Shown in pieces: positions 1-64,000 of a stretch of DNA of 64,000 nt (its first letter is position 1; every line of letters begins with the position of its first letter). Source of the stretch: Halomonas salipaludis. GTDB taxonomy: Bacteria > Pseudomonadota > Gammaproteobacteria > Pseudomonadales > Halomonadaceae. Position numbers and translations under genes: made by a program. Below the pieces are notes generated by a model. That model worked only from the letters and a program-made list of their open reading frames with translations, made no database searches and had not been told where the DNA came from. The stretch spans positions 62,001-126,000 of the forward strand of contig NZ_NSKB01000007.1 of NCBI RefSeq assembly GCF_002286975.1. Reading direction: 5' to 3'.

Positions 1-175
1 TTCCCTTGGCCGGGTCGCGCTGCTTGAGCCGCAGCAGGGCGGTAAGCGCCTCACCGCTGGCGGGATCGCAGCCCAGCCCCCAGACCGCCTCGGTGGGATA
101 GGCAATCAGCTCGCCACGCGCCAGTGCCTTGGCGGCGAAGGCAGTCGATATGCGAGGTGTCGCGCGTTCACGCAT
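1..175 (-). CDS. tsaC: TsaC/Sua5-YciO-YrdC threonylcarbamoyl-AMP synthase (5' part only)
   Basis: TsaC makes threonylcarbamoyl-AMP from threonine, bicarbonate and ATP for the t6A37 modification of tRNAs that read ANN codons. Only the first 58 codons are visible; the gene runs off the left edge of the window. The N-terminus has the diagnostic YrdC motif [14 protein letters not shown] (about residues 25-38) followed by [12 protein letters not shown], matching the KxR nucleotide/threonine site of the family. The ATG lies at 173-175 on the minus strand. It is downstream of dprA in the same direction, the order seen in many gammaproteobacteria (dprA-tsaC), so cotranscription with dprA is likely. 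Family assignment is firm despite the truncation. Confidence 0.9.
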
Positions 176-265
176 GGCAGGGGCTCCAGGCCAATATCAC
201 AGGGCCAAGAGTCTACCATGGCCGTCCAGGCCGGTGATAAGCCGACAAGCTCATACGCAAACTGC

Positions 266-1342
266 CTAGCGCGGCAGGCGGATCCAGCCGCCAACGGCCT
301 GAGTGGCAAGCCCCTCGAGCTCGAGTTCGAGCAGCCGCAGCTGGCAGTCGCTGACGTCGTGGCCGCTCAGGGCCACCAGCGCATCGAGCGGCGTCGGCCG
401 GTCGCTGAGCCAGGCCAGCAGCGGGTCCTGCTCGCCGGCAACGGCAAGCGCTGGCAGCACCTGGCTGGGCGCCACCCAGTGCCCCAGCTCGGCGAGGATG
501 TCCTCGACACAGGTGGCCATGGCCGCGCCGTCGCGAATCAGCGCGAGACAGCCGCGCGCCTGGGGATTGTGGATCGAACCGGGCACCGCGAACACCTCGC
601 GGTTCTGCTCGGTGGCCAGCCGTGCACTGACCAGCGAGCCGCTCTTCTCGGCCGCCTCGACCACCAGCACGCCCTGTGAGAGACCGGTAACGATGCGGTT
701 GCGTCGCGGGAAGAAGGCCGGATGGGCGCCCGTACCCGGGGGATGCTCGGCGAGCAGCAGCCCACCCTCGTCGTGCAGGCGGGCATACAGCTGGCGATGC
801 CGCTGGGGGTAGACCACGTCGACCCCGCAGCCAAGCACCGCCACACTGCGCCCACCGGCATCCAGGGCCGCCTGCTGGGCGGCACCGTCGACGCCCAGGG
901 CCATGCCGCTGATCACGCACCAGCCCTGCTCGGCGAGTTCGCGGCCGAAGCGCTGGGCGTTGTGCAGGCCATCGCGGCTCGGCCGCCGAGAACCAACGAT
1001 CGCCAGGCCCGGCGGCGCCAGCGCAGCCAGGTCGCCGCTGGCCCAGAGTACCGGCGGCGGGTCGGGTATCTGCGCCAGCAGCGCGGGCCAGTGGTCGTGA
1101 GCAGGGGTCAGCAGGTGATGGTGGTCGGCCGCGGCTTCCCAGCTCAGCGCCGCATCGAGCTGGGCCTGCAGTGGACTGCGCGCGGGGTGGTGGAGCCAAA
1201 GCCGCAGATGGCTGCGCGCCGGTTCGGGCATCGCCGCCAGCCAGCCATCGGGCCACGCCGCGGCGGCTTCGGTCAGCTGCGCCAGGCGCCGCGGGCCAAG
1301 CCCGGGTAGCGCCGCCAGTATCAACCACTCCCTGGCCGTCAT
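266..1342 (-). CDS. dprA: DNA processing protein DprA (Smf)
   Basis: DprA binds incoming single-stranded DNA during transformation and loads RecA. The 358-residue protein has the usual plan: an N-terminal helical/SAM-like region, a central Rossmann fold with GLAIVGSRRPSRDG (about residue 115) and ISGMALGVDGAAQQAAL with VAVLGCGVDVVYP, and a C-terminal winged helix ending near GGWIRLPR. I place the start at 1342 rather than at the ATG 24 bases upstream because GGGAGGAG lies 5 bases before this ATG. It begins 26 bases after the LysM gene stop, so LysM-dprA-tsaC looks like one minus-strand operon. No other competence genes are in the window, so natural transformation cannot be claimed from this gene alone. 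Confidence 0.93.
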   Translation of the reverse strand: MTAREWLILAALPGLGPRRLAQLTEAAAAWPDGWLAAMPEPARSHLRLWLHHPARSPLQAQLDAALSWEAAADHHHLLTPAHDHWPALLAQIPDPPPVLWASGDLAALAPPGLAIVGSRRPSRDGLHNAQRFGRELAEQGWCVISGMALGVDGAAQQAALDAGGRSVAVLGCGVDVVYPQRHRQLYARLHDEGGLLLAEHPPGTGAHPAFFPRRNRIVTGLSQGVLVVEAAEKSGSLVSARLATEQNREVFAVPGSIHNPQARGCLALIRDGAAMATCVEDILAELGHWVAPSQVLPALAVAGEQDPLLAWLSDRPTPLDALVALSGHDVSDCQLRLLELELEGLATQAVGGWIRLPR

Positions 1343-1368
1343 GCGCTCTCCTCCCTGTTTCCGCACCG

Positions 1369-2454
1369 TTAGCGCTGCGCTAGCGTGGCGTTGCTGTCGG
1401 GGCTGAAGATCCGATCGCCCACCACCAGGCTGCGGCTGGCGCGCATCACCAGCGCATAGCTCATCCGCTCGTAGCTCTTGAACACCATCACCAGGCCGGC
1501 CTCTTCGCCGGGCAGCCGCAGCGCCTCGTTGGTGACCGGATCGGTGACCAGTTCGCCGCGCTGCTCGACGCTCAGCACATGGCCTGGGGTGAGACCATCG
1601 CGACGGCCGCGGTCCAGCGCCACCACCTGCTGTCGGCCGATGAACTGGACGCCGCCAGGCACCGCCAGCAGCCGCCCATCCACCGCACGCTGCGGCGCTC
1701 GCGGCATGAATTCGGTGACCAGCTCGCCGCTCTCCAGCGGCAGCATCAGGTCGCCGTTACGCACTTCCTGGTTGGCACTCAATACGTCGAGAGTAGCGAT
1801 GTCACCCTCGCTGCGCAGCCAGCGTGCCTGGCCGACGCCGACCAGCTCGAGCCCCAGGAACTCGCCAGTGACGCTGTCTTCGTAGGTCTCGCCGAGGCGG
1901 TAGATGCCCAGCCGGCCATGGTCTGCCAGGTCGCCGCGGACGTAGATGCGATCGCCGGCGCCACTGATCAGGCGGCGATCACCGCCGCCCACCACGTAGG
2001 CCTGCTCGTCGGCCTGCGCCGGGTCGTCGAGCACGCGGTACTCGGCGAGGAAATTCTCGACCCGCTCCAGCGGCAGTGGCGGCACCGCCTCGCGCCGCGG
2101 GGTACGGCGCACCTCCGGCGACAGCCGGACTTCGCCGCCACGCCCGCGTTCCAGGCCGAGGCGCGGTCGACCGTCCTGGTAGTAGAGGTAGACGGTGTCG
2201 CCGGGGTAGATGACGTGCGGATTGCGGATCTGCGGGTTGCCCCCCCACACCTCCGGCCACTGCCAGGGATGGCGTAGGAAGTGCCCCGAGATATCCCACA
2301 GGGTGTCACCGCGCACCACCGTATAGCGATCCGGTGCATCGCCGCGCAGCCCGGCATCGCTGAGCCCTTGCCCCATGGCCGGCAGGCTCAGCAGCAGCGC
2401 CCAGCCTGCGCCCCAGCCATGCCACGCCCCCCGCCTCGCCCCGCTCGCGCTCAT
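1369..2454 (-). CDS. LysM peptidoglycan-binding domain protein, exported
   Basis: A 361-residue protein with a signal peptide (hydrophobic WALLLSLPAMGQG, residues 18-30) and one LysM domain at about 44-93 (YTVVRGDTLWDIS to YPGDTVYLYY). The remaining 260 residues resemble the long C-terminal part of the LysM proteins that sit upstream of dprA in many Pseudomonas and Halomonas relatives; no catalytic domain is recognisable. It probably binds peptidoglycan in the periplasm. The ATG at 2454 is preferred over the one at 2520 because GAGGACGACAGG precedes it and it places the signal peptide at the N-terminus. It is transcribed away from def and probably heads the operon with dprA and tsaC. Cellular role not established. 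Confidence 0.85.
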   Translation of the reverse strand: MSASGARRGAWHGWGAGWALLLSLPAMGQGLSDAGLRGDAPDRYTVVRGDTLWDISGHFLRHPWQWPEVWGGNPQIRNPHVIYPGDTVYLYYQDGRPRLGLERGRGGEVRLSPEVRRTPRREAVPPLPLERVENFLAEYRVLDDPAQADEQAYVVGGGDRRLISGAGDRIYVRGDLADHGRLGIYRLGETYEDSVTGEFLGLELVGVGQARWLRSEGDIATLDVLSANQEVRNGDLMLPLESGELVTEFMPRAPQRAVDGRLLAVPGGVQFIGRQQVVALDRGRRDGLTPGHVLSVEQRGELVTDPVTNEALRLPGEEAGLVMVFKSYERMSYALVMRASRSLVVGDRIFSPDSNATLAQR

Positions 2455-2550
2455 CCTGTCGTCCTCGCGTCCAACGGCGTTATCGCTCTTATGTGCGGCC
2501 ATGCATGGCGCAAAACGCAACCGGCGGTTTCACTGCACGCGGCCGCCCAC

Positions 2551-2556
2551 TACAAT
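2551..2556 (+). promoter_or_regulatory. Possible -10 element for def operon
   Basis: TACAAT matches the sigma-70 -10 consensus at five of six positions and lies 44 bases before the def ATG. No good -35 hexamer is found 16-18 bases upstream, so the call rests on the -10 alone. Confidence 0.35.
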
Positions 2557-2600
2557 ATGGCCATATCCTCTGATAACAGCACAACGGTGATTTCAACGCC

Positions 2601-3113
2601 ATGGCCAAGTTACCCATCCTCGAATTTCCTGACGAGCGCCTGCGCACCAAGGCCGCACCGGTTGCCACGGTAGACGACGAGGTGCGCCAACTGGTCGACG
2701 ACATGTTCGAGACCATGTACCACGCTCGCGGCATCGGCCTGGCCGCCACCCAGGTTGACGTGCACCGCCGCGTTATCGTGATGGATGTCAGCGACGACCG
2801 GAGTGATCCTCGGGTGCTGATCAATCCCGAGTACACACCCCTCGGTGACGAACGCGAGTCGCTCCAGGAGGGCTGCCTGTCGATCCCCGAATATTACGCC
2901 GAGGTGCCGCGTGCCCTGGGCGTCCACCTCAAGGCGCTGGATCGCGACGGCCAGCCCTATGAGCTCGAGGCCGACGGCTTGCTGGCACACTGCATCCAGC
3001 ACGAATACGACCACCTCGAAGGGGTGCTGTTCGTCGACTACCTGTCGCCGCTCAAGCGCGAGCGGGTACTCAAGAAGATGCAGAAGCGCCACAAGCTGAT
3101 GCAGGACGCCTGA
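2601..3113 (+). CDS. def: Peptide deformylase
   Basis: Removes the formyl group from the N-terminal methionine of nascent proteins at the ribosome, using a ferrous or other divalent metal ion. All three signature motifs are visible: GIGLAATQ at about residue 45, EGCLSIP at about 90 (the Cys is a metal ligand) and QHEYDHLEG at about 132 (two His ligands and the catalytic Glu). The length of 170 residues is normal. It heads def-fmt-rsmB, which couples removal of formyl groups with their attachment to initiator tRNA. Divergent from the LysM-dprA-tsaC operon. Confidence 0.98.
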
Positions 3114-3133
3114 TACCCGCCTGACGCCCCAGC

Positions 3134-3158
3134 CGGCTCGCAGCAGCGCTGCGAGCCG
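3134..3158. other. Inverted repeat between def and fmt
   Basis: Arms CGGCTCGCAG and CTGCGAGCCG with a 5-base loop form a 10-bp GC-rich hairpin. No T-run follows, so it is more likely a processing or attenuation hairpin inside the operon than a complete intrinsic terminator. Confidence 0.5.
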
Positions 3159-3230
3159 CATTGCGCATGAAGCGGAACGCCGCCCGCAGGTGGCCGATCC
3201 GCCGTATCCGACTTCTCGAGGCCCTACCGC

Positions 3231-4217
3231 ATGCCCCAAGCGTTACGCGTGATCTTCGCCGGCACCCCCGACTTTGCCGCCGCGAGCCTGGCGGCACTGC
3301 TCGACAGCCGGCACCGGGTGGTGGCCGTCTACACCCAGCCAGATCGTCCCGCCGGTCGCGGTCGCAAGCTGTTGCCCAGTCCCGTCAAGGCGCTGGCCCA
3401 GGCGCATCAGTTGCCGGTCTATCAGCCGACGTCGCTCAAGGATGCCGACGCCCAGGCCGAGCTGGCCGCCATCGAGGCCGACATCATGGTGGTGGTCGCC
3501 TACGGCCTGATCCTGCCCCAGGCGGTACTCGATACCCCACGGCTTGGCTGCCTCAACGTCCACGCCTCGCTGCTGCCGCGCTGGCGCGGAGCGGCGCCGA
3601 TCCAGCGCGCCATCGAGGCCGGCGACCGCGAGAGCGGGGTGACCATCATGCAGATGGATGCCGGCCTCGATACCGGCGCCATGCTGCTCGAACGGCGCAC
3701 GCCGATCGCCGCCACCACCACCGGCGGCGAACTGCACGATACCCTCGCCAAGCTGGGTGGCGAGACGATCGTCGCGGCCCTCGACGCCCTGGCCGGCGAG
3801 GGCCTCAGTGCCACGCCGCAGCCCGAAGCGGGCATCACCTACGCCGCCAAGCTGACCAAGGCCGAGGCCGAGCTCGACTTCCGCCAGCCGGCGGCGCGCC
3901 TTGCCGCCAAGGTGCGCGCCTTCAATCCCTGGCCGGTGGCCTGGTGCACACTCGGCGACGAGCGTCTGCGGCTGTGGTTGGCCGCCGCCGGCGAGCGCCG
4001 CGACGACGACCCTCAGCAGACGCCACCGGGTACCCTGCTGCAAAGCGACGCGGATGCCCTGCGCATTGCCTGCGGCGCCGGGGGTAGCGAAGTGCTACGC
4101 GTCACCCAGGCCCAACTGCCCGGCGGCAAGGCCCTGCCGATGCGTGAGCTACTCAAGGCCCGCGGCGAGCGCTTCGCCGCCGGTACCCCGCTATCCCCCC
4201 CGGAGACGCCACGATGA
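3231..4217 (+). CDS. fmt: Methionyl-tRNA formyltransferase
   Basis: Transfers formyl from 10-formyltetrahydrofolate to Met-tRNAfMet for translation initiation. The 328-residue protein has the N-terminal Rossmann-like catalytic domain (RVIFAGTPDFAAASL at the start; SLLPRWRGAAPIQRAI at about 113, the family active-site signature; MDAGLDTG at about 143) and a C-terminal OB-like tRNA-binding domain from about residue 205. Its stop overlaps the rsmB start in ATGA (4214-4217), indicating translational coupling. The upstream partner is def. Confidence 0.98.
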   Translation: MPQALRVIFAGTPDFAAASLAALLDSRHRVVAVYTQPDRPAGRGRKLLPSPVKALAQAHQLPVYQPTSLKDADAQAELAAIEADIMVVVAYGLILPQAVLDTPRLGCLNVHASLLPRWRGAAPIQRAIEAGDRESGVTIMQMDAGLDTGAMLLERRTPIAATTTGGELHDTLAKLGGETIVAALDALAGEGLSATPQPEAGITYAAKLTKAEAELDFRQPAARLAAKVRAFNPWPVAWCTLGDERLRLWLAAAGERRDDDPQQTPPGTLLQSDADALRIACGAGGSEVLRVTQAQLPGGKALPMRELLKARGERFAAGTPLSPPETPR

Positions 4218-5545
4218 ACGACGCGCCCACGCCCCAAGGCAGCGGCCAGCAGCTGCGTGCCGCCGCCGCCCGTGCCCTGCTGCCGGTGATCGATGCCAAG
4301 GGCTCGCTTGCCGCCCTCGACGACGGCGGCGTAGCACCTCGCGACCGCGCGCTGTTCCGTGCCCTGTGCTATGGCGTGTGCCGCACTCTGCCGCGCCTCG
4401 AGGCGCTCGCCGACGAGCTGCTGCGCAGCCCCTTCAAGGCCCGAGACCGTGACATTCAGGCGTTGCTGCTGGTCGGCATCTACCAGCTGCTCTATCTGCG
4501 CGTTCCGGCTCACGCCGCGGTGGGCGAGACCGCCGGTGCCGCGCGGCTGCTCGGCAAGGCCTGGGCCACCCGGGTACTCAATGGCTGCCTGCGCCGCCTG
4601 CAGCGCGAGCAGAGCGCGCTACAGGCCAAGGTCGACCGCGATCCCTGCGTCGCGCTGCTGCATCCGGCCTGGCTGCTCAAGGCGCTGCGCCAGGCGTGGC
4701 CCGACGACTGGCGCGAGATCGCCATCGCCAACAATACCCCGGGGCCGATGACGCTACGCATCAATCGCCGCCGGGTCAGCCGCGAGGTGTATCGCGAGCG
4801 CCTGCTGGAGAGCGGCCTCGAGAGCCGCCCCTGCGAATTCGCCCCCGATGGCTTGACCCTCGAGACCCCCTGCGACGTCAAGGCGCTGCCGGGGTTCACC
4901 GACGGCGTTGTCAGCGTCCAGGACGAGGCCGCCCAGCTTGCCGTGGAGCTGCTCGGCCCAACCCTGGCCCCACGCCCCGGGGCGCGGGTGCTCGATGCCT
5001 GCTGTGCTCCCGGCGGCAAGACCGCACACCTGCTCGAGGCCTTCGACATCGACCTCACCGCGCTGGACAGCGATGCCCAGCGCCTGACCCGCGTCACCGA
5101 CACTCTCGATCGGCTAGGGCTAACGGCGCGCATCGAGCACGCCGATGCCACCCAGCTGGAAGGCTGGGAGACGGACTGCTTCGATGCCATCCTGCTCGAC
5201 GCCCCCTGCTCCGGCAGCGGCGTGATTCGCCGCCACCCGGATATCAAGCGGCTACGCCGCGCCGAAGACATCACCGCGCTGGCCGCGCTGCAGGCGCAGT
5301 TGCTCGACCGCCTGTGGCAGACCCTGACCCCGGGCGGCACCCTGGTCTACGCCACCTGCTCGGTGTTCCCTGAGGAGAACGCCGAGCAGATCAAAGCCTT
5401 CCTGGCCCGCACCGCGGATGCCCGCGTTACCACCCCCGACCAGGTGGCCTGGGGCCGCCCGGCCGGCGACGGCCGCCAGCTGCTGCCCCGCGAGGCCGGC
5501 CATGACGGTTTCTTCTACGCGCGACTCGAAAAGGCGCGCAGCTGA
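4214..5545 (+). CDS. rsmB: 16S rRNA m5C967 methyltransferase RsmB (Sun/Fmu)
   Basis: SAM-dependent methyltransferase acting on C967 of 16S rRNA. The 443-residue protein begins with a NusB-like RNA-binding domain (about 10-145) and continues with the Rossmann methyltransferase fold: SAM motif DACCAPGGKT at about 260, LDAPCSGSGVIRRHPDIK at about 327 with the motif-IV cysteine, and YATCSVFPEENAEQI at about 378 with the catalytic motif-VI cysteine. Translationally coupled to fmt by an ATGA overlap. The def-fmt-rsmB-trkA order is a well-known gammaproteobacterial arrangement. Confidence 0.97.
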   Translation: MNDAPTPQGSGQQLRAAAARALLPVIDAKGSLAALDDGGVAPRDRALFRALCYGVCRTLPRLEALADELLRSPFKARDRDIQALLLVGIYQLLYLRVPAHAAVGETAGAARLLGKAWATRVLNGCLRRLQREQSALQAKVDRDPCVALLHPAWLLKALRQAWPDDWREIAIANNTPGPMTLRINRRRVSREVYRERLLESGLESRPCEFAPDGLTLETPCDVKALPGFTDGVVSVQDEAAQLAVELLGPTLAPRPGARVLDACCAPGGKTAHLLEAFDIDLTALDSDAQRLTRVTDTLDRLGLTARIEHADATQLEGWETDCFDAILLDAPCSGSGVIRRHPDIKRLRRAEDITALAALQAQLLDRLWQTLTPGGTLVYATCSVFPEENAEQIKAFLARTADARVTTPDQVAWGRPAGDGRQLLPREAGHDGFFYARLEKARS

Positions 5546-5559
5546 TCCCACCCCGCGCC

Positions 5560-5583
5560 GCCGCCTGTCCTTCGCCAGGCGGC
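5560..5583 (+). terminator. Hairpin between rsmB and trkA
   Basis: GCCGCCTG and CAGGCGGC form an 8-bp stem with an 8-base loop, followed by TGGTTTATG. The tail is poor in T, so termination may be partial and trkA-trkH may still be reached from upstream. Confidence 0.4.
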
Positions 5584-5626
5584 TGGTTTATGCTGTGCCG
5601 ACGCATCGCAGGGGAACAGGCGTGGC

Positions 5627-7000
5627 ATGAAGATCATCATTCTCGGTGCCGGACAAGTCGGCGGCACCCTGGCCGAACATCTCGCCCACGAAGAGAACGA
5701 CATTACCGTGGTCGATACCGACGGTGGGCGGCTGCGCGAGCTGCATAACCGCCTCGACATCCGCACCGTCTCGGGCCCCGCCTCCTACCCCATGGTGTTG
5801 CGCCAGGCCGGTTGCGAAGATGCCGACATGCTGATCGCGGTGACCAACTCCGACGAAGTCAACATGATCGCCTGCCAGGTCGCCCACACCCTGTTTCGCA
5901 CCCCCACCAAGATCGCCCGCGTCCGCGCCACCGCCTACCTCACCCGCAAGGGCCTGTTCGCCCACGAGGCGGTGCCCATCGACGTACTGATCAGCCCCGA
6001 GCAGGTGGTCACCGACCATATCCGCCGCCTGATCGAGTACCCCGGCGCCCTGCAGGTGCTGGAGTTCGCCGGCGGCCAGGCCCAGCTGGTGGCGGTCAAG
6101 GCCTTCTACGGCGGGCCGCTGGTGGGCCAGGAGCTGGGCTTCCTGCGCCGCCATATGCCCAACGTCGACACCCGAGTGGCGGCCATCTACCGCCGCAACC
6201 GGCCGATCATCCCGCGCGGCGACACCGTGATCGAAGCCGACGACGAGGTGTTCTTCATCGCCGCCCGCCGCGATATCCGCGCGGTGATGAGCGAACTGCG
6301 CCGCCTCGACCGCGACTTCCGCCGAGTGGTGATCGCCGGCGGCGGGCATATCGGCGAGCGCCTGGCCGAGAATCTCGAGCACAGCCATCAGGTCAAGATC
6401 ATCGAGCACGACCTGGAGCGCTGTACCACCCTCTCCGAGCGCCTCGACCGCACCGTGGTGCTGCACGGCAGCGCCACCAGCAAGCGCCTGCTGCTGGAGG
6501 AGAACATCGAGGACTGCGATATCTTCTGCGCGCTGACCAATGACGACGAGGTCAACATCATGTCGTCGATGCTGGCCAAGCGGCTGGGCGCCAAGAAGGT
6601 GCTGACGCTGATCAACAACGCCGCCTACGTCGACCTGGTGCAGGGCGGCGAGATCGATATCGCCATCTCGCCCCAGCAGGCCACCATCGGCAGCCTGCTG
6701 ACCCATGTGCGGCGCGGCGATATCGTCAACGTCCACTCGCTGCGCCGTGGCGCCGCCGAGGCCATCGAAGCCATCGCCCACGGCGACTCGCGCTCGTCCA
6801 AGGTGGTGGGTCGCGCCATCGACGAAATCGACCTGCCCGGCGGCACCACCATCGGCGCCATCGTGCGCGGCAAGGAGGTGCTGATCGCCCACGACGACGT
6901 GGTGGTGGAGTCTGGCGATCACGTTATCCTGTTCGTGGTCGACAAGCGCCGCATCCGCGACGTGGAACGGCTGTTCCAGGTCGGGCTGACATTCTTCTGA
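5627..7000 (+). CDS. trkA: Trk system potassium uptake protein TrkA
   Basis: Cytoplasmic NAD(H)- and nucleotide-binding regulatory subunit of the Trk potassium channel. The 457 residues hold two tandem RCK units: the first begins [19 protein letters not shown] (GxGxxG dinucleotide fold), the second begins near residue 232 with [19 protein letters not shown]. Each is followed by an RCK_C domain. It lies 43 bases before trkH on the same strand, so both subunits of a single Trk system are encoded together. Potassium uptake through Trk is a main early response to salt stress in halophiles, which fits the inferred host. Confidence 0.97.
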
Positions 7001-7043
7001 TGGGGGAGCAACGCGTGAACGCCCGGACAAGGAGCGTGACGGC

Positions 7044-8492
7044 ATGAGTCTGCGCGTGATTCTGCGCATCCTGGGACTGCTACTGATGCTGTTCAGCCTT
7101 ACCCTGGTGCCGCCGATCCTGATCTCACTGCTGTTCAACGACGGCGTGTGGGACGCCTTTGCCATCGCCATGGCGATCACCGTGGCCACCGGTGCCCTGC
7201 TCTACCTGCCCAATCGCTATGCGCGCAAGGAGCTGCGCACCCGCGACGGCTTCCTGATCGCGGCGCTGTTCTGGACGGTACTCGGCACCTTCGGCTCGCT
7301 GCCGCTGATGCTCGACGGCCCCTATGCGCTATCGGTCACCGATGCGGTGTTCGAGTCGTTCTCGGGATTGACCACCACCGGCGCCACGGTCATCACCGGC
7401 ATCGACTTCCTGCCCGAAGCGGTGCGCTACTACCGCCAGCAGCTGCAGTGGCTGGGCGGCATGGGTATCGTGGTACTGGCGGTGGCGATCCTGCCGACGC
7501 TGGGCGTTGGCGGCATGGCGCTGTACCGCACCGAGATCCCCGGGCCGCTCAAGGACTCCAAGCTGACCCCGCGCATCACCGAGACCGCCAAGGCGCTGTG
7601 GTACATCTATGCCAGCCTGACGCTGACCTGCATCATCGCCTACTGGGCCGCCGGCATGGACTGGTTCGACGCCATCGGTCACGGCTTCTCGACCGTGGCC
7701 ATCGGCGGCTTTTCCACCTACGACGCCAGTATCGGCCACTTCGACAGCGCCACCATCGAGCTGATCTGCGTGCTGTTCATGGTGATCTCGGCGATAAGCT
7801 ATAGCCTGCACTTCGCGGCCTGGCGCGAGAAACGCCTGTCCCAGTACCTGCGCGATCCGGAAGCGAGCTTCCTGCTGCTGTTCCTGCTCGGCCTGAGCGT
7901 GATCAGCGTGCTGACACTGTGGCTGACCGCCACCTACAGTGGCAGCGAGGGCCTGCGCAACGGCGTGTTCCAGGCGGTTTCCATCGCCACCACCGCCGGC
8001 TTCGGCGTCGCCGACTTCGCCGCCTGGCCCGGCGCTCTACCCTTCCTGCTGTTCGTCGCCGCCTTCGTCGGCGGCTGCTCGGGCTCCACCGGCGGTGGCA
8101 TGAAGGTGATCCGCATCATCCTGATCCTCAAGCAGGGCATGCGCGAGGTGATGCGCCTGATCCACCCCAATGCGGTGATCGCGGTCAAGGTCGGCAAGGT
8201 CAGCGTGCCCGACAGCATCGCCCAGGCGGTGTGGGGCTTCTTCTCGGTCTACGTGATGCTGTTCTTCCTGATGCTGATCGGGGTGATGGCCACCGGCGTC
8301 GACCAGGTCACCGCCTGGTCGAGCGTCGCCTCGACCCTCAACAACCTCGGCCCGGCGCTGGGTGAGGCCGCCAGCCACTACGGCGAGCTGCCCGACCTGG
8401 CCAAATGGATCCTGGTGATAGCGATGATCCTCGGCCGCCTGGAGATCTTCACCGTGCTGGTGCTGTTCACCCCGGCCTTCTGGCGGCGCTAG
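7044..8492 (+). CDS. trkH: Trk system potassium uptake protein TrkH
   Basis: Membrane pore subunit of the Trk potassium transporter, 482 residues with about ten hydrophobic segments arranged as four pore repeats. The selectivity-filter-like loops are visible as SGLTTTGATVITGID (about residue 109), FSTVAIGGFSTYD, TTAGFGVADF and STLNNLGPALG. AAGGAGCGTG lies about 8 bases upstream of the ATG. The C-terminus ends directly before a structured repeat element rather than a simple terminator. Confidence 0.97.
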   Translation: MSLRVILRILGLLLMLFSLTLVPPILISLLFNDGVWDAFAIAMAITVATGALLYLPNRYARKELRTRDGFLIAALFWTVLGTFGSLPLMLDGPYALSVTDAVFESFSGLTTTGATVITGIDFLPEAVRYYRQQLQWLGGMGIVVLAVAILPTLGVGGMALYRTEIPGPLKDSKLTPRITETAKALWYIYASLTLTCIIAYWAAGMDWFDAIGHGFSTVAIGGFSTYDASIGHFDSATIELICVLFMVISAISYSLHFAAWREKRLSQYLRDPEASFLLLFLLGLSVISVLTLWLTATYSGSEGLRNGVFQAVSIATTAGFGVADFAAWPGALPFLLFVAAFVGGCSGSTGGGMKVIRIILILKQGMREVMRLIHPNAVIAVKVGKVSVPDSIAQAVWGFFSVYVMLFFLMLIGVMATGVDQVTAWSSVASTLNNLGPALGEAASHYGELPDLAKWILVIAMILGRLEIFTVLVLFTPAFWRR

Positions 8493-8509
8493 TCGAAGAT
8501 GCTGCCAAG

Positions 8510-8700
8510 GGACGCCGGGGGCAGGTCGCAGCGAAGGTCTTTTGCCATGGGTGAGGAGCACTGCTCCGAACGGGCTGGCCATGGATGACCAGCACCGGTC
8601 CTGCAAGCGAAGCAGGATGCGAGAGCGAAGCAGGGCAAAAGTAGCGCCCAGGGATGGGTTCACAGCGCCTTCGCGTAGGCCTGCCGCCGGATCAGTCCCG
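8510..8700 (+). repeat. Structured intergenic repeat element, long copy A
   Basis: The whole 326-base gap between trkH and the TraB-family gene is dominated by this element. The ends are imperfect inverted repeats (left near 8520-8537, right near 8668-8685). Inside, CTTTTGCC (8539-8546) pairs with GGCAAAAG (8634-8641) and encloses three hairpins: GGAGCA/TGCTCC at 8555-8567, GCTGGCCAT/ATGACCAGC at 8574-8593 (one mismatch) and TCCTGC/GCAGGA at 8599-8617. A second long copy is at 27939-28100 and a compact inverted copy at 28661-28776. The type (REP/MITE-like or structured RNA) is unknown. Confidence 0.85.
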
Positions 8701-8818
8701 GTCTCAAAGCAGCTGAACGTTTACTGCGATTTACCTATCGTTGCCGTCCCCGGGTTTGGCGTGGCCAGCGGCTTTCGTGGATAATCGCCTGATCATCTTG
8801 TCGTCACAGCGAGCCTTC

Positions 8819-10060
8819 ATGACCGACCCTCAGGATCTCACCGCCAGCGCCGAGCCGGCCGCAGCGCTCAGCGGCGGACCTCGCCAGACCCTGCAGCTGG
8901 GCGATACCCGCTACACCCTGCTGGGCACCGCCCACGTCTCCAAGGAGAGCGCCGACGAGGTGCGCGCGCTGATCCGCTCCGGCGACTTCGACGCGGTGGC
9001 CATCGAGCTGTGCGCCTCGCGCCACCACAGCCTGGTGGAACCCGATGCCCTGGCCGGCCAGGACCTGTTCGAGATCTTTCGCCAGGGCAAGGCCGGCATG
9101 GTCGCTGCCAGCCTGGCGCTGGGGGCCTTCCAGCAGCGCGTCGCCGAACAGTCGGGCATCGAGCCCGGCGCCGAGATGCGCGCCGCGCTGGAGGAGACCC
9201 AGCGCCGCGACCTGCCGCTGCTGCTGATCGACCGCGATGTCGGTATCACCCTCAAGCGCATCTACGCCAATGTGCCCTGGTGGCAGCGCTTCTCGCTGTT
9301 CTCGGGGCTGCTCGGCAGCGTCATGTCGCGCCAGGAGGTTTCCGCCGCCGATATCGAACGGCTCAAGGAGGGCGACGTGCTGGAGTCGACCTTCAACGAG
9401 TTCGCCGAGCAGTCCGAGTCGCTGTATACGCCGCTGATCAGCGAGCGCGACCGCTACATGGCCCTGCGTATCGGCGAGGAGAGCCCGCCCGGGCGCTACC
9501 GCCATGTACTGGTGGTGATCGGCGCCGGCCACCTCAAGGGCATGGCCGAACATCTCGGCACGCCGCTGCCCGACGAGCCGCGGGTCGAACGCGAGGCGCT
9601 GGAAGCCACGCCACCGCGCTCCAAGGTCTGGAAGCTGCTGCCCTGGGCGATCACCGCGCTGGTGCTGACCGGCTTCGCCATCGGTTTTTCGCGCAATACC
9701 GAACTCGGCTGGCAGCTGGTCGGCGAGTGGTTCCTGATCAACGGCGTGCTATCGGCGGCGGCCACCACCGTCGCCCTGGCCCACCCGGTGACCATCCTGG
9801 CGACCTTCTTCGCCGCCCCGCTGACTTCGCTCAATCCCACTATCGGCGCCGGCTTCGTCGCCGCCGGGGTCGAGCTGTTCATGCGCAAGCCCAAGGTCGG
9901 CGACTTCGCCCATCTGCGCCACGATGTCACCTCGCTGCGCGGCTGGTGGCGCAACCGGGTGTCGCGCACGCTGCTGGTGTTCCTGCTCGCCACCCTCGGC
10001 TCGGCGGCGGGCACCTGGGTGGCAGGCTTCCGCATCGCCGGGGCGCTATTCGGTAGCTGA
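8819..10060 (+). CDS. TraB/PrgY-like family membrane protein
   Basis: 413 residues. The N-terminal half carries the TraB/PrgY/GumN-type domain: TLLGTAHVSKES near residue 38, AIELCASRH near 63 and VIGAGHLKGM near 235. The C-terminal part has several hydrophobic segments (WAITALVLTGFAIGFS, the loop around LINGVLSAAATTVALAHP, and TLLVFLLATLGSAAGTWVAG). PrgY inhibits pheromone signalling in Enterococcus; the fold is related to proposed metalloproteases, with conserved His and Glu. The bacterial function of this branch is not known. I chose the ATG at 8819 because earlier ATGs extend into repeat-adjacent sequence. Its 3' end overlaps tapT convergently by 15 bases. Confidence 0.85.
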   Translation: MTDPQDLTASAEPAAALSGGPRQTLQLGDTRYTLLGTAHVSKESADEVRALIRSGDFDAVAIELCASRHHSLVEPDALAGQDLFEIFRQGKAGMVAASLALGAFQQRVAEQSGIEPGAEMRAALEETQRRDLPLLLIDRDVGITLKRIYANVPWWQRFSLFSGLLGSVMSRQEVSAADIERLKEGDVLESTFNEFAEQSESLYTPLISERDRYMALRIGEESPPGRYRHVLVVIGAGHLKGMAEHLGTPLPDEPRVEREALEATPPRSKVWKLLPWAITALVLTGFAIGFSRNTELGWQLVGEWFLINGVLSAAATTVALAHPVTILATFFAAPLTSLNPTIGAGFVAAGVELFMRKPKVGDFAHLRHDVTSLRGWWRNRVSRTLLVFLLATLGSAAGTWVAGFRIAGALFGS

Positions 10061-10831
10061 GGCGGGCCAGCGGCCCTGGCGCGACAGCAGCCGGCGCATG
10101 GCCGGCGTGGGCTGTTCGATCTTGTGGTAGGTACGGCTCGAGGCGTAGCTGTCGTTGAAGGCGTCGAAATAGTCGTCGAGTATCTCGGCGGCGTCGATAT
10201 CGCCAGCCTGGCGCAGCAGTTCGATGGCCACTTCCGCGGTACACAGGTGGGCCTGGGAGGCCGGCTTGCGCAGCCGGTAGCGGGTCTGGCGCTGGGTGCG
10301 CAGCGGCAGCACCGGCAGCGCGTCGAGGTAGGGGCTCTTGCGAAAGATGCGCCGCGCCTGGCGCCAGGTGCCGTCGATAATGATGAACACCGGAATCTTC
10401 GCCTGCTGCTTGGCACGCTCCACCGCCGGCATGCCCACCACCCGTTCGGCGTAGTCCGGCTGGTCGTCGGGAAAGATCACAAAGGGCGCATAGCGCGAAT
10501 CCTCGAGCAGTGCCAGCAAGTCTGGATCGGGGGCGGTACGGTACCAGGTGAAGACCCGGGTGGCGGACAGCACATCGCCAATCAGCCGCCCGGTATTGGT
10601 CGGCTTGTGGTGCTCCAGGGGGTGGGTCAGCAGCCACACCTCGGCGCAGCTGTCGGTCTCGACCCGGAAGGGGCACAGGCAGTTGAGGGTCGGCAGATTG
10701 CAGCCTTCGCAGCGTTCGACGAAGCTGCCGCGGGCCTTGAACTCACGCCGTGGCGGACGCGCATGACCGCTGGCCGGATCACGGCCTTCGCCGTTGGCCA
10801 CGCGTGGATCGAGCGAGACGTCTTCGTACAT
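10046..10831 (-). CDS. tapT: DTW-domain tRNA-uridine aminocarboxypropyltransferase (TapT-like)
   Basis: DTW-domain proteins such as E. coli TapT (YfiP) transfer the aminocarboxypropyl group of SAM to U47 of tRNA (acp3U). The 261-residue protein has the N-terminal cysteine cluster CEGCNLPTLNCLC (about residue 43), LLTHPLEHHKPTNTGRL (about 70) and the signature DGTWRQARR (about 150). The ATG at 10831 is preferred to the in-frame one at 10882, which lies in the upstream terminator hairpin. Its 3' end overlaps the convergent TraB-family gene by 15 bases. Confidence 0.88.
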   Translation of the reverse strand: MYEDVSLDPRVANGEGRDPASGHARPPRREFKARGSFVERCEGCNLPTLNCLCPFRVETDSCAEVWLLTHPLEHHKPTNTGRLIGDVLSATRVFTWYRTAPDPDLLALLEDSRYAPFVIFPDDQPDYAERVVGMPAVERAKQQAKIPVFIIIDGTWRQARRIFRKSPYLDALPVLPLRTQRQTRYRLRKPASQAHLCTAEVAIELLRQAGDIDAAEILDDYFDAFNDSYASSRTYHKIEQPTPAMRRLLSRQGRWPASATE

Positions 10832-10852
10832 GACGCACCTGGGAAAAGAGCG

Positions 10853-10880
10853 GGCGGGCATTCTAGCATGCCTGCCCGCC
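10853..10880 (-). terminator. Terminator of the BASS transporter gene
   Basis: Read on the minus strand, GGCGGGCA and TGCCCGCC form an 8-bp stem with a 12-base loop, followed by CGCTCTTTTCCC. It begins 8 bases after the BASS stop and lies just before tapT, so it separates the two transcripts. Confidence 0.7.
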
Positions 10881-10888
10881 AAGGCACT

Positions 10889-11830
10889 TCAGGGGGTCTC
10901 GGAGGCACTCGACGCCGCCACAGGCCAGCGCTTCCAGTAGCCGGCCAGCAGCGAACCTGAGACATTGTGCCACACCGAGAACAGCGCGCCGGGCAGCGCA
11001 GCCCCGGCGCTGAAGAACTGGTTGGCCAGCGCCACGGCGAGCCCCGAGTTCTGCATCCCTACCTCGATGGAGACGGTACGCGCGGTACGCTGGTCGAGGC
11101 CGCACAGCCGGCTGACAAAGAAGCCACCGGCCAGGCCGATGGCGTTATGGGCGATCACCGCGACGGCCACCACTGGCCCGAGGCTGGCCAGGCGACCAGC
11201 GTTGAGCGCCACGACGATGGCAATGATCATCACGATGGCGAACATGGCAAGCGTGGCCAGTGCAGGCTCGACCCGCTCGACATGGCGCCCGACGAAGTGA
11301 TGCACCACCACCCCTACCGCTACCGGCGCGACCACCAACTGGGCGATGCTCGACAGCATCCCCCACACCGGCACTTCGACCATCTGCCCGACCAGCAGCC
11401 AGGCGATCAATGGCGTCACCACCACCGAGGCCAAGGTCGAGACCAGCGTCATCGACACCGATAGCGCCACCCGCCCGCCAGCCAACCAGGTCATCACGTT
11501 GGAGGCGGTGCCGCCGGCCGTCGCGCCCACCAGCACCATCCCGGTGGTCAGCTCCGGTGACAGGCCCAGCACCAGCGAGACACCGAGTGCCGCCAGCGGC
11601 ATCACCACGAATTGCAGCAGCACGCCGATGCCCACCGGCAGCGGCGCCTTGATCACAGCGAGGAAGTCCTGCTTGGACAGCGTCAGCCCCATGGCGAACA
11701 TGATGGTCGCCAGCAGCACCTGGATCTTTCCCGCGTGACCGGTGAACAGCGGCGGCATGATGATCGCAAGGGCGGCGAAGAGGATCGCCCACACCGGAAA
11801 GAGGCGATTGAGGCGTTCGAAAAACAGCAT
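10889..11830 (-). CDS. Sodium-dependent transporter, BASS (bile acid:sodium symporter) family
   Basis: 313 residues with nine or ten hydrophobic segments. Family features include IMFAMGLTLSKQDF near residue 43, a GTASNVMTWLAGG loop near 107 and EVGMQNSGLAVALANQFF near 256 (the conserved core-helix motif). Bacterial members carry organic acids such as pantoate or pyruvate, usually with sodium; the substrate cannot be read from the sequence. Monocistronic by appearance: a terminator follows and the sirtuin gene upstream is 102 bases away. A short palindrome in the upstream gap (11887-11900) may be an operator. Confidence 0.87.
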   Translation of the reverse strand: MLFFERLNRLFPVWAILFAALAIIMPPLFTGHAGKIQVLLATIMFAMGLTLSKQDFLAVIKAPLPVGIGVLLQFVVMPLAALGVSLVLGLSPELTTGMVLVGATAGGTASNVMTWLAGGRVALSVSMTLVSTLASVVVTPLIAWLLVGQMVEVPVWGMLSSIAQLVVAPVAVGVVVHHFVGRHVERVEPALATLAMFAIVMIIAIVVALNAGRLASLGPVVAVAVIAHNAIGLAGGFFVSRLCGLDQRTARTVSIEVGMQNSGLAVALANQFFSAGAALPGALFSVWHNVSGSLLAGYWKRWPVAASSASETP

Positions 11831-11886
11831 GATGGCGTGTCCTTACGATGTGGTCCGCCGGGCGACGCGGCCCAACCGCCGCGTTG

Positions 11887-11900
11887 ATTAGACCGCTAAT
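11887..11900. promoter_or_regulatory. Candidate operator, ATTAG-N4-CTAAT
   Basis: Perfect 5-bp arms ATTAG and CTAAT around ACCG, in an AT-richer patch 57-70 bases upstream of the BASS transporter start. It resembles the interrupted dyads used by LysR or MerR-type regulators; no regulator gene is adjacent. Confidence 0.35.
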
Positions 11901-11932
11901 AATGCCCTAAAGCGACGACCGGGGAAAATCCC

Positions 11933-12670
11933 TCACGCCTCGAGCAGCGTCTCCGGTAGCCACAGACGGCCCTCCCGCGACCAGTGGCGCACCAGCGTCG
12001 TGACACCGCGCCCGGCAGGCTGGGCCAGCGCCGCAACGCCGGGCGGCGCCAGCTGCTCGGCGGCTGGATCGACCAGGATCACCTCGGCATCCAGCGGCGC
12101 CCGCTCGAGCAGCGCCGCGGCAGGCATCACCGCCAGCGAGGTGCCCACTACCAGCAGCAGATCGGCCTGCTCGACGATCTCGCAGGCTTCTATATAACGC
12201 GGCACCGGCTCGCCGAACCACACCACGTCGGGGCGCAGCTGGCTGCCCTTGTCGCAGATATCGCCAAGCCTGATGCCGCCGCGCGGCAGCGGGTAGCGCA
12301 TGCGCTCATCGACGCTGGAGCGCGCCTTGAGAATCTCGCCGTGGAGATGCAGCACGTCGCGGGAGCCGGCACGCTCGTGGAGATCGTCGATGTTCTGGGT
12401 GATCACGCTGACCCGAAAGCCCTGCTTCTCGAGCAAGGCCAGGGCCTGATGGGCAGCGTTGGGGCGGGCGCGGCGCACCTGGGTGCGCCGCGCATCGTAG
12501 AAGCGCAGCACCCGCTCGGGGTCGCGACGCCAGGCCTGGGGCGTGGCCACGTCTTCGATGGCATGATCGGCCCACAGGCCGTCGCTGGCGCGAAAGGTCT
12601 GGATGCCGCTCTCGGCACTGATGCCAGCACCGGTGAAGACCACCAGGTGCGGCGTTCGAGTCTCGTTCAT
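11933..12670 (-). CDS. Sir2-family NAD-dependent deacylase lacking the zinc cysteines
   Basis: Sirtuins remove acyl groups from lysine using NAD. The 245-residue protein starts NETRTPHLVVFTGAGISAES with the NAD-binding GAGxS motif, then FYDARRTQ (the YxxR pair that in SIRT5/CobB favours succinyl or malonyl groups), ITQNIDDLHERAGS and HLHGE with the catalytic His, and VVGTSLAVMPAA. The usual four zinc cysteines between HLHGE and the WFGE segment are absent: only one Cys (in GDICDK) remains there. The ATG at 12670 is the first that keeps the Rossmann start; longer in-frame starts overlap the truC leader. Some bacterial sirtuins are known to have lost this zinc site, so activity is plausible but not proven. 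Confidence 0.87.
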   Translation of the reverse strand: MNETRTPHLVVFTGAGISAESGIQTFRASDGLWADHAIEDVATPQAWRRDPERVLRFYDARRTQVRRARPNAAHQALALLEKQGFRVSVITQNIDDLHERAGSRDVLHLHGEILKARSSVDERMRYPLPRGGIRLGDICDKGSQLRPDVVWFGEPVPRYIEACEIVEQADLLLVVGTSLAVMPAAALLERAPLDAEVILVDPAAEQLAPPGVAALAQPAGRGVTTLVRHWSREGRLWLPETLLEA

Positions 12671-12794
12671 GGCCGCCACTGCAGGTAATGTCGCCGCAAC
12701 ATAGCACTGCCACAGCCACCCTGACAACGCGCCAACGGATGACAGCGGCGCGCCGAGCGGCGACAATGGCCGCCCATTTCGAGACGCCGCTGCC

Positions 12795-13598
12795 ATGCCT
12801 GCCACGCCCCCCAGCCGAGACGCCTGCGCCCCGCTGCCGATCCTGTATCGCGATGCGGCGCTGGTGGTCGTGGCCAAGCCGTCAGGGCTGCTGGTCCACC
12901 GCACCGCCCTGGCCCGCGGCGAGACGCGCTTCATGGTGCAGACGCTGCGCGACCAGCTCGGCCAGCGGGTCTACCCGGTGCACCGCCTCGACCGCCCCAC
13001 CTCGGGGGTGATGGTATTCGCGCTCAGCGCCGAGATCGCCGCGACGTTGACCCAGGCCTTCGCCGAGCAGCATATCGCCAAGCGCTATCTGGCGGTGGTG
13101 CGCGGCGTTGGCCCCGAAGCCGAGCGGCTCGACTACCCGCTGCGCGAGGAGGACGGCAGCCGCCCCAAGGCACAGATGCCGGCCATGCCGGCGGCCACCG
13201 AGATCCGCCGCCTCGACAGCGTCGAGCTACCGGTGCAGGTCGACCGCTACCCCAGCAGCCGCTATTCGCTGATCGAGGCGCGCCCGCTGAGCGGGCGCCG
13301 CCACCAGATCCGCCGCCACCTGTCGCAGCGTGGCTACCCGATCATCGGCGATGCCAAGCACGGCAAGGGCAACCACAATCGCTTCTTCAAGGAGCGGCTC
13401 GGCTGCCCGCGGCTGCTGCTGGCCGCCGTCGAGCTGCGCTTTCCGCACCCGCTGGAGGGCAGCCAGCTGCAGGTCAGCGCACCGCTGCAGGAGGACATGC
13501 AGCAGCTCTTCGAGCGCTTCGGCTGGGCCGCCCACCTGCCGCAGCATGACATCGCCTGGCATGACACCGGCTCACCGACCTTCGCCACCGCCCCATGA
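12795..13598 (+). CDS. truC: tRNA pseudouridine(65) synthase TruC
   Basis: Converts U65 of certain tRNAs to pseudouridine. The 267-residue RluA-family protein has VVVAKPSGLLVHR near residue 25, the catalytic motif HRLDRPTSGVMVFAL near 62 (Asp nucleophile), RPLSGRRHQIRRHLSQRGYPIIGDAKHGKG near 155-185 shown here in parts (GRRHQIRRHL, IIGDAKHG) and the typical C-terminal FGWAAHLPQHD. TruC rather than RluA/C/D is chosen for this C-terminal tail and the absence of an S4 domain. The stop overlaps the tcdA start (ATGA at 13595), so two tRNA modification genes are coupled. Confidence 0.92.
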   Translation: MPATPPSRDACAPLPILYRDAALVVVAKPSGLLVHRTALARGETRFMVQTLRDQLGQRVYPVHRLDRPTSGVMVFALSAEIAATLTQAFAEQHIAKRYLAVVRGVGPEAERLDYPLREEDGSRPKAQMPAMPAATEIRRLDSVELPVQVDRYPSSRYSLIEARPLSGRRHQIRRHLSQRGYPIIGDAKHGKGNHNRFFKERLGCPRLLLAAVELRFPHPLEGSQLQVSAPLQEDMQQLFERFGWAAHLPQHDIAWHDTGSPTFATAP

Positions 13599-14422
13599 CC
13601 GATATCGACGCCAACGCCGACGACTACGACCTGCGCTTCGGCGGCATCCGCCGGCTCTACGGCAGCCGCGCCGCCGACACCTTCCGCCACGCCCATGTGG
13701 TGGTGGTCGGCGTCGGCGGCGTCGGCAGCTGGGCGGTGGAGGCGCTGGCCCGCGCCGGGATCGGCAAGCTGACGCTGATCGACCTCGACGACGTCTGCGT
13801 CTCCAACGTCAACCGCCAGCTCCACGCTCTCGACGGCACCATCGGCCGCCCCAAGGTCGAGGTGCTGGCGGAGCGCTGCCGGGCGATTCACTCCGGCATC
13901 GAGGTGGTCGCCGACGCGGCGTTCGTCACCCCGGGCAATCTCGCCGAGCGGATTCCCGACGACGCCGACCACGTGCTGGATGCCATCGACAGCGTGCTGG
14001 CCAAGGCCGCGCTGATCAGTTGGTGCAAGCGGCGCAAGATCCCCATCACCGTGACCGGCGCGGCCGGCGGCCAGACCGATCCCACCCGCATCCAGGTCGC
14101 CGACCTGACCCGCACCGAGCACGATCCGCTGCTGGCCAAGGTCCGCGCCCGGCTGCGCCGCGACTTCGGTTTCTCGCGCAACCCCAAGCGGCGCTTCTCG
14201 GTGGAGTGCGTCTACTCCGACGAGCAGCTGGTCTACCCGGGTGCCGACGGCGAGGTGTGCCTGACCAAGCCGGGAACCGGGGATGCCACCCGACTCGACT
14301 GCGCCTCGGGCTTCGGCGCGGCTACCTTCGTCACCGGCGCCTTCGGCTTCGCCGCCGCGGCGCGGGTCATGGCGCGGCTTGCCAAGCACGCAGCAGATTC
14401 TCAGGAGATTCAGGATGCATGA
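13595..14422 (+). CDS. tcdA: tRNA threonylcarbamoyladenosine dehydratase TcdA (CsdL)
   Basis: E1-like enzyme that uses ATP to cyclise t6A37 in tRNA to ct6A. The 275-residue protein begins with RFGGIRRLYG, then the adenylation fold VVVVGVGGVGSWAVEALARAGIG (GxGGxG near residue 35), LIDLDDVCVSNVNRQ near 60 and DAIDSVLAKAAL near 127. It sits two genes from no other t6A gene, but tsaC, which supplies the t6A substrate pathway, is at the left end of the window. Coupled to truC upstream and overlapping the small DUF1653 gene downstream by 8 bases. Confidence 0.94.
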   Translation: MTDIDANADDYDLRFGGIRRLYGSRAADTFRHAHVVVVGVGGVGSWAVEALARAGIGKLTLIDLDDVCVSNVNRQLHALDGTIGRPKVEVLAERCRAIHSGIEVVADAAFVTPGNLAERIPDDADHVLDAIDSVLAKAALISWCKRRKIPITVTGAAGGQTDPTRIQVADLTRTEHDPLLAKVRARLRRDFGFSRNPKRRFSVECVYSDEQLVYPGADGEVCLTKPGTGDATRLDCASGFGAATFVTGAFGFAAAARVMARLAKHAADSQEIQDA

Positions 14423-14642
14423 TACCAAGCGCCCGGTCGCGGGCATCTACCGCCACTACAAGGGTGCCGACTACGAGGTGGTGGGTGTCGCCCAGCATAG
14501 CGAAAGCGAAGAAGCGCTGGTGGTCTATCGCGCCCTCTACGGCGACTACGGCCTGTGGGTCCGGCCGCTCGAGATGTTCTGCGAAACGGTCGAGATTCAG
14601 GGCGAGACGCTGCCACGCTTCGAACTCATCAAGGCATTCTGA
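14415..14642 (+). CDS. DUF1653 small protein
   Basis: A 75-residue protein, MHDTKRPVAGIYRHYKG at the start and LWVRPLEMFCETVE near residue 48, which is the DUF1653 pattern (G-x-YxHYKGxxYxVxGxA followed by WxRPLxMF). The domain is small, all-beta and of unknown function, often proposed to be a substrate- or ligand-binding module. The start ATG is inside the tcdA 3' end with an 8-base overlap, and AGGAGATTCAGG lies before it, so it is probably translated together with truC-tcdA. Confidence 0.85.
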   Translation: MHDTKRPVAGIYRHYKGADYEVVGVAQHSESEEALVVYRALYGDYGLWVRPLEMFCETVEIQGETLPRFELIKAF

Positions 14643-14711
14643 TGTGATGCAGCGCAACCCCAGGAGCAGACTGCATCTCGCCTCCTCCTGCCTCCAAAGC
14701 CGCCGGGCGGC

Positions 14712-15758
14712 TCATGTTTCGCGCTCCAGGCACCAGCCCTCGCGCAGGATCACCCCCACCTGAAGCCCTTCGCCAAGCGCCACGGGATGATAGGCGAGCA
14801 GCGTTTCACCGCTGGCGAGACGCAGGTGCAGTTCGTAGCGCTCACCGCGGAAGGTCACGCCCTCCACCCGCGCTTGCAGCCCCTGACGTGAAGGCGCATC
14901 GGGCAGCACCGTGACGTGCTCCGGGCGCACCAGCAGCGGCTGGGTGCGCTCGGCGGCAACCTCGGCCAGCCCGCGCATCAGCGCCGCTTCCTCCAGGCGC
15001 ACGCCCGGCTGTCCTGCTGCGACGTTCAGCAGACTGCCTTGACCGATAAAGCCCGCCACCCAAGCGCTGCGCGGTTGGCGATAGAGCGTCTGCGGCGTGG
15101 CCCACTGCGCCAGCCGGCCGTCACGCATCACGGCGATACGATCCGCCAGCGCCATGGCTTCGCTCTGGTCATGGGTGACGTAGACCAGGGTGGCCCGGGT
15201 GCGGCGATGGAAATCACGAAAGCTCAGCTCCATCGACGCACGCAGGTGACGGTCGAGGTTGGCCAGTGGCTCGTCGAGCAGCACCACGTCGGGATCCGTG
15301 ACCAGGCAGCGCGCCAGCGCCACGCGCTGACGCTGGCCGCCGCTGAGCTCCTGTGGCGAGCGCTGGGCGTAGGGTTCCAGTTCCACCATGGCCAGCGCCT
15401 TCGCTACCTGGTGCCGGTAGGCCTCGCCCCCCAGGCGGCGCAGCTTGAGCGGGTAGCCGACGTTGTCGGCCACGCTCATGTGCGGCCACAGGGCGTAGGA
15501 CTGGAACACCATGGCCATGTTGCGCTGCTCCGGCGGCAGCTGCCGTTCGCGGCTGGCCAGGGTACGTTCGCCCAGGCGGATCTCACCCGCACTGACGGCT
15601 TCGAAGCCAGCCAGCATGCGCAGCATGGTGGTCTTGCCACAGCCGCTGGGGCCGAGCAGCGCGACGAACTCTCCCGGTTCGATCTCCAGCGAGAGCGCAT
15701 CGACGGCGGTCTGCTCGCCGAAACGCTTGGAGACGCTCTCGATGGTCAACCCTGCCAT
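14712..15758 (-). CDS. ABC transporter ATP-binding protein, Fbp/Pot type
   Basis: ATPase subunit of the importer encoded by the next two genes upstream. The 348 residues contain Walker A LLGPSGCGKTTML (about 35), Q-loop MVFQSYALWPHMS (about 86), signature LSGGQRQRVALARCL (about 137), Walker B VVLLDEPLANLD (about 160), the H-loop in YVTHDQ, and a C-terminal TOBE domain (about 275-340). I take the ATG at 15758, which overlaps the permease 3' end by 13 bases; the longer open frame upstream reads through the permease gene in the wrong frame. It is the last gene of a three-gene operon behind a Fur box. Confidence 0.92.
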   Translation of the reverse strand: MAGLTIESVSKRFGEQTAVDALSLEIEPGEFVALLGPSGCGKTTMLRMLAGFEAVSAGEIRLGERTLASRERQLPPEQRNMAMVFQSYALWPHMSVADNVGYPLKLRRLGGEAYRHQVAKALAMVELEPYAQRSPQELSGGQRQRVALARCLVTDPDVVLLDEPLANLDRHLRASMELSFRDFHRRTRATLVYVTHDQSEAMALADRIAVMRDGRLAQWATPQTLYRQPRSAWVAGFIGQGSLLNVAAGQPGVRLEEAALMRGLAEVAAERTQPLLVRPEHVTVLPDAPSRQGLQARVEGVTFRGERYELHLRLASGETLLAYHPVALGEGLQVGVILREGWCLERET

Positions 15759-17446
15759 GGTACGACTCCCCTGGGCAGGCGATGCGCCAGTAGGCTCAGG
15801 CACAGCATCAGTGCCGCCACCATCGCCACCACCAGTACCGACAGCGCGGCGGCCAGCACGCTCTCGCCGCCCTCGTCCAGGTTGAAGATCAGCACGCCGA
15901 GGGTCTCGTTGCCGGCGCTCCACAGCAGCGCCGAGACGGTCAGCTCGTTCACCGCCAGCAGGAACACCAGCAGCCCGCCGGCGAACAGCGCCGGCGCTAC
16001 CAGCGGCAGCACGATGCCGCCCAAGCGCCGCCAGGGGCCGGCCCCAGCAAGCTGGGCCGCCTCCTCCAGCGAGGGGTCTAGCTGGGCGAGGCCGGCGGCC
16101 ACCGGCTTGAGACACACCACCAGGAAGCGCGCCAGGTAGGCAACGAAGATCAGCCCCAGGGTGCCGTAGAGCGCGATATTGACTACCGGAATGGGGCGCA
16201 CGAAGAGCAGGATGCAGGCCACCGCCAGCACCACACCGGGCAGCGCATAGGGTAGCTCGATGGCGCTCAGCGCCAGGCCCTGCCAGCGCCGCGGCAGACG
16301 CTGTAGGCGGTAGGCTAGCGGCAGGCTACACAGCATCAGCACCACGGCGGCACTGCCCGCCAGCCATAGGCTGTTGTGCACCGCACGCCAGGTCGCCCCC
16401 TGGCGGCCGATCACCTCGTGGTAGGCGTTCAGGGTGATGGTCTCCCAGGAGAGCGGCACACCCATGGCGGGCACCAGCGAACTCACCACCAGCGCCGCCA
16501 AGGGCGCGACCAGAATGGCCAGTAGCACCGCCACCAGCAGCACGGTCACGCCGCCACGCCAGCGCCCCAGCGCGAAGTCGTGGGCGCGGCCACCGTGCCC
16601 CACCAAGCCAAAGCGGCTGCGCTTCATCCACGCCTGCTGCAGCGCCACCCCGGCCAGCGCCAGGGCACCGATCAGCAGCGACAGCGAAGCCATCTCGGCC
16701 AGCACACCGGTGCCGAAGTTGGCCATGCGCTGGTAGATCAGGGTCGGCAGCACGTAATAGCCGGCGGGGATGCCCAGCATGGCGGGAATCCCAAAGTTGC
16801 CCAGGCTCGAGATAAAGGCCATGGCACCTCCCGCGACCAGGCCGCTGCGGGTCACCGGCAGGATGATCTGCCCCCACACCTGGGACTGGCGGGCGCCGCT
16901 GATGCGTGCGGCCTCGACCAGTTCGCGGGGCAGCGAAAGCAACGACGTACGCAGCGCCAGGAACACCAACGGCGCACTCTGGATCCCCAATAGCAGGGCG
17001 ATGCCCTCGGCCGAGTAGAGCGGCTGAGGGCTGCCCAGCGGCGGCGCCATGCCGATGCTCTTCAACAGCGGGCTGGCCGGGCCGAACAGCTGCAGCCAGC
17101 TCAGCGCCGTGACTTGGGGCGGGATCATCATCGGTAGCATGAAGCAGAACACCAGCCAGGCCTTGCCGCGGATATCGGTGAGAGTGATCACGAAGGCGAA
17201 CAGGCTGCCCAGCAGCAGTGCGATCAGCATACCCAGCCCCGAGGTATAGAGGCTGCGCCACAGCGCCCGCCAGGTGCTCTCGGCCTGCAGCACCCGCCAC
17301 AGCGGCGACTCGCTGCCCTGGGCCAGGTCGCCCAGCGCCTCTATTAGCAGGCGCAGGCTGGGCACCAGGCTCAACGCCACGATGATGAGCATCAGCAGGG
17401 TGAGCAGCCAACGCTGCTGGCTGCCATCAGTGAGACCCGGCGCCAT
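15746..17446 (-). CDS. Fused ABC permease, FbpB type
   Basis: 566 residues with about twelve hydrophobic helices in two homologous halves. Each half carries an ABC permease EAA loop: VEAARISGARQSQVWGQIIL (about 178) and LEEAAQLAGAGPWRRLGGI (about 458). A fused permease of this size is the hallmark of the FbpB/SfuB ferric-ion family and some related importers. The ATG follows the binding-protein stop by 2 bases, and the 3' end overlaps the ATPase start, so translation of the three is linked. Confidence 0.92.
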   Translation of the reverse strand: MAPGLTDGSQQRWLLTLLMLIIVALSLVPSLRLLIEALGDLAQGSESPLWRVLQAESTWRALWRSLYTSGLGMLIALLLGSLFAFVITLTDIRGKAWLVFCFMLPMMIPPQVTALSWLQLFGPASPLLKSIGMAPPLGSPQPLYSAEGIALLLGIQSAPLVFLALRTSLLSLPRELVEAARISGARQSQVWGQIILPVTRSGLVAGGAMAFISSLGNFGIPAMLGIPAGYYVLPTLIYQRMANFGTGVLAEMASLSLLIGALALAGVALQQAWMKRSRFGLVGHGGRAHDFALGRWRGGVTVLLVAVLLAILVAPLAALVVSSLVPAMGVPLSWETITLNAYHEVIGRQGATWRAVHNSLWLAGSAAVVLMLCSLPLAYRLQRLPRRWQGLALSAIELPYALPGVVLAVACILLFVRPIPVVNIALYGTLGLIFVAYLARFLVVCLKPVAAGLAQLDPSLEEAAQLAGAGPWRRLGGIVLPLVAPALFAGGLLVFLLAVNELTVSALLWSAGNETLGVLIFNLDEGGESVLAAALSVLVVAMVAALMLCLSLLAHRLPRGVVPWQG

Positions 17447-17448
17447 GC

Positions 17449-18429
17449 TCAGCCGCCGAACAGGTCGTCGAAGCGCTGCTTGAGTGCGGCTTCCCTGGCC
17501 AGGGCGCTTTCGATGTCGAGCGGCATCAGCGCGATGCTGTCGCGGTCGGGAAAGCCTGCCGGCGGAGCAACCTCGGGATGCGCCGGTAGGTAGCCCTGCT
17601 CGCTGACCAGCTGCTGCCCTGCCCGCGAGAGCACGAAATCGACGAACAGCTGCGCCGCCTCGGGATTGCGAGCCTCCTGCATGATGGCAACCGGCTCGGT
17701 TACCGCACTCACCCCCTCTTCGGGGAACACGAATTCCACCGGCGAGCCCTTGGCCGCCTCACGTATCGGCAGGAAGTCGACCACGATGCCGTAGGGCCTG
17801 GTGCCTGCCGCCACGGCGTTGAACACCCCGCCGTTGCCGCCCTGGGCCTCGGTACGGTTGGCCTGCAGCGCTTCGTAATAGCCTTCGCCCAGCTCGGGAT
17901 GGGCCTCGACCGCCGCCATGTGGATAAGCGCGGCGCCGGAATAGAGCGGGCTCGGCATGGTCACCTGCCCCGCGTACTCGGGCTGGATGAGTTCCTGCCA
18001 GCTGTGTGGCTGATGCTCGGCACCGGTGTTGTAGACGATACCCGTGGTGATCAGCTTGGTGCCGTAGTAGTAGCCTTCCGGGTCGTACAGCTCGGCGTCG
18101 TAGGCCTCGCGTTCCGAGCTCAGGTAGGCCTGCAGGTGCCCCTCCTGTTTAAGGGATTCCATGGTCATGCTGTCGGCGATCAGTAGCACGTCGGGGTTAC
18201 TGACGTTGGCGCTCAATTCGGAGCGCAGCCGGGTCATCAGGCGGGTGGTGCCGTCGCGCACCCACTCCACCTCGATCTCCGGATAGGCCGCCTGAAAGGC
18301 GTCGACGGTCTGCTGGGCATCGCTGTTGGGCTGGCTGGTGTAGAGCACCAGCTTCTGGTCGGCCAGAGCCGGCAGCGCCAGGCCAGCCAGAAGCAATGCC
18401 AGCACGGATCCTGGGAAGCGCTTGTGCAT
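17449..18429 (-). CDS. Periplasmic substrate-binding protein of an Fbp-type ABC importer
   Basis: 326 residues with a clear signal peptide (VLALLLAGLALPALA, residues 9-23, cleavage before DQKL). The body is a family-1 extracellular solute-binding protein: LVLYTSQPNSDAQQTVDAF at the start, then GYYYGTKLITTGIVYNT and AIMQEARNPEAAQLFVDFVLS. Related proteins bind ferric iron, aminoethylphosphonate or other small ligands. The adjacent tyrosine pair that binds iron in classical FbpA is not obvious at the expected place (PYGIVVDF instead). Iron is nevertheless favoured because a strong Fur box lies 13 bases upstream of the ATG. GAGGGT serves as ribosome binding site. Confidence 0.88.
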   Translation of the reverse strand: MHKRFPGSVLALLLAGLALPALADQKLVLYTSQPNSDAQQTVDAFQAAYPEIEVEWVRDGTTRLMTRLRSELSANVSNPDVLLIADSMTMESLKQEGHLQAYLSSEREAYDAELYDPEGYYYGTKLITTGIVYNTGAEHQPHSWQELIQPEYAGQVTMPSPLYSGAALIHMAAVEAHPELGEGYYEALQANRTEAQGGNGGVFNAVAAGTRPYGIVVDFLPIREAAKGSPVEFVFPEEGVSAVTEPVAIMQEARNPEAAQLFVDFVLSRAGQQLVSEQGYLPAHPEVAPPAGFPDRDSIALMPLDIESALAREAALKQRFDDLFGG

Positions 18430-18441
18430 GGGAATACCCTC

Positions 18442-18456
18442 AAAGAATCATTCTCA
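18442..18456 (-). promoter_or_regulatory. Fur box upstream of the Fbp-type importer
   Basis: Read on the minus strand, TGAGAATGATTCTTT matches the 7-1-7 Fur consensus TGATAATnATTATCA at 11 of 14 defined positions. Its position just before the first gene of the ABC operon predicts iron-dependent repression. Confidence 0.72.
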
Positions 18457-18517
18457 TCGAGGGTACTGCGCTTGGTTTACAGCTCGGTGACAGCCGCTGC
18501 GGCCGGAGAGTCGGCGC

Positions 18518-19282
18518 TCAGCGATCCTGGCCGCGGTGCGCCCAGCGGGTCATGCGCTTCTCGAGCAGCGCGAACAGCTCATACATCACCATGGCCATGG
18601 CGCTGATCACGATCAGCCCGGCGAATACCAGCGGCATGCGCATCTGCGAGCCGGCGCTCATCATCAGGTAGCCGATGCCCTGGTTCGAGGCCACGGTCTC
18701 GGAGACCACGGTGCCGACGAAGGCCAGGGTGATGGCGACCTTGAGCGAGGCGAAGAAGTACGGCAGCGAGCGCGGCAGCCCCACCTTGAGCAGCACGTCG
18801 AGGCGCTTGGCGCCGAGCACCCGCAGCACGTCCTCCATCTCCGGCTCCAGCGTCGCCAGGCCGGTGGCCACGTTGACCACGATGGGGAAGAAGCAGATCA
18901 GGAAGGCGGTGAGGATCGCCGGTACCGAGCCGATGCCGAACCACACCACCAAAATCGGCACGAAGGCGACCTTGGGGATGGCGTTGAAGCCCACCAGCAG
19001 CGGATAACAGGCGCGGTACATGAAGCGCGACGAGCCGACGATGAAGCCCAGCGCCAGCCCCACGACCACGCCCAGCGCGAACCCCACCAGGGTGGTCCAC
19101 AGGGTCTGCCAGGAGTGCATGCCGATCGGTCCGGCGAAGGTGATCATGGCCTGGAAGGTGTCCCAGGCGCCGGGAAACAGAAACGGCGGTACGTCCAGCA
19201 GGCGCACCGTGCCCTCCCAGATCACCAGCAGCGCGATTACCGCCAGCCACGGCGCCAGACGCTCCTTGGTGGTGGCCTTCAT
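18518..19282 (-). CDS. ABC transporter permease, SsuC/TauC/ThiX type
   Basis: 254 residues with six hydrophobic helices and the BPD permease EAA-like loop VLRVLGAKRLDVLLKVGLPR (about 165). The ATG at 19282 overlaps the stop of the upstream ATPase gene in ATGA, which sets the start and shows coupling; the longer open frame upstream is the ATPase gene in another frame. It forms a three-gene importer with the ATPase and the NMT1/THI5-like binding protein. Confidence 0.9.
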   Translation of the reverse strand: MKATTKERLAPWLAVIALLVIWEGTVRLLDVPPFLFPGAWDTFQAMITFAGPIGMHSWQTLWTTLVGFALGVVVGLALGFIVGSSRFMYRACYPLLVGFNAIPKVAFVPILVVWFGIGSVPAILTAFLICFFPIVVNVATGLATLEPEMEDVLRVLGAKRLDVLLKVGLPRSLPYFFASLKVAITLAFVGTVVSETVASNQGIGYLMMSAGSQMRMPLVFAGLIVISAMAMVMYELFALLEKRMTRWAHRGQDR

Positions 19283-20112
19283 GCCGCACCTCCGCGTATC
19301 TCGCCAATCTGCGCGCGCAGCTCGTGCACCAGGGTGGTGAAGGGCTCGCGATAGGTGGTTTCCAGCTCGCGCGGGCGCGGCAGGTCGATTTCGCGCCGCT
19401 CGACGATGCGCCCCGGGCGCTTGCTCATCACATACACAGTGTCGGCCAGGAAGGCCGCCTCGCGCAGGTCGTGGGTGACCAGCACCACGGTGAAGCGCTG
19501 CGTCTGCCAGAGGTCGCGCAGCACGCACCACAGCTCTTCACGGGTAAAGGCATCCAGCGCGGCAAACGGCTCGTCGAGCATCAGCAGCTTGGGTTGGTGG
19601 ATCAGCGCGCGGCAGATCGAGGCGCGCTGCTGCATGCCGCCGGAGAGCTGCCAGGGGTACTGGTCCTCGTAGCCTTCCAGCCCCACGGTTTGCAGCAGGT
19701 CGCGTGCCCAGCCGACGAACTCCCCGCGCCGCCGGCGAAACTGCGAGCGGTAGGGTTTGACGATCTCCAGCGGCAGCAGCACGTTATCCAGGGTGGTGCG
19801 CCACGGCAGCAGGTTGGCGTTCTGGAACGCCATGCCGGTGATCTTGAGCGGCCCGCTGACCGGCTCGCCAGCGACCCGCACGCTGCCCTGGGTCGGCCCG
19901 TGCAGACCGGTGCAGAGCTTCATGAAGGTCGACTTGCCGCAGCCCGAGGGGCCGACGATGGCGACGAACTCGCCCTCGCGGATGGAGAGGCTGATGTCCT
20001 CGATGGCGTTGCCGCTAGCGTCGTAGGCGAGGCTTACGTCGTCGAAGTCGACGAAGGCATGCTCGCTGCGCGCCGCCTCGGCGGCGCGCAGCTCGGTGGG
20101 AGTGGCGGTCAT
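19279..20112 (-). CDS. ABC transporter ATP-binding protein, SsuB/TauB/ThiZ type
   Basis: 277 residues: Walker A IVGPSGCGKSTFMK (about 53), Q-loop AFQNANLLPW (about 94), signature LSGGMQQRASICRAL (about 150), Walker B LLMLDEPFAALD (about 172) and H-loop VTHDLREAAFLAD. FQNANLLPW together with SGGMQQR is typical of the nitrate/sulfonate/pyrimidine importer branch. Middle gene of the operon, 13 bases after the binding-protein stop. Confidence 0.92.
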   Translation of the reverse strand: MTATPTELRAAEAARSEHAFVDFDDVSLAYDASGNAIEDISLSIREGEFVAIVGPSGCGKSTFMKLCTGLHGPTQGSVRVAGEPVSGPLKITGMAFQNANLLPWRTTLDNVLLPLEIVKPYRSQFRRRRGEFVGWARDLLQTVGLEGYEDQYPWQLSGGMQQRASICRALIHQPKLLMLDEPFAALDAFTREELWCVLRDLWQTQRFTVVLVTHDLREAAFLADTVYVMSKRPGRIVERREIDLPRPRELETTYREPFTTLVHELRAQIGEIRGGAA

Positions 20113-20125
20113 GGCAACCCTGGGC

Positions 20126-21157
20126 TCAGTCGGCGAAGATCATGCGGTCTTCCTGGGCGGGCAGGAAGCGCGAGGTGAAGACCCGCTCGGCGCCAGGCAC
20201 CTCGGGCAGGTCGTAAGCCTCGGCAACCAGCCGGATCGCCTCGTCCAGGCGCGCCTCGTCGATGGCACCGGCGCCGTGGGCGCGGGCGTCCTCGGTATCG
20301 ATGGCGCCCTCGATGGCAAGCTTCAGGCGGCGCGTCTCGAGCTCGACGTCGATCAGGCCGTCGCGGTTGCGCACATAGTCGATGGCACCCTCGGGGTCGG
20401 CCAGGGTCTCGGCAAGCGCCCGGTTGAAGGCGCGCAGAAACCCCTCCACCGCCTCGGGGTTCTCCTCGGAGAACTGCTCGCTGGCGATGATCGCATTGCC
20501 ATAGAGCGGCACACCGTAGTCGGGGAACGGCATGATGGTCAGCTCGCCCTCCTGCATGCCGCGCGCCTCGAGGTTGAGCAGACTGGTGAAGTAGAAACCG
20601 GTGATGGCATCGACGTCGCCGCGCTCGAGCAGCGTTTCGCGCAGTGCCGGGTCGACGTTCTGCCAGGTCACGGCATCGGCGTCGAGGTCGTTGGCATTGG
20701 CGAAGATGCCCCAGGCGCGATAGCCAGTATCGAAAGTGGGTGCCGCCAGGGTCTTGCCGGCCAGGTCGGCGGGCGTCTCGATATCGCGGTCCTTGCGCGC
20801 GAAGACCGCCGCCGGCGAGCCGTCATAGACCACATAGACGCCCTGGATGCCCGGGCCGTCGGGATTCTCGGCCAGGAACTCGACCAGTGCATTGAGATCA
20901 CCGAAGCCCATCTGGTAGGCACCGCTGGCGACCCGGTTGATGGCTCCCGCCGAACCGCTGCCGGAGTCGATCTCGACGTTGAGCCCCTCCTCTTCGAAGT
21001 AGCCGCGCTCCACCGCCATCAGAAAGGGCGCCGACGGCCCCTCGAAGCGCCAGTCGAGCTGGAAGCGAATATCGGTGGCGGCGCTGGCGGTGCCGCTCAG
21101 CAGGATGGCGCCAAGCGTGGTGCCGAGAAGCAGGCTACGTGACAGGATTCGGTGCAT
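20126..21157 (-). CDS. NMT1/THI5-like ABC substrate-binding protein
   Basis: 343 residues with a signal peptide (LLLGTTLGAILLSGTASA, residues 9-26) and the NMT1/THI5-like fold: TDIRFQLDWRFEGPSAPFL, GYFEEEGLNVEIDSGSGSAG (about 56), FGDLNALVEFL, and FDTGYRAWGIFANAN. Members of this family bind thiamine precursors (ThiY), riboflavin (RibY), pyrimidines or sulfonates. I see neither a TPP nor an FMN riboswitch in the 256-base leader, and no catabolic gene is adjacent, so the substrate stays open. The ATG at 21157 is the first that gives a proper signal peptide. Confidence 0.88.
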   Translation of the reverse strand: MHRILSRSLLLGTTLGAILLSGTASAATDIRFQLDWRFEGPSAPFLMAVERGYFEEEGLNVEIDSGSGSAGAINRVASGAYQMGFGDLNALVEFLAENPDGPGIQGVYVVYDGSPAAVFARKDRDIETPADLAGKTLAAPTFDTGYRAWGIFANANDLDADAVTWQNVDPALRETLLERGDVDAITGFYFTSLLNLEARGMQEGELTIMPFPDYGVPLYGNAIIASEQFSEENPEAVEGFLRAFNRALAETLADPEGAIDYVRNRDGLIDVELETRRLKLAIEGAIDTEDARAHGAGAIDEARLDEAIRLVAEAYDLPEVPGAERVFTSRFLPAQEDRMIFAD

Positions 21158-21362
21158 GGCATGGGCCTCGGTATACAAGATTGTCATCATTGAGTATGCA
21201 GGTTTCTTGCCATCGCGGGCTGTTGCTCGCAGCCCCTGCACGGCAAGGGTCGATGCAGGGCATCTCGGCACCTCACTGCGCCACCCCGGTGCAGGCGCCG
21301 CCCGCCCATGCACCAGCATAGAACATTCAGCAATACCGGCACCGCGTGCATCCTCAACGCAA

Positions 21363-21386
21363 GACACCGGCCCTGGGGCCGGTGTC
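21363..21386 (-). terminator. Terminator downstream of bfr
   Basis: GACACCGGCC and GGCCGGTGTC form a perfect 10-bp stem with a 4-base loop, starting 28 bases after the bfr stop. The tail TTGCGTTG is only moderately T-rich. The other bases of the 21158-21413 gap hold no further gene or clear site, apart from a TTGTATAC motif at 21171-21178 (minus strand) close to the binding-protein gene. Confidence 0.65.
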
Positions 21387-21413
21387 GTGATTCGCTGCGG
21401 CTCGGCTAGCGCG

Positions 21414-21896
21414 TTACTCGTCGCCGGCCATCTGCATCTGACGCTGCATGTAGTTCTCGATGCCAACCTTGTCGATCAGGCCGAGTTCGGTCTCGATATG
21501 ATCGATATGGTCTTCTTCGTCGGCGAGAATCTCGCGGAAGATATCGCGAGTCACATAGTCCTTGACCTGTTCGCAGTAGGTGATGGCCTCGATGTAGTCC
21601 TTGCGACCGTCGTGCTCGATCTTGAGGTCCGCTTCGAGCATCTCGCGCACATTCTCGCCGATGTGCAGCTTGCCGAGATCCTGCAGGTTGGGCACGCCTT
21701 CGAGGAACAGGATCCGCTCGATCAGGCGATCGGCGTGCTGCATCTCCTCGATGGACTCGTCGTACTCCCACTTGGCCAGCGCCTTGAGGCCCCAGTCCTT
21801 GTACATCTTGGCATGCAGGAAATACTGGTTGATGGCTACCAGCTCGTTACCGAGGGCCTTGTTCAGGTGCTTGATGACCTTGGCGTCGCCTTTCAT
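21414..21896 (-). CDS. bfr: Bacterioferritin
   Basis: Heme-containing iron-storage protein that oxidises ferrous iron and stores a ferric core in a 24-subunit shell. The 160-residue sequence keeps the diiron ligands: Glu18 in [10 protein letters not shown], Glu51 and His54 in [10 protein letters not shown], Glu94 in DYIEAI, and the Glu/His pair in [12 protein letters not shown]. The heme-ligating Met52 is present, so this is a true bacterioferritin rather than a ferritin. An excellent ribosome binding site (TAGGAGAGG) precedes the ATG. It lies 182 bases after bfd on the same strand, which supplies electrons for iron release. Confidence 0.97.
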
Positions 21897-22078
21897 CGAT
21901 CCTCTCCTAAGTGCATGACACTAAACGCTAGAGTCGCCGCAGGCCGCGACGTCATGGCACCAGTATCGACAAAAAACCGAGAAAAGGCAAAAAATCCAAT
22001 CAGGACAGGAGGTTAGCGAGACGCTCTCGCATTTGTGAAAAGTCGCGGATGGCAATGACTGACGGACGCCAGCCAGCC

Positions 22079-22285
22079 TCACACGGCATAGGCAAGGTCC
22101 TGGCTGGCCTCGACCATGGTGGTGACAACGGCCTCGCGGGTCAGCGCCTTGCCGACACAGGCACATTTGCCGCACTGGGTGGCACAACCGGTGGACTCGC
22201 GCACTTCACGCCAGCTGCGCGCGCCGCCATCTACGGCTTCGCGAATCGCCTTGTCGGTTACCCCGTTGCACAGACACACGTACAT
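22079..22285 (-). CDS. bfd: Bacterioferritin-associated ferredoxin Bfd
   Basis: A 68-residue [2Fe-2S] ferredoxin that docks on bacterioferritin and reduces the stored iron for release. The four cluster cysteines are visible: CLC near the N-terminus (residues 4 and 6) and two of the TGCATQCGKCAC cluster. GAGGTGATGGC before the ATG at 22285 decides the start over the in-frame ATG 24 bases upstream. A Fur box lies about 33 bases upstream, consistent with Bfd being made under iron starvation when Bfr stores are mobilised. Confidence 0.93.
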   Translation of the reverse strand: MYVCLCNGVTDKAIREAVDGGARSWREVRESTGCATQCGKCACVGKALTREAVVTTMVEASQDLAYAV

Positions 22286-22317
22286 GCCATCACCTCGCTG
22301 ATCATCCACATACCGAA

Positions 22318-22332
22318 TGTAAATGATTCGCA
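22318..22332 (-). promoter_or_regulatory. Fur box upstream of bfd
   Basis: On the minus strand TGCGAATCATTTACA matches TGATAATnATTATCA at 10 of 14 positions and is extended by TT. A TTGCAA hexamer (22340-22345) lies 17 bases upstream of TTACAT, so the site would cover the -10 region. Confidence 0.68.
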
Positions 22333-22365
22333 GAGCCTATTGCAAGTGCAACTACGACCTATTGG

Positions 22366-22818
22366 TTAGATAGATCTCTTCTCCGGCTTGGGTAGCACCA
22401 CGACTTCAGTGCCGGAGGCGATATCCGGCCAGCTGCGCCGCTGGCCGTCGAACAGCACCCACCAGTAGCCCAAGCCCAGCAGCGCCAGCGACAGGCAGGC
22501 GACCAGAAAGCGGATCAGGCTCTGCACCAGGGTAATGCTGGCGCCGTCCGGGGTCTGTACGCGCAGCCGCCAGGCCTGCATGCCCAGCGTCATGCCGGCA
22601 CGCATCCAGCAGAAAGCGAAGAAGGCGAAGGTGGTGACGAACAGCAGGCTGTGAAACAGCGGCGACTCGTTGGCCTCGCCCTGGTTGAGCGCCACCGCAA
22701 TAAAGGCCAGCAGCACCCAGATGGCCATGACCAGGAAGCTGTCGTAGAGCATCGCACCCAGCCGGCGGCCGAGACCGGCCGGCCATACGCGGTCGAGATC
22801 GGTAAAGCGTCGTCGCAT
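22366..22818 (-). CDS. RDD family membrane protein
   Basis: 150 residues with three or four hydrophobic helices (SFLVMAIWVLLAFIAVAL, LLFVTTFAFFAFCWM, LIRFLVACLSLALLGLGY) and the RDD-type N-terminus LGRRLGAMLYDSFLV, in which an Arg and an Asp flank the first helix. The family is of unknown function; some members act in sodium/proton exchange or in membrane assembly. It starts 12 bases after lptG, so it is probably cotranscribed with lptF-lptG. Confidence 0.87.
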   Translation of the reverse strand: MRRRFTDLDRVWPAGLGRRLGAMLYDSFLVMAIWVLLAFIAVALNQGEANESPLFHSLLFVTTFAFFAFCWMRAGMTLGMQAWRLRVQTPDGASITLVQSLIRFLVACLSLALLGLGYWWVLFDGQRRSWPDIASGTEVVVLPKPEKRSI

Positions 22819-22830
22819 GGTGTCCTCGTG

Positions 22831-23895
22831 TCAGCCCGAGCGTCGTAATAGATAGAAACCGAGGCTGGCGCAGATCAGCGTCGGCCCGAGTACCGCCCAC
22901 ACCGGTGAGAAACCGAACACCGTCGAGGCCGGCGCCAGCAGGTCCTGCAGATACTTGAAGCACAATCCGACCACCACGCCGTAGAACACCCGGGTACCGG
23001 CGGCCACGGTGCGCAGTGGACCGAATACGAACGAGGCCGCCACCAGCACCAGCGAGGCCATAGTCAGCGGCATCAGCATCTTCTGCCAGAAGTAGAGCAG
23101 CGGCTGAGTCGACTGCAGCCCCTGCTCCTGCAGGTAGCGCGCGTAGGCCCACAGCTCGCTGGGCGCCTGGCTGTTGACCGGCCGCAGCAGGCGCCCGAGC
23201 TGGTCGGGCGTGAGGCTGGTCTGCCAGTCGAGCCGATCGAGGGACTCGGCCTCGGTGCGCGCGTCTTCGAAGCGAGTGATCGAGACCTCCTCCAGCACCC
23301 AGTGGCCGTCGTTCCACACCGCCCGCTCGGCAGTGGTCGCGGCCCGCAGGATCTCGCCCTCGAACTCGTAGCGGGTCAGATCGAGCACGGTGTTGTCGCC
23401 GCGGATCGCCCCGAAACGGTAGACCGCATCGCCCTCGCGCTGCCAGCCGCCGCGCTGGGTGAGCACGGCGCCCTCGCCCTGCATCTGCTCGATGCGCCAG
23501 GCGCTGGCAAACTGCTCGGTGCGCGGACTGACGTATTCGGCCACCAGCAGCACGACCACCACGACCAGGATGATCGGCTTCATCACTCCCCACAGGATCC
23601 GCGACAGCGAGCGCCCGGCGGCGCGCATCACGGTCAGCTCGTTGCTCGAGGCCATGCTACCCAGGCCGATCAAGGCGCCGATCAGCACGCCTACCGGGGC
23701 ATACTGATAGAAGCGCCACGGCAGGCGCATGATCAAGTAGAGCAGCACCTGGAAGGCGCCGTAGTTCCCCTCGACGTCATCGAGGTCGTTGATGTAGGTG
23801 ATCACCAGGTCGAGCCCCAGCAGCACCAGTTGCACGACGATGATCGCGCCCAGCACGTTGCGGGCGATATAGCGGTCGAGACGGTCGGCGATCAT
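22831..23895 (-). CDS. lptG: LPS export permease LptG
   Basis: Inner-membrane subunit of the LptB2FG complex that extracts lipopolysaccharide and passes it to LptC/LptA. The 354 residues give two N-terminal helices, a further helix near 100, a periplasmic beta-jellyroll (about 125-260) and three C-terminal helices. Family signatures include MASSNELTVMRAAGRSL (about 80, the coupling region) and VFGPLRTVAAGTRVFYGVVVGL (about 295-316; seen as parts). The ATG overlaps the lptF stop by one base (TGATG), which decides the start against the longer open frame. Confidence 0.95.
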   Translation of the reverse strand: MIADRLDRYIARNVLGAIIVVQLVLLGLDLVITYINDLDDVEGNYGAFQVLLYLIMRLPWRFYQYAPVGVLIGALIGLGSMASSNELTVMRAAGRSLSRILWGVMKPIILVVVVVLLVAEYVSPRTEQFASAWRIEQMQGEGAVLTQRGGWQREGDAVYRFGAIRGDNTVLDLTRYEFEGEILRAATTAERAVWNDGHWVLEEVSITRFEDARTEAESLDRLDWQTSLTPDQLGRLLRPVNSQAPSELWAYARYLQEQGLQSTQPLLYFWQKMLMPLTMASLVLVAASFVFGPLRTVAAGTRVFYGVVVGLCFKYLQDLLAPASTVFGFSPVWAVLGPTLICASLGFYLLRRSG

Positions 23896-24974
23896 CAGCG
23901 CATCCCCTTGTGCTGTGCCCGCTGCATCATTACCAGGCCAAGGGCCAAGTAGGCAGCGTGGATCGGCCACATGCCCACCGCCGCCGACAGCGCGCCGCGG
24001 CCAATGGCGTCCTGGGCGGCGAGCAGCAGACTCAGGTAGCTGATATGCAGGAAGATCGCCGGCAGCAGCTTGGCGAAGCGCCCCTGGCGCGGATTGACCT
24101 TGGATAGCGGCATTGCCATCAGGGTCAGGATGAAGACCATCAGCGGCAACCCGAAGCGCCACTGCAGCTGGGCGTGGGCACGGCTGTCGTCGCTGCCCAG
24201 CAGCGCCGCGGTGGAGGCGTACTCGGGGGAGTCGATCTCGACCACTTCATCGGCGCGCGAGAGGCGCACCGCGTAGGTGGCGAACTCCAGGCGTTCGGCC
24301 TCGAAGCGCCCCGGGTCGACGCTATAGCGCTCGCCGTCGGCCAGCACCAGAAAGCGGCTGCCGGTCTCATCGTCGACGGTCTGATAGCCGCTTTGGGCGC
24401 GGGTCACGCTGTCTTCCGGGGTGCCGTCGGTGCGCCGCTGGCGCTCGCTGATGAAGACGTTCTGCATGCGCGTCTGGTTATCGGTAAAGCCCTCCACGTA
24501 GACCGTGCGGCCGGCGCCCAGGTCCTGGAAGCGTCCCGGCGCCAGCGCCGAGAAATCCAGCTGGCTACGCTGCTCCTCGAGGGTCACGGCATTGTTGAAG
24601 GCCCCTGCCGGTGTCAGCCACAAGCTGCATAGCCCCACCAGGAATGCCACCAGGGTGGCCGGCACCAGGCTGATGGTCAGCAGCCGCCGCGGACTGGTGC
24701 CGCAGGCGACCAGCACGGTAATTTCGCTGTTGAGGTAGAGCTGCCCGTAGGCCAGCAGGATGCCCAGAAAAAAGGCCAGTGGCAGGATCAGCTCGAGAAA
24801 GCCCGGCAGGTGGTAGAGCATCAGGGTGCCGAGAATGCTGGCCGGAATATCGCCCTCGGCAGCATCGGTAAAGTAGCGAATGAAACGACTGCCCATGATC
24901 ACCAGCAACAGCACCCCGGCCACGGCGGCCATGGTCAGCAGGATCTCGCGGGTCAGGTAGCGAAATATGATCAA
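23895..24974 (-). CDS. lptF: LPS export permease LptF
   Basis: Partner of LptG in the lipopolysaccharide exporter. The body has the LptF layout: helices at 10-30 and 55-80, YLNSEITVLVACGTSPRRLL near 87, a periplasmic jellyroll and PLSKVNPRQGRFAKLLP near 300, the last being the strongly conserved LptF signature. I propose a TTG start at 24974, preceded by GGAGAG at 4 bases. It yields an N-terminus IIFRYLTREIL that aligns with E. coli LptF; ATG starts at 24995 and 25067 would add residues unlike the family. It is divergent from pepA, the usual gammaproteobacterial order. Confidence 0.93.
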   Translation of the reverse strand: MIIFRYLTREILLTMAAVAGVLLLVIMGSRFIRYFTDAAEGDIPASILGTLMLYHLPGFLELILPLAFFLGILLAYGQLYLNSEITVLVACGTSPRRLLTISLVPATLVAFLVGLCSLWLTPAGAFNNAVTLEEQRSQLDFSALAPGRFQDLGAGRTVYVEGFTDNQTRMQNVFISERQRRTDGTPEDSVTRAQSGYQTVDDETGSRFLVLADGERYSVDPGRFEAERLEFATYAVRLSRADEVVEIDSPEYASTAALLGSDDSRAHAQLQWRFGLPLMVFILTLMAMPLSKVNPRQGRFAKLLPAIFLHISYLSLLLAAQDAIGRGALSAAVGMWPIHAAYLALGLVMMQRAQHKGMR

Positions 24975-25121
24975 GAAACTCTCCCGGTGCTCCATGCAGG
25001 GCAGGTATCGCTCCCCATGCAATGGCGCAGCGCATTGCGTACACTGGACGGCATTCGGCTGCGGCAAGGCGTCGTGCCGGCATTATCCAGAATCCCCTTT
25101 CGCTTGTCTTGTGGAGACGTC

Positions 25122-26642
25122 ATGGAATTCACTGTTCAGACGGCCAATCCGGCCAAGGTCGAGACGGCCTGTCTCGTGGTACCGGTATTCAAGGACGGCG
25201 ACCTGCTGCCAGCTGCAGCCAAGCTCGACGATGCCAGCGAGCGGCTGATTGGACAGCTGATCGAGCGCGGCGACTTCAGCGCCGGGCTCGGTAACGTGCA
25301 GATGATTCCCTTTGCCCCCGGCGTCAGCGGCGAACGCCTGCTACTGGTGGGCCTGGGCGAGCGCGACAAATGCAACGAGGCCGCCTTCCGCAAGGCGCTG
25401 GACGCCGCCTTCACCACCCTGGCCAAGCTGCCGGTGAGCGACGCCGCGGCGGCCTTCACCGATGTGCCAGTCGGCGAGCACGGCTGTGCCTGGAAGGCAC
25501 GCATGACCCTGGAAGCCGCCGAGCGCGCCATTTATCGCTTCGTCGAATTCAAGTCCGACCCGGCGCCCGCAGCCAAGCTCGAGCGCGTCATCCTACTGGT
25601 CGGCGATGGCCAAGACGCCGAGGCGGCCAAGCAGGGCGCGCGCCTCGGCGCCGCCATCGGTGCCGGCATCAACGTCACCCGCACCCTGGGCAACCTGCCG
25701 GGCAACGTGTGTACCCCGCGTTACCTGGCCGAGCAGGCCGAGGCGCTGGGCAAGGGCTCCGGCGGCGCACTTGAGGTCGAGATCCTCGACGAAGAGGCGC
25801 TGGAAGCGTTGGGTGCCGGCTCGCTGCTGTCGGTGGGACGCGGTAGCGCCGAGCCTACGCGGCTGATCGTCATGAAGTACCAGGGCGCCGACAATCCCGA
25901 CGATGCCCCCCATGTGCTGGTCGGCAAGGGTATCACCTTCGACACCGGCGGCATCTCGCTCAAGCCCGGCGAAAACATGGACGAGATGAAGTTCGACATG
26001 TGCGGCGCAGCCAGCGTGTTCGGCACCGTCAACGCGGTGCTGGCGCTCCGCCCCAGGATCAACCTGGTGGCGATCGTCGCCGCCGCCGAGAACATGCCCG
26101 ACGGCAAGGCCACCAAGCCCGGCGACATCATCAAGACCCTCAAGGGCCTCTCCGTCGAGGTACTCAATACCGACGCCGAAGGGCGCCTGGTACTGTGCGA
26201 CGCCCTGACCTACGCCGAGCGCTTCCAGCCCGCCAGCGTGGTGGATATCGCCACCCTCACCGGTGCCGCCATCATCGCCCTGGGCCACCACGCCACCGGC
26301 CTGCTGTCCAACGACGACGACCTGGCGCTGGACCTGCTCGAGGCCGGCGAGACCGCCTGGGATCGCGCCTGGCACCTGCCGCTGTGGGACGAGTATCAGG
26401 AGCAGCTCGACTCCAACTTTGCCGACCTGGCCAACATCGGCGGGCGCCCGGCGGGCACCATCACCGCGGCCTGCTTCCTGTCACGCTTCGCCGACAAGTT
26501 CCCCTGGGCGCATCTCGACATTGCCGGCACCGCCTGGAGTTCCGGCAAGCAGAAAGGCGCCAGCGGCCGCCCGGTGGGCCTGCTGACCCAGTACTTGCTC
26601 GATCGCGAAGCCGACGCCGAGGTCGAAACCGACGCCGAGTGA
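25122..26642 (+). CDS. pepA: Cytosol (leucyl) aminopeptidase PepA
   Basis: Dimetal M17 aminopeptidase; in E. coli it also binds DNA for cer/Xer recombination and carAB control. The 506-residue protein has an N-terminal domain (1-165) and the catalytic domain with VGKGITFDTGGISLKPGENM (about 267-286, catalytic Lys and metal Asp) and NTDAEGRLVL (about 348, metal ligands and catalytic Arg). TGGAGACGTC precedes the ATG at 25122; the longer frame overlaps lptF. A strong terminator follows. Confidence 0.97.
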   Translation: MEFTVQTANPAKVETACLVVPVFKDGDLLPAAAKLDDASERLIGQLIERGDFSAGLGNVQMIPFAPGVSGERLLLVGLGERDKCNEAAFRKALDAAFTTLAKLPVSDAAAAFTDVPVGEHGCAWKARMTLEAAERAIYRFVEFKSDPAPAAKLERVILLVGDGQDAEAAKQGARLGAAIGAGINVTRTLGNLPGNVCTPRYLAEQAEALGKGSGGALEVEILDEEALEALGAGSLLSVGRGSAEPTRLIVMKYQGADNPDDAPHVLVGKGITFDTGGISLKPGENMDEMKFDMCGAASVFGTVNAVLALRPRINLVAIVAAAENMPDGKATKPGDIIKTLKGLSVEVLNTDAEGRLVLCDALTYAERFQPASVVDIATLTGAAIIALGHHATGLLSNDDDLALDLLEAGETAWDRAWHLPLWDEYQEQLDSNFADLANIGGRPAGTITAACFLSRFADKFPWAHLDIAGTAWSSGKQKGASGRPVGLLTQYLLDREADAEVETDAE

Positions 26643-26715
26643 TGCCTGAGCTTCCCAGGGGGTTGCCTTTTTTGCGCGGCGACTTTCTCATGGGAGGCCT
26701 GACATGCTTTCACGC

Positions 26716-26741
26716 ACCGAGTCGCCCACGCGACTCGGTGT
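26716..26741 (+). terminator. Terminator downstream of pepA
   Basis: CACCGAGTCGC and GCGACTCGGTG form a perfect 11-bp stem with a 4-base loop, followed by TTCCTGTAT. It lies 74 bases after the pepA stop and 57 bases before ilvE. Confidence 0.75.
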
Positions 26742-26797
26742 TCCTGTATCACCCTGAGGCCATTGCCGCGCCCCAGGGGTAGCGGAGACCCTTTGCC

Positions 26798-27895
26798 GTG
26801 CCCACTGCAAGCTTTGCCCAACTGCCCAACGCCCAACCCACGGCGGACATCATTCGCAAGGACATCCTTGCCAACCCTGGTTTTGGCCGCTATTTCAGCG
26901 ACCATATGGCGCATATCCGCTGGACCCTCGATGCCGGCTGGCACGGCCACGAGGTGCGCCCCTACGGTCCGCTGACCCTCGACCCCGCCGCTGCGGTGCT
27001 GCACTACGGCCAGGAGATCTTCGAGGGCATCAAGGCCTACCGCCACGCCGACGGCTCGGTGTGGACCTTCCGCCCCGAAAAGAACGCCGAGCGCTTCCGC
27101 CGCAGCGCACGCCGGCTGGCGCTGCCTGAGCTCTCCGACGAGGACTTCATCGGCTCGCTCAAGGCGCTGCTCGCCCAGGACCATGAGTGGGTACCGACAC
27201 CGGCCAGCGAAGCCGACGAGTGCAGCCTCTACCTGCGCCCGTTCATGATCGCCAGCGAGACCTTCCTCGGCGTGCGCCCCTCCCACGAGGTCGACTACTA
27301 CGTGATCGCCTCGCCGGCAGCGGCCTACTTCAAGGGCGGCGTCGAGCCGGTGTCGATCTGGCTGTCGGCCAACTACAAGCGCGCCGCCGCCGGCGGCACC
27401 GGCTTCGCCAAGTGCGGCGGCAACTACGCCGCCTCGCTGGCCGCCCAGAAGGAAGCCGAGGCCCACGGCTGCGGCCAGGTCGCCTTCCTCGACGCCGCCG
27501 AGAACAAGTGGATCGAAGAGCTGGGCGGCATGAACCTGTTCTTCGTGTTCAAGGACGGCCGTATCGTCACCCCCAAGCTGACCGGCACCATCCTCGAGGG
27601 CGTGACCCGCGACTCGGTGCTGACCCTGGCCCGCGACGCCGGCCTGCAGCCGGAAGAGCGCCATATCAGCATCGACGAGTGGCGCGATGGCGCCGCCTCC
27701 GGCGAGATCACCGAGGTCTTCGCCTGCGGCACCGCCGCGGTGATCACCCCGGTGGGCGAGCTGGTCGGCGAGGACGAGCGCATCCGCTGCCAGCCCAGCG
27801 ACAACCCGGTGGCCAAGCAGATCCGCCGCACCCTGCTCGACCTGCAGTACGGCCGCGCCGAGGACACCCACGGCTGGCTGACCCGGCTGGTGTAA
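26798..27895 (+). CDS. ilvE: Branched-chain amino acid aminotransferase
   Basis: PLP enzyme of fold type IV that interconverts leucine, isoleucine and valine with their keto acids. The 365-residue length and features match the longer (type II) IlvE branch: HYGQEIFEGIKAYRH (about 68), YLRPFMIASE (about 145), the PLP lysine in GTGFAKCGGNYAAS (about 205), ELGGMNLFFVF (about 241) and EVFACGTAAVITPVG (about 306). The start is GTG, behind AGCGGAGACC. It sits between pepA and holC-valS, which are usually contiguous in related bacteria. Confidence 0.95.
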   Translation: MPTASFAQLPNAQPTADIIRKDILANPGFGRYFSDHMAHIRWTLDAGWHGHEVRPYGPLTLDPAAAVLHYGQEIFEGIKAYRHADGSVWTFRPEKNAERFRRSARRLALPELSDEDFIGSLKALLAQDHEWVPTPASEADECSLYLRPFMIASETFLGVRPSHEVDYYVIASPAAAYFKGGVEPVSIWLSANYKRAAAGGTGFAKCGGNYAASLAAQKEAEAHGCGQVAFLDAAENKWIEELGGMNLFFVFKDGRIVTPKLTGTILEGVTRDSVLTLARDAGLQPEERHISIDEWRDGAASGEITEVFACGTAAVITPVGELVGEDERIRCQPSDNPVAKQIRRTLLDLQYGRAEDTHGWLTRLV

Positions 27896-27938
27896 TAGCA
27901 GCTCTCACAGCGGTTACGCCCCCCACCGACGTGGCGGG

Positions 27939-28100
27939 GCGCCGCCGGGCGGGTCGTAGCGGAGGTTTGCGCCATGGGTGAGGAGGATTCCTCCGAACGG
28001 GCTGGCCATGGATGGCCAGCCCCGGTCCTGCAAGCGGAGCAGGATGCGAGAGCGAAGCAGGGCGCAAGTAGTGCCCCCTCGTCGGCCCTGTCGCCGGGTG
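27939..28100 (+). repeat. Structured intergenic repeat element, long copy B
   Basis: Second long copy, in the ilvE-holC gap and in the same orientation as copy A. TTGCGCC (27967-27973) pairs with GGCGCAA (28061-28067) where copy A has TTTTGCC/GGCAAAA. The first inner hairpin is GGAGGA/TCCTCC (27982-27994) where copy A has GGAGCA/TGCTCC. The second is a perfect GCTGGCCAT/ATGGCCAGC (28001-28020), and the third TCCTGC/GCAGGA (28026-28044) is conserved. The right arm is shortened relative to copy A. Confidence 0.85.
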
Positions 28101-28147
28101 AACCCCAGCCCTCGGCGTCACAATCAGCACACCTTTTGGCGAGCCGT

Positions 28148-28603
28148 ATGACACAGGTTGATTTCTACGTCCTACCCGACACCACGCTGGAGGCCCGGCT
28201 GGCCTTCGCCTGCCGGCTCACCGAGACCATCCAGCGCAAGGGCTACCGCCTGCACCTGCACGCCGAGGATGAGGCCATGGCCCGTCAGCTCGACGAGCTG
28301 CTGTGGACCTTCCGCCCCGACGCCTACGTGCCCCACGCCCTGGCCGGCAGCGAGATGGCCAGCCAGGTGCCGGTGGTGATCGGCTGGCAGGGGCCGCCGG
28401 ATCCCGCCGAGGAGCACCCCCAGGCGATGCTCAACCTGCATCCCGAGATCCCCGAATGGTTCTCGCGCTTCGAACGAGTCGCCGAGATCATCAACCAGCA
28501 CCAGGAGGTGCTGAGGGCCAAGCGCGCCTGCTGGAAGACCTACAAGGACCGCGGCTACCCGGTCAAGGCGCACCAGTTGGCGGGGCAAGAGGGTCGAGGG
28601 TGA
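28148..28603 (+). CDS. holC: DNA polymerase III chi subunit
   Basis: Chi links the clamp loader (through psi) to SSB on the lagging strand. The 151-residue protein has the HolC pattern: VDFYVLPDTTLEARLAFACR at the start, HLHAEDEAMARQLDELLWTF near residue 38 and MLNLHPEIPEWFSRFERVAE near 95. The ATG at 28148 is chosen because the longer open frame upstream is made of repeat copy B sequence. holC upstream of valS is the standard order in gammaproteobacteria. Confidence 0.95.
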   Translation: MTQVDFYVLPDTTLEARLAFACRLTETIQRKGYRLHLHAEDEAMARQLDELLWTFRPDAYVPHALAGSEMASQVPVVIGWQGPPDPAEEHPQAMLNLHPEIPEWFSRFERVAEIINQHQEVLRAKRACWKTYKDRGYPVKAHQLAGQEGRG

Positions 28604-28660
28604 CGGTTGCGACTATTCAGCGTGGCTAACTATCGCGGTTACCCCCTGCCTTGTGACGCT

Positions 28661-28776
28661 CGGGGCTGATCCGTCGACAGGTCTTCGCGGAGGCGCTGTA
28701 AACCATCCATGGGCGCTACCGATGCCATCCCTGGCATCGGAACCTCCGCTACGACCTGTCCCCGGCGCCCCCCGCG
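28661..28776 (-). repeat. Structured intergenic repeat element, compact copy C (inverted)
   Basis: Fills much of the 321-base gap between holC and valS. The 18-bp end arms at 28676-28693 and 28743-28760 match as an inverted repeat at 16 positions or nearly so. The flanking sequences correspond to the ends of copies A and B in inverse orientation. The three-hairpin core is absent and replaced by a perfect palindrome, CCGATGCCA/TGGCATCGG, at 28719-28740. Confidence 0.8.
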
Positions 28777-28808
28777 CAGCGTAGTCGCCTCATCCCTCGG
28801 CTACCAGG

Positions 28809-28838
28809 CTGACGCCTAGCGCCTCATCGCGCTATAAT
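28809..28838 (+). promoter_or_regulatory. Sigma-70 promoter of valS
   Basis: A perfect TATAAT (28833-28838) lies 18 bases after CTGACG (four of six matches to TTGACA). It is 86 bases before the valS ATG and just after repeat copy C, so valS can be transcribed independently of holC. Confidence 0.6.
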
Positions 28839-28924
28839 CGTGGCCATTTTTCGCACGCCTCGACGATTTCCTGCCGCCCGGCGCCACGCCCCGGCGGCGA
28901 CCATTTCTGGACCCGGAACGCCCC

Positions 28925-31774
28925 ATGGACAAGACCTACCAACCCGAGCAGATCGAATCCCGCTGGTACCAGCGCTGGGAAGCCGACGGCCGCTTCGCGC
29001 CGTCCGGCCAAGGCGAGCCCTACGCGATCATGATCCCGCCGCCCAACGTCACCGGCAGCCTGCATATGGGTCATGCGTTCCAGGACACCATCATGGACAC
29101 CCTGATCCGCTGGCGGCGGATGCAGGGTCACAACACCCTGTGGCAGGTGGGCACCGACCACGCCGGTATCGCCACCCAGATGCTGGTCGAGCGCAAGGTC
29201 GCCGCCGAAGAGGGCAAGACCCGCCACGACCTGGGCCGCGACGCCTTTATCGACAAGGTGTGGGAGTGGAAGCACGAGTCCGGCGGGCACATCACCCGCC
29301 AGCTGCGCCGCATGGGCGCCAGCGTCGACTGGAGCCGCGAGCGTTTCACCATGGACGACGGCTTCTACAAGGCGGTCCAGGAAACCTTCGTGCGCCTCTA
29401 TGAAGAGGACCTAATCTACCGCGGCAAGCGGCTGGTCAACTGGGACCCCACCCTGCACACCGCGATCTCCGACCTCGAGGTGGAGAACCGCGACCAGCAG
29501 GGCCAGTTCTGGCACTTCCGCTACCCCCTGGCCGACGGTGTGACGACCGATGCCGGTCTCGATTACCTGGTCGTCGCCACCACCCGCCCCGAGACCCTGC
29601 TCGGCGACACCGGCGTGGCGGTGAACCCCGAGGACCCGCGCTACGCCTCGCTGGTCGGCAAGTACGTCGAACTGCCGCTGGTGGGGCGCCGGATTCCCAT
29701 CGTCGCCGACGAGCACGCCGACATGGAGAAGGGCTCCGGCTGCGTGAAGATCACCCCCGCCCACGACTTCAACGACTACGAAGTGGGCCGCCGCCAGGGG
29801 CTGCCGCTGATCAACGTCTTCACCCAGGATGCGGCGATCCTTGCCCAGGCCGAAGCCTTCGACATCCAGGGCCGCCCGCTGCCCGATATCGACCCAAGCC
29901 TGCCCCAGGCCTATGCCGGCCTCGACCGCTTCGCGGCGCGCGAGCGGATCGTCGCCGACATGCAGGCCGCCGGGCTGCTCGAGCAGGTCGAGGCGGTCAA
30001 CAACACCCTGCCCTACGGCGACCGCAGCGGCGACGTCATCGAGCCGCTACTGACGGACCAGTGGTTCGTCGCCGTGGAGAGCCTGGCCAAACCGGCCATC
30101 GAGGCGGTGGAGAGCGGCGATATCCAGTTCGTGCCGAAGAACTACGAGAACATGTACTTCGCCTGGATGCGCGATCTGCAGGACTGGTGCATCTCGCGCC
30201 AGCTGTGGTGGGGCCACCGCATTCCCGCCTGGTACGACAGCGAGGGCAACGTCTACGTGGCCCGCAGCGAAGCCGAGGCTCGCAAGAAGCACGGCCTGGG
30301 TGACGAGATCGCCCTGACCCAGGACGACGACGTGCTCGACACCTGGTTCAGCTCGGGCCTGTGGACCTTCGGCACCTTGGGCTGGCCGGAGCAGACCCCA
30401 GAGCTGGCGACCTTCCACCCCTCCAGCGTGCTGGTCACCGGCTTCGATATCATCTTCTTCTGGGTCGCGCGGATGATCATGCTGACCCTCAAGTTCACCG
30501 GCGAGGTGCCCTTCAAGCAGGTCTACGTTCACGGCCTGGTGCGCGACGGCCAGGGCCAGAAGATGTCCAAGTCCAAGGGCAACGTGCTCGACCCCATCGA
30601 TCTGATCGACGGCATTACCCTGGATGACCTGCTCGAGAAGCGCACCGGCAACATGATGCAGCCGCAGAAGGCCAAGGCCATCGCCAAGGCGACCCGCGCC
30701 GAGTTCCCCGAGGGCATCGAACCCCACGGCACCGATGCGCTGCGCTTCACCTTCCTCTCCCAGGCCACCACCGGGCGCGACATCAAGTTCGACATGGGCC
30801 GCCTGGACGGCTACCGCAACTTCTGCAACAAGCTGTGGAACGCCTCGCGCTACGTGCTGATGAACGCCGAGGGTGAGGACTGCGGCGCAGCCGGTGGCGA
30901 CGTCGAGCTGTCGCTGGCCGATCGCTGGATCGTCTCGCGGCTGCAGCAGACCGAAGCCCAGGTCACCAAGGCGATGGAGGAGTTTCGCTTCGACCACGCC
31001 TCGCAAGCGCTCTACGACTTCGTCTGGAACGAGTACTGCGACTGGTACCTGGAGCTCTCCAAGCCAGTGCTATGGGATGACGCAGCGGCCTCCGAGGCCA
31101 AGCGCGGCACCCGGCGCACCCTGGTGCGCGTGCTCGAGGCGATCCTGCGCCTGGCCCACCCGATGATGCCCTACATCTCCGAGGAGATCTGGCAGCGCGT
31201 GGCACCCCTGGCCGGCAAGGCCGCTGGCGACGGTAGTGATTCGATCATGAACCAGCCCTGGCCGCAGCCGGAAGAGAGCAAGATCGACGAGCAGGCGACC
31301 CGCGATATCGAGTGGCTCAAGGGTGTGATCGTGGCGGTGCGTAATATCCGCGCCGAGATGAACATCGCCCCGGGCAAGCCGCTGGAGGTTCTGCTCACCA
31401 AGGGTGGCGACGCCGACCGCCAGCGCCTGGAAGCCAACCGCCCGTTCCTCGCCAAGCTGGCCAAGCTGGAGAGCGTCAGCTGGCTCGACGACCCGGCTCA
31501 GGCGCCCCTCTCGGCCACCCAGCTGGTCGGCGAAATGGAAGTGCTGGTGCCGATGGCCGACCTGATCGACAAGGACACCGAGCTCGCCCGCTTGGCCAAG
31601 GAGATCGACAAGCAGGACAAGCTGATCGGTGGCATCGAGAAGAAGCTCGGCAACGAGGGCTTCATCGCCAAGGCGCCGGAGGCGGTGGTGGAGAAGGAGC
31701 GCGGCAAGCTGGCCGACTTCCAGGCCGCGCGCCGGCTGCTGGTCGAGCAGCGCGACAAGATCGCCGCGCTCTGA
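28925..31774 (+). CDS. valS: Valine--tRNA ligase
   Basis: Class I aminoacyl-tRNA synthetase of 949 residues. [13 protein letters not shown] (about 40, HIGH motif) and [14 protein letters not shown] (about 544, KMSKS motif) are present, with the CP1 editing domain between them ([19 protein letters not shown] near 217). An anticodon-binding domain follows from about 660, and a C-terminal charged coiled coil at about 885-949, characteristic of ValRS. The stop is one base before the next ATG (31776), though the next gene belongs functionally to a different pathway. Confidence 0.98.
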
Positions 31775-31775
31775 G

Positions 31776-33240
<1,465 letters not shown>

Positions 33241-33242
<2 letters not shown>

Positions 33243-33256
33243 CCAAAAATCCGGAC
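33241..33256. promoter_or_regulatory. Activator site 2, half-conserved
   Basis: GACCA-N6-CGGAC, with the same right half and core AAAATC as site 1, exactly 20 bp (about two helical turns) downstream of it. The left arm is degenerate. Confidence 0.45.
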
Positions 33257-33284
33257 AACAAATCTACTACCAAAGGCAAATATC

Positions 33285-33300
33285 GTCCGTTATTACGGAC
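33285..33300. promoter_or_regulatory. Activator site 3, GTCCG-N6-CGGAC
   Basis: Perfect arms GTCCG and CGGAC with a different 6-base spacer (TTATTA) from site 1. Conserved arms with a changed spacer support a protein-binding dyad. 44 bp after site 2 and about 66 bp before the sigma-54 promoter. Confidence 0.6.
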
Positions 33301-33365
33301 ATATACGCTTTTGGCGCGATTGACGAAATCTCGTAACTCCTTGTTTATCCACTATTCCTGATTGT

Positions 33366-33381
33366 TGGCACGAAGTCTGCA
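33366..33381 (+). promoter_or_regulatory. Sigma-54 (-24/-12) promoter
   Basis: TGGCAC-N5-CTGCA differs from the consensus TGGCAC-N5-TTGCA at one position, with the exact GG-to-GC spacing. It lies 68 bases before the dctP ATG and downstream of three dyads and a sigma-54 activator gene. Confidence 0.85.
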
Positions 33382-33448
33382 GTGTCACAGGCATACGTCG
33401 CCGTGCGGCGTTGTTGTCCAACAATAACGAAGCCAATCAGGAGCTATC

Positions 33449-34558
33449 ATGCCGTTCAACCGCCCTCTCACCTCGCTAGTCCGTCCCATCGCACTCGGTG
33501 TCACCACCGCCGCCGTGCTGGTGGGCGCCGGCCTGAGCAGCGCCCAGGCCCAGGAGCGCGTGCGCTGGCAGGTACCGATCGCCTTCCCCTCCCACCTGGT
33601 CGGCCTGAGTACGCCGGTGCGCTACCTCAGTGAATCCCTCGACGAAGTTTCCGGCGGCAATATCAACCTGCGCTACTACGAGCCGGGTGAACTGATCCCG
33701 CCGTTCGAGATTCTCGATGCGGTGTCCGAAGGCCGCTACGACGCCGGCTTCACCTGGGTCGGCTACGACCAGGGCAGTATCCCGTCACTACCACTGTTCG
33801 CCGGCGCCCCGTTCGGCATGGAGCCACCGGCCTACCTGGCCTGGCACTACTTCGGCGGCGGCCGCGAGCTACTCGAGGAGATCTACGACGACTATAACGT
33901 CCACCCGCTGCTGTGCAGCATGATCGGCCCCGAGGCCGCCGGCTGGTTCGCCGAACCCCTCGAAGATCTCGACCAGATCGACGGTCTGCGCATCCGCTTT
34001 GCCGGCATCGGTGGCCAGGTACTCGAGCGCCTCGGCGCCTCGGTGACCATGATCCCGGGCGGCGAGCTCTACCAAGCCATGGAGCGCGGCACCATCGACG
34101 CCATGGAGTTCTCGGCACCGGCGGTGGATCGCATCCTGGGCATGCAGGAGATCGTCCAGAACTACGTGCTGCCGGGCTGGCACCAGACCTTCACCACCGC
34201 CCACCTGCTGGTCAACAAGGAGAGCTGGGAGTCCCTCGAGCCGCAGACCCGCGCGCAGATCGACATGGGTTGCCGTGCCGCTACGCTCTACGGCTACTCG
34301 GAAAGCGAGATCGAGAACCCCAAGGCACTGCGCGACTTCGAGGAAGAGGGCGTCAACGCCCAGGTGCTGCCGGATGAAATCCTCCATGAACTGCGCCGCG
34401 TGACCAATGAGGTGCAGGAGGAGATCGCCGCCGAGGACGAGATGTTCGGTCGCGTGCTCGAGAGCCAGCAGGACTTCATGCGGCTGCATGGCAACTGGCA
34501 CGTCAAGGGCCATCTGCCGCGCTCCTACTACGCGCCGGAAGAGATCGGCAGCGACTGA
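33449..34558 (+). CDS. dctP: TRAP transporter substrate-binding protein (DctP/TakP type)
   Basis: Periplasmic receptor of 369 residues with a signal peptide (IALGVTTAAVLVGAGLSSAQAQ, here residues 14-35). The mature part has the TRAP receptor fold: VRWQVPIAFPSHL, YYEPGELIPPFEILDAVSEG (about 76), IDGLRIRFAGIGGQVLERLG (about 177) and MERGTIDAMEFSAPAVD (about 211, the conserved ligand-binding segment). The TakP-like features suggest a monocarboxylate such as a keto or hydroxy acid. The operon partners bdhA and aacS point to 3-hydroxybutyrate or acetoacetate as ligand (inference). AGGAGC lies before the ATG. Confidence 0.92.
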   Translation: MPFNRPLTSLVRPIALGVTTAAVLVGAGLSSAQAQERVRWQVPIAFPSHLVGLSTPVRYLSESLDEVSGGNINLRYYEPGELIPPFEILDAVSEGRYDAGFTWVGYDQGSIPSLPLFAGAPFGMEPPAYLAWHYFGGGRELLEEIYDDYNVHPLLCSMIGPEAAGWFAEPLEDLDQIDGLRIRFAGIGGQVLERLGASVTMIPGGELYQAMERGTIDAMEFSAPAVDRILGMQEIVQNYVLPGWHQTFTTAHLLVNKESWESLEPQTRAQIDMGCRAATLYGYSESEIENPKALRDFEEEGVNAQVLPDEILHELRRVTNEVQEEIAAEDEMFGRVLESQQDFMRLHGNWHVKGHLPRSYYAPEEIGSD

Positions 34559-34576
34559 TCCGCGCTTGTGATACCG

Positions 34577-34600
34577 CCACCGGTCGCCTGCGGCCGGTGG
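34577..34600 (+). other. Intercistronic hairpin between dctP and dctQ
   Basis: CCACCGG and CCGGTGG pair around a 10-base loop, 18 bases after the dctP stop. No T-run follows. Such hairpins commonly stabilise binding-protein mRNA relative to the membrane-subunit part of the transcript. Confidence 0.5.
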
Positions 34601-34634
34601 TTCGTGCTTGCCCCTTTCGCCACGGAGTGACCCG

Positions 34635-35237
34635 ATGAGCGTTCGTGAACAGGGGTCGGGGGATGGCGAACACGCCAAACTCGACCTGCCCACCAACCGC
34701 ATCAGCCATCTGCTCGACAGCGTCATACTGCAGCTGGGCAAGGCCGCCTCCTGGCTATGGCTGGCGACCCTGGCGGTGGTGCTGACCAATGTGGTCAACC
34801 GTTTCATCCTCGACCGCGGTTCGATCGCCCTGGAGGAGCTGTCCTGGCACTTCTTTGGCGCTGCCATGGTGCTGACCCTGGCCTACGCCGTGGTCACCGA
34901 CGACCATGTGCGGGTCGACGTGATCCGCGAGAAGATGACGCTACGCACCCAGGCGTGGATCGAGCTGCTGGCCATCGTGATTCTGCTGCTACCGATTCTC
35001 TATATCGTGCTGGTCGAGCTCTACCAGTACGGCTATCGCTCCTTCGAGCGCGGCGAGCGCTCCCAGGCCCCCAGCGGCCTGCCCTATCGCTTCATCATCA
35101 AGACCGTGATCCCCATCGGCCTGAGTCTGGTGGCCGTGGCCATCGTGTCCCGCGCGCTGCGCTGCAGCACGCTGCTATTCGGCTATCCACGGCGCTTTCT
35201 GAGTCCCGCCGAGCGCGACCAGCGTCCTTCTGACTGA
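34635..35237 (+). CDS. dctQ: TRAP transporter small permease subunit (DctQ)
   Basis: 200 residues with four hydrophobic helices (WLWLATLAVVLTNVVNRF, ELSWHFFGAAMVLTLAYAV, WIELLAIVILLLPILYIVLVEL in parts, VIPIGLSLVAVAIVSRAL), the standard DctQ layout. It contains the family stretch EELSWHFFGAAM followed by DDHVRVDV, as found between helices 2 and 3. The start at 34635 follows CACGGAGTGA. It pairs with DctM, 15 bases downstream. Confidence 0.9.
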   Translation: MSVREQGSGDGEHAKLDLPTNRISHLLDSVILQLGKAASWLWLATLAVVLTNVVNRFILDRGSIALEELSWHFFGAAMVLTLAYAVVTDDHVRVDVIREKMTLRTQAWIELLAIVILLLPILYIVLVELYQYGYRSFERGERSQAPSGLPYRFIIKTVIPIGLSLVAVAIVSRALRCSTLLFGYPRRFLSPAERDQRPSD

Positions 35238-35252
35238 ATCACGAGGTTGATC

Positions 35253-36623
35253 ATGGGATTGGAAGAAATTCTCGTACTGGCGATGTTCGCCAGCTTCATG
35301 GGCCTGCTGCTGCTGGGCTTTCCGGTGGCCTGGGCGCTGGCCGGCATCGGCTTCGCCTTCGCCGTGCTCGGCCATGTGCTGGTGGAGTTCTTCGACGCCG
35401 ACCTGTGGTTCAGCTGGGGCGGCACCATCGGCGTGCTCGACCGACGTATCTACGGCATCGTCGCCAACGAGCTGATGGTGGCGCTACCACTGTTCATCTT
35501 CATGGGCATCATGCTTGACCGCTCGGGCATCGCCGAGCGGCTGATGAACTCGCTGGTCAAGGTGCTCGGCGGCCTGCGCGGCGGCTATGCGGTCACCGTG
35601 GTGATCGTCGGCGTACTGCTGGCCGCCTCCACCGGCATCGTCGGCGCCTCGGTGGTGCTGCTCGGCATGCTCTCGCTGGGGCCGATGATGCGCGCCCAGT
35701 ACAACAAGTCGCTGGCGGTGGGCACCGCCTGCTCGGTAGGCACCCTGGGCATCCTGGTGCCACCCAGCATCATGCTGGTGTTGATGGCCGACCGCCTGGG
35801 CACCTCGGACGCCTCGGTGGGGCGGCTGTTCATGGGCGCGCTGATTCCCGGCATCATGCTCGGCCTGATGTACATCGCCTATATCGTCATCGCCGCCTAT
35901 ATCAACAAGGACCTGGCCCCGGCGCCCAAGGACCGCGAGCCGCTGAACGCCCGCGCCTTCGTGCAGGTGTTCTGGGCGGTGCTGCCGCCGCTGGGGCTGA
36001 TCCTGGCGGTGCTGGGTTCGATCTTCACCGGCTTCGCCACCACCACCGAGGCCTCGGCGGTGGGCGCGCTGGGCGCGCTGCTGCTGGCACTGCTCAACCG
36101 CCGGCTGACGCTCACCGCGCTGCGCAAGGCGCTCTACCAGACCAGCCGCACCACCGCCTTCATCTTCGCGATCTTCATCGGCGCGACGATCTTCGCCGCG
36201 GTGCTGCGCGGGCTGGGCGGTGACGATGTGGTGCGCTTCGCACTGACCGGCTTGCCGTTCGGCGAAACCGGCATCGTGCTCACCGTGCTGGCGGTGGTGT
36301 TCCTGCTCGGCTTCTTCCTCGACTGGGTGGAGATCACCCTGATCATCCTGCCACTGGTGGCACCGGTGGTATTCAGCCTCGGCGTCGATCCGGTATGGTT
36401 TGCGATTCTCTTCGCGATCTGCCTGCAGACCTCGTTCCTGACGCCGCCGGTGGGTTTCGCGCTGTTCTATATCAAGGGCGTCTGCCCACCCGGTGTGACC
36501 ACCCGCGACATCTATATCGGCGTAGCCCCCTTCGTCGCCATCCAGTTGCTCGGGCTGCTGCTAGTATTCTGGTTCTCGAGCCTGGCCACCTGGCTGCCTG
36601 GTGAAGTCTACGGCGGCCGCTGA
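35253..36623 (+). CDS. dctM: TRAP transporter large permease subunit (DctM)
   Basis: 456 residues with about twelve helices; the sodium-driven transport subunit. Family signatures are LFIFMGIMLDRSGIAERLM (about 75), STGIVGASVVLLGMLSLGPM (about 127), SVGTLGILVPPSIMLVLM (about 160) and LDWVEITLIILPLVAPVV (about 355). The ATG at 35253 with GAGG upstream is preferred over a TTG six bases earlier. Lies 30 bases before bdhA in the same operon. Confidence 0.94.
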   Translation: MGLEEILVLAMFASFMGLLLLGFPVAWALAGIGFAFAVLGHVLVEFFDADLWFSWGGTIGVLDRRIYGIVANELMVALPLFIFMGIMLDRSGIAERLMNSLVKVLGGLRGGYAVTVVIVGVLLAASTGIVGASVVLLGMLSLGPMMRAQYNKSLAVGTACSVGTLGILVPPSIMLVLMADRLGTSDASVGRLFMGALIPGIMLGLMYIAYIVIAAYINKDLAPAPKDREPLNARAFVQVFWAVLPPLGLILAVLGSIFTGFATTTEASAVGALGALLLALLNRRLTLTALRKALYQTSRTTAFIFAIFIGATIFAAVLRGLGGDDVVRFALTGLPFGETGIVLTVLAVVFLLGFFLDWVEITLIILPLVAPVVFSLGVDPVWFAILFAICLQTSFLTPPVGFALFYIKGVCPPGVTTRDIYIGVAPFVAIQLLGLLLVFWFSSLATWLPGEVYGGR

Positions 36624-36653
36624 CCGCCCTTCCCCCTCTGTGGAGACAACCGC

Positions 36654-37436
36654 ATGCGCATGACTGACAAGATTGCCCTGATCACCGGCGCCGCCGGTGG
36701 TATCGGTCTGGCGATTGCCCAGGGCTTCGCCCGCGAGGGCGCCAAGGTCGCCATCAGCGACCTCGACCTCGACGCTGCCGAGCGCGCCGCCGCCGGTATC
36801 CGCGATGCCGGCGGCGAGGCAATGGCCGTGGCCATCGACGTCACCGACGAAGCCGCCGTGGATACCGGCTTCGCCAAGGTGGTGGACGCCTGGGGCCGCA
36901 TCGACGTGGCGGTGGCCAACGCCGGCATCCAGCATATCGAGGCGCTGGACAAGCTGAGCCTGGCCAACTGGCGCAAGGTCACCGGCGTACACCTCGATGG
37001 CGCCTTCCTGACCACCCGCGCCAGCCTGCGCCAGATGTACCAGCAGCATGGTGGCGGCTGCATCCTGTATATCGGCTCGGTGCACAGCAAGCTGGCCTCG
37101 CCGCTCAAGGCGCCCTATGTCGCCGCCAAGCACGGCCTGCTCGGGCTGTGCCGGGCGGTGGCCAAAGAGGGCGCCGCCCACGGTGTCAGCGCCAATGTGA
37201 TCTGCCCCGGCTTCGTGCGCACCCCGCTGGTGGAGAAGCAGATCCCCGAGCAGGCCCGTGAGCTGGGCATCAGCGAGGAGGAGGTGATCCGCGACGTGAT
37301 GCTCAAGGACACCGTGGACCAGGAATTCACTACGCTGGAAGATATCAGCGAGGTGGCGGTCAACCTAGCGGCCTTCCCCACGGCGGCGCTGACCGGTCAG
37401 TCGGTGGTGGTCAGCCACGGCTGGTATATGCAATGA
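36654..37436 (+). CDS. bdhA: D-3-hydroxybutyrate dehydrogenase
   Basis: NAD-dependent SDR that oxidises D-3-hydroxybutyrate to acetoacetate. The 260-residue protein has ITGAAGGIGLAIAQGFA (GxxxGxG cofactor site), VANAGIQHIE (NAG motif), IGSVHSKLASPLKAPYVAAKHG with the catalytic Ser and YxxxK (about 143-163; seen in parts) and the tail DQEFTTLEDISE ... ALTGQSVVVSHGW, which is nearly diagnostic for BdhA. Downstream of a TRAP transporter and overlapping or adjacent to aacS, so the operon imports and oxidises 3-hydroxybutyrate. Confidence 0.95.
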   Translation: MRMTDKIALITGAAGGIGLAIAQGFAREGAKVAISDLDLDAAERAAAGIRDAGGEAMAVAIDVTDEAAVDTGFAKVVDAWGRIDVAVANAGIQHIEALDKLSLANWRKVTGVHLDGAFLTTRASLRQMYQQHGGGCILYIGSVHSKLASPLKAPYVAAKHGLLGLCRAVAKEGAAHGVSANVICPGFVRTPLVEKQIPEQARELGISEEEVIRDVMLKDTVDQEFTTLEDISEVAVNLAAFPTAALTGQSVVVSHGWYMQ

Positions 37437-37456
37437 CAGCAGGAGAGACCCCGCAC

Positions 37457-39436
37457 ATGGACACGGCAGAGATCCTCTGGGAGCCCGGCCCGGCGCAGTA
37501 CGAGCAGAGCCAGATGGCCCACTACCTGCGCTGGCTGGCCAAGGCCGGCTATGGTGACTTCGCCGACTACCAGGCGCTGCACGCCTGGTCGATCGCCGAC
37601 CTCGAGGCCTTCTGGCGCTCGGTATGGGAGTTCTGCGGCCTCGAGGCCGAAACACCACCAACCGCAATGCTCGGCCGCCGCGAGATGCCTGGCGCCGAGT
37701 GGCTGCCCGGTGCGCGGCTCAACGTCGCCGCCAACCTGCTGCGCCACGCCCGCGGTGAGCGCGCCGAGCAGGAAGCGGTGGTGGCCATGGCCGAGTGCCG
37801 CGACACCCGGCGAGTGACCTTCGCCGAGCTCTACGACGATGTGGGTGCCTTCGAGGGCGTGCTGCGCGAGCACGGCGTGCAGGTCGGCGACCGTGTCGCC
37901 GGTCTGGTGGCCAACGGCTACGAGGCGCTGGTGGCCATGCTCGGCGCGGCGAGCCTCGGTGCGGTGTGGTCGTCGGCCTCGCCGGACTTCGGCGTCGAGG
38001 CCACCATCGACCGTTTCGGCCAGATCGAGCCGGCGCTGCTGGTGGCAGTCAACGGCTACGGCTATGGCGGCAAGACCTTCCCGCGCCTCGAGCAGATCGG
38101 CCAGCTCGCCGAGCGCCTGCCCAGCGTGCGCCAGGTGATCGTGGTCGACCAGTTGCCCGGCACCGGCCTGCCACCGGGCGAGCGCTTCAGCGCCTGGGAC
38201 ACGGCACTGGCCCGCCACCGCGGCAGCGCGCCCTCGTTTACGCCGCTACCGGCCGACCATCCGCTCTATATCCTTTACTCCTCGGGCACCACCGGCAAGC
38301 CCAAGTGCATCGTCCATGGCGCCGGAGGCATCCTGCTCAACCACGCCAAGGAGCTGATGCTGCACGGCGACCTTGGCCTCGGCGACCGGCTGCTCTACTT
38401 CACTACCTGCGGTTGGATGATGTGGAACTGGCAGGCCTCGGGGCTGCTCACCGGCGCCACCCTGGTGACCTACGACGGCTCGCCGGGCTATCCGGACATG
38501 GACCTGATGTGGCGCACCGCCGAAGCCGAGCGCCTGACCCACTTTGGCACCAGCGCCCGTTTCCTTGCCGAGTGCCGCAAGCAGCAGCTGACCCCGGGGC
38601 GCGATCACGACCTTAGCTCGCTGCGGGTGATCTTCTCCACCGGCTCACCGCTGCTGCCGGAAGACTACGACTGGGTCTACGGCGATGTCTCCGGCGACCT
38701 GCTGCTCGGCTCGATCGCCGGCGGCACCGATATCTGCGGCTGCTTCGTCGGCAGCACCCCGCTGCTGCCGGTGCGCCGCGGCGAGATCCAGTGCCGCTTC
38801 CTGGGCGTCGACGCGGTGGCCTACTCCCCGGACGGCGAGGCCCTCGACAACGCCCGCGGCGAACTGGTGTGTCGCCAGCCGCTGCCGTCGATGCCGGTCA
38901 GCTTCTGGGACGACGCCGACGGCCAGCGCTACCATGACGCCTACTTCGCCAGCTTCCCCGGGGTCTGGGCCCACGGCGACTTCGTACGCTTCACTGCCGA
39001 GGGCGGCGCGGTGATCTACGGCCGCTCCGATGCCACCCTGAACCCCGGCGGCGTACGCATCGGCACCGCCGAGATCTACCGTCAGGTGGAAACGGTCGAG
39101 GCCGTGGCCGACAGCCTGGTAGTGGGCCGCCCCATCGACGGCGACGTGGAAGTGGTGCTGCTGGTGACCCTGGTTCCCGGCCAGGCGCTCGACGAAGTGC
39201 TGCTCAAGCAGCTGCGCCAGCGCATCCGCCAGCACGCCAGCCCGCGCCACGTGCCGGCGCATATCGTCGCGGTGCCGGCGGTGCCCTATACCCGCAGCGG
39301 CAAGAAGGTCGAACTGGCAGTGGCGCGCATGCTGCAGGGCGACACCAAGGCCGAGAACCGCAGCGCGCTGAGCAACCCCGAGTCGCTGGACGCGATCCAC
39401 GATGCCCTGGATGAAGCCAAGCTGCTGCCGGGCTGA
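37457..39436 (+). CDS. aacS: Acetoacetyl-CoA synthetase
   Basis: Activates acetoacetate to acetoacetyl-CoA with ATP. 659 residues of the acyl-adenylate-forming family: ILWEPGPAQYEQSQMAHYLR at the N-terminus (AacS-type ACAS_N region), P-loop LYSSGTTGKPKCIVHG (about 275), FTTCGWMMWNWQASGLLTGA (about 315; the AacS/Acs motif), GGTDICGCFVG (about 422), NPGGVRIGTAEIYRQVE (about 530) and the C-terminal Lys in YTRSGKKVELAV. I choose the ATG at 37457, with AGGAGAG upstream, over the one at 37433 overlapping bdhA. Acetoacetyl-CoA would then be split by a thiolase encoded elsewhere. Confidence 0.94.
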   Translation: MDTAEILWEPGPAQYEQSQMAHYLRWLAKAGYGDFADYQALHAWSIADLEAFWRSVWEFCGLEAETPPTAMLGRREMPGAEWLPGARLNVAANLLRHARGERAEQEAVVAMAECRDTRRVTFAELYDDVGAFEGVLREHGVQVGDRVAGLVANGYEALVAMLGAASLGAVWSSASPDFGVEATIDRFGQIEPALLVAVNGYGYGGKTFPRLEQIGQLAERLPSVRQVIVVDQLPGTGLPPGERFSAWDTALARHRGSAPSFTPLPADHPLYILYSSGTTGKPKCIVHGAGGILLNHAKELMLHGDLGLGDRLLYFTTCGWMMWNWQASGLLTGATLVTYDGSPGYPDMDLMWRTAEAERLTHFGTSARFLAECRKQQLTPGRDHDLSSLRVIFSTGSPLLPEDYDWVYGDVSGDLLLGSIAGGTDICGCFVGSTPLLPVRRGEIQCRFLGVDAVAYSPDGEALDNARGELVCRQPLPSMPVSFWDDADGQRYHDAYFASFPGVWAHGDFVRFTAEGGAVIYGRSDATLNPGGVRIGTAEIYRQVETVEAVADSLVVGRPIDGDVEVVLLVTLVPGQALDEVLLKQLRQRIRQHASPRHVPAHIVAVPAVPYTRSGKKVELAVARMLQGDTKAENRSALSNPESLDAIHDALDEAKLLPG

Positions 39437-39461
39437 GCTGCGCAGGCATGCTGGAGCAAAG

Positions 39462-39490
39462 GATCAGGCCCCGCGTCGCGGGGCCTGATC
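39462..39490 (+). terminator. Terminator of the 3-hydroxybutyrate operon
   Basis: GATCAGGCCCCGC and GCGGGGCCTGATC form a perfect 13-bp stem with a 3-base loop, 26 bases after the aacS stop. Strong hairpin; the T-tract is lacking (ACATCC follows). Confidence 0.75.
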
Positions 39491-39547
39491 ACATCCGCGG
39501 GCGTGGCTGCTAGAATGGCGGAAATCTTTCAGCTACGTGACGTTTTC

Positions 39548-40285
39548 ATGACCCAGCCACCCTCGTCCTTCCATCCCCTGCGCATTCTCTTCTACAACCT
39601 GCTCGGCATCGCCCTGGTGCTCAGTTGGTGGTCGCCCAACCTGCTGATCTGGGAAGAGCTCGACGACGCGGTGTTCTTCGTCACCAACGCCTGGCTGCAT
39701 GCAGACAACATGGCCTGGGTAACCTTCGTCGCCGCGGTCAACAACCGCTGGTTCGACGTGGTTAGTTTCCTGTTCCTGCTGGCTATCTACCTATGGGCGA
39801 TCCGCCGCGACCCGGTAGCCGAGCATCGCCTGCTGCGCTGGGGCGGCATCGGCATCACCATGCTGCTCACCGCAGGCATCCTCAGCCAGGCGGTGCGCTA
39901 CGCCATTCCCTGGGAGCGCCACAGCCCCACCCTGGTCTATGACGACGTCAACCTGATCACCCAGATGGTCGGCTTCTCTACCAAGGACGTCTCGGCAACC
40001 AGCTTCCCCGGCGACCACGGCATGATGCTGATGCTGTTCACCGCCTTCATGTGGCGCTTCGCCGGGCGCAGCGTGGGCCTGGTCAGTGCGCTGTTTGCCA
40101 TCTTGAAGAGCTTCCCGCGGATACTCGGTGGCGCCCACTGGTTCAGCGACATCTTCATGGGCGCGCTGGCGATCTGCTTGATCACCCTGCCCTGGGTGCT
40201 GTGCACGCCCGTGGCGCCGGCCACGGCGCGCGCGATTACCCGCGGCATGGTAGCGGTCAAGACCCGGCTACTGCCCGCCCGCTAG
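39548..40285 (+). CDS. PAP2-family phosphatase-like membrane protein
   Basis: 245 residues with five or six hydrophobic helices. PAP2 motifs 2 and 3 are recognisable as SFPGDHG (about 156, in place of PSGH) and RILGGAHWFSD (about 195), with the catalytic His and Asp. Motif 1 (KX6RP) is not evident; RYAIPWERHSP stands near the expected place. Similar proteins include LpxT-type lipid A phosphotransferases and undecaprenyl-PP phosphatases; which one applies here is not clear. The ATG at 39548 was chosen because earlier frames run back into the aacS terminator region. Confidence 0.82.
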   Translation: MTQPPSSFHPLRILFYNLLGIALVLSWWSPNLLIWEELDDAVFFVTNAWLHADNMAWVTFVAAVNNRWFDVVSFLFLLAIYLWAIRRDPVAEHRLLRWGGIGITMLLTAGILSQAVRYAIPWERHSPTLVYDDVNLITQMVGFSTKDVSATSFPGDHGMMLMLFTAFMWRFAGRSVGLVSALFAILKSFPRILGGAHWFSDIFMGALAICLITLPWVLCTPVAPATARAITRGMVAVKTRLLPAR

Positions 40286-40305
40286 CGACCATCTCCCGAC
40301 ACGAC

Positions 40306-40331
40306 AACGCCGGCCCCTTGAGGCCGGCGTT
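40306..40331. terminator. Bidirectional terminator between PAP2 and META genes
   Basis: AACGCCGGCC and GGCCGGCGTT form a 10-bp stem with a 6-base loop. It lies between two convergent genes. TTGTTC follows on the plus strand and GTCGTG on the minus strand. Confidence 0.65.
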
Positions 40332-40363
40332 GTTCAGTTCGCGCCACGACAGGGCATGCCCGA

Positions 40364-40819
40364 TCAGCGGCGCTGAAAGCCCCCCAGTACGCGGCTATCG
40401 CTGCCGAAGAATACCAGGCGGTCGTGGTCGATCAGGTAGCGGTAGGCGTTTTCCAGCATGTCATCGACGCGCTGGGCGTCGGCCATATCGGGGCAGGCCA
40501 TGCGCGTCGAGGAGAGTTCGCTGATGCGGATGCGGTTGCCATCGTCGAACTGCACCCGCCCATTGAGCTGGTTACAGCCATTGTTGCCGCTCAGGCGCAG
40601 TGCCCCCCCATTGGGCTGGACCTCGATATAGGGTCGCTGTTCGCCGGACCAGCGCTCGGCGGTGCCCAGCAGGATCAGCTGCCAGCGCTCGCCGACCATC
40701 GGCGACTGCTCGGCGCGAGTATCGGGCTCGGGGGCTCGTTCGGGAGCCGGCGCCGGGGAGCGGGCACAGCCTGCCATGACCGCCATCGCCAGCAGCGCGG
40801 GAATCCATGTCTTGCGCAT
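40364..40819 (-). CDS. META/HslJ-domain lipoprotein
   Basis: 151 residues with a lipoprotein signal ending VMAGC (Cys18), then a proline-rich linker and a META domain: WQLILLG near 46, LSGNNGCNQLNGRVQF (about 75, the typical G-xNxCN turn), STRMACPD (about 104) and a C-terminal LVFFG. Such outer-membrane lipoproteins are linked to heat or antibiotic stress tolerance (HslJ) in enterobacteria. The function here is open. Confidence 0.88.
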   Translation of the reverse strand: MRKTWIPALLAMAVMAGCARSPAPAPERAPEPDTRAEQSPMVGERWQLILLGTAERWSGEQRPYIEVQPNGGALRLSGNNGCNQLNGRVQFDDGNRIRISELSSTRMACPDMADAQRVDDMLENAYRYLIDHDRLVFFGSDSRVLGGFQRR

Positions 40820-40927
40820 CGTCGTTCCTCGGTGAAAGACTCCAGCGACAAGAGTGCCGCAAGGCTCTCCGCTTGGCCAGCTCAGCCTGTATCATGAGGG
40901 CTGGATGACACTGCTCACGGAGAGACC

Positions 40928-41332
40928 ATGCTTCACGCGCTGCACAACGACGACCTGGGAAAACTGCTCCTGCGCCTCTCGGTGGGCGGCCTGATGCTAC
41001 TGCACGGCATCGCCAAGCTCACCAACCCCGACAGCCTGACCTGGATCGGCAATGCCCTCAGCGCCCAGGGGCTGCCGAGCTTTCTCGCCTACGGCGTGCT
41101 GGTCGGCGAGATCGTCGCCCCGCTGATGGCGATCATCGGCCTGCAGACGCGCCTCGCCGGCCTGCTGATGACATGCAACATGCTGGTGGCGATCTTCCTG
41201 GTGCACCGCCACGAGCTGCTCGACTTCCAGGCCAACGGCGCCTGGGCGCTGGAGCTGCAGGGCCTGTTCCTGTTCGGCGCCGCCGCCATCATGTTCCTGG
41301 GCAGCGGGCGCACCGCCTACCGGCCGGACTGA
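40928..41332 (+). CDS. DoxX family membrane protein
   Basis: 134 residues with four hydrophobic segments. The family pattern is visible as LLRLSVGGLMLLHGIAKL (helix 1) and YGVLVGEIVAPLMAIIGL followed by TRLAGLLMTCNMLVAI. DoxX relatives take part in quinone or redox-linked membrane functions, but the role of this type is not established. Divergent from the META gene, convergent with the ABC ATPase gene. Confidence 0.88.
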   Translation: MLHALHNDDLGKLLLRLSVGGLMLLHGIAKLTNPDSLTWIGNALSAQGLPSFLAYGVLVGEIVAPLMAIIGLQTRLAGLLMTCNMLVAIFLVHRHELLDFQANGAWALELQGLFLFGAAAIMFLGSGRTAYRPD

Positions 41333-41347
41333 GGGGGCGCCAGACGC

Positions 41348-42109
41348 TCAACCTTCATTGCGCTCGAGAAATTTCTGGACTCGTTCGGTACTCGGGCGTG
41401 TAAAAAAGGTCTCCGGATCCGCACTCTCGATGATCCGCCCTTTGTCGAGAAACACGACCTGGTCGGAGACGGCCCGAGCGAACGTCATCTCATGGGTGAC
41501 GATGACCATCGTATAGCCCTCCGCGGAGAGGGCTTTGATCACCGCCAGCACCTCGCCGACGAGCTCGGGATCCAGGGCCGAGGTCGGCTCATCGAAGAGC
41601 ATCACTTCCGGTCTCATCGCCAGTGCCCGTGCGATCGCGACGCGCTGTTTCTGACCGCCGGATAGCGTATTCGGGTAGGCTGCGGTCTTGTGCGACATGC
41701 CGACCTTTTCGAGCAGCTCATGCGCATGCGCCTCGGCCTCCGACCTGGCCTTACCCAACACATGGATCGGGGCTTCGGTGACGTTATGCAAGACATTGAG
41801 ATGTGGCCAGAGATTGAAGCTTTGGAAGACCATTCCGGTGCGCGCACGTACCTTGGCAAGCTCCCTCATCGACATAGGCTTCCCGGCGTCGTTGACGCCA
41901 ATGCGCTGGCCGGCAATCGTGATGGTGCCGCGATCGGGTTGCTCAAGCCAGTTGACACACCGAAGCAGCGTCGACTTACCCGAGCCTGAAGACCCCAGGA
42001 TCGTGACGACGTCACCTTTCTTCACTACCAGGTCGACGTCACGCAACACCTCTACCCCATCAAAGCTCTTTGATAGATTTCGGATGGAGACCGCTGTCGT
42101 CTCAGACAT
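41348..42109 (-). CDS. Polar amino acid ABC transporter ATP-binding protein
   Basis: 253 residues of the GlnQ/HisP type: Walker [16 protein letters not shown] (about 36), Q-loop [15 protein letters not shown] (about 85), signature [15 protein letters not shown] (about 143), Walker [18 protein letters not shown] (about 165) and [13 protein letters not shown]. The start at 42109 has AGAGAGGG upstream and overlaps the stop of the preceding permease gene by 8 bases. Third transported-complex gene of the operon downstream of two permeases and a binding protein. Confidence 0.93.
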
Positions 42110-42767
42110 TATCAAACCCTCTCTTTGCGCTGAAACGCCCACACTGCTTAATGATAATCTCCATGATCATGCTCACCAGCCAGTAGCATCCGATCACCAC
42201 GATAAAAGCTTCGGTTGGAATGAAATAGGTACCCGACAAGCTATTGGCCGCAGCGGTCAACTCACGAACGGTGATAATGACCAGGAAGGCGGTATCCTTC
42301 AGTGCATAGATCAACTGGTTGCCGATCAGGGGGCGAGACCGCATGATGATCTGAGGAAGAATCAGACGAAGAAACATCTTGCCGGTGTTGAAGCCATAAG
42401 CCCGTGCAGCCTCCACTTGTCCGGGAGGAAAGGTCTGACGAACCCCACGGAATATCTCGGCGAAATAGCAGCCATGATAGACAGCTAACGCACCAACACC
42501 GGCCCACCACGCATTCAACCTGATGCCGAAGCTGGGTAACCCGTAATAGAGCAGGTACACAAGAATCAGGAAGGGCAGCATTCGCATGGAGTCGACGAAG
42601 ATCCTGAGTGGTACCTCCAGCCTTGGTCGCGCACCTTCCAGTATGTAGAGCATGCCACAGCCGATGACGAAAGCGGCCGATATGGAGAGACCGAATATCT
42701 CGAGCGTACTTATGAAGCCGGCGATGAACTGATCTCTCTCTAGCCAAAGAATTTCCCAGTTGCTCAT
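42102..42767 (-). CDS. Amino acid ABC transporter permease (HisM/GlnP type), second copy
   Basis: 221 residues with five hydrophobic helices and the permease loop [22 protein letters not shown] (about 130; EAA motif). Typical polar amino-acid importers use two such permeases, as here. AAGGAGG lies 5 bases before the ATG. The DNA is visibly richer in A+T than most of the window. Confidence 0.92.
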
Positions 42768-42776
42768 TATGCCTCC

Positions 42777-43418
42777 TTACTCGGCCAGACGATTGGCACG
42801 ATGCTCGGCAATCCGCTGCAGCCATACCAGGCAGCCGATAATCGCCATGTAAAGCGCACAGGCAACCAGGATCGGGGGCAAGGGCTCGTAGGTCACCGCC
42901 GATATTCTGTTGGTGACGCGCGTCAGGTCGACGATGCCAATTACAGCAATGGCCGGGCTGCCCTTGATCAGGAATGACATCTCATTGACCAGCCCAGGCA
43001 AACTGGTGATCATCAGTTGCGGAAACATGATACGGCGGAACGTGACCCATGGGGTCATGCCCATGGACATGGCAGCTTCACGCTGCTCACGAGAGAAATT
43101 GCCGAAAGCACTCCGCCAAATCTCGGCATTGAAAGCCGTGGTATTGATGGTTAACGCCAGGATACCGGCCAGGTTTCTATCCAGCTGTATCCCGAAGTTG
43201 GGAGCACTGAGAAATATGAACAGGGTCAGTGTCACTAGTGGAGTGGCGCGTGCCAGACTGATGTAGAGCACCAGAATCTGGTCAATGATGGGAATTCTCG
43301 CCAGCCGCACCAATGCCAACAGCAAGCCAGCCACCACACCGATGGCAATCGATACCCCCGAGATCCAGAGGGTGACCCAAGCCCCCTCCAGCAACATGCT
43401 CCAAGCACTTGCATTCAC
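42777..43418 (-). CDS. Amino acid ABC transporter permease (HisQ/GlnP type), first copy
   Basis: 213 residues, five helices, EAA loop REAAMSMGMTPWVTFRRIMFPQ (about 138; shown in part). The start codon is GTG. The stop is 9 bases before the second permease start, so the two are coupled. Lies 83 bases after the binding-protein gene stop. Confidence 0.92.
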   Translation of the reverse strand: MNASAWSMLLEGAWVTLWISGVSIAIGVVAGLLLALVRLARIPIIDQILVLYISLARATPLVTLTLFIFLSAPNFGIQLDRNLAGILALTINTTAFNAEIWRSAFGNFSREQREAAMSMGMTPWVTFRRIMFPQLMITSLPGLVNEMSFLIKGSPAIAVIGIVDLTRVTNRISAVTYEPLPPILVACALYMAIIGCLVWLQRIAEHRANRLAE

Positions 43419-43501
43419 AATGCCGCTCTCCCATCGAACGAAGATTGATCGGCGTCGATAGAGGCTATCGACGCCGCTGTAGGGAGTGTTTCAAAGGGAG
43501 G

Positions 43502-44404
43502 CTATTCGCCGATGCCAGCCAACTCGTGAAACTGTTCCACGCTGGTCAACGGCTCTTGCGGAAGATCAGGAAAGCTCTCGCCGAACCAGGTCTCCTGGAG
43601 CTCCGCGAGGCGACCGCTATCGCGCATCTCGGAGAGAAACTCGGTCATGAATTCGAGCAGTTCAGGGCTGTTCTTGGGAATCGGCCAGGAGACATAGCCG
43701 GGACCGGACACCGCCGGGCCTTGGGCAAAGACATCCGGGCGCGAGCTGACCAGTACATTGACCGGCACGGCCGAGTCGATCACGAAATCCAGACGCCCAT
43801 TGGCCAGGTCTGAGAAGGCTTCGGGGTAAGACTCGTATTGCACCACATCGCCCAGGGCACCGCCCTCCTCGGCCAGCATTTCCTCGAGCTCGGGCAGTCT
43901 CGAGAGCAGTACGCTACCGGCCTGGACGCCGACGGTCATGCCACTCAGGTCCCCGACATCGGCAATACGTTCGTCGTCCGCACGCTTGATGGCAAAGTGC
44001 TGGGCCGACGCATAGGGAGGCGTGTAGTTGAAGACGCGCAGCCGCTCGTCGGAGACCGACGCCCCCGTCAAGGCCATATCGTACTGACCGCCGGACACGG
44101 CGGCGAGAAGCCCTGTCCAAGGCAGTATCTCCTGGCGAATTTCGAAATCTGCGTATGCCCGAAGCTCTTCCAGCATATCGGTATTGAAGCCTACCGCATC
44201 GCCGCCATCGATATAGTTGAATGGCGAGTAATTATCCTCTGTCGCGACGATCATGTAGCCACGGCTTTCGATCTCATCCAGATCCGCTGCTACCCCTTCC
44301 GCGGGCAGTATCAGCAGCCCCGCAGCCATGGTAAGTGCCAGGCAACTAATGGCCGGGCGATGGAGGATCAGCGTAGAACATTGACGAAACATTGCAGAAA
44401 TCAT
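43502..44404 (-). CDS. Amino acid ABC transporter substrate-binding protein
   Basis: 300 residues, signal peptide LALTMAAGLLILPAEGVA (about 22-40), then an SBP_bac_3 fold: MIVATEDNYSPFNYID (about 51), VGFNTDMLEEL (about 72), QYDMALTGASVSDERLRVFN (about 107) and LDFVIDSAVPVNVLV (about 205). Such proteins bind polar or charged amino acids or opines. The ligand is not evident. The start is taken at 44404 where GAGGTG precedes ATG; the upstream ATG adds 11 residues unlike a signal peptide. Divergent from the MocR regulator gene. Confidence 0.9.
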   Translation of the reverse strand: MISAMFRQCSTLILHRPAISCLALTMAAGLLILPAEGVAADLDEIESRGYMIVATEDNYSPFNYIDGGDAVGFNTDMLEELRAYADFEIRQEILPWTGLLAAVSGGQYDMALTGASVSDERLRVFNYTPPYASAQHFAIKRADDERIADVGDLSGMTVGVQAGSVLLSRLPELEEMLAEEGGALGDVVQYESYPEAFSDLANGRLDFVIDSAVPVNVLVSSRPDVFAQGPAVSGPGYVSWPIPKNSPELLEFMTEFLSEMRDSGRLAELQETWFGESFPDLPQEPLTSVEQFHELAGIGE

Positions 44405-44665
44405 GAGGCACACCTCAGTATTATTGTTGAAAGACACGATACGGCTAGCACTTTACTGAAGTGATGGCGCATCGCTGTCCCCACCCTAATGAATCCCAAG
44501 GGCTAGGCTATAGAGCCAGTTTGGCCTCCTCGATTGGCCAGATAGCAGTCAATCGTCAATGCCAGGCGTATCTTCGGCTCGCCATACGCAGTGCACCGTT
44601 CCTGGCCTGGTTCTTGCAGCATATGTGGCATAAGCGACTGTCCTCGCAACGCTTCGGGAGCCACC
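44405..44665. other. Divergent control region, ABC importer / MocR gene
   Basis: 261 bases without a gene. Visible elements: CACTT-N5-AAGTG near 44445-44459, TAGAGCCA at 44511-44518 (also found at 47573-47580 upstream of the aminotransferase gene), and TTGGCC repeated with a 7-base gap (near 44521-44539). These are candidate MocR sites; no promoter is clear. Confidence 0.4.
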
Positions 44666-46129
44666 ATGCTCGATCACTACTTCCATCTCGATTTCGACGC
44701 CCAGCGCGGCTTGCAGGAACAGCTGCGCGAAGCGCTTCTCGATGCAATCCATGCAGGAACCATTCCCGCCGAAGAGGCGCTGCCATCCTGTCGTAGGCTA
44801 TCGCTGCAGCTCGGCATCTCACGCAACACAGTGGCGCTGGTATACGAGGGGCTGGTGGAGGATGGTTATCTGATCAGCCGGCCGCGCAGTGGCTACTATC
44901 TGCACGACGCCTACCAAGAAGCGGATGCACCTGACATGCCGGTCGCGGTACGCGAACAGGCGGTGGGTGCACCACGATGGAGCCAGCGATTCACGCATCG
45001 CCCCAGCCACTTGCAGGGCGTATTGCGGCCCAGCAACTGGATGGATTACGCCTTTCCTTTCATCTATGGCCAGCTCGACACACGGCTATTTCCGCTGGAA
45101 CAGTGGCGCGAGGCATCGCGGCGCCTACTGGGTAGCCAGCGTGAACGTCGCTGGCTGAGCGACCGTTACGACCAGGACGATCCGATGCTGGTAGAGCAGC
45201 TGCGTACCCGGGTGCTGCCCAAGCGGGGGATCCACGCGCGCAGCGATGAGATCCTGATTACGCTAGGGTCACAGAACGCGCTGTTCCTCATCGCACAGCT
45301 GCTATTGGATCGTAACAGCCGTGTCGCGGTGGAGAACCCCGGCTATCGAGAAGCGGCCAATGTGTTCCTGCGCCAAGGGGTCAAGCTCAACTATCAGGCG
45401 GTGGATAACGAGGGCATGCGGCTCGACGGTGAGGCGGCCGACTGCGACTACCTCTATGTCACCCCCAGTCACCAAGGACCCACCGGCATTACCATGAGCC
45501 GAGCCCGCCGCGAGATGCTCATCGAGCAGATCCAGCGGTGCGACCAGATCGTGCTCGAGGATGACTACGACGCTGAGGTCAACTTCGATCACCATGCGCA
45601 ACCGGCGCTCAAGGCGAGCCGCGCAGGATCACGGGTGATCTACATGAGCAGCCTCTCCAAACCACTCTCCCCTGGCTTGCGGCTAGGCTACCTGGTGGCC
45701 GACGCCGAGCTGATCGACGAGCTGCGCGCCCTGCGCCGGCTGATGTATCGCCACCCGCCCTCCAGCCTGCAGCAGCAGCTGGCGCAGTTCCTTTCCCAAG
45801 GGCACTACCACCGCTACCTGCGCATGTTCTCCGACAAGATGCGTGAACGCTGGGAGGTAATGAACGACAGCCTGATGCATGCGCTGCCGTGCTGCCGGCG
45901 CGTGGGCGGCGATCATGCCAGCGTGTTCTGGCTCGAGGCACCCGAGCATGTCGATACCCAGCGCCTGGCCTGGCGAGCGGCCCAGCATGGCGTATTGATC
46001 GAACCCGGCTTCCAGCACTTCTTCGATCGAGTACCGCCACGCAACTTCATGCGCCTGGGCTTCGGTGCCATTGATGCCGAACGTATCAAACCCGGCATCG
46101 CCCGCCTGGCGCAGTCGTTCGGCGCATAG
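44666..46129 (+). CDS. MocR-type transcriptional regulator (GntR HTH plus aminotransferase domain)
   Basis: 487 residues: an N-terminal GntR winged helix (about 10-75; LQEQLREALLDAIHAGTIPA, then SRNTVALVYEGLVEDGYLIS) followed by a fold-type I aminotransferase-like domain with the PLP lysine in SSLSKPLSPGLRLGYLV (about 330). Members (GabR, PdxR, TauR) control PLP, GABA or taurine metabolism and sense ligand through PLP. The neighbouring aminotransferase and amino-acid importer suggest it governs use of an amine or amino acid. The ATG at 44666 follows CGGGAG. Confidence 0.9.
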   Translation: MLDHYFHLDFDAQRGLQEQLREALLDAIHAGTIPAEEALPSCRRLSLQLGISRNTVALVYEGLVEDGYLISRPRSGYYLHDAYQEADAPDMPVAVREQAVGAPRWSQRFTHRPSHLQGVLRPSNWMDYAFPFIYGQLDTRLFPLEQWREASRRLLGSQRERRWLSDRYDQDDPMLVEQLRTRVLPKRGIHARSDEILITLGSQNALFLIAQLLLDRNSRVAVENPGYREAANVFLRQGVKLNYQAVDNEGMRLDGEAADCDYLYVTPSHQGPTGITMSRARREMLIEQIQRCDQIVLEDDYDAEVNFDHHAQPALKASRAGSRVIYMSSLSKPLSPGLRLGYLVADAELIDELRALRRLMYRHPPSSLQQQLAQFLSQGHYHRYLRMFSDKMRERWEVMNDSLMHALPCCRRVGGDHASVFWLEAPEHVDTQRLAWRAAQHGVLIEPGFQHFFDRVPPRNFMRLGFGAIDAERIKPGIARLAQSFGA

Positions 46130-46144
46130 CGCCCCCGGCGGGCG

Positions 46145-47452
46145 TCAGCACGACGCGCCGAGCACTTCGTCGAGAATCGCCAGTCCCTGCTCGACTTCCG
46201 CTTCGCTGACGATGCAGGGCGGCACGATATGCAGGCGATTCTCGATCACAAAGGGCAGCAAGCCCTTGGCGAGCATCGCGCTTTTCAACTTGGCGACCTC
46301 GGCCGCGGGCAGCGGTGCGCGGGATCGACGATCGCTGACCAACTCCAGGGCGTGGAAGACACCGAGACCGCGTACCTCGCCAATGACAGCATGATCGGCC
46401 GCCAGCTGCTGAAGACCCTTGGCCAGGACCCCATTGCCCACCCGGTCGGCGTTTTCCACCACCCCCTCGTCACGCATGGCGTCCAGTGTCGCGACGATCG
46501 AGGCCATGGCCAGCGGGTGGCCCGAGTAGGTCAGGCCACCGAAGAACATATGGTCGTCGAAGTGGCGGCAGATCGCGTCAGAGACAATCACGCCGCCGGT
46601 GGGAACGTAACCGGAGTTAACCCCTTTGGCAAAGACCACCAGGTCCGGCTCCACCGCGAAGTGCTCGAACGCAAACCAGCGGCCGGTGCGGCCGAAGCCT
46701 GCCATCACTTCATCCAGAATCAGTAGGATACCGTACTGATCGGCCAGCTTGCGCACCCCCTGCAGATAGTCCTTGGGCGGCACCAGCACCCCGGCAGTCC
46801 CGGGGATCGTTTCGAGCAGGATTGCGGCGATGGAGCCAGGTCCCTCGCACTCGATCACACGCTGTAGGTGTTGCAGGGCACGCTCGCACTCTTGCGTCTC
46901 ATCGACGGCCCAGAAGTCGCTGCGGTAGAGATAGGGGTTGAAGAAGTGCGCATGCCCGCGGGCGAACTCGTTGGGGATGCGCCGCGGGTCGCCAGTGGCG
47001 ACGATAGCGGCGCCGGTATTGCCATGGTAAGAGCGGTAGGCCGAGAGGATCTTGTCGCGACCGGTGAAGCTCCGCGCCATGCGCATGGCATTCTCATTGG
47101 CATCGGCGCCGGCATTGGTAAAGAACACCTTGCTGAAGGGCCCGGGCGCACGTTCGAGGATGCGCTTGGCCGCCTCTCCACGAGCCAGGTTGGCGTGAGC
47201 GGGCGCGACGGTGGCCAGCGTCTCGGCCTGGGCCTGAATCGCGGCAACTACCTTGGGATGCTGATGGCCGATGTTGGTATTGACCAGCTGGCTGCTGAAA
47301 TCCAGATACTCCTTGCCCGCATAGTCCCACATCCGGCAGCCCTTTCCCCCCGCTATCACCAGCGGGTCGAGCTTGCCTTGCGAGGACCACGAGTGAAAGA
47401 CGTACTGGCGGTCGAGTTGATGGACGAAGTCGTTGGTCACGCAATCGCTCAT
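46145..47452 (-). CDS. Class III aminotransferase, omega-amino acid or taurine:pyruvate type
   Basis: 435 residues, PLP fold type I. VFFTNAGADANENAMRMAR (about 109), SYHGNTGAAIVATGDPRR (about 140), LLILDEVMAGFGRTGRWFAFE (about 236-256; Asp that binds the PLP pyridine), VFAKGVNSGYVPTGGVIV (about 268, PLP lysine) and GGLTYSGHPLA (about 298) are seen. The start FVHQLDRQYVFHSWSSQGKL resembles taurine--pyruvate and related aminotransferases, but no xsc gene is nearby, so the substrate is open. Convergent with the MocR gene. Confidence 0.88.
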   Translation of the reverse strand: MSDCVTNDFVHQLDRQYVFHSWSSQGKLDPLVIAGGKGCRMWDYAGKEYLDFSSQLVNTNIGHQHPKVVAAIQAQAETLATVAPAHANLARGEAAKRILERAPGPFSKVFFTNAGADANENAMRMARSFTGRDKILSAYRSYHGNTGAAIVATGDPRRIPNEFARGHAHFFNPYLYRSDFWAVDETQECERALQHLQRVIECEGPGSIAAILLETIPGTAGVLVPPKDYLQGVRKLADQYGILLILDEVMAGFGRTGRWFAFEHFAVEPDLVVFAKGVNSGYVPTGGVIVSDAICRHFDDHMFFGGLTYSGHPLAMASIVATLDAMRDEGVVENADRVGNGVLAKGLQQLAADHAVIGEVRGLGVFHALELVSDRRSRAPLPAAEVAKLKSAMLAKGLLPFVIENRLHIVPPCIVSEAEVEQGLAILDEVLGASC

Positions 47453-48547
<1,095 letters not shown>

Positions 48548-48670
48548 CGCTCCTAGCGACCATTTAAGGAATTGCCGTAAGACTCGGCCGCCGACTCATG
48601 ACCCCGCTTGACAGGCCAGCCAGGACTGACAATGCTGACGGCCCGAGTCACGCGAATACCGAGGATCAAA

Positions 48671-50629
48671 ATGCATTATCTGTCTCAACCCAGCGGATGG
48701 GTGGGCGGCGTGCTGCTGGTGTGCGCTTCCAGTGCCCTGGCCGCCGACGTCGAATTGAGGATCATCGAGACGACCGATATCCATAGCCATGTAATGGACT
48801 TCGACTACTACCGCGACACCGAGGTCGAGGACCTGGGCCTGGTGCGTACCGCCACCTTGATTCGCCAGGCGCGCGACGAGGTCGCCAATAGCCTGCTGGT
48901 CGACAACGGCGATCTGATCCAGGGCAGCCCGATGGGTGACTACATGGCCGATGAAGGCCTCGCCCAAGGTGAGACTCACCCGGTCTACAAGGCCATGAAC
49001 CTGCTCGACTACGAGGTCGGCAACATTGGCAATCATGAGTTCAACTACGGCCTCGACTACCTCGAGCGCGCCATCGACGGTGCCGACTTCCCCTATGTCA
49101 GCGCCAATGTCTTCGATGCCGAGAGCGGCGAGCACTATTTCGATCCCTACCTGATCGAATCCTACAAGCTGGTCGACAGTGACGGCGAAGCCCAGACGAT
49201 TCGGGTCGGCTATATCGGCTTCGTCCCGCCGCAGATCATGGACTGGGATCGCCAGCATCTCGAGGGCAAGGTGACCGCCGCCGATATCACCGAAACCGCC
49301 AGAGAACTGGTGCCGCGGATGAAGGCCGAAGGCGCCGATATCGTGGTCGCCATCCCTCATTCGGGGTTGTCGAGCGATCCCTATCGGGCCATGGCCGAGA
49401 ACTCGGTCTACTACCTGTCCGAGGTCGAGGGCATCGATGCCATCGCCTTCGGCCACGCCCACGCAGTCTTCCCCAGCGACGACTTCGCCGAGATTCCCGG
49501 GGTCGACGTGGCGCGCGGCACCATCAACGGCGTGGTCGCCGTGATGCCGGGGCGCTGGGGCAGCCATGTCGGGATCATGGACTTGACCCTTAGCGCCGAT
49601 GGCGATGGCTGGCGCGTCGCCGAGGCCCGCGCCGAGGCGCGACCGATCTACGACGCCAGCGAGCGCCGCGCCCTGGTCGAGGCCGATGCGGAGATCGCCG
49701 ACGCCGTGGCCCACGACCACGACGCCACCCGCAACTTCGTCAGCCAGCCGATCGGCCAGGCCAGCGCGCCGATGTACAGCTACCTGGCCCTGGTCCAGGA
49801 CGACCCCACCGTGCAGATCGTCAACCTGGCACAACAGGATTACGTCGAGCGCTTCATCCAGGGCGACCCGGACCTCGAGGAGCTGCCAGTGCTGTCGGCC
49901 GCGGCACCATTCCGCGCCGGCGGTCGCAAGGATGGCCCCCACGAGTACACCCAGGTCGAGGCCGGAGAGCTCAGCTACCGCAATGCTGCCGACCTGTATC
50001 TCTACAACAACAACTTGGCAGCACTGAAGGTCAGCGGCGCCGAGCTCAAGGAGTGGCTGGAATGCTCGGCGGGGCAGTTCAATCGCATCGATCCCGATCT
50101 CGAGGAGACCCAGGCACTGCTCAACTGGGAGGGCTTTCGCACCTACAACTTCGATGTCATCGACGGCGTGGAGTACCGCATCGACGTCACCCAGCCGGCG
50201 CGCTATGACGGCGACTGCGAGCTGCTCGATGCCGACGCCGAGCGTATTCAAGGGCTGAGCTACGCCGGTGAACCGGTCGACCCGGAGCAGGTCTTCCTGG
50301 TCGCCAGCAACGACTACCGCGCCTACGGCGGCCACTTCCCAGGTACCGGCGAAGACAATGTCGCCTTCGTTTCACCGGACGAGAACCGCGCCGTGGTCGC
50401 CGACTACATCGCCCGGGTCAGTGCCGAGCAGGGTCAGGTCGAACCCAGCGCCGACGGCAACTGGCAGCTGGCACCGATCAACAGCGATACGCCGCTCGAC
50501 GTGGTCTTCGAGACCTCGCCCAGCGACACCGCCGCCGACTTCATCGCCGCCAACGCCGATTACCCGGTGGAGAAGGTCGGTGAGGACGATATCGGCTTCG
50601 CGCTCTACCGTATCGACCTGCGCCCCTGA
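48671..50629 (+). CDS. cpdB: Bifunctional 2',3'-cyclic-nucleotide 2'-phosphodiesterase/3'-nucleotidase (CpdB type)
   Basis: Periplasmic phosphohydrolase of 652 residues with a signal peptide ([14 protein letters not shown], about 12-25). The calcineurin-like domain shows ETTDIHSHV (about 35), [15 protein letters not shown] (about 79), [15 protein letters not shown] (about 116), IPHSG and [13 protein letters not shown] (about 260), all metal or nucleotide ligands. The 5'-nucleotidase C-terminal domain occupies about residues 350-540. The start at 48671 follows GAGGATC. It would dephosphorylate nucleotides for uptake of phosphate and nucleosides. Confidence 0.92.
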
Positions 50630-50640
50630 GCGAAGGCTGT

Positions 50641-50669
50641 GGCGTGCCCCTGGCAGGGAGAGGCACGCC
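50641..50669. terminator. Hairpin between cpdB and gloA
   Basis: GGCGTGCC and GGCACGCC pair around a 13-base loop, 11 bases after the cpdB stop and 15 before the convergent gloA stop. No T-run is evident. Confidence 0.4.
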
Positions 50670-50684
50670 GCGACCGCCTCCCTC

Positions 50685-51125
50685 TTACCAGCTGCCGGTG
50701 TTCTCCATCGACGCCCAGGGCTCGCGGGGCTCAAGGGCATCGCCCTTCTGTAGCAGCTCCACCGAGATGCCGTCCGGCGATTTGACGAACGCCATATGGC
50801 CATCGCGAGGTGGGCGATTGATGGTCACGCCGTTGTCCTGCAGGTGCTGGCAAAGCGCATAGATATCGTCGACGCGATAGGCCAGGTGGCCGAAGTTGCG
50901 TCCGCCGGAATACGCCTCGGGTTCCCAGTTGTAGGTCAGCTCCAGCTCCGGGGCCTTGAGTTCGGCGCTGCGCGCCTCGTCCTCGGGGGCAGCGAGGAAC
51001 ACCAGGGTGAAGCGTCCCTTGTCGTTCTCCTTGCGACGCACCTCCTTGAGGCCCAGTAGGTCACAGTAGAAGTACAGCGAGGCGTCGAGATCGCTGACGC
51101 GCACCATGGTGTGCAGATATTGCAT
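50685..51125 (-). CDS. gloA: Lactoylglutathione lyase (glyoxalase I)
   Basis: Converts the methylglyoxal-glutathione hemithioacetal to S-lactoylglutathione. 146 residues with paired betaalphabetabetabeta modules: [16 protein letters not shown] (first His ligand), [12 protein letters not shown] (Glu about 61), [13 protein letters not shown] (second His) and [12 protein letters not shown] (second Glu). AAGGAGG lies 7 bases before the ATG at 51125. It shares a strand with the DUF411 gene just upstream. Confidence 0.93.
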
Positions 51126-51156
51126 GGGTTGCCTCCTTGGCTGGTGAGAAACGGCG

Positions 51157-51630
51157 CTAGTCGTGGATGTATTCCTGGAAGACCTGTGGCGCCTCGTGCT
51201 GCCCGCCGAAGGCGAACACAGCGTAGTCGTCGACGCGCCCGGTCTCCATGCCCGGCGAGCCGTGGGGCATCCCCGGCACCGCCAGGCCGGCAACCTCCGG
51301 CGACTCTTCGAGCAGACGCTGGATATCCGCCGCCGGCACATGGCCCTCGATCACGTAGCCATCGACCAGCGCGGTATGGCAGGAGGCCATGTCCTGGGGG
51401 ACGCCACGTTCGATCTTGACCTCGCGCAACTCGCGGGTGTCGTGCGCTTCGACCTCGAAGCCAGCCGCCTCGAGGTGCTCGGCCCAGGCCGTGCAGCAGC
51501 CGCAGTTGGGATCCTTCCACATCTCCACCAGCGGGCCTGCCCAGGCCGCGGTGGAGAAGGCACTCAACAGACCGATGCCCACCAGGCGGCGGGCAGCAGG
51601 GGGGAAGAGAGAGGGAAACAGACTCGACAT
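51157..51630 (-). CDS. DUF411 metal-binding periplasmic protein
   Basis: 157 residues with a signal peptide ([17 protein letters not shown], about 16-32). The DUF411 domain starts [19 protein letters not shown], where a CGCC motif probably coordinates metal or is redox-active, and continues with [23 protein letters not shown] (about 81-103; seen in parts) and [15 protein letters not shown]. Such proteins often lie near copper-handling genes; none is present here. GAGGAGTCGTC precedes the ATG. Confidence 0.9.
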
Positions 51631-51683
51631 GACGACTCCTCGATGCTAACGATAGTGACCTTCGACCCTCAGGATACACCAGC

Positions 51684-52262
51684 ATGTCCGCCTACTGTGA
51701 CCTAGCCCCGGGCCATGAATTCCACGGCCCCTACCACGACCACGAATATGGCTTTCCAGTCCACGACGACGACCGCCTGTTCGAGCGCCTGATCCTGGAG
51801 ATCAACCAGGCCGGCCTCTCCTGGCTCACCGTGCTCAAGAAGCGCACCGCCTTCCAGGCCGCCTTCGAGGGTTTCGACATCGACCGGGTGGCCGCCTATG
51901 GCGAGCCAGAGCGCACGCGTCTGCTGAGTGATGCCGGCATCATCCGCAACCGCCTCAAGGTCGACGCCACGATCCACAACGCCCGGGTCGTGCAACGCCT
52001 GCAGGCCGAGCACGGCAGCTTCAAGGCCTGGCTCGACCACCACCACCCACTGCCCCGTGCGGACTGGGTCAAGCTGTTCAAGCGCACCTTCCGCTTCACC
52101 GGCCCCGAGATCGTCAACGAGTTCCTGATGAGCAGCGGCTACCTGCCCGGCGCCCACCGCGACGACTGCCCGGTGCAGGCGCGTATTCTCGCCGCCGGGC
52201 CACCCTGGGCAGAGACTACCCCGGGACGGGTCGGGAACCCTGCTGCGGATCGCCACTCATAA
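51684..52262 (+). CDS. tag: DNA-3-methyladenine glycosylase I
   Basis: Excises 3-methyladenine from alkylated DNA. 192 residues: PYHDHEYGFPVHDD at about 16-29, LILEINQAGLSWLTVLKKR (about 36; helix-hairpin context) and AFQAAFEGFDIDRVA follow the Tag family. Zinc-site residues are plausible: Cys5, a His in YHDHE, and AHRDDC near 158-163 (His and Cys four apart). Divergent from DUF411. Confidence 0.93.
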   Translation: MSAYCDLAPGHEFHGPYHDHEYGFPVHDDDRLFERLILEINQAGLSWLTVLKKRTAFQAAFEGFDIDRVAAYGEPERTRLLSDAGIIRNRLKVDATIHNARVVQRLQAEHGSFKAWLDHHHPLPRADWVKLFKRTFRFTGPEIVNEFLMSSGYLPGAHRDDCPVQARILAAGPPWAETTPGRVGNPAADRHS

Positions 52263-52311
52263 CAACCGTTCATTCACGTCGACCTCGGCGCGCAGGGAGA
52301 ACGACCAAAGC

Positions 52312-53376
52312 ATGGATTCGATTACACAGGCGGCACTGGGCGCCGCCATCGGCGGCGCCGTGCTTGGCCGCCGGCTGGGCCGCAAGGCGGTACTGATCGG
52401 CGCGGCGCTCGGCACCCTGCCGGACCTCGACGTGGTGCTCGATTACGGCGACGCCGTGGCTAACTACACCGAACACCGCGGTTTCAGCCATTCGCTATTC
52501 GTGCTCACCGGGCTTGGTACGCTATTGGCGCTACTCGCCGCGCGTTTTGCCCCGGCGCGGGACATTCCGCTGCGCCACTGGTGGCTGTTCTTCGTGCTGT
52601 GCCTGACCACCCATCCGCTGCTCGATGCGCTGACCACCTATGGCACCCAGCTATGGTGGCCGCTGGACGTACACCCCAGCGCCTGGCCGATCGTATTCAT
52701 CATCGACCCGCTCTACACCCTGCCGCTGCTGGTAGGCATCGTCATCGCCCTGATCAGCGGCAACGGCCGCCGCGCTCCAGCCTGGGGCCTGGCACTGTCG
52801 AGCCTGTATCTGGTGTTCGCCTTCGGCGCCAAGAGCCTGGTGGAGTATCGTATCGGACCCGGGCTTGCCGAACGCGGGCTGGATGACGTGCCACGGCTGG
52901 TGCAGCCAACGCCGTTCAATACGTTGCTGTGGCGAGTCACGGTGATCGACGGCGACGACCAGCACGAGGCGCTGGTCAGCATCTTCGACGGCCGTGCGCC
53001 GGTCGACTTCGCGCATTTCTCGCGCGGCGCACAGTGGGAACCAGCGGCGCTGGCCAGTGCCAACGGCGCACGGCTCGACTGGTTTGCCGGTCCCTTCCTG
53101 CGCTACGACGTGGAGCTGATCGACGACATCCCGACCCTCACCGCTACCGACCTGCGCCTGGGCTTTCCAGGCTTTCATCCGTTTACCTTCACGCTGCTCG
53201 AGGCCGACCTCGACGCCGGCCAGTGGCATCCGCTGGCCAGCGAGCAGCGCGAAACGCCGCCCCGCGAAAACGGCGAGGCGCTGGCGCTTCTCGGCCAGCG
53301 CATCCTCGACCCCGACGCGCCGCTATGCCTCGGCGAGCTGGTCGACGAGCGCTGGCATGAGGAAGTGACCTGTTGA
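52312..53376 (+). CDS. YdjM-like (DUF457) inner-membrane metal-dependent hydrolase family protein
   Basis: 354 residues. N-terminal half with four or five hydrophobic segments and the YdjM/DUF457 signature: MDSITQAALGAAIGGAVLG, GTLPDLDVVLDYGD (about 38) and YTEHRGFSHSL (about 53), with His and Asp residues thought to bind metal. C-terminal 150 residues appear soluble. Members are called putative hydrolases; no reaction is known. Ends 2 bases before the convergent lipoprotein gene. Confidence 0.88.
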   Translation: MDSITQAALGAAIGGAVLGRRLGRKAVLIGAALGTLPDLDVVLDYGDAVANYTEHRGFSHSLFVLTGLGTLLALLAARFAPARDIPLRHWWLFFVLCLTTHPLLDALTTYGTQLWWPLDVHPSAWPIVFIIDPLYTLPLLVGIVIALISGNGRRAPAWGLALSSLYLVFAFGAKSLVEYRIGPGLAERGLDDVPRLVQPTPFNTLLWRVTVIDGDDQHEALVSIFDGRAPVDFAHFSRGAQWEPAALASANGARLDWFAGPFLRYDVELIDDIPTLTATDLRLGFPGFHPFTFTLLEADLDAGQWHPLASEQRETPPRENGEALALLGQRILDPDAPLCLGELVDERWHEEVTC

Positions 53377-53378
53377 GG

Positions 53379-54161
53379 CTAGGGGGCAATACCTTGCCCA
53401 CAGCCCCTATACGTCTGCCCGTCGAGGGTCAGCGTGACGCGCACCGGGAAGGGGTCACCCTTCATATCGTCGAAGCAGGCCCTGGCCTCCAGCTCCAGCA
53501 GGAACGGCTGCTCGGCGGCGCCGCTGACCAGCCGCACCCGGCCGTTGGCATTGTCCATCATGGTGACCCGGTAGGGCAGGTTCAGTTCGCGCTCACCATA
53601 GTCGAGCAGCAGCGACAGGCGCGGCGCATCATGGTCGAGGCTGACGATCCAGCCCGGCTCGTTGCCGCGGCCGTGAAACATCACCCCGGGGCGGTCGGCG
53701 CGGGTCATGGTGGAGCGCGTCAGGTCCTGCTGGCAGTCGAGGCGGCCGTTGTCGCTCTCCACCAGCGCTTCGTCGCCCTTGTTCCAGAAGCTCAGATCAT
53801 CGACCGTGTAGCGCGCGCCGCTGGCCACTACCGCCGGTGCCAGGCGGTAGGCACCCTGCCGCGACCATAGCCGCAGTTCGTCGTCGCCATACGCCGAAAC
53901 CAGGTCTTGGGCCGGCTGGCAGCGCCAGGCGACGAAGCGCTCGGCGCTGCCGGGGAAGAACAGCGATGGCAGCAGCGGGGCCGGCTCGCTGGCCGCCACC
54001 TCGGCCGCCGAACGCTCGTCGGTCACGGCGGTGGCCCCGGTGCTGTCGACCACCGCCGGTGGCGGCTCATCGCTGCTCTGGGGAGCGGCGCAGCCGGCCA
54101 GCCACAGCGCGCCACAGGCGATCCCGGCGACGCGGGCAAGAGAGGGAGAAGGGGTCATCAA
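53379..54161 (-). CDS. Lipoprotein with MliC-like and COG3650-like parts
   Basis: 260 residues. Lipoprotein signal ending LWLAGC (Cys24), a low-complexity linker (about 30-65), then a MliC-like lysozyme-inhibitor domain (FVAWRCQPAQDLVSAY at about 77 to DNGRLDCQQDL at about 143, with the paired Cys). It continues with a COG3650-like region: FHGRGNEPGWIVSLDHDA (about 163), LDYGERELNLPYRV and RACFDDMKGDPFPVRVTLT with GQTYRGCG at the end. The MliC part suggests inhibition of C-type lysozyme at the cell envelope; the second part is of unknown function. Confidence 0.82.
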   Translation of the reverse strand: MMTPSPSLARVAGIACGALWLAGCAAPQSSDEPPPAVVDSTGATAVTDERSAAEVAASEPAPLLPSLFFPGSAERFVAWRCQPAQDLVSAYGDDELRLWSRQGAYRLAPAVVASGARYTVDDLSFWNKGDEALVESDNGRLDCQQDLTRSTMTRADRPGVMFHGRGNEPGWIVSLDHDAPRLSLLLDYGERELNLPYRVTMMDNANGRVRLVSGAAEQPFLLELEARACFDDMKGDPFPVRVTLTLDGQTYRGCGQGIAP

Positions 54162-54207
54162 CGGGCTCCTTGCAAGGCGAACGAATCCTGATCCGCGCCA
54201 AGCATAA

Positions 54208-54238
54208 CAGGCGCCGGGGCGATTCGCCCCGGCGCCTG
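54208..54238 (-). terminator. Terminator downstream of metE
   Basis: CAGGCGCCGGGGCG and CGCCCCGGCGCCTG form a perfect 14-bp stem with a 3-base loop, 25 bases after the metE stop. On the minus strand TTATGCTTG follows. Confidence 0.75.
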
Positions 54239-54262
54239 GTCGTGTCGGCCTTCAGCGCAGCA

Positions 54263-56563
54263 TCAACCGTGCTTGCGGCGCAGCTCGCGGGCCGCCTCGA
54301 CCATATTGGCCAGCGCCGGTTCGACCTCTGCCCAGCCGCGGGTCTTGAGGCCGCAGTCGGGGTTGACCCACAGCCGCTCGGCGGGGATCTTGTCCAGCGC
54401 CTTATCCATCAGCTGCACCATCCAGGCCACCTCGGGAATGTTCGGCGAGTGGATATCGTAGACGCCGGGGCCGATCTCGTTGGGGTAGGCGAAGTCCTGG
54501 AAGGCATCCAGCAGCTCCATGTCCGAGCGCGAGGTCTCGATGGTGATCACATCGGCATCCAGCGCAGCGATGGAGGCGATGATGTCGTTGAACTCCGAGT
54601 AACACATGTGGGTGTGGATCTGGGTGGCATCCTCGGCCACCGCCGCCGACAGCTTGAAGCAGGCCACCGCCCAGTCGAGATAGCCCTGCCATTCGGCCTG
54701 GCGCAGCGGCAAGCCCTCGCGCAGCGCCGGCTCGTCGATCTGGATGATGCGAATGCCGGCGGCCTCGAGGTCGGCGACCTCGTCGCGCAGCGCCAGGGCG
54801 ATCTGCCGGCAAGTGGTCTCACGCGGCTGGTCGTCGCGCACGAAGGACCACTGCAGGATGGTCACCGGGCCGGTGAGCATGCCCTTCATCGGCTTGTCGG
54901 TGAGCGACTGGGCGTACTCGCTCCAGGCCACCGTCATCGGCTGGGGGCGCGCCACGTCGCCGTAGATCACCGGTGGCTTGACGCAGCGCGAGCCGTAGCT
55001 CTGCACCCAACCAAAGCGGGTGAAGGCGAAACCATCGAGCTGCTCGCCGAAGTACTCGACCATGTCGTTGCGCTCCGGCTCGCCGTGTACCGGCACGTCG
55101 ATACCCAACGCATCCTGGCGCGCCACCGCATGGGCGATCTCCTGCTGCATCTGCGCCGTGTAGTCGGCCTGGCTCAGCTCGCCGGCCTTGAACGCGCGCC
55201 GCGCGGCGCGGATCTCGGCGGTCTGCGGGAAGGAACCGATGGTGGTGGTGGGAAACAGCGGCAGCTCGAAGGCACGGCGCTGGGCCCGCGCCCGTTCGGG
55301 ATAAGGGCTGGCGCGCTCGGTGTCAGCGGCCGCGACCGCCGCCAGGCGCTCGGCCACCGCCGGGCGATGGATACGCGCCGAGGCGCGCCGCGCATCGAGT
55401 GCCGCGGTGGCCGACTCGAGGCAGGCGCGGTCGTCCGGCGTGGCGCGATTGTCCAGCAAGCGTGCCAGGGTCACCGTCTCGTCGAGCTTCTGGCGAGCGA
55501 AGGCCAACCAGCTCTTGAGCTCGGTGTCGAGCTCGGTCTCGGCCTCGAGGTCCACCGGCACATGCAGCAGCGAGCAGCTCGGCGCGATCCACAGCCGTTC
55601 GCCGAGGCGCATGCGCGCATCCGCCAGCCGCTCGCGCAGTACCGCCAAGTCGGCACGCCAGATGTTGCGGCCATCAATGGCGCCCAGCGACAGCACCTTG
55701 TAGCCCGGCAGGTTGTCGATCACCGCGGTGAGCTGCTCGGGGGCGCGTACGGCGTCGATATGCAGCCCGTCGACAGCCAGGCCGGTGGCCAGCTTGAGGT
55801 TGTCGCCCAGCCCGCCGAAGTAGGTCGCCAGCAGCACCTTGAGCGGCGCGCGAGAGAGGCGACTATAGGCCGACTCGAAGGCCTGCTGCCAGTCGCGGGG
55901 CAGGTCCTGGACCAGCGCCGGCTCGTCGAGCTGCACCCACTCGACGCCCTGCTCTGCCAGCCGTGCCAACACCTCGGCGTAGACCGCCAGCACCCCGTCG
56001 AGCAGGCTCAGGCGGTCGAGGCCGTCATCGCCCTTGGCCTTGCCCAGCCACAGCCAGGTGAGCGGGCCGAGCAGGCTGACCTTGACCGGGTGCCCCGCGG
56101 CGACGGCCTCGTCGACCTCGCCGAATAGCCGCTGGCTGGCCAGGCGGAACGTCTGGCCGGCATGCAGCTCGGGGACCAGGTAGTGGTAGTTGGTGTCGAA
56201 GTACTTGGTCATCTCGCAGGCCGCCGCCGGCGCGCCGCTGGGGGCGCGGCCGCGGGCCATGCGAAAGGCGGTGTCGAGATCGATATCGCCAGCGGCCACG
56301 TCAGGCTCGGCGCCAAAGCGCGGCGGCACCGCGCCGAGCAGCAGCGAGACGTCGAGGACCTGGTCGTAGAAGGCGAAATCGCCCACCGTGACCATGTCGA
56401 GGCCCGCGGCGCGCTGTTCGTGCCAGTGCCGGGCGCGTAGTTCGCGCCCCGCGCTTTCCAGACCATCGCGGTCCAGTTCGCCTTTCCAGTACGCTTCGGT
56501 GGCGCGCTTGAGTTCACGATTCGCGCCGATGCGTGGGTAGCCGAGAATGTGTGCCAGTGCCAT
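54263..56563 (-). CDS. metE: Cobalamin-independent methionine synthase
   Basis: Transfers the methyl group of 5-methyltetrahydropteroyl-triglutamate to homocysteine. 766 residues, in line with E. coli MetE. The N-terminal domain opens with [18 protein letters not shown] and the C-terminal catalytic domain holds the zinc ligands in [13 protein letters not shown] (His and Cys), an upstream Glu, and [12 protein letters not shown] (Cys). [16 protein letters not shown] marks the domain start near 433. AAGGG precedes the ATG. Divergent from metR, its LysR activator. Confidence 0.97.
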
Positions 56564-56597
56564 GTGCTAACCCTTGAGGTGATAAACCGATATGATT

Positions 56598-56615
56598 TAT
56601 GGCGGCGTCGCCATA
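56598..56615. promoter_or_regulatory. 18-bp inverted repeat in the metE-metR intergenic region
   Basis: TATGGCG-GCGT-CGCCATA, perfect 7-bp arms, 35 bases upstream of the metE start. It could be a hairpin in the metE leader or an operator; it does not match the MetR consensus. Confidence 0.4.
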
Positions 56616-56679
56616 CGCAGTGAAGGCAGTCTGGCTGGCACCCAAAGGTGAATCAAACTAAATTAATTAATCTTAAAAG

Positions 56680-56692
56680 TGAAAGTGACTCA
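56680..56692. promoter_or_regulatory. Candidate MetR box
   Basis: TGAAAGTGACTCA matches TGAA-N5-TTCA at seven of eight positions. It overlaps the presumed ribosome binding site of metR, which would fit autoregulation. Confidence 0.3.
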
Positions 56693-56694
56693 TC

Positions 56695-57609
56695 ATGCTC
56701 GAGCTACGCCATCTCCGCACCCTGATCGCCCTGCGCGACGCCGGCTCGCTGGTAGAAGCCGCCGAGCGGGTTCACCTCACCCAGTCGGCGCTCTCGCACC
56801 AGCTCAAAGACCTTGAGGAGCGGCTGGGCAGCCCGCTGTTCCTGCGCAAGACCCGGCCGGTAGAGTTCACCCGTGCCGGCCAGCGGCTGCTGGCCCTGGC
56901 CGAGCAGATCCTGCCCCAGGTGCGCATGGCCGAACGCGACCTGGCCAGGCTGGCCGGCAACGAGCAGGGCCGCCTGCACATGGCCATCGAATGCCACAGC
57001 TGCTTTCAATGGCTGATGCCGACCATCGACTACTTCCGCGACCACTGGCCGGAGGTCGAGGTCGACATTCCCGGCGGCCACCACTTCGACCCGCTACCGG
57101 CGCTGGCCCGCGAGCAGCTCGACCTGGTGATCACCGCCGACCCTCAGCCGCTGGCCGGCGTGCACTACGAGCCACTGTTTCGCTATCAGGGCCTGCTGGC
57201 GGTAGCCAAGCAGCACCGCCTGGCCGGACGCGCCTGGATCACCCCCGAGGACCTGGCCGATGAAACCCTGATCACCTACCCGGTGGAGCACGCGCGCCTC
57301 GACGTGTTCAGCCAGTTTCTCGACCCCGCCGGCGTCGAGCCGCGTGAGATCCGTACCGCCGAGCTGACGATCATGATGATGCAGCTGGTCGCCAGTGGCC
57401 GCGGGGTCTGCGCGCTGCCCAACTGGGCGCTCACCGAGTACCTCGAACGCGACTACGTGCGCGGCGTGGCGCTGGGCGAGCAAGGCATGTGGAGCACGCT
57501 GTTCGCGGCGATCCGCGAGGAGACTCGCGAGGCCCCGTGGATGGAGGATTTTCTGCGCACCGCGCGGGAGACCTCGTTCGCGGTGCTGGAGGGGATCAAG
57601 CCAGCCTGA
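56695..57609 (+). CDS. metR: LysR-type regulator of methionine synthesis
   Basis: 304 residues: LysR winged helix (about 1-60; LRTLIALRDAGSLVEAAE and TQSALSHQLKDLEERLGSPLF) and an effector-binding domain. The N-terminus and MAIECHSCFQWLMPTIDYF (about 98) closely follow MetR, which senses homocysteine and activates metE. The divergent position next to metE supports this. An AT-rich patch lies before the start. Confidence 0.93.
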   Translation: MLELRHLRTLIALRDAGSLVEAAERVHLTQSALSHQLKDLEERLGSPLFLRKTRPVEFTRAGQRLLALAEQILPQVRMAERDLARLAGNEQGRLHMAIECHSCFQWLMPTIDYFRDHWPEVEVDIPGGHHFDPLPALAREQLDLVITADPQPLAGVHYEPLFRYQGLLAVAKQHRLAGRAWITPEDLADETLITYPVEHARLDVFSQFLDPAGVEPREIRTAELTIMMMQLVASGRGVCALPNWALTEYLERDYVRGVALGEQGMWSTLFAAIREETREAPWMEDFLRTARETSFAVLEGIKPA

Positions 57610-57616
57610 GGTTGGT

Positions 57617-59230
57617 TCAGGTGCCACCGGGCAGCAGCAGGCTGAAGCGCGCACCGCCCAGCGTCGGGCTGTCGTCGACCATCACGCTGCCGCCATGCCA
57701 GGCCATGACCTTGTGCACGATGGACAGCCCCAGGCCATAGCCGCCGGAGCGTCGGGTGCGACTGTCGTCGAGGCGCGCGAAGGGCTTGAAGATCTCCTGA
57801 CGGTCCGCCTCCGGCACCCCGGGACCGTCATCTTCGACGTCGATGCGCACCGCCCGCGCGTCGTTATGCAGGCTGATCAGCACCCGCCGTTCGGCGTGCC
57901 GACAGGCATTTGCTACCAGGTTCTGCAGCGCCCGCTGTAGGTAGCGCGGCTCGGCCTCGAGTTCGAACTCCTCGCCCGCCGCCAGATCGATGCGCAGCTG
58001 GCCGTGCAAGCCGGCCAGGGCGTCGATGACACGCTGCGCCATGGCCCGGCACTCCAGCGGCTCGGTGGCCAGCTCGACGCCATGGGCCTGGTCGCTACCC
58101 AGCCGCGCATAGGTGAGGATCTCGTCGATCAGGCCGTCGAGCTCCTCGATGTCGCCGTCGATGCCCGATAGCTGGCGACGCACCGCCTCATCGTCGGTCA
58201 TGTCCTCGACCATCTGCACCGCGAAGCGAATGCGCGCCACCGGCGTGCGCAGCTCGTGGGACACCGCCCGGATCATCTCCTGCTGGGCGCGCAGCAGCGC
58301 CTGTACCTGGGCAGCCATGCCGTTGAAGGCCATTCCCAGTCGGCCCAGGAAGTCGCTGCTCTCGACCTTGACCCGGGTGTCGAGGTGGCCGCCGGCGATG
58401 CGCGTGGCAGCCAGCTCGAGCCTGGCCATACGCGCCTCGACGCCGCGCACGATCAGGTAGATGGTGCCGGCCAGCACGCCGAGCATCAGCACCAGCAGCA
58501 GCAACGACAGCGACAGCGGCATCGGCTCGAAGGCGTGGATCGGCCCCACCTGCAGCCACTGCACCGACTGCAGTTGGTTGCCAGTGTCGAGCTGCAGGAA
58601 CAGCGTCAGGCTCCAGGCTTCTGGAGCCAGGTGCAGGATCACCTCGCCAGCGCCCAGCCGCGCCAGTTGGGCGCTGTCGAGTCGCCGCGGCGGCACATCG
58701 TTCAGAGTGATCGGCAGCGCCCCGCTGGACAGCTCGGCGACGCGCTGATGACGCAGCAGCGGGTCGGCCAGCCACTCGCCGAGCAGGCCGGCCATGCCGC
58801 GCAGCTGCGACTCGCTGATGCCATCGAGGCGCGCCTCGAGCACGGCCGCCTCGTCTGGCAGGCGTATGAACAGTCGCCAGTCGGTGTCTCCCCGGGTGTC
58901 GATCAGCACCCGGCCGGCGTCGAGCCGGGCACGCTGAAAGTAGCCGAGACCGCGGCTCTCGGCGTCATCGTGCAGATGCAGTTCGATATCGAGTTCGGTG
59001 CCGCGCTGCCACAGCCACTGGCTGCGCTGCTCCTCCGCCGCGGCGCCCAGCTGTTGGGCCAGCAGCCGCATCGGCGCGTCGGCGAGCTGTTCGCGATACT
59101 GCTCGCGGCGCACCTGGTCGACCAGCGTGAAGCCGCTCAGCGCCAGCCCGAACGCCAGTACCAGAGCCAACGCCAGCAGCACGTAGACGCGTAGAAAGGT
59201 ACTGCCCGAGAGCGGCCGCAGCATCAGCAT
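57617..59230 (-). CDS. Sensor histidine kinase, RstB-like
   Basis: 537 residues: membrane helices near 14-37 and 244-266 bracket a periplasmic sensor of about 200 residues; a HAMP domain (about 268-320), phospho-acceptor VSHELRTPVARIRFAV (about 340) and an HATPase_c domain (NLVANACRHAE near 440, DDGPGVPEADRQEIF, GGYGLGLSIVHKV) follow. The RstB-like assignment rests on this layout and its partner. Start overlaps the response-regulator stop by one base. Convergent with metR, 7 bases apart. Confidence 0.9.
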   Translation of the reverse strand: MLMLRPLSGSTFLRVYVLLALALVLAFGLALSGFTLVDQVRREQYREQLADAPMRLLAQQLGAAAEEQRSQWLWQRGTELDIELHLHDDAESRGLGYFQRARLDAGRVLIDTRGDTDWRLFIRLPDEAAVLEARLDGISESQLRGMAGLLGEWLADPLLRHQRVAELSSGALPITLNDVPPRRLDSAQLARLGAGEVILHLAPEAWSLTLFLQLDTGNQLQSVQWLQVGPIHAFEPMPLSLSLLLLVLMLGVLAGTIYLIVRGVEARMARLELAATRIAGGHLDTRVKVESSDFLGRLGMAFNGMAAQVQALLRAQQEMIRAVSHELRTPVARIRFAVQMVEDMTDDEAVRRQLSGIDGDIEELDGLIDEILTYARLGSDQAHGVELATEPLECRAMAQRVIDALAGLHGQLRIDLAAGEEFELEAEPRYLQRALQNLVANACRHAERRVLISLHNDARAVRIDVEDDGPGVPEADRQEIFKPFARLDDSRTRRSGGYGLGLSIVHKVMAWHGGSVMVDDSPTLGGARFSLLLPGGT

Positions 59231-59943
59231 CAGCCGTCCTTGACGAACAGATAGCCCTTGCTGCGCACCGTCTTGATGCGGTGCGGATGGTTGGGATCGT
59301 CGCCGATCTTGGGACGAATGCGCGACACCCGTACGTCGATGGAGCGATCCTGGCCATCGTACTTGATGCCGCGCAGCTCGCTGAAGATCTCTTCACGGGT
59401 CAACACCCGCCCGGCGTGACTAGCGAGCAGCCACAGCAGATCGAACTCGGCGCTGGTCAGATCGATACGGTCGCCCTCCAGCCAGGCCTCGCGAGTCGCG
59501 CTGTCGACCACCAGATTATTGAAGGTGAGGCGCGCCTCACCGCCGCTTTCGCCACTCTCGGTGCGCCGCATCAAGGCCCGCATCCGGGCCAGCAGCACCC
59601 GCGGCTGGACCGGCTTTGGCACATAGTCATCGGCCCCCATTTCCAGCCCCAACACCTGGTCCATATCGTCGGTGCGCGCCGTCAGCATCAGGATCGGCCC
59701 GGCATAGTCGTTGCGCGCCCGACGGCAGATCGACAGGCCGTCCTCCCCTGGCAGCATCAGGTCGAGAATCACCAGATCCGGCTGCAGCGAGACGATACGC
59801 TCCACGCCACGCGCACCGTCGGCCTCGACAGTCACCTGGAAGCCATTGGCTTCGAGGTAGTCCCGGGTCAGCTCGGCGAGCCGTTCGTCATCCTCGATGA
59901 TCAGTACATGATCCTGGTCGTTGCGCTCCACGCGTTGTTCCAT
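59230..59943 (-). CDS. Response regulator, RstA-like (OmpR/PhoB family)
   Basis: 237 residues: receiver domain with IIEDDERLAELTRDYL, phospho-acceptor Asp in LVILDLMLPGEDG (about 57) and Lys in DDYVPKPVQPR (about 108), and a C-terminal winged helix with FDLLWLLASHAGRVLTREEIF (about 168) and RIKTVRSKGYLFV. FDLLWLLA and RIKTVRSKGYLF recall RstA. It precedes the kinase in the operon. A 10-bp direct repeat 120 bases upstream may be its own binding site. Confidence 0.92.
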   Translation of the reverse strand: MEQRVERNDQDHVLIIEDDERLAELTRDYLEANGFQVTVEADGARGVERIVSLQPDLVILDLMLPGEDGLSICRRARNDYAGPILMLTARTDDMDQVLGLEMGADDYVPKPVQPRVLLARMRALMRRTESGESGGEARLTFNNLVVDSATREAWLEGDRIDLTSAEFDLLWLLASHAGRVLTREEIFSELRGIKYDGQDRSIDVRVSRIRPKIGDDPNHPHRIKTVRSKGYLFVKDG

Positions 59944-60061
59944 CCCGTCATATCCGTCCGTTGTTGGGGAAACGGCCGCCGGCTGCTCGGCAGCATCATT
60001 TTCGCGACATCCTGCAACGCCAACTTACCTGGGGCACTACAGGGCCACATTGTTATTGGCG

Positions 60062-60081
60062 AATGATACCCAAGGATACCC
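60062..60081. promoter_or_regulatory. 10-bp direct repeat, candidate response-regulator site
   Basis: AATGATACCC is followed at once by AAGGATACCC, nine of ten bases identical with a one-turn period. OmpR-family regulators bind such tandem half-sites, and the RstA-like gene starts 118 bases away. Confidence 0.5.
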
Positions 60082-60217
60082 GAAATAACCGAATTTGCAG
60101 CGAGCGTTTCTCGTTTAGCCTCTTTTCGGCCACACCGCCCGGCCGTGAAACGCTCTAGCATGCGGCCTGTCGAGGGGCGTCGATTCACACCCAGGAGAGT
60201 CACACGATATGCACAGC

Positions 60218-60226
60218 TTATCCACT
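60218..60226 (+). promoter_or_regulatory. DnaA-box-like site upstream of nrdA
   Basis: TTATCCACT matches the DnaA box TTATCCACA at eight of nine positions, 17 bases before the first NrdR box. DnaA sites control nrdAB in E. coli. Confidence 0.45.
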
Positions 60227-60242
60227 TGCTGAAAGCCAAACG

Positions 60243-60258
60243 GCACACTATCTTGTGC
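60243..60258. promoter_or_regulatory. NrdR box 1
   Basis: GCACACTATCTTGTGC has the NrdR arms (ACACA-N6-TGTGT type) with outer G:C change and perfect symmetry in the arms. Confidence 0.75.
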
Positions 60259-60273
60259 TTGTGACCCATAGGC

Positions 60274-60289
60274 ACACAACATAGTGTGT
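60274..60289. promoter_or_regulatory. NrdR box 2
   Basis: ACACAACATAGTGTGT matches the consensus arms ACACA and TGTGT exactly. It lies 31 bp from box 1, three helical turns, the spacing typical of NrdR pairs. Confidence 0.82.
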
Positions 60290-60425
60290 ACCTAGCAAGT
60301 CACCTTACGACTGTCAACTTGCACCGACATCGCGTCAAGTGCAGCCAATTTGCCCGCTTTTTTCTAGGCGGCAGGGCGCGTCTCGCGCTGCTTTCCAACC
60401 ACCACCGCTAGGACGACACGGCGCC

Positions 60426-63311
60426 ATGGATACCACTTTGACTCCCGGCAAGACGCCGGTGAACGTGACCGCCCCCAACCAGCTGCGGGTGATCAAGCGA
60501 GGCGGCGATGTCGTCTCATTCGATGCCAGCAAGATCTCGGTGGCAATGACCAAGGCATTCATCGCCGTGGAAGGCGACAATGCCGGCGCCTCGTCGCGAG
60601 TCCGCGACTTCGTGGCCCAGGCCTCCAACGTCATCAGCGAGGCCTTCCTGCGCCGCATGCCCGATGGCGGCACCCTGCATATCGAAGATATCCAGGACCA
60701 GGTGGAACTGGCGCTGATGCGCGCCGGCGAGCAGAAAGTCGCCCGCGCCTACGTGCTCTATCGCGAAGAGCACGCCAGGGCCCGCGCCGCCGCCGGCGGC
60801 GACATCGAGAAGCCGCACCCGACGCTCAACGTCACCGCCCTCGACGGCAGCCGCCGTCCGCTCGACCTGGGCCGCGTCGAGACCCTGGTGTTCGACGCCT
60901 GCGAAGGGCTGACCAACGTCGATCCCAACAAGATCGTCGAGGACTCGCTGAAGAACCTCTACGATGGCGTGACCGTCGACGGCGTCTCCCAGGCGCTGAT
61001 GATGACCGCCCGCACCCTGGTCGAGAAGGACCCCAACTACACCTACGTCACCGCCCGCCTGCTGCAGGACAACCTGCGCCGCGAGGCGTTGTCGTTCCTG
61101 GGCGTCGCCGAAGAGGCCACCTACCAGGAGATGGCCGAGCTCTACAAGCCGGCCTTCAAAGCTTATATCGAGCGCGGCATCGGTTTCGAACAGCTTGACG
61201 AGCGGCTCGCCGAGTTCGACCTCGAGCGCCTCGGCGATGCACTGGACCATACCCGCGACATGGCCTTCACCTACCTTGGCCTGCAGACCCTCTACGACCG
61301 CTACTTCATCCACCAGGACGACGTGCGCTACGAGCTGCCCCAGGTGATGTTCATGCGCGTGGCGATGGGTCTGGCACTCAACGAGGACGACCGCGAAGCG
61401 CGCGCCATCGAGTTCTACGAGCTGCTCTCCAGCTTCGACTACATGGCCTCGACGCCCACGCTGTTCAACTCCGGCACCCAACGCAGCCAGCTCTCCAGCT
61501 GCTACCTGACCACCGTGCCCGACGATCTGGACAGCATCTACAGCGCCATCCGCGACAACGCCATGCTCTCCAAGTGGGCCGGCGGCCTGGGCAACGACTG
61601 GACCCCGGTGCGCGCGCTGGGCTCCTACATCAAGGGTACCAACGGCAAGAGCCAGGGCGTGGTGCCGTTCCTCAAGGTGGTCAACGACACTGCCGTGGCG
61701 GTCAACCAGGGCGGCAAGCGCAAGGGCGCGGTGTGTGCCTACCTCGAGTCTTGGCACCTCGACATCGAGGAGTTCCTCGAGCTGCGCAAGAACACCGGCG
61801 ACGACCGCCGCCGCACCCATGACATGAACACCGCCAACTGGGTGCCGGATTTGTTCATGAAGCGCGTCTTCGACGACAAGGAGTGGACGCTGTTCTCGCC
61901 GGCCACCTGCCCGGACCTCCACGATCTCTATGGCGCCGCCTTCGAGAAGCGCTACGAAGAGTATGAAGAGATGACCCGCAGTGGACAGCTCAAGCTGTTC
62001 AAGCGCGTCCGCGCCAAGGACCTGTGGCGCAAGATGCTCTCGATGCTGTTCGAGACCGGCCACCCCTGGATCACCTTCAAGGACCCCTGCAACCTGCGCA
62101 GCCCACAGCAGCACACCGGGGTGGTGCACTCCTCCAACCTGTGCACCGAGATCACCCTCAACACCAGCCCCGACGAGATCGCGGTGTGCAACCTCGGCTC
62201 GGTGAACCTGGCCCAGCATGTAACCGATGGCCAGCTCGACGACGCCAAGCTGCGGCGCACCGTGCGCACCGCGGTGCGCATGCTCGATAACGTCATCGAC
62301 ATCAACTATTACGCGGTGCCCCAGGCGCGCAACTCCAACCTCAAGCACCGCCCGGTGGGGCTCGGTATCATGGGCTTCCAGGACGCCCTCTACGCCCACG
62401 GTATCGCCTACGCCAGCCAGGAAGCGGTGGCCTTCGCCGACCGCTCCATGGAGCTGGTCAGCTACCACGCCATCGAGGCCTCAAGCGACCTGGCCGCCGA
62501 GCGTGGCCGCTACGAGAGCTTCGAGGGCTCGCTGTGGAGCCAGGGCGTGCTGCCCATCGACTCCATCGACAGGCTCAAGACCGAGCGCGGCGAGAAATAC
62601 ATCGCGGTGGACACCTCCGCCACCCAGGACTGGTCGAGCGTCCGCAGCAAGATCGCGACCCAGGGCATGCGCAACTCCAACGTGATGGCGATCGCCCCCA
62701 CCGCCACGATCTCCAACATCTGCGGCGTGTCGCAGTCGATCGAACCGACCTATCAGAACCTCTACGTGAAATCGAACCTGTCGGGCGAATTCACCGTGGT
62801 CAACGCCTACATGGTCAACGACCTCAAGGAGCGCGGCCTGTGGGACGAGGTGATGATCAACGATCTCAAGTACTACGACGGTAGCGTGCAGCCCATCGAG
62901 CGGGTTCCCGAGGACCTCAAGGCCAAGTACGCCACCGCCTTCGAGGTCGAGCCCAAGTGGCTGGTCGAGGCCGCCTCGCGGCGCCAGAAGTGGATCGACC
63001 AGGCTCAGTCGCTGAACCTCTATATCAAGGGTGTCTCGGGCAAGAAGCTCGACGTGACCTATCGCATGGCCTGGTACCTGGGGCTCAAGACCACCTACTA
63101 CCTGCGCGCCCTGGGCGCTACCTCGGTGGAGAAGTCCACCGTCGAGCGCGGCAACCACAACGCGGTGGGCAACGGCGCCCCGGCGCCCACGCCAACTGCC
63201 ACCCCCGAACCGCGTGGCGTCGACGACTTCCTCACCGGCAAGGCAGGCAGCGGCTCACGCGCCCCCTCGGCCGGGGACATCGACGACCTGGGCTGCGAGG
63301 CCTGCCAGTAA
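60426..63311 (+). CDS. nrdA: Class Ia ribonucleoside-diphosphate reductase, alpha subunit
   Basis: Reduces NDPs to dNDPs with the NrdB radical subunit. 961 residues, longer than E. coli NrdA because there are two ATP-cones: the first at about 16-115 (QLRVIKRGGDVVSFDASKIS, ALMRAGEQKVARAYVLYRE) and the second at about 135-225. Catalytic residues are in NSGTQRSQLSSCYL (about 352), SNLCTEITLNTS (about 570) and CNLGSVNLAQ, and the C-terminal redox pair is in GCEACQ. The layout resembles Pseudomonas NrdA. The start at 60426 is the first ATG in frame after the NrdR region. Confidence 0.97.
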   Translation: MDTTLTPGKTPVNVTAPNQLRVIKRGGDVVSFDASKISVAMTKAFIAVEGDNAGASSRVRDFVAQASNVISEAFLRRMPDGGTLHIEDIQDQVELALMRAGEQKVARAYVLYREEHARARAAAGGDIEKPHPTLNVTALDGSRRPLDLGRVETLVFDACEGLTNVDPNKIVEDSLKNLYDGVTVDGVSQALMMTARTLVEKDPNYTYVTARLLQDNLRREALSFLGVAEEATYQEMAELYKPAFKAYIERGIGFEQLDERLAEFDLERLGDALDHTRDMAFTYLGLQTLYDRYFIHQDDVRYELPQVMFMRVAMGLALNEDDREARAIEFYELLSSFDYMASTPTLFNSGTQRSQLSSCYLTTVPDDLDSIYSAIRDNAMLSKWAGGLGNDWTPVRALGSYIKGTNGKSQGVVPFLKVVNDTAVAVNQGGKRKGAVCAYLESWHLDIEEFLELRKNTGDDRRRTHDMNTANWVPDLFMKRVFDDKEWTLFSPATCPDLHDLYGAAFEKRYEEYEEMTRSGQLKLFKRVRAKDLWRKMLSMLFETGHPWITFKDPCNLRSPQQHTGVVHSSNLCTEITLNTSPDEIAVCNLGSVNLAQHVTDGQLDDAKLRRTVRTAVRMLDNVIDINYYAVPQARNSNLKHRPVGLGIMGFQDALYAHGIAYASQEAVAFADRSMELVSYHAIEASSDLAAERGRYESFEGSLWSQGVLPIDSIDRLKTERGEKYIAVDTSATQDWSSVRSKIATQGMRNSNVMAIAPTATISNICGVSQSIEPTYQNLYVKSNLSGEFTVVNAYMVNDLKERGLWDEVMINDLKYYDGSVQPIERVPEDLKAKYATAFEVEPKWLVEAASRRQKWIDQAQSLNLYIKGVSGKKLDVTYRMAWYLGLKTTYYLRALGATSVEKSTVERGNHNAVGNGAPAPTPTATPEPRGVDDFLTGKAGSGSRAPSAGDIDDLGCEACQ

Positions 63312-63358
63312 CGGCGCTCCGCGCCGGCCCCGGGCTTCGAGCAGCGAGCCGCTAACGG

Positions 63359-63442
63359 CCCGAAGCCCGAAGCCCGAAGCCCGAAGCCCGAAGCCCGAAG
63401 CCCGAAGCCCGAAGCCCGAAGCCCGAAGCCCGAAGCCCGAAG
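63359..63442. repeat. Twelve tandem copies of a 7-bp unit (CCCGAAG)
   Basis: A perfect array of 84 bases in the 191-base gap between nrdA and nrdB. The reverse complement of its sequence, CGGGCTTCG, occurs once upstream (63331-63339), so the array can form a hairpin with it. The copy number is likely to vary by replication slippage. Confidence 0.97.
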
Positions 63443-63502
63443 CCAATATTTGACCACCGGCGTCATGCGATAAACGCCACCAGCGAAGAACAGGACAGAC
63501 AA

Positions 63503-64000
63503 ATGCTGAACTGGGACGAATTCCACGAGGACGACAGCGCGGTCGCTGAATCCAGCCCGCAGTACGCGGCACCCAAGCCCGCACCGGCCAAGCCCGCGGC
63601 GGCGCCAAGTGCCGAGGAGGCGCCCGAGGGCGGTACCGGCAACCGCTATCAGACCGCCGACGAGGAGCGCCTGGCGCGGGCGCGCAAGTCGCTTGAAGAG
63701 CTCGACGTGGCCGCCGGCCTCGAGGAGCTCGAGATGGGCGCGGCACGCATCGAGGTCGACGACAAGCAGATGATCAATGCCCGCGCCGACTTGAACCAGC
63801 TGGTGCCGTTCAAGTACGAGTGGGCCTGGCAAAAGTACCTGGACGGCAGCGCCAACCACTGGATGCCCCAGGAAGTGAACATGAACGCCGACATCGCGCT
63901 GTGGAAGAGCCAGGACGGCCTCACCGCCGACGAGCGGCGCATCGTCGAACGCAGCCTCGGCTACTTCTCCACCGCCGACTCGCTGGTCGCCAACAACCTG
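63503..64000 (+). CDS. nrdB: Class Ia ribonucleoside-diphosphate reductase, beta subunit (5' part)
   Basis: The first 166 codons of NrdB, cut by the right edge. It begins [13 protein letters not shown], has an Ala/Pro-rich linker (about residues 20-45), and reaches the ferritin-like core: [19 protein letters not shown] (about 92), [17 protein letters not shown] (about 117, first diiron Glu) and [13 protein letters not shown] (about 154). The ATG at 63503 has AGGACAGAC upstream. It is 191 bases after nrdA, separated by the 7-bp array. Confidence 0.95.

Follow-up and report, generated by a model that had tools for sequence, protein, structure and literature searches.

The intergenic element at positions 8508-8700 of the window, the whole 64,000-nucleotide stretch of Halomonas salipaludis DNA that was analysed (from a genome of 5.48 Mb in 33 contigs), belongs to a dispersed family of forks whose two prongs both present an ANGGAN hexaloop on the same strand. 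The family is real, widespread, structured and mobile, and the Yersinia palindromic repeat YPAL is a known branch of it. The loops predict that CsrA dimers bind RNA of that strand, and the copies are likely scattered docks behind genes, a reading to which we assign a probability of roughly 0.6. Docking of CsrA, as a predicted function, is the best supported. Fork copies would be transcribed together with the upstream gene, one CsrA dimer would bridge the two prongs of a fork, the summed copies would titrate CsrA or bring host mRNAs under its control, and a trans-acting enzyme would spread the unit.

The window holds three copies, two long (A and B) and one short (C). Copy A, delimited by DNA search and alignments (8508-8700, plus strand), has trkH (7044-8492) on one side and a TraB/PrgY gene, with its ATG at 8819, on the other, both assigned by Pfam. 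Its outer stem joins 8509-8537 to 8668-8699. Within this, a closing stem pairs CTTTTGCC at 8539-8546 with GGCAAAAG at 8634-8641 (the TTTTGCC and GGCAAAA of the first-pass annotation) around three hairpins: GGAGC/GCTCC at 8555-8567 (helix 5), a second at 8571-8597 with a CsrA-type hexaloop ATGGAT at 8581-8586, and CCTGC/GCAGG at 8600-8616 (helix 7), which shows almost no variation among copies. A fourth hairpin, HP-B, follows at 8644-8666 (helices 9-10), with a hexaloop AGGGAT at 8650-8655; its 3' strand carries a bulge, TTCAC, that is conserved. Copy B (27936-28100, plus strand) is a long form without HP-B, its single hexaloop being ATGGAT at 28008-28013, and is flanked by an aminotransferase class IV gene (26798-27895) and by holC (ATG at 28148), again by Pfam. 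The holC open frame (27974-28603) extends upstream into copy B, where ATGGGTGAGG is an alternative start. Copy C (28661-28772, minus strand) is a short form detected by covariance model R1 at 118.4 bits (E 4e-27); it carries AGGGAT at 28727-28732 and ATGGAT at 28705-28710 on the minus strand, and runs antisense to the two genes that enclose it, holC and valS.

The first-pass annotation, made from the sequence of this stretch, had described copies at 8510-8700 and 27939-28100 with a common cloverleaf fold of three hairpins and had suggested that the element may be a mobile element or a structured RNA, of a family that it did not recognise. Both copies are present, 92% identical over 106 nt, and the pair changes that it listed are correct, from the closing stem of copy A to TTGCGCC/GGCGCAA in copy B and from GGAGCA/TGCTCC to GGAGGA/TCCTCC in the first hairpin. 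Its three hairpins stand as well; it had missed the outer stem that encloses them, the conserved fourth hairpin at 8644-8666 (which copy B has lost), the third copy on the minus strand at 28661-28772, and the commoner short form of about 112 nt. The CsrA-type loops and the spread across Gammaproteobacteria go beyond its account.

Used as a DNA query, copy A found at least 49 matching stretches in its own genome (40 of 114 candidates scored), and R1, which was built from 14 short copies, picked out at least 96 places with E no higher than 1e-3 (of 5449 candidates at first look, 150 were scored). Once places duplicated by position were taken out, 103 distinct copies were examined, 71 of them short and 32 long. 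The forms, of about 112 nt without the inner hairpins and about 190 nt, have in common an outer stem that is about 24 pairs long. Inside it the short form carries HP-A and HP-B; in the long form three hairpins replace the tip of HP-A, and the middle one again bears the HP-A-type loop. Four copies (L005, L010, L011 and L016) share additional outer repeats, GATCGCAGTTGCC ... CTGCGATA, and for that reason the mobile unit in Halomonas may be about 240 nt long.

Covariation of the paired columns supports the annotation's suggestion of selection on structure in long, short and distant copies alike. In a plain MAFFT alignment of 27 long copies (A1, made without a structure model and without L022 and L029-L032, which are truncated or odd), 25 of 59 pairs change on both sides, including 16 of the 23 pairs of the outer stem (helices 1-3) and 5 of the 7 of the closing stem (helix 4); the two-sided cells number 108, against 27.6 +- 4.6 after shuffling (0 of 500 shuffles as high). 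The corresponding counts are 334 against 79.6 for 72 distinct short copies (A3, two identical rows removed) and 410 against 113.7 for 28 distant copies (A7), both again with 0 of 500, in alignments that were made on a model of the tested structure and are biased towards it. The signal is lost once pairing partners are slid by 1-3 columns. Independent variation of the paired columns, which the annotation had named as evidence against structural constraint, was looked for and not found. Folding of single sequences gives weak results against shuffles, with z of -0.94 for copy A and -1.67 for copy B on their own strand; the opposite strand folds better (-2.92 and -2.03). The structural case thus depends on covariation and not on single-sequence folding.

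The loops agree closely with the CsrA motif. The RsmE site is an ANGGAN hexaloop with variable N (PMC7652899), and the forks follow the same rule, with A and GGA fixed, N free and the loop on a stem, with few exceptions. In the short copies HP-A has a hexaloop in 70 of 72, with GGA in 70 of these 70 and the first A in 69; the N positions read T46/G24 and T60/A7/C3. HP-B has GGA in 72 of 72 and a six-base loop in 54, where the last N is T22/C11/G11/A10. The second hairpin of the long copies reads C-ANGGAN-G in 27 of 27 (first N T in 25, C in 1 and A in 1), and their HP-B reads CAGGGAN in 26 of 27, with CCC/GGG changed to TAC/GTA in three. In the distant set HP-B has CANGGANG in 28 of 28, and HP-A has a hexaloop in 26 of 28, all 26 with GGA, the remaining two being pentaloops. 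Loop variation thus falls almost wholly on the two N of ANGGAN, while A and GGA are near-constant. Two forward relatives in a further alignment, A4 (46 distinct rows, reverse-strand matches excluded from this statement), have an HP-A without GGA. As a control within the window, ANGGAN was found in 0 of 88 hexaloop hairpins outside the three copies.

The spacing and context of the loops can also be compared with those of CsrA sites. An exact match to the SELEX consensus, RUACARGGAUGU (PMC7652899), is present in 8 of the 28 distant forks, or in 12 of 28 when its first base is disregarded; it is rare in Halomonas (none of 72 short copies, one of 27 long ones). HP-A stems are longer than the SELEX hairpins, most of which have four or fewer pairs. 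A CsrA dimer bridges two sites 10-63 nt apart (PMC7652899), and the loops of the short form are spaced at 22-23 nt in 60 of 74 rows, inside this range; those of the long form lie 69-71 nt apart in 26 of 27 copies, or 66-68 nt from GGA to GGA, slightly above it. The genome has one csrA match, a canonical one with Leu4 and Arg44 present. A separate feature of HP-B (window 8656-8666) is that its UUYAC bulge and the AGC/RGC at its base are kept in Halomonas, in distant genera and in YPAL, and for these CsrA offers no account.

Which strand is under selection can be judged from mispairs and from orientation. G-U outnumber A-C mispairs by 271 to 17 in the short copies of the genome (40:17 without the wobble-rich pairs) and by 44 to 1 among the distant forks. 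For the long form, the ratio of 118:15 falls to 20:15 without the wobble-rich pairs, which is no signal. At two positions G-U is fixed, in 70 of 72 short copies. None of the 103 copies of the genome lies inside a gene, and where both neighbouring genes run in one direction the GGA strand is sense in 60 copies, against 16 in which it is antisense (p 4e-7), the sense copies beginning a median of 38 nt downstream of the upstream stop codon. The excess of G-U over A-C, the invariant loop bases and the 60:16 sense bias point to RNA of one strand, and RNA-level selection on the GGA strand is likely in Halomonas. It is less certain beyond, because an orientation bias was not seen in distant genomes: a distant mixed set gave 8:8 (L299, identical in place to L270, and L314 excluded), with a crude ORF caller that placed 28 of 46 copies over ORFs, and one distant genome, G146, gave 4:3 with a trained gene caller that put 0 of 15 copies in genes.

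Comparison of gene junctions shows that close species have gained and lost forks at individual sites. The junction after trkH was followed through 80 related loci, one of which (L185) stops before the junction, and among the 79 counted a single one (L170) carries a full fork; Halomonas socia (L150) has a fork remnant there in the opposite orientation. The idea that the fork is a cis-regulatory element conserved with trkH or traB was rejected because only this one locus has a full fork. When 11 junctions were compared with 800 kb of H. socia, two were clean empty sites and one held an identical copy, the rest having diverged, inverted or truncated copies. Two more sites in five genomes show forks that were inverted in place and forks that were exchanged for another subfamily. 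The dispersed copies, the two empty sites among 11 and the single full fork among 79 loci are in keeping with a mobile element. It has the features of a MITE, terminal inverted repeats (the arms) and sites both filled and empty; the two empty sites show no clear target duplication. As to the annotation's choice between a mobile element and a structured RNA, the best answer is both; of the mobile types that it had offered, the MITE type is supported and REP membership is not.

Several further observations concern these junctions. At L111, L143 and L144 the fork at the same junction is flipped, or exchanged for another subfamily, between species, and at L143 some relatives have an additional hairpin nested within HP-A. 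A second repeat (GGCTCTGTCCGAAAACTGGCTGCGCTCGGCC...) occupies two shared junctions in Halomonas sp. ML-15 (L151, after trkH, and L338), and a similar sequence flanks a copy of our own genome, L007. A search of a phage collection gave no match, and plasmid and phage records gave one Halomonas record with weak partial matches. The sole RAYT found (L042, G000:C1:741091-744417), a RAYT-type Y1 transposase gene, is bordered by a long array of GTAGGAGCGG REP pairs, which belong to another family of repeats; fork matches near it are at chance level only, and a role for this RAYT as driver is not supported.

Forks extend well beyond the genome of origin. R1 has matches in 27 of the 58 genomes around it (itself counted), including 5 of the 5 genomes searched of its genus, and a wider model, R2, in 42 of 229 gammaproteobacterial genomes (again counting our own), seven of them with at least 16 matches (16 candidates scored in each). 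A csrA match was present in 38 of the 42 fork-bearing genomes versus 156 of the 187 others (tallied by hand), which is no significant association (p 0.34); one genome, G252 (98% complete), has 8 forks and no csrA match. Copies in distant genomes share mainly a core of about 60 nt, and each has its own near-perfect inverted-repeat arms. The 15 copies of G146 have stems of 14-37 pairs (one mismatch allowed), and among 14 of equal prong spacing core identity is 77% and arm identity 38%. A query with one copy against the whole of G146, the sole genome of its genus in that search, matched other copies over the core alone, and its arm was unmatched at any other place, so that this query gave no support to arms copied from DNA elsewhere in the genome. 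Private arms are not universal, since two copies in G124 share arms and flanks, and in Halomonas the arms are part of the repeated unit, with private arms in some copies. Because each distant copy has its own inverted arms, these probably arise, or are rewritten, separately in each copy, perhaps through an inverted duplication of the target.

The annotation had not recognised the family, which is in part known. RU-2, or YPAL, is a 168-bp palindromic repeat of Yersinia (PMC2759123, Table 1b). With nhmmer, a profile of the 28 distant forks (A7) matches RU-2 at 47.0 bits on the GGA strand, A6 at 35.6 bits and the Halomonas short form (A3) at 22.0 bits; shuffled RU-2 gave no match. Like the forks, RU-2 has both ANGGAN loops, CAAGGATG and CATGGATG, 24 nt apart, and a UUUAC bulge, and YPAL is an intergenic palindrome that is described as mobile and as having a possible effect on upstream transcripts (PMC2229807). 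The likeness lies mainly in the core, whereas the Halomonas forks have their own arms and forms of about 112 and about 190 nt. A YPAL element would be expected to have a target duplication of 3-26 bp; no clear one was seen at the two Halomonas empty sites. CsrA is absent from PMC2759123, no paper naming YPAL, CsrA and Yersinia together was found in the literature searched, and no title among the matches listed for CsrA and repeats reports dispersed CsrA-binding repeats. The fork family is therefore partly known, as YPAL, and neither its Halomonas form nor a CsrA reading of it was met in the literature searched.

Other families resemble the forks more loosely. Ysr224 (RF02770), a Yersinia sRNA, has a consensus that matches the RU-2 reverse complement over 107 nt at 98% identity and is therefore YPAL on the other strand, the family being annotated opposite to the GGA loops. 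It is multi-copy in Y. ruckeri (PMC12112432). The best fork scores 39 bits with the Ysr224 model (cut-off 70), on the strand opposite to GGA, and the cut-off was passed in 0 of 19 genomes searched. TwoAYGGAY (RF01731) has loops of the (C)AYGGAY(G) type on two hairpins, enclosed by a poorly conserved external stem (PMC4333381), an architecture like that of the forks, although fork loops are ANGGAN and only in part AYGGAY. No match to RF01731 was found at copy A (8480-8800, E up to 10), and the best fork seen, a distant copy, reached 36.8 bits on the GGA strand, below the cut-off of 43. For TwoAYGGAY and the reverse complement of Bacillaceae-1, Gardner and Eldai predicted CsrA binding from this same motif (PMC4333381). 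At gathering level Rfam has no match for the element in the window or in 22 loci, and subthreshold microRNA matches were dismissed as long-hairpin artefacts. The forks also share GGA hairpin loops with CsrB, RsmY and RsmZ, RNAs that titrate CsrA. RsmY and RsmZ come from free-standing sRNA genes and carry many GGA sites. The same is true of CsrB (PMC7652899), whereas the forks have two sites per copy and about a hundred copies. With REP/RAYT systems they share dispersal as extragenic palindromes.

Three other explanations have to be weighed against CsrA docking. The element might be a strand-specific hairpin of single-stranded DNA without RNA function, mobilised by an enzyme that recognises the top strand in its folded state, loops included. 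Enzymes of the IS200/IS605 and attC systems read DNA in this way. Such an element would be expected to produce a comparable strand asymmetry, invariant loops would suit recognition by an enzyme equally well, and the empty sites at 2 of 11 junctions, the in-place inversions, the subfamily replacements, the copy-specific near-perfect arms around a common core and the unbiased orientation in distant genomes all agree with it. However, no associated transposase was found, the sole Y1 transposase match lying among other REPs; loop variation falls mainly on the two positions that CsrA leaves free; the fixed G-U pairs (two positions, 70 of 72) are natural in RNA and poor in DNA; and orientation in the own genome is biased 60:16. 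We consider this explanation unlikely, at about one chance in a handful.

Rather less probable still is a palindromic MITE of the YPAL type whose RNA stem, independently of CsrA, protects or destabilises the 3' end of the upstream mRNA. That YPAL/RU-2 is kin, that sense copies start so close behind the upstream stop (median 38 nt), and that YPAL might affect the stability of upstream transcripts according to a review (PMC2229807) would fit such a stem, but it leaves the ANGGAN loops, their variable N and the presence of two loops in both forms unaccounted for. Finally, correction of quasi-palindromes by template switching could keep arms complementary and mimic compensatory change in the absence of selection, and the distant arms are indeed nearly all Watson-Crick and differ between copies. 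A strand-symmetric correction would not be expected to yield more G-U than A-C (271:17 and 44:1), stems change while loops and bulge stay constant, and the orientation bias in the own genome would need selection in addition; we regard this explanation as very improbable. Docking of CsrA remains the preferred reading. An extended version of it is tentative and, on balance, doubtful: across the class, mobile RNA forks with YPAL as one branch would spread CsrA-dimer docks, a core of about 60 nt inserting behind genes and building its own palindrome by inverted target duplication, and the copies would form a distributed sponge that adjusts CsrA activity to the summed transcription of the host genes.

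If CsrA does bind the forks, the Csr network would gain, beside the dedicated sponge RNAs, many mobile and multi-copy sites across Gammaproteobacteria, for which the loci scanned gave nothing above an Rfam cut-off, and the binding site of a global regulator would be a mobile genomic repeat. YPAL would then have a function, as would the widely annotated Ysr224, whose annotation reads the wrong strand for it, and CsrA binding would account for dispersed palindromes that keep two similar loops despite changing stems. The copy-specific arms pose a separate question, namely how a 60-nt core gains a new palindrome each time. Two minor observations complete the description: a tandem array of the heptamer GCCCGAA lies at 63358-63446, close to the window end, and in G146 the gene for RNase P RNA has a fork (L307) some 65 nt away.
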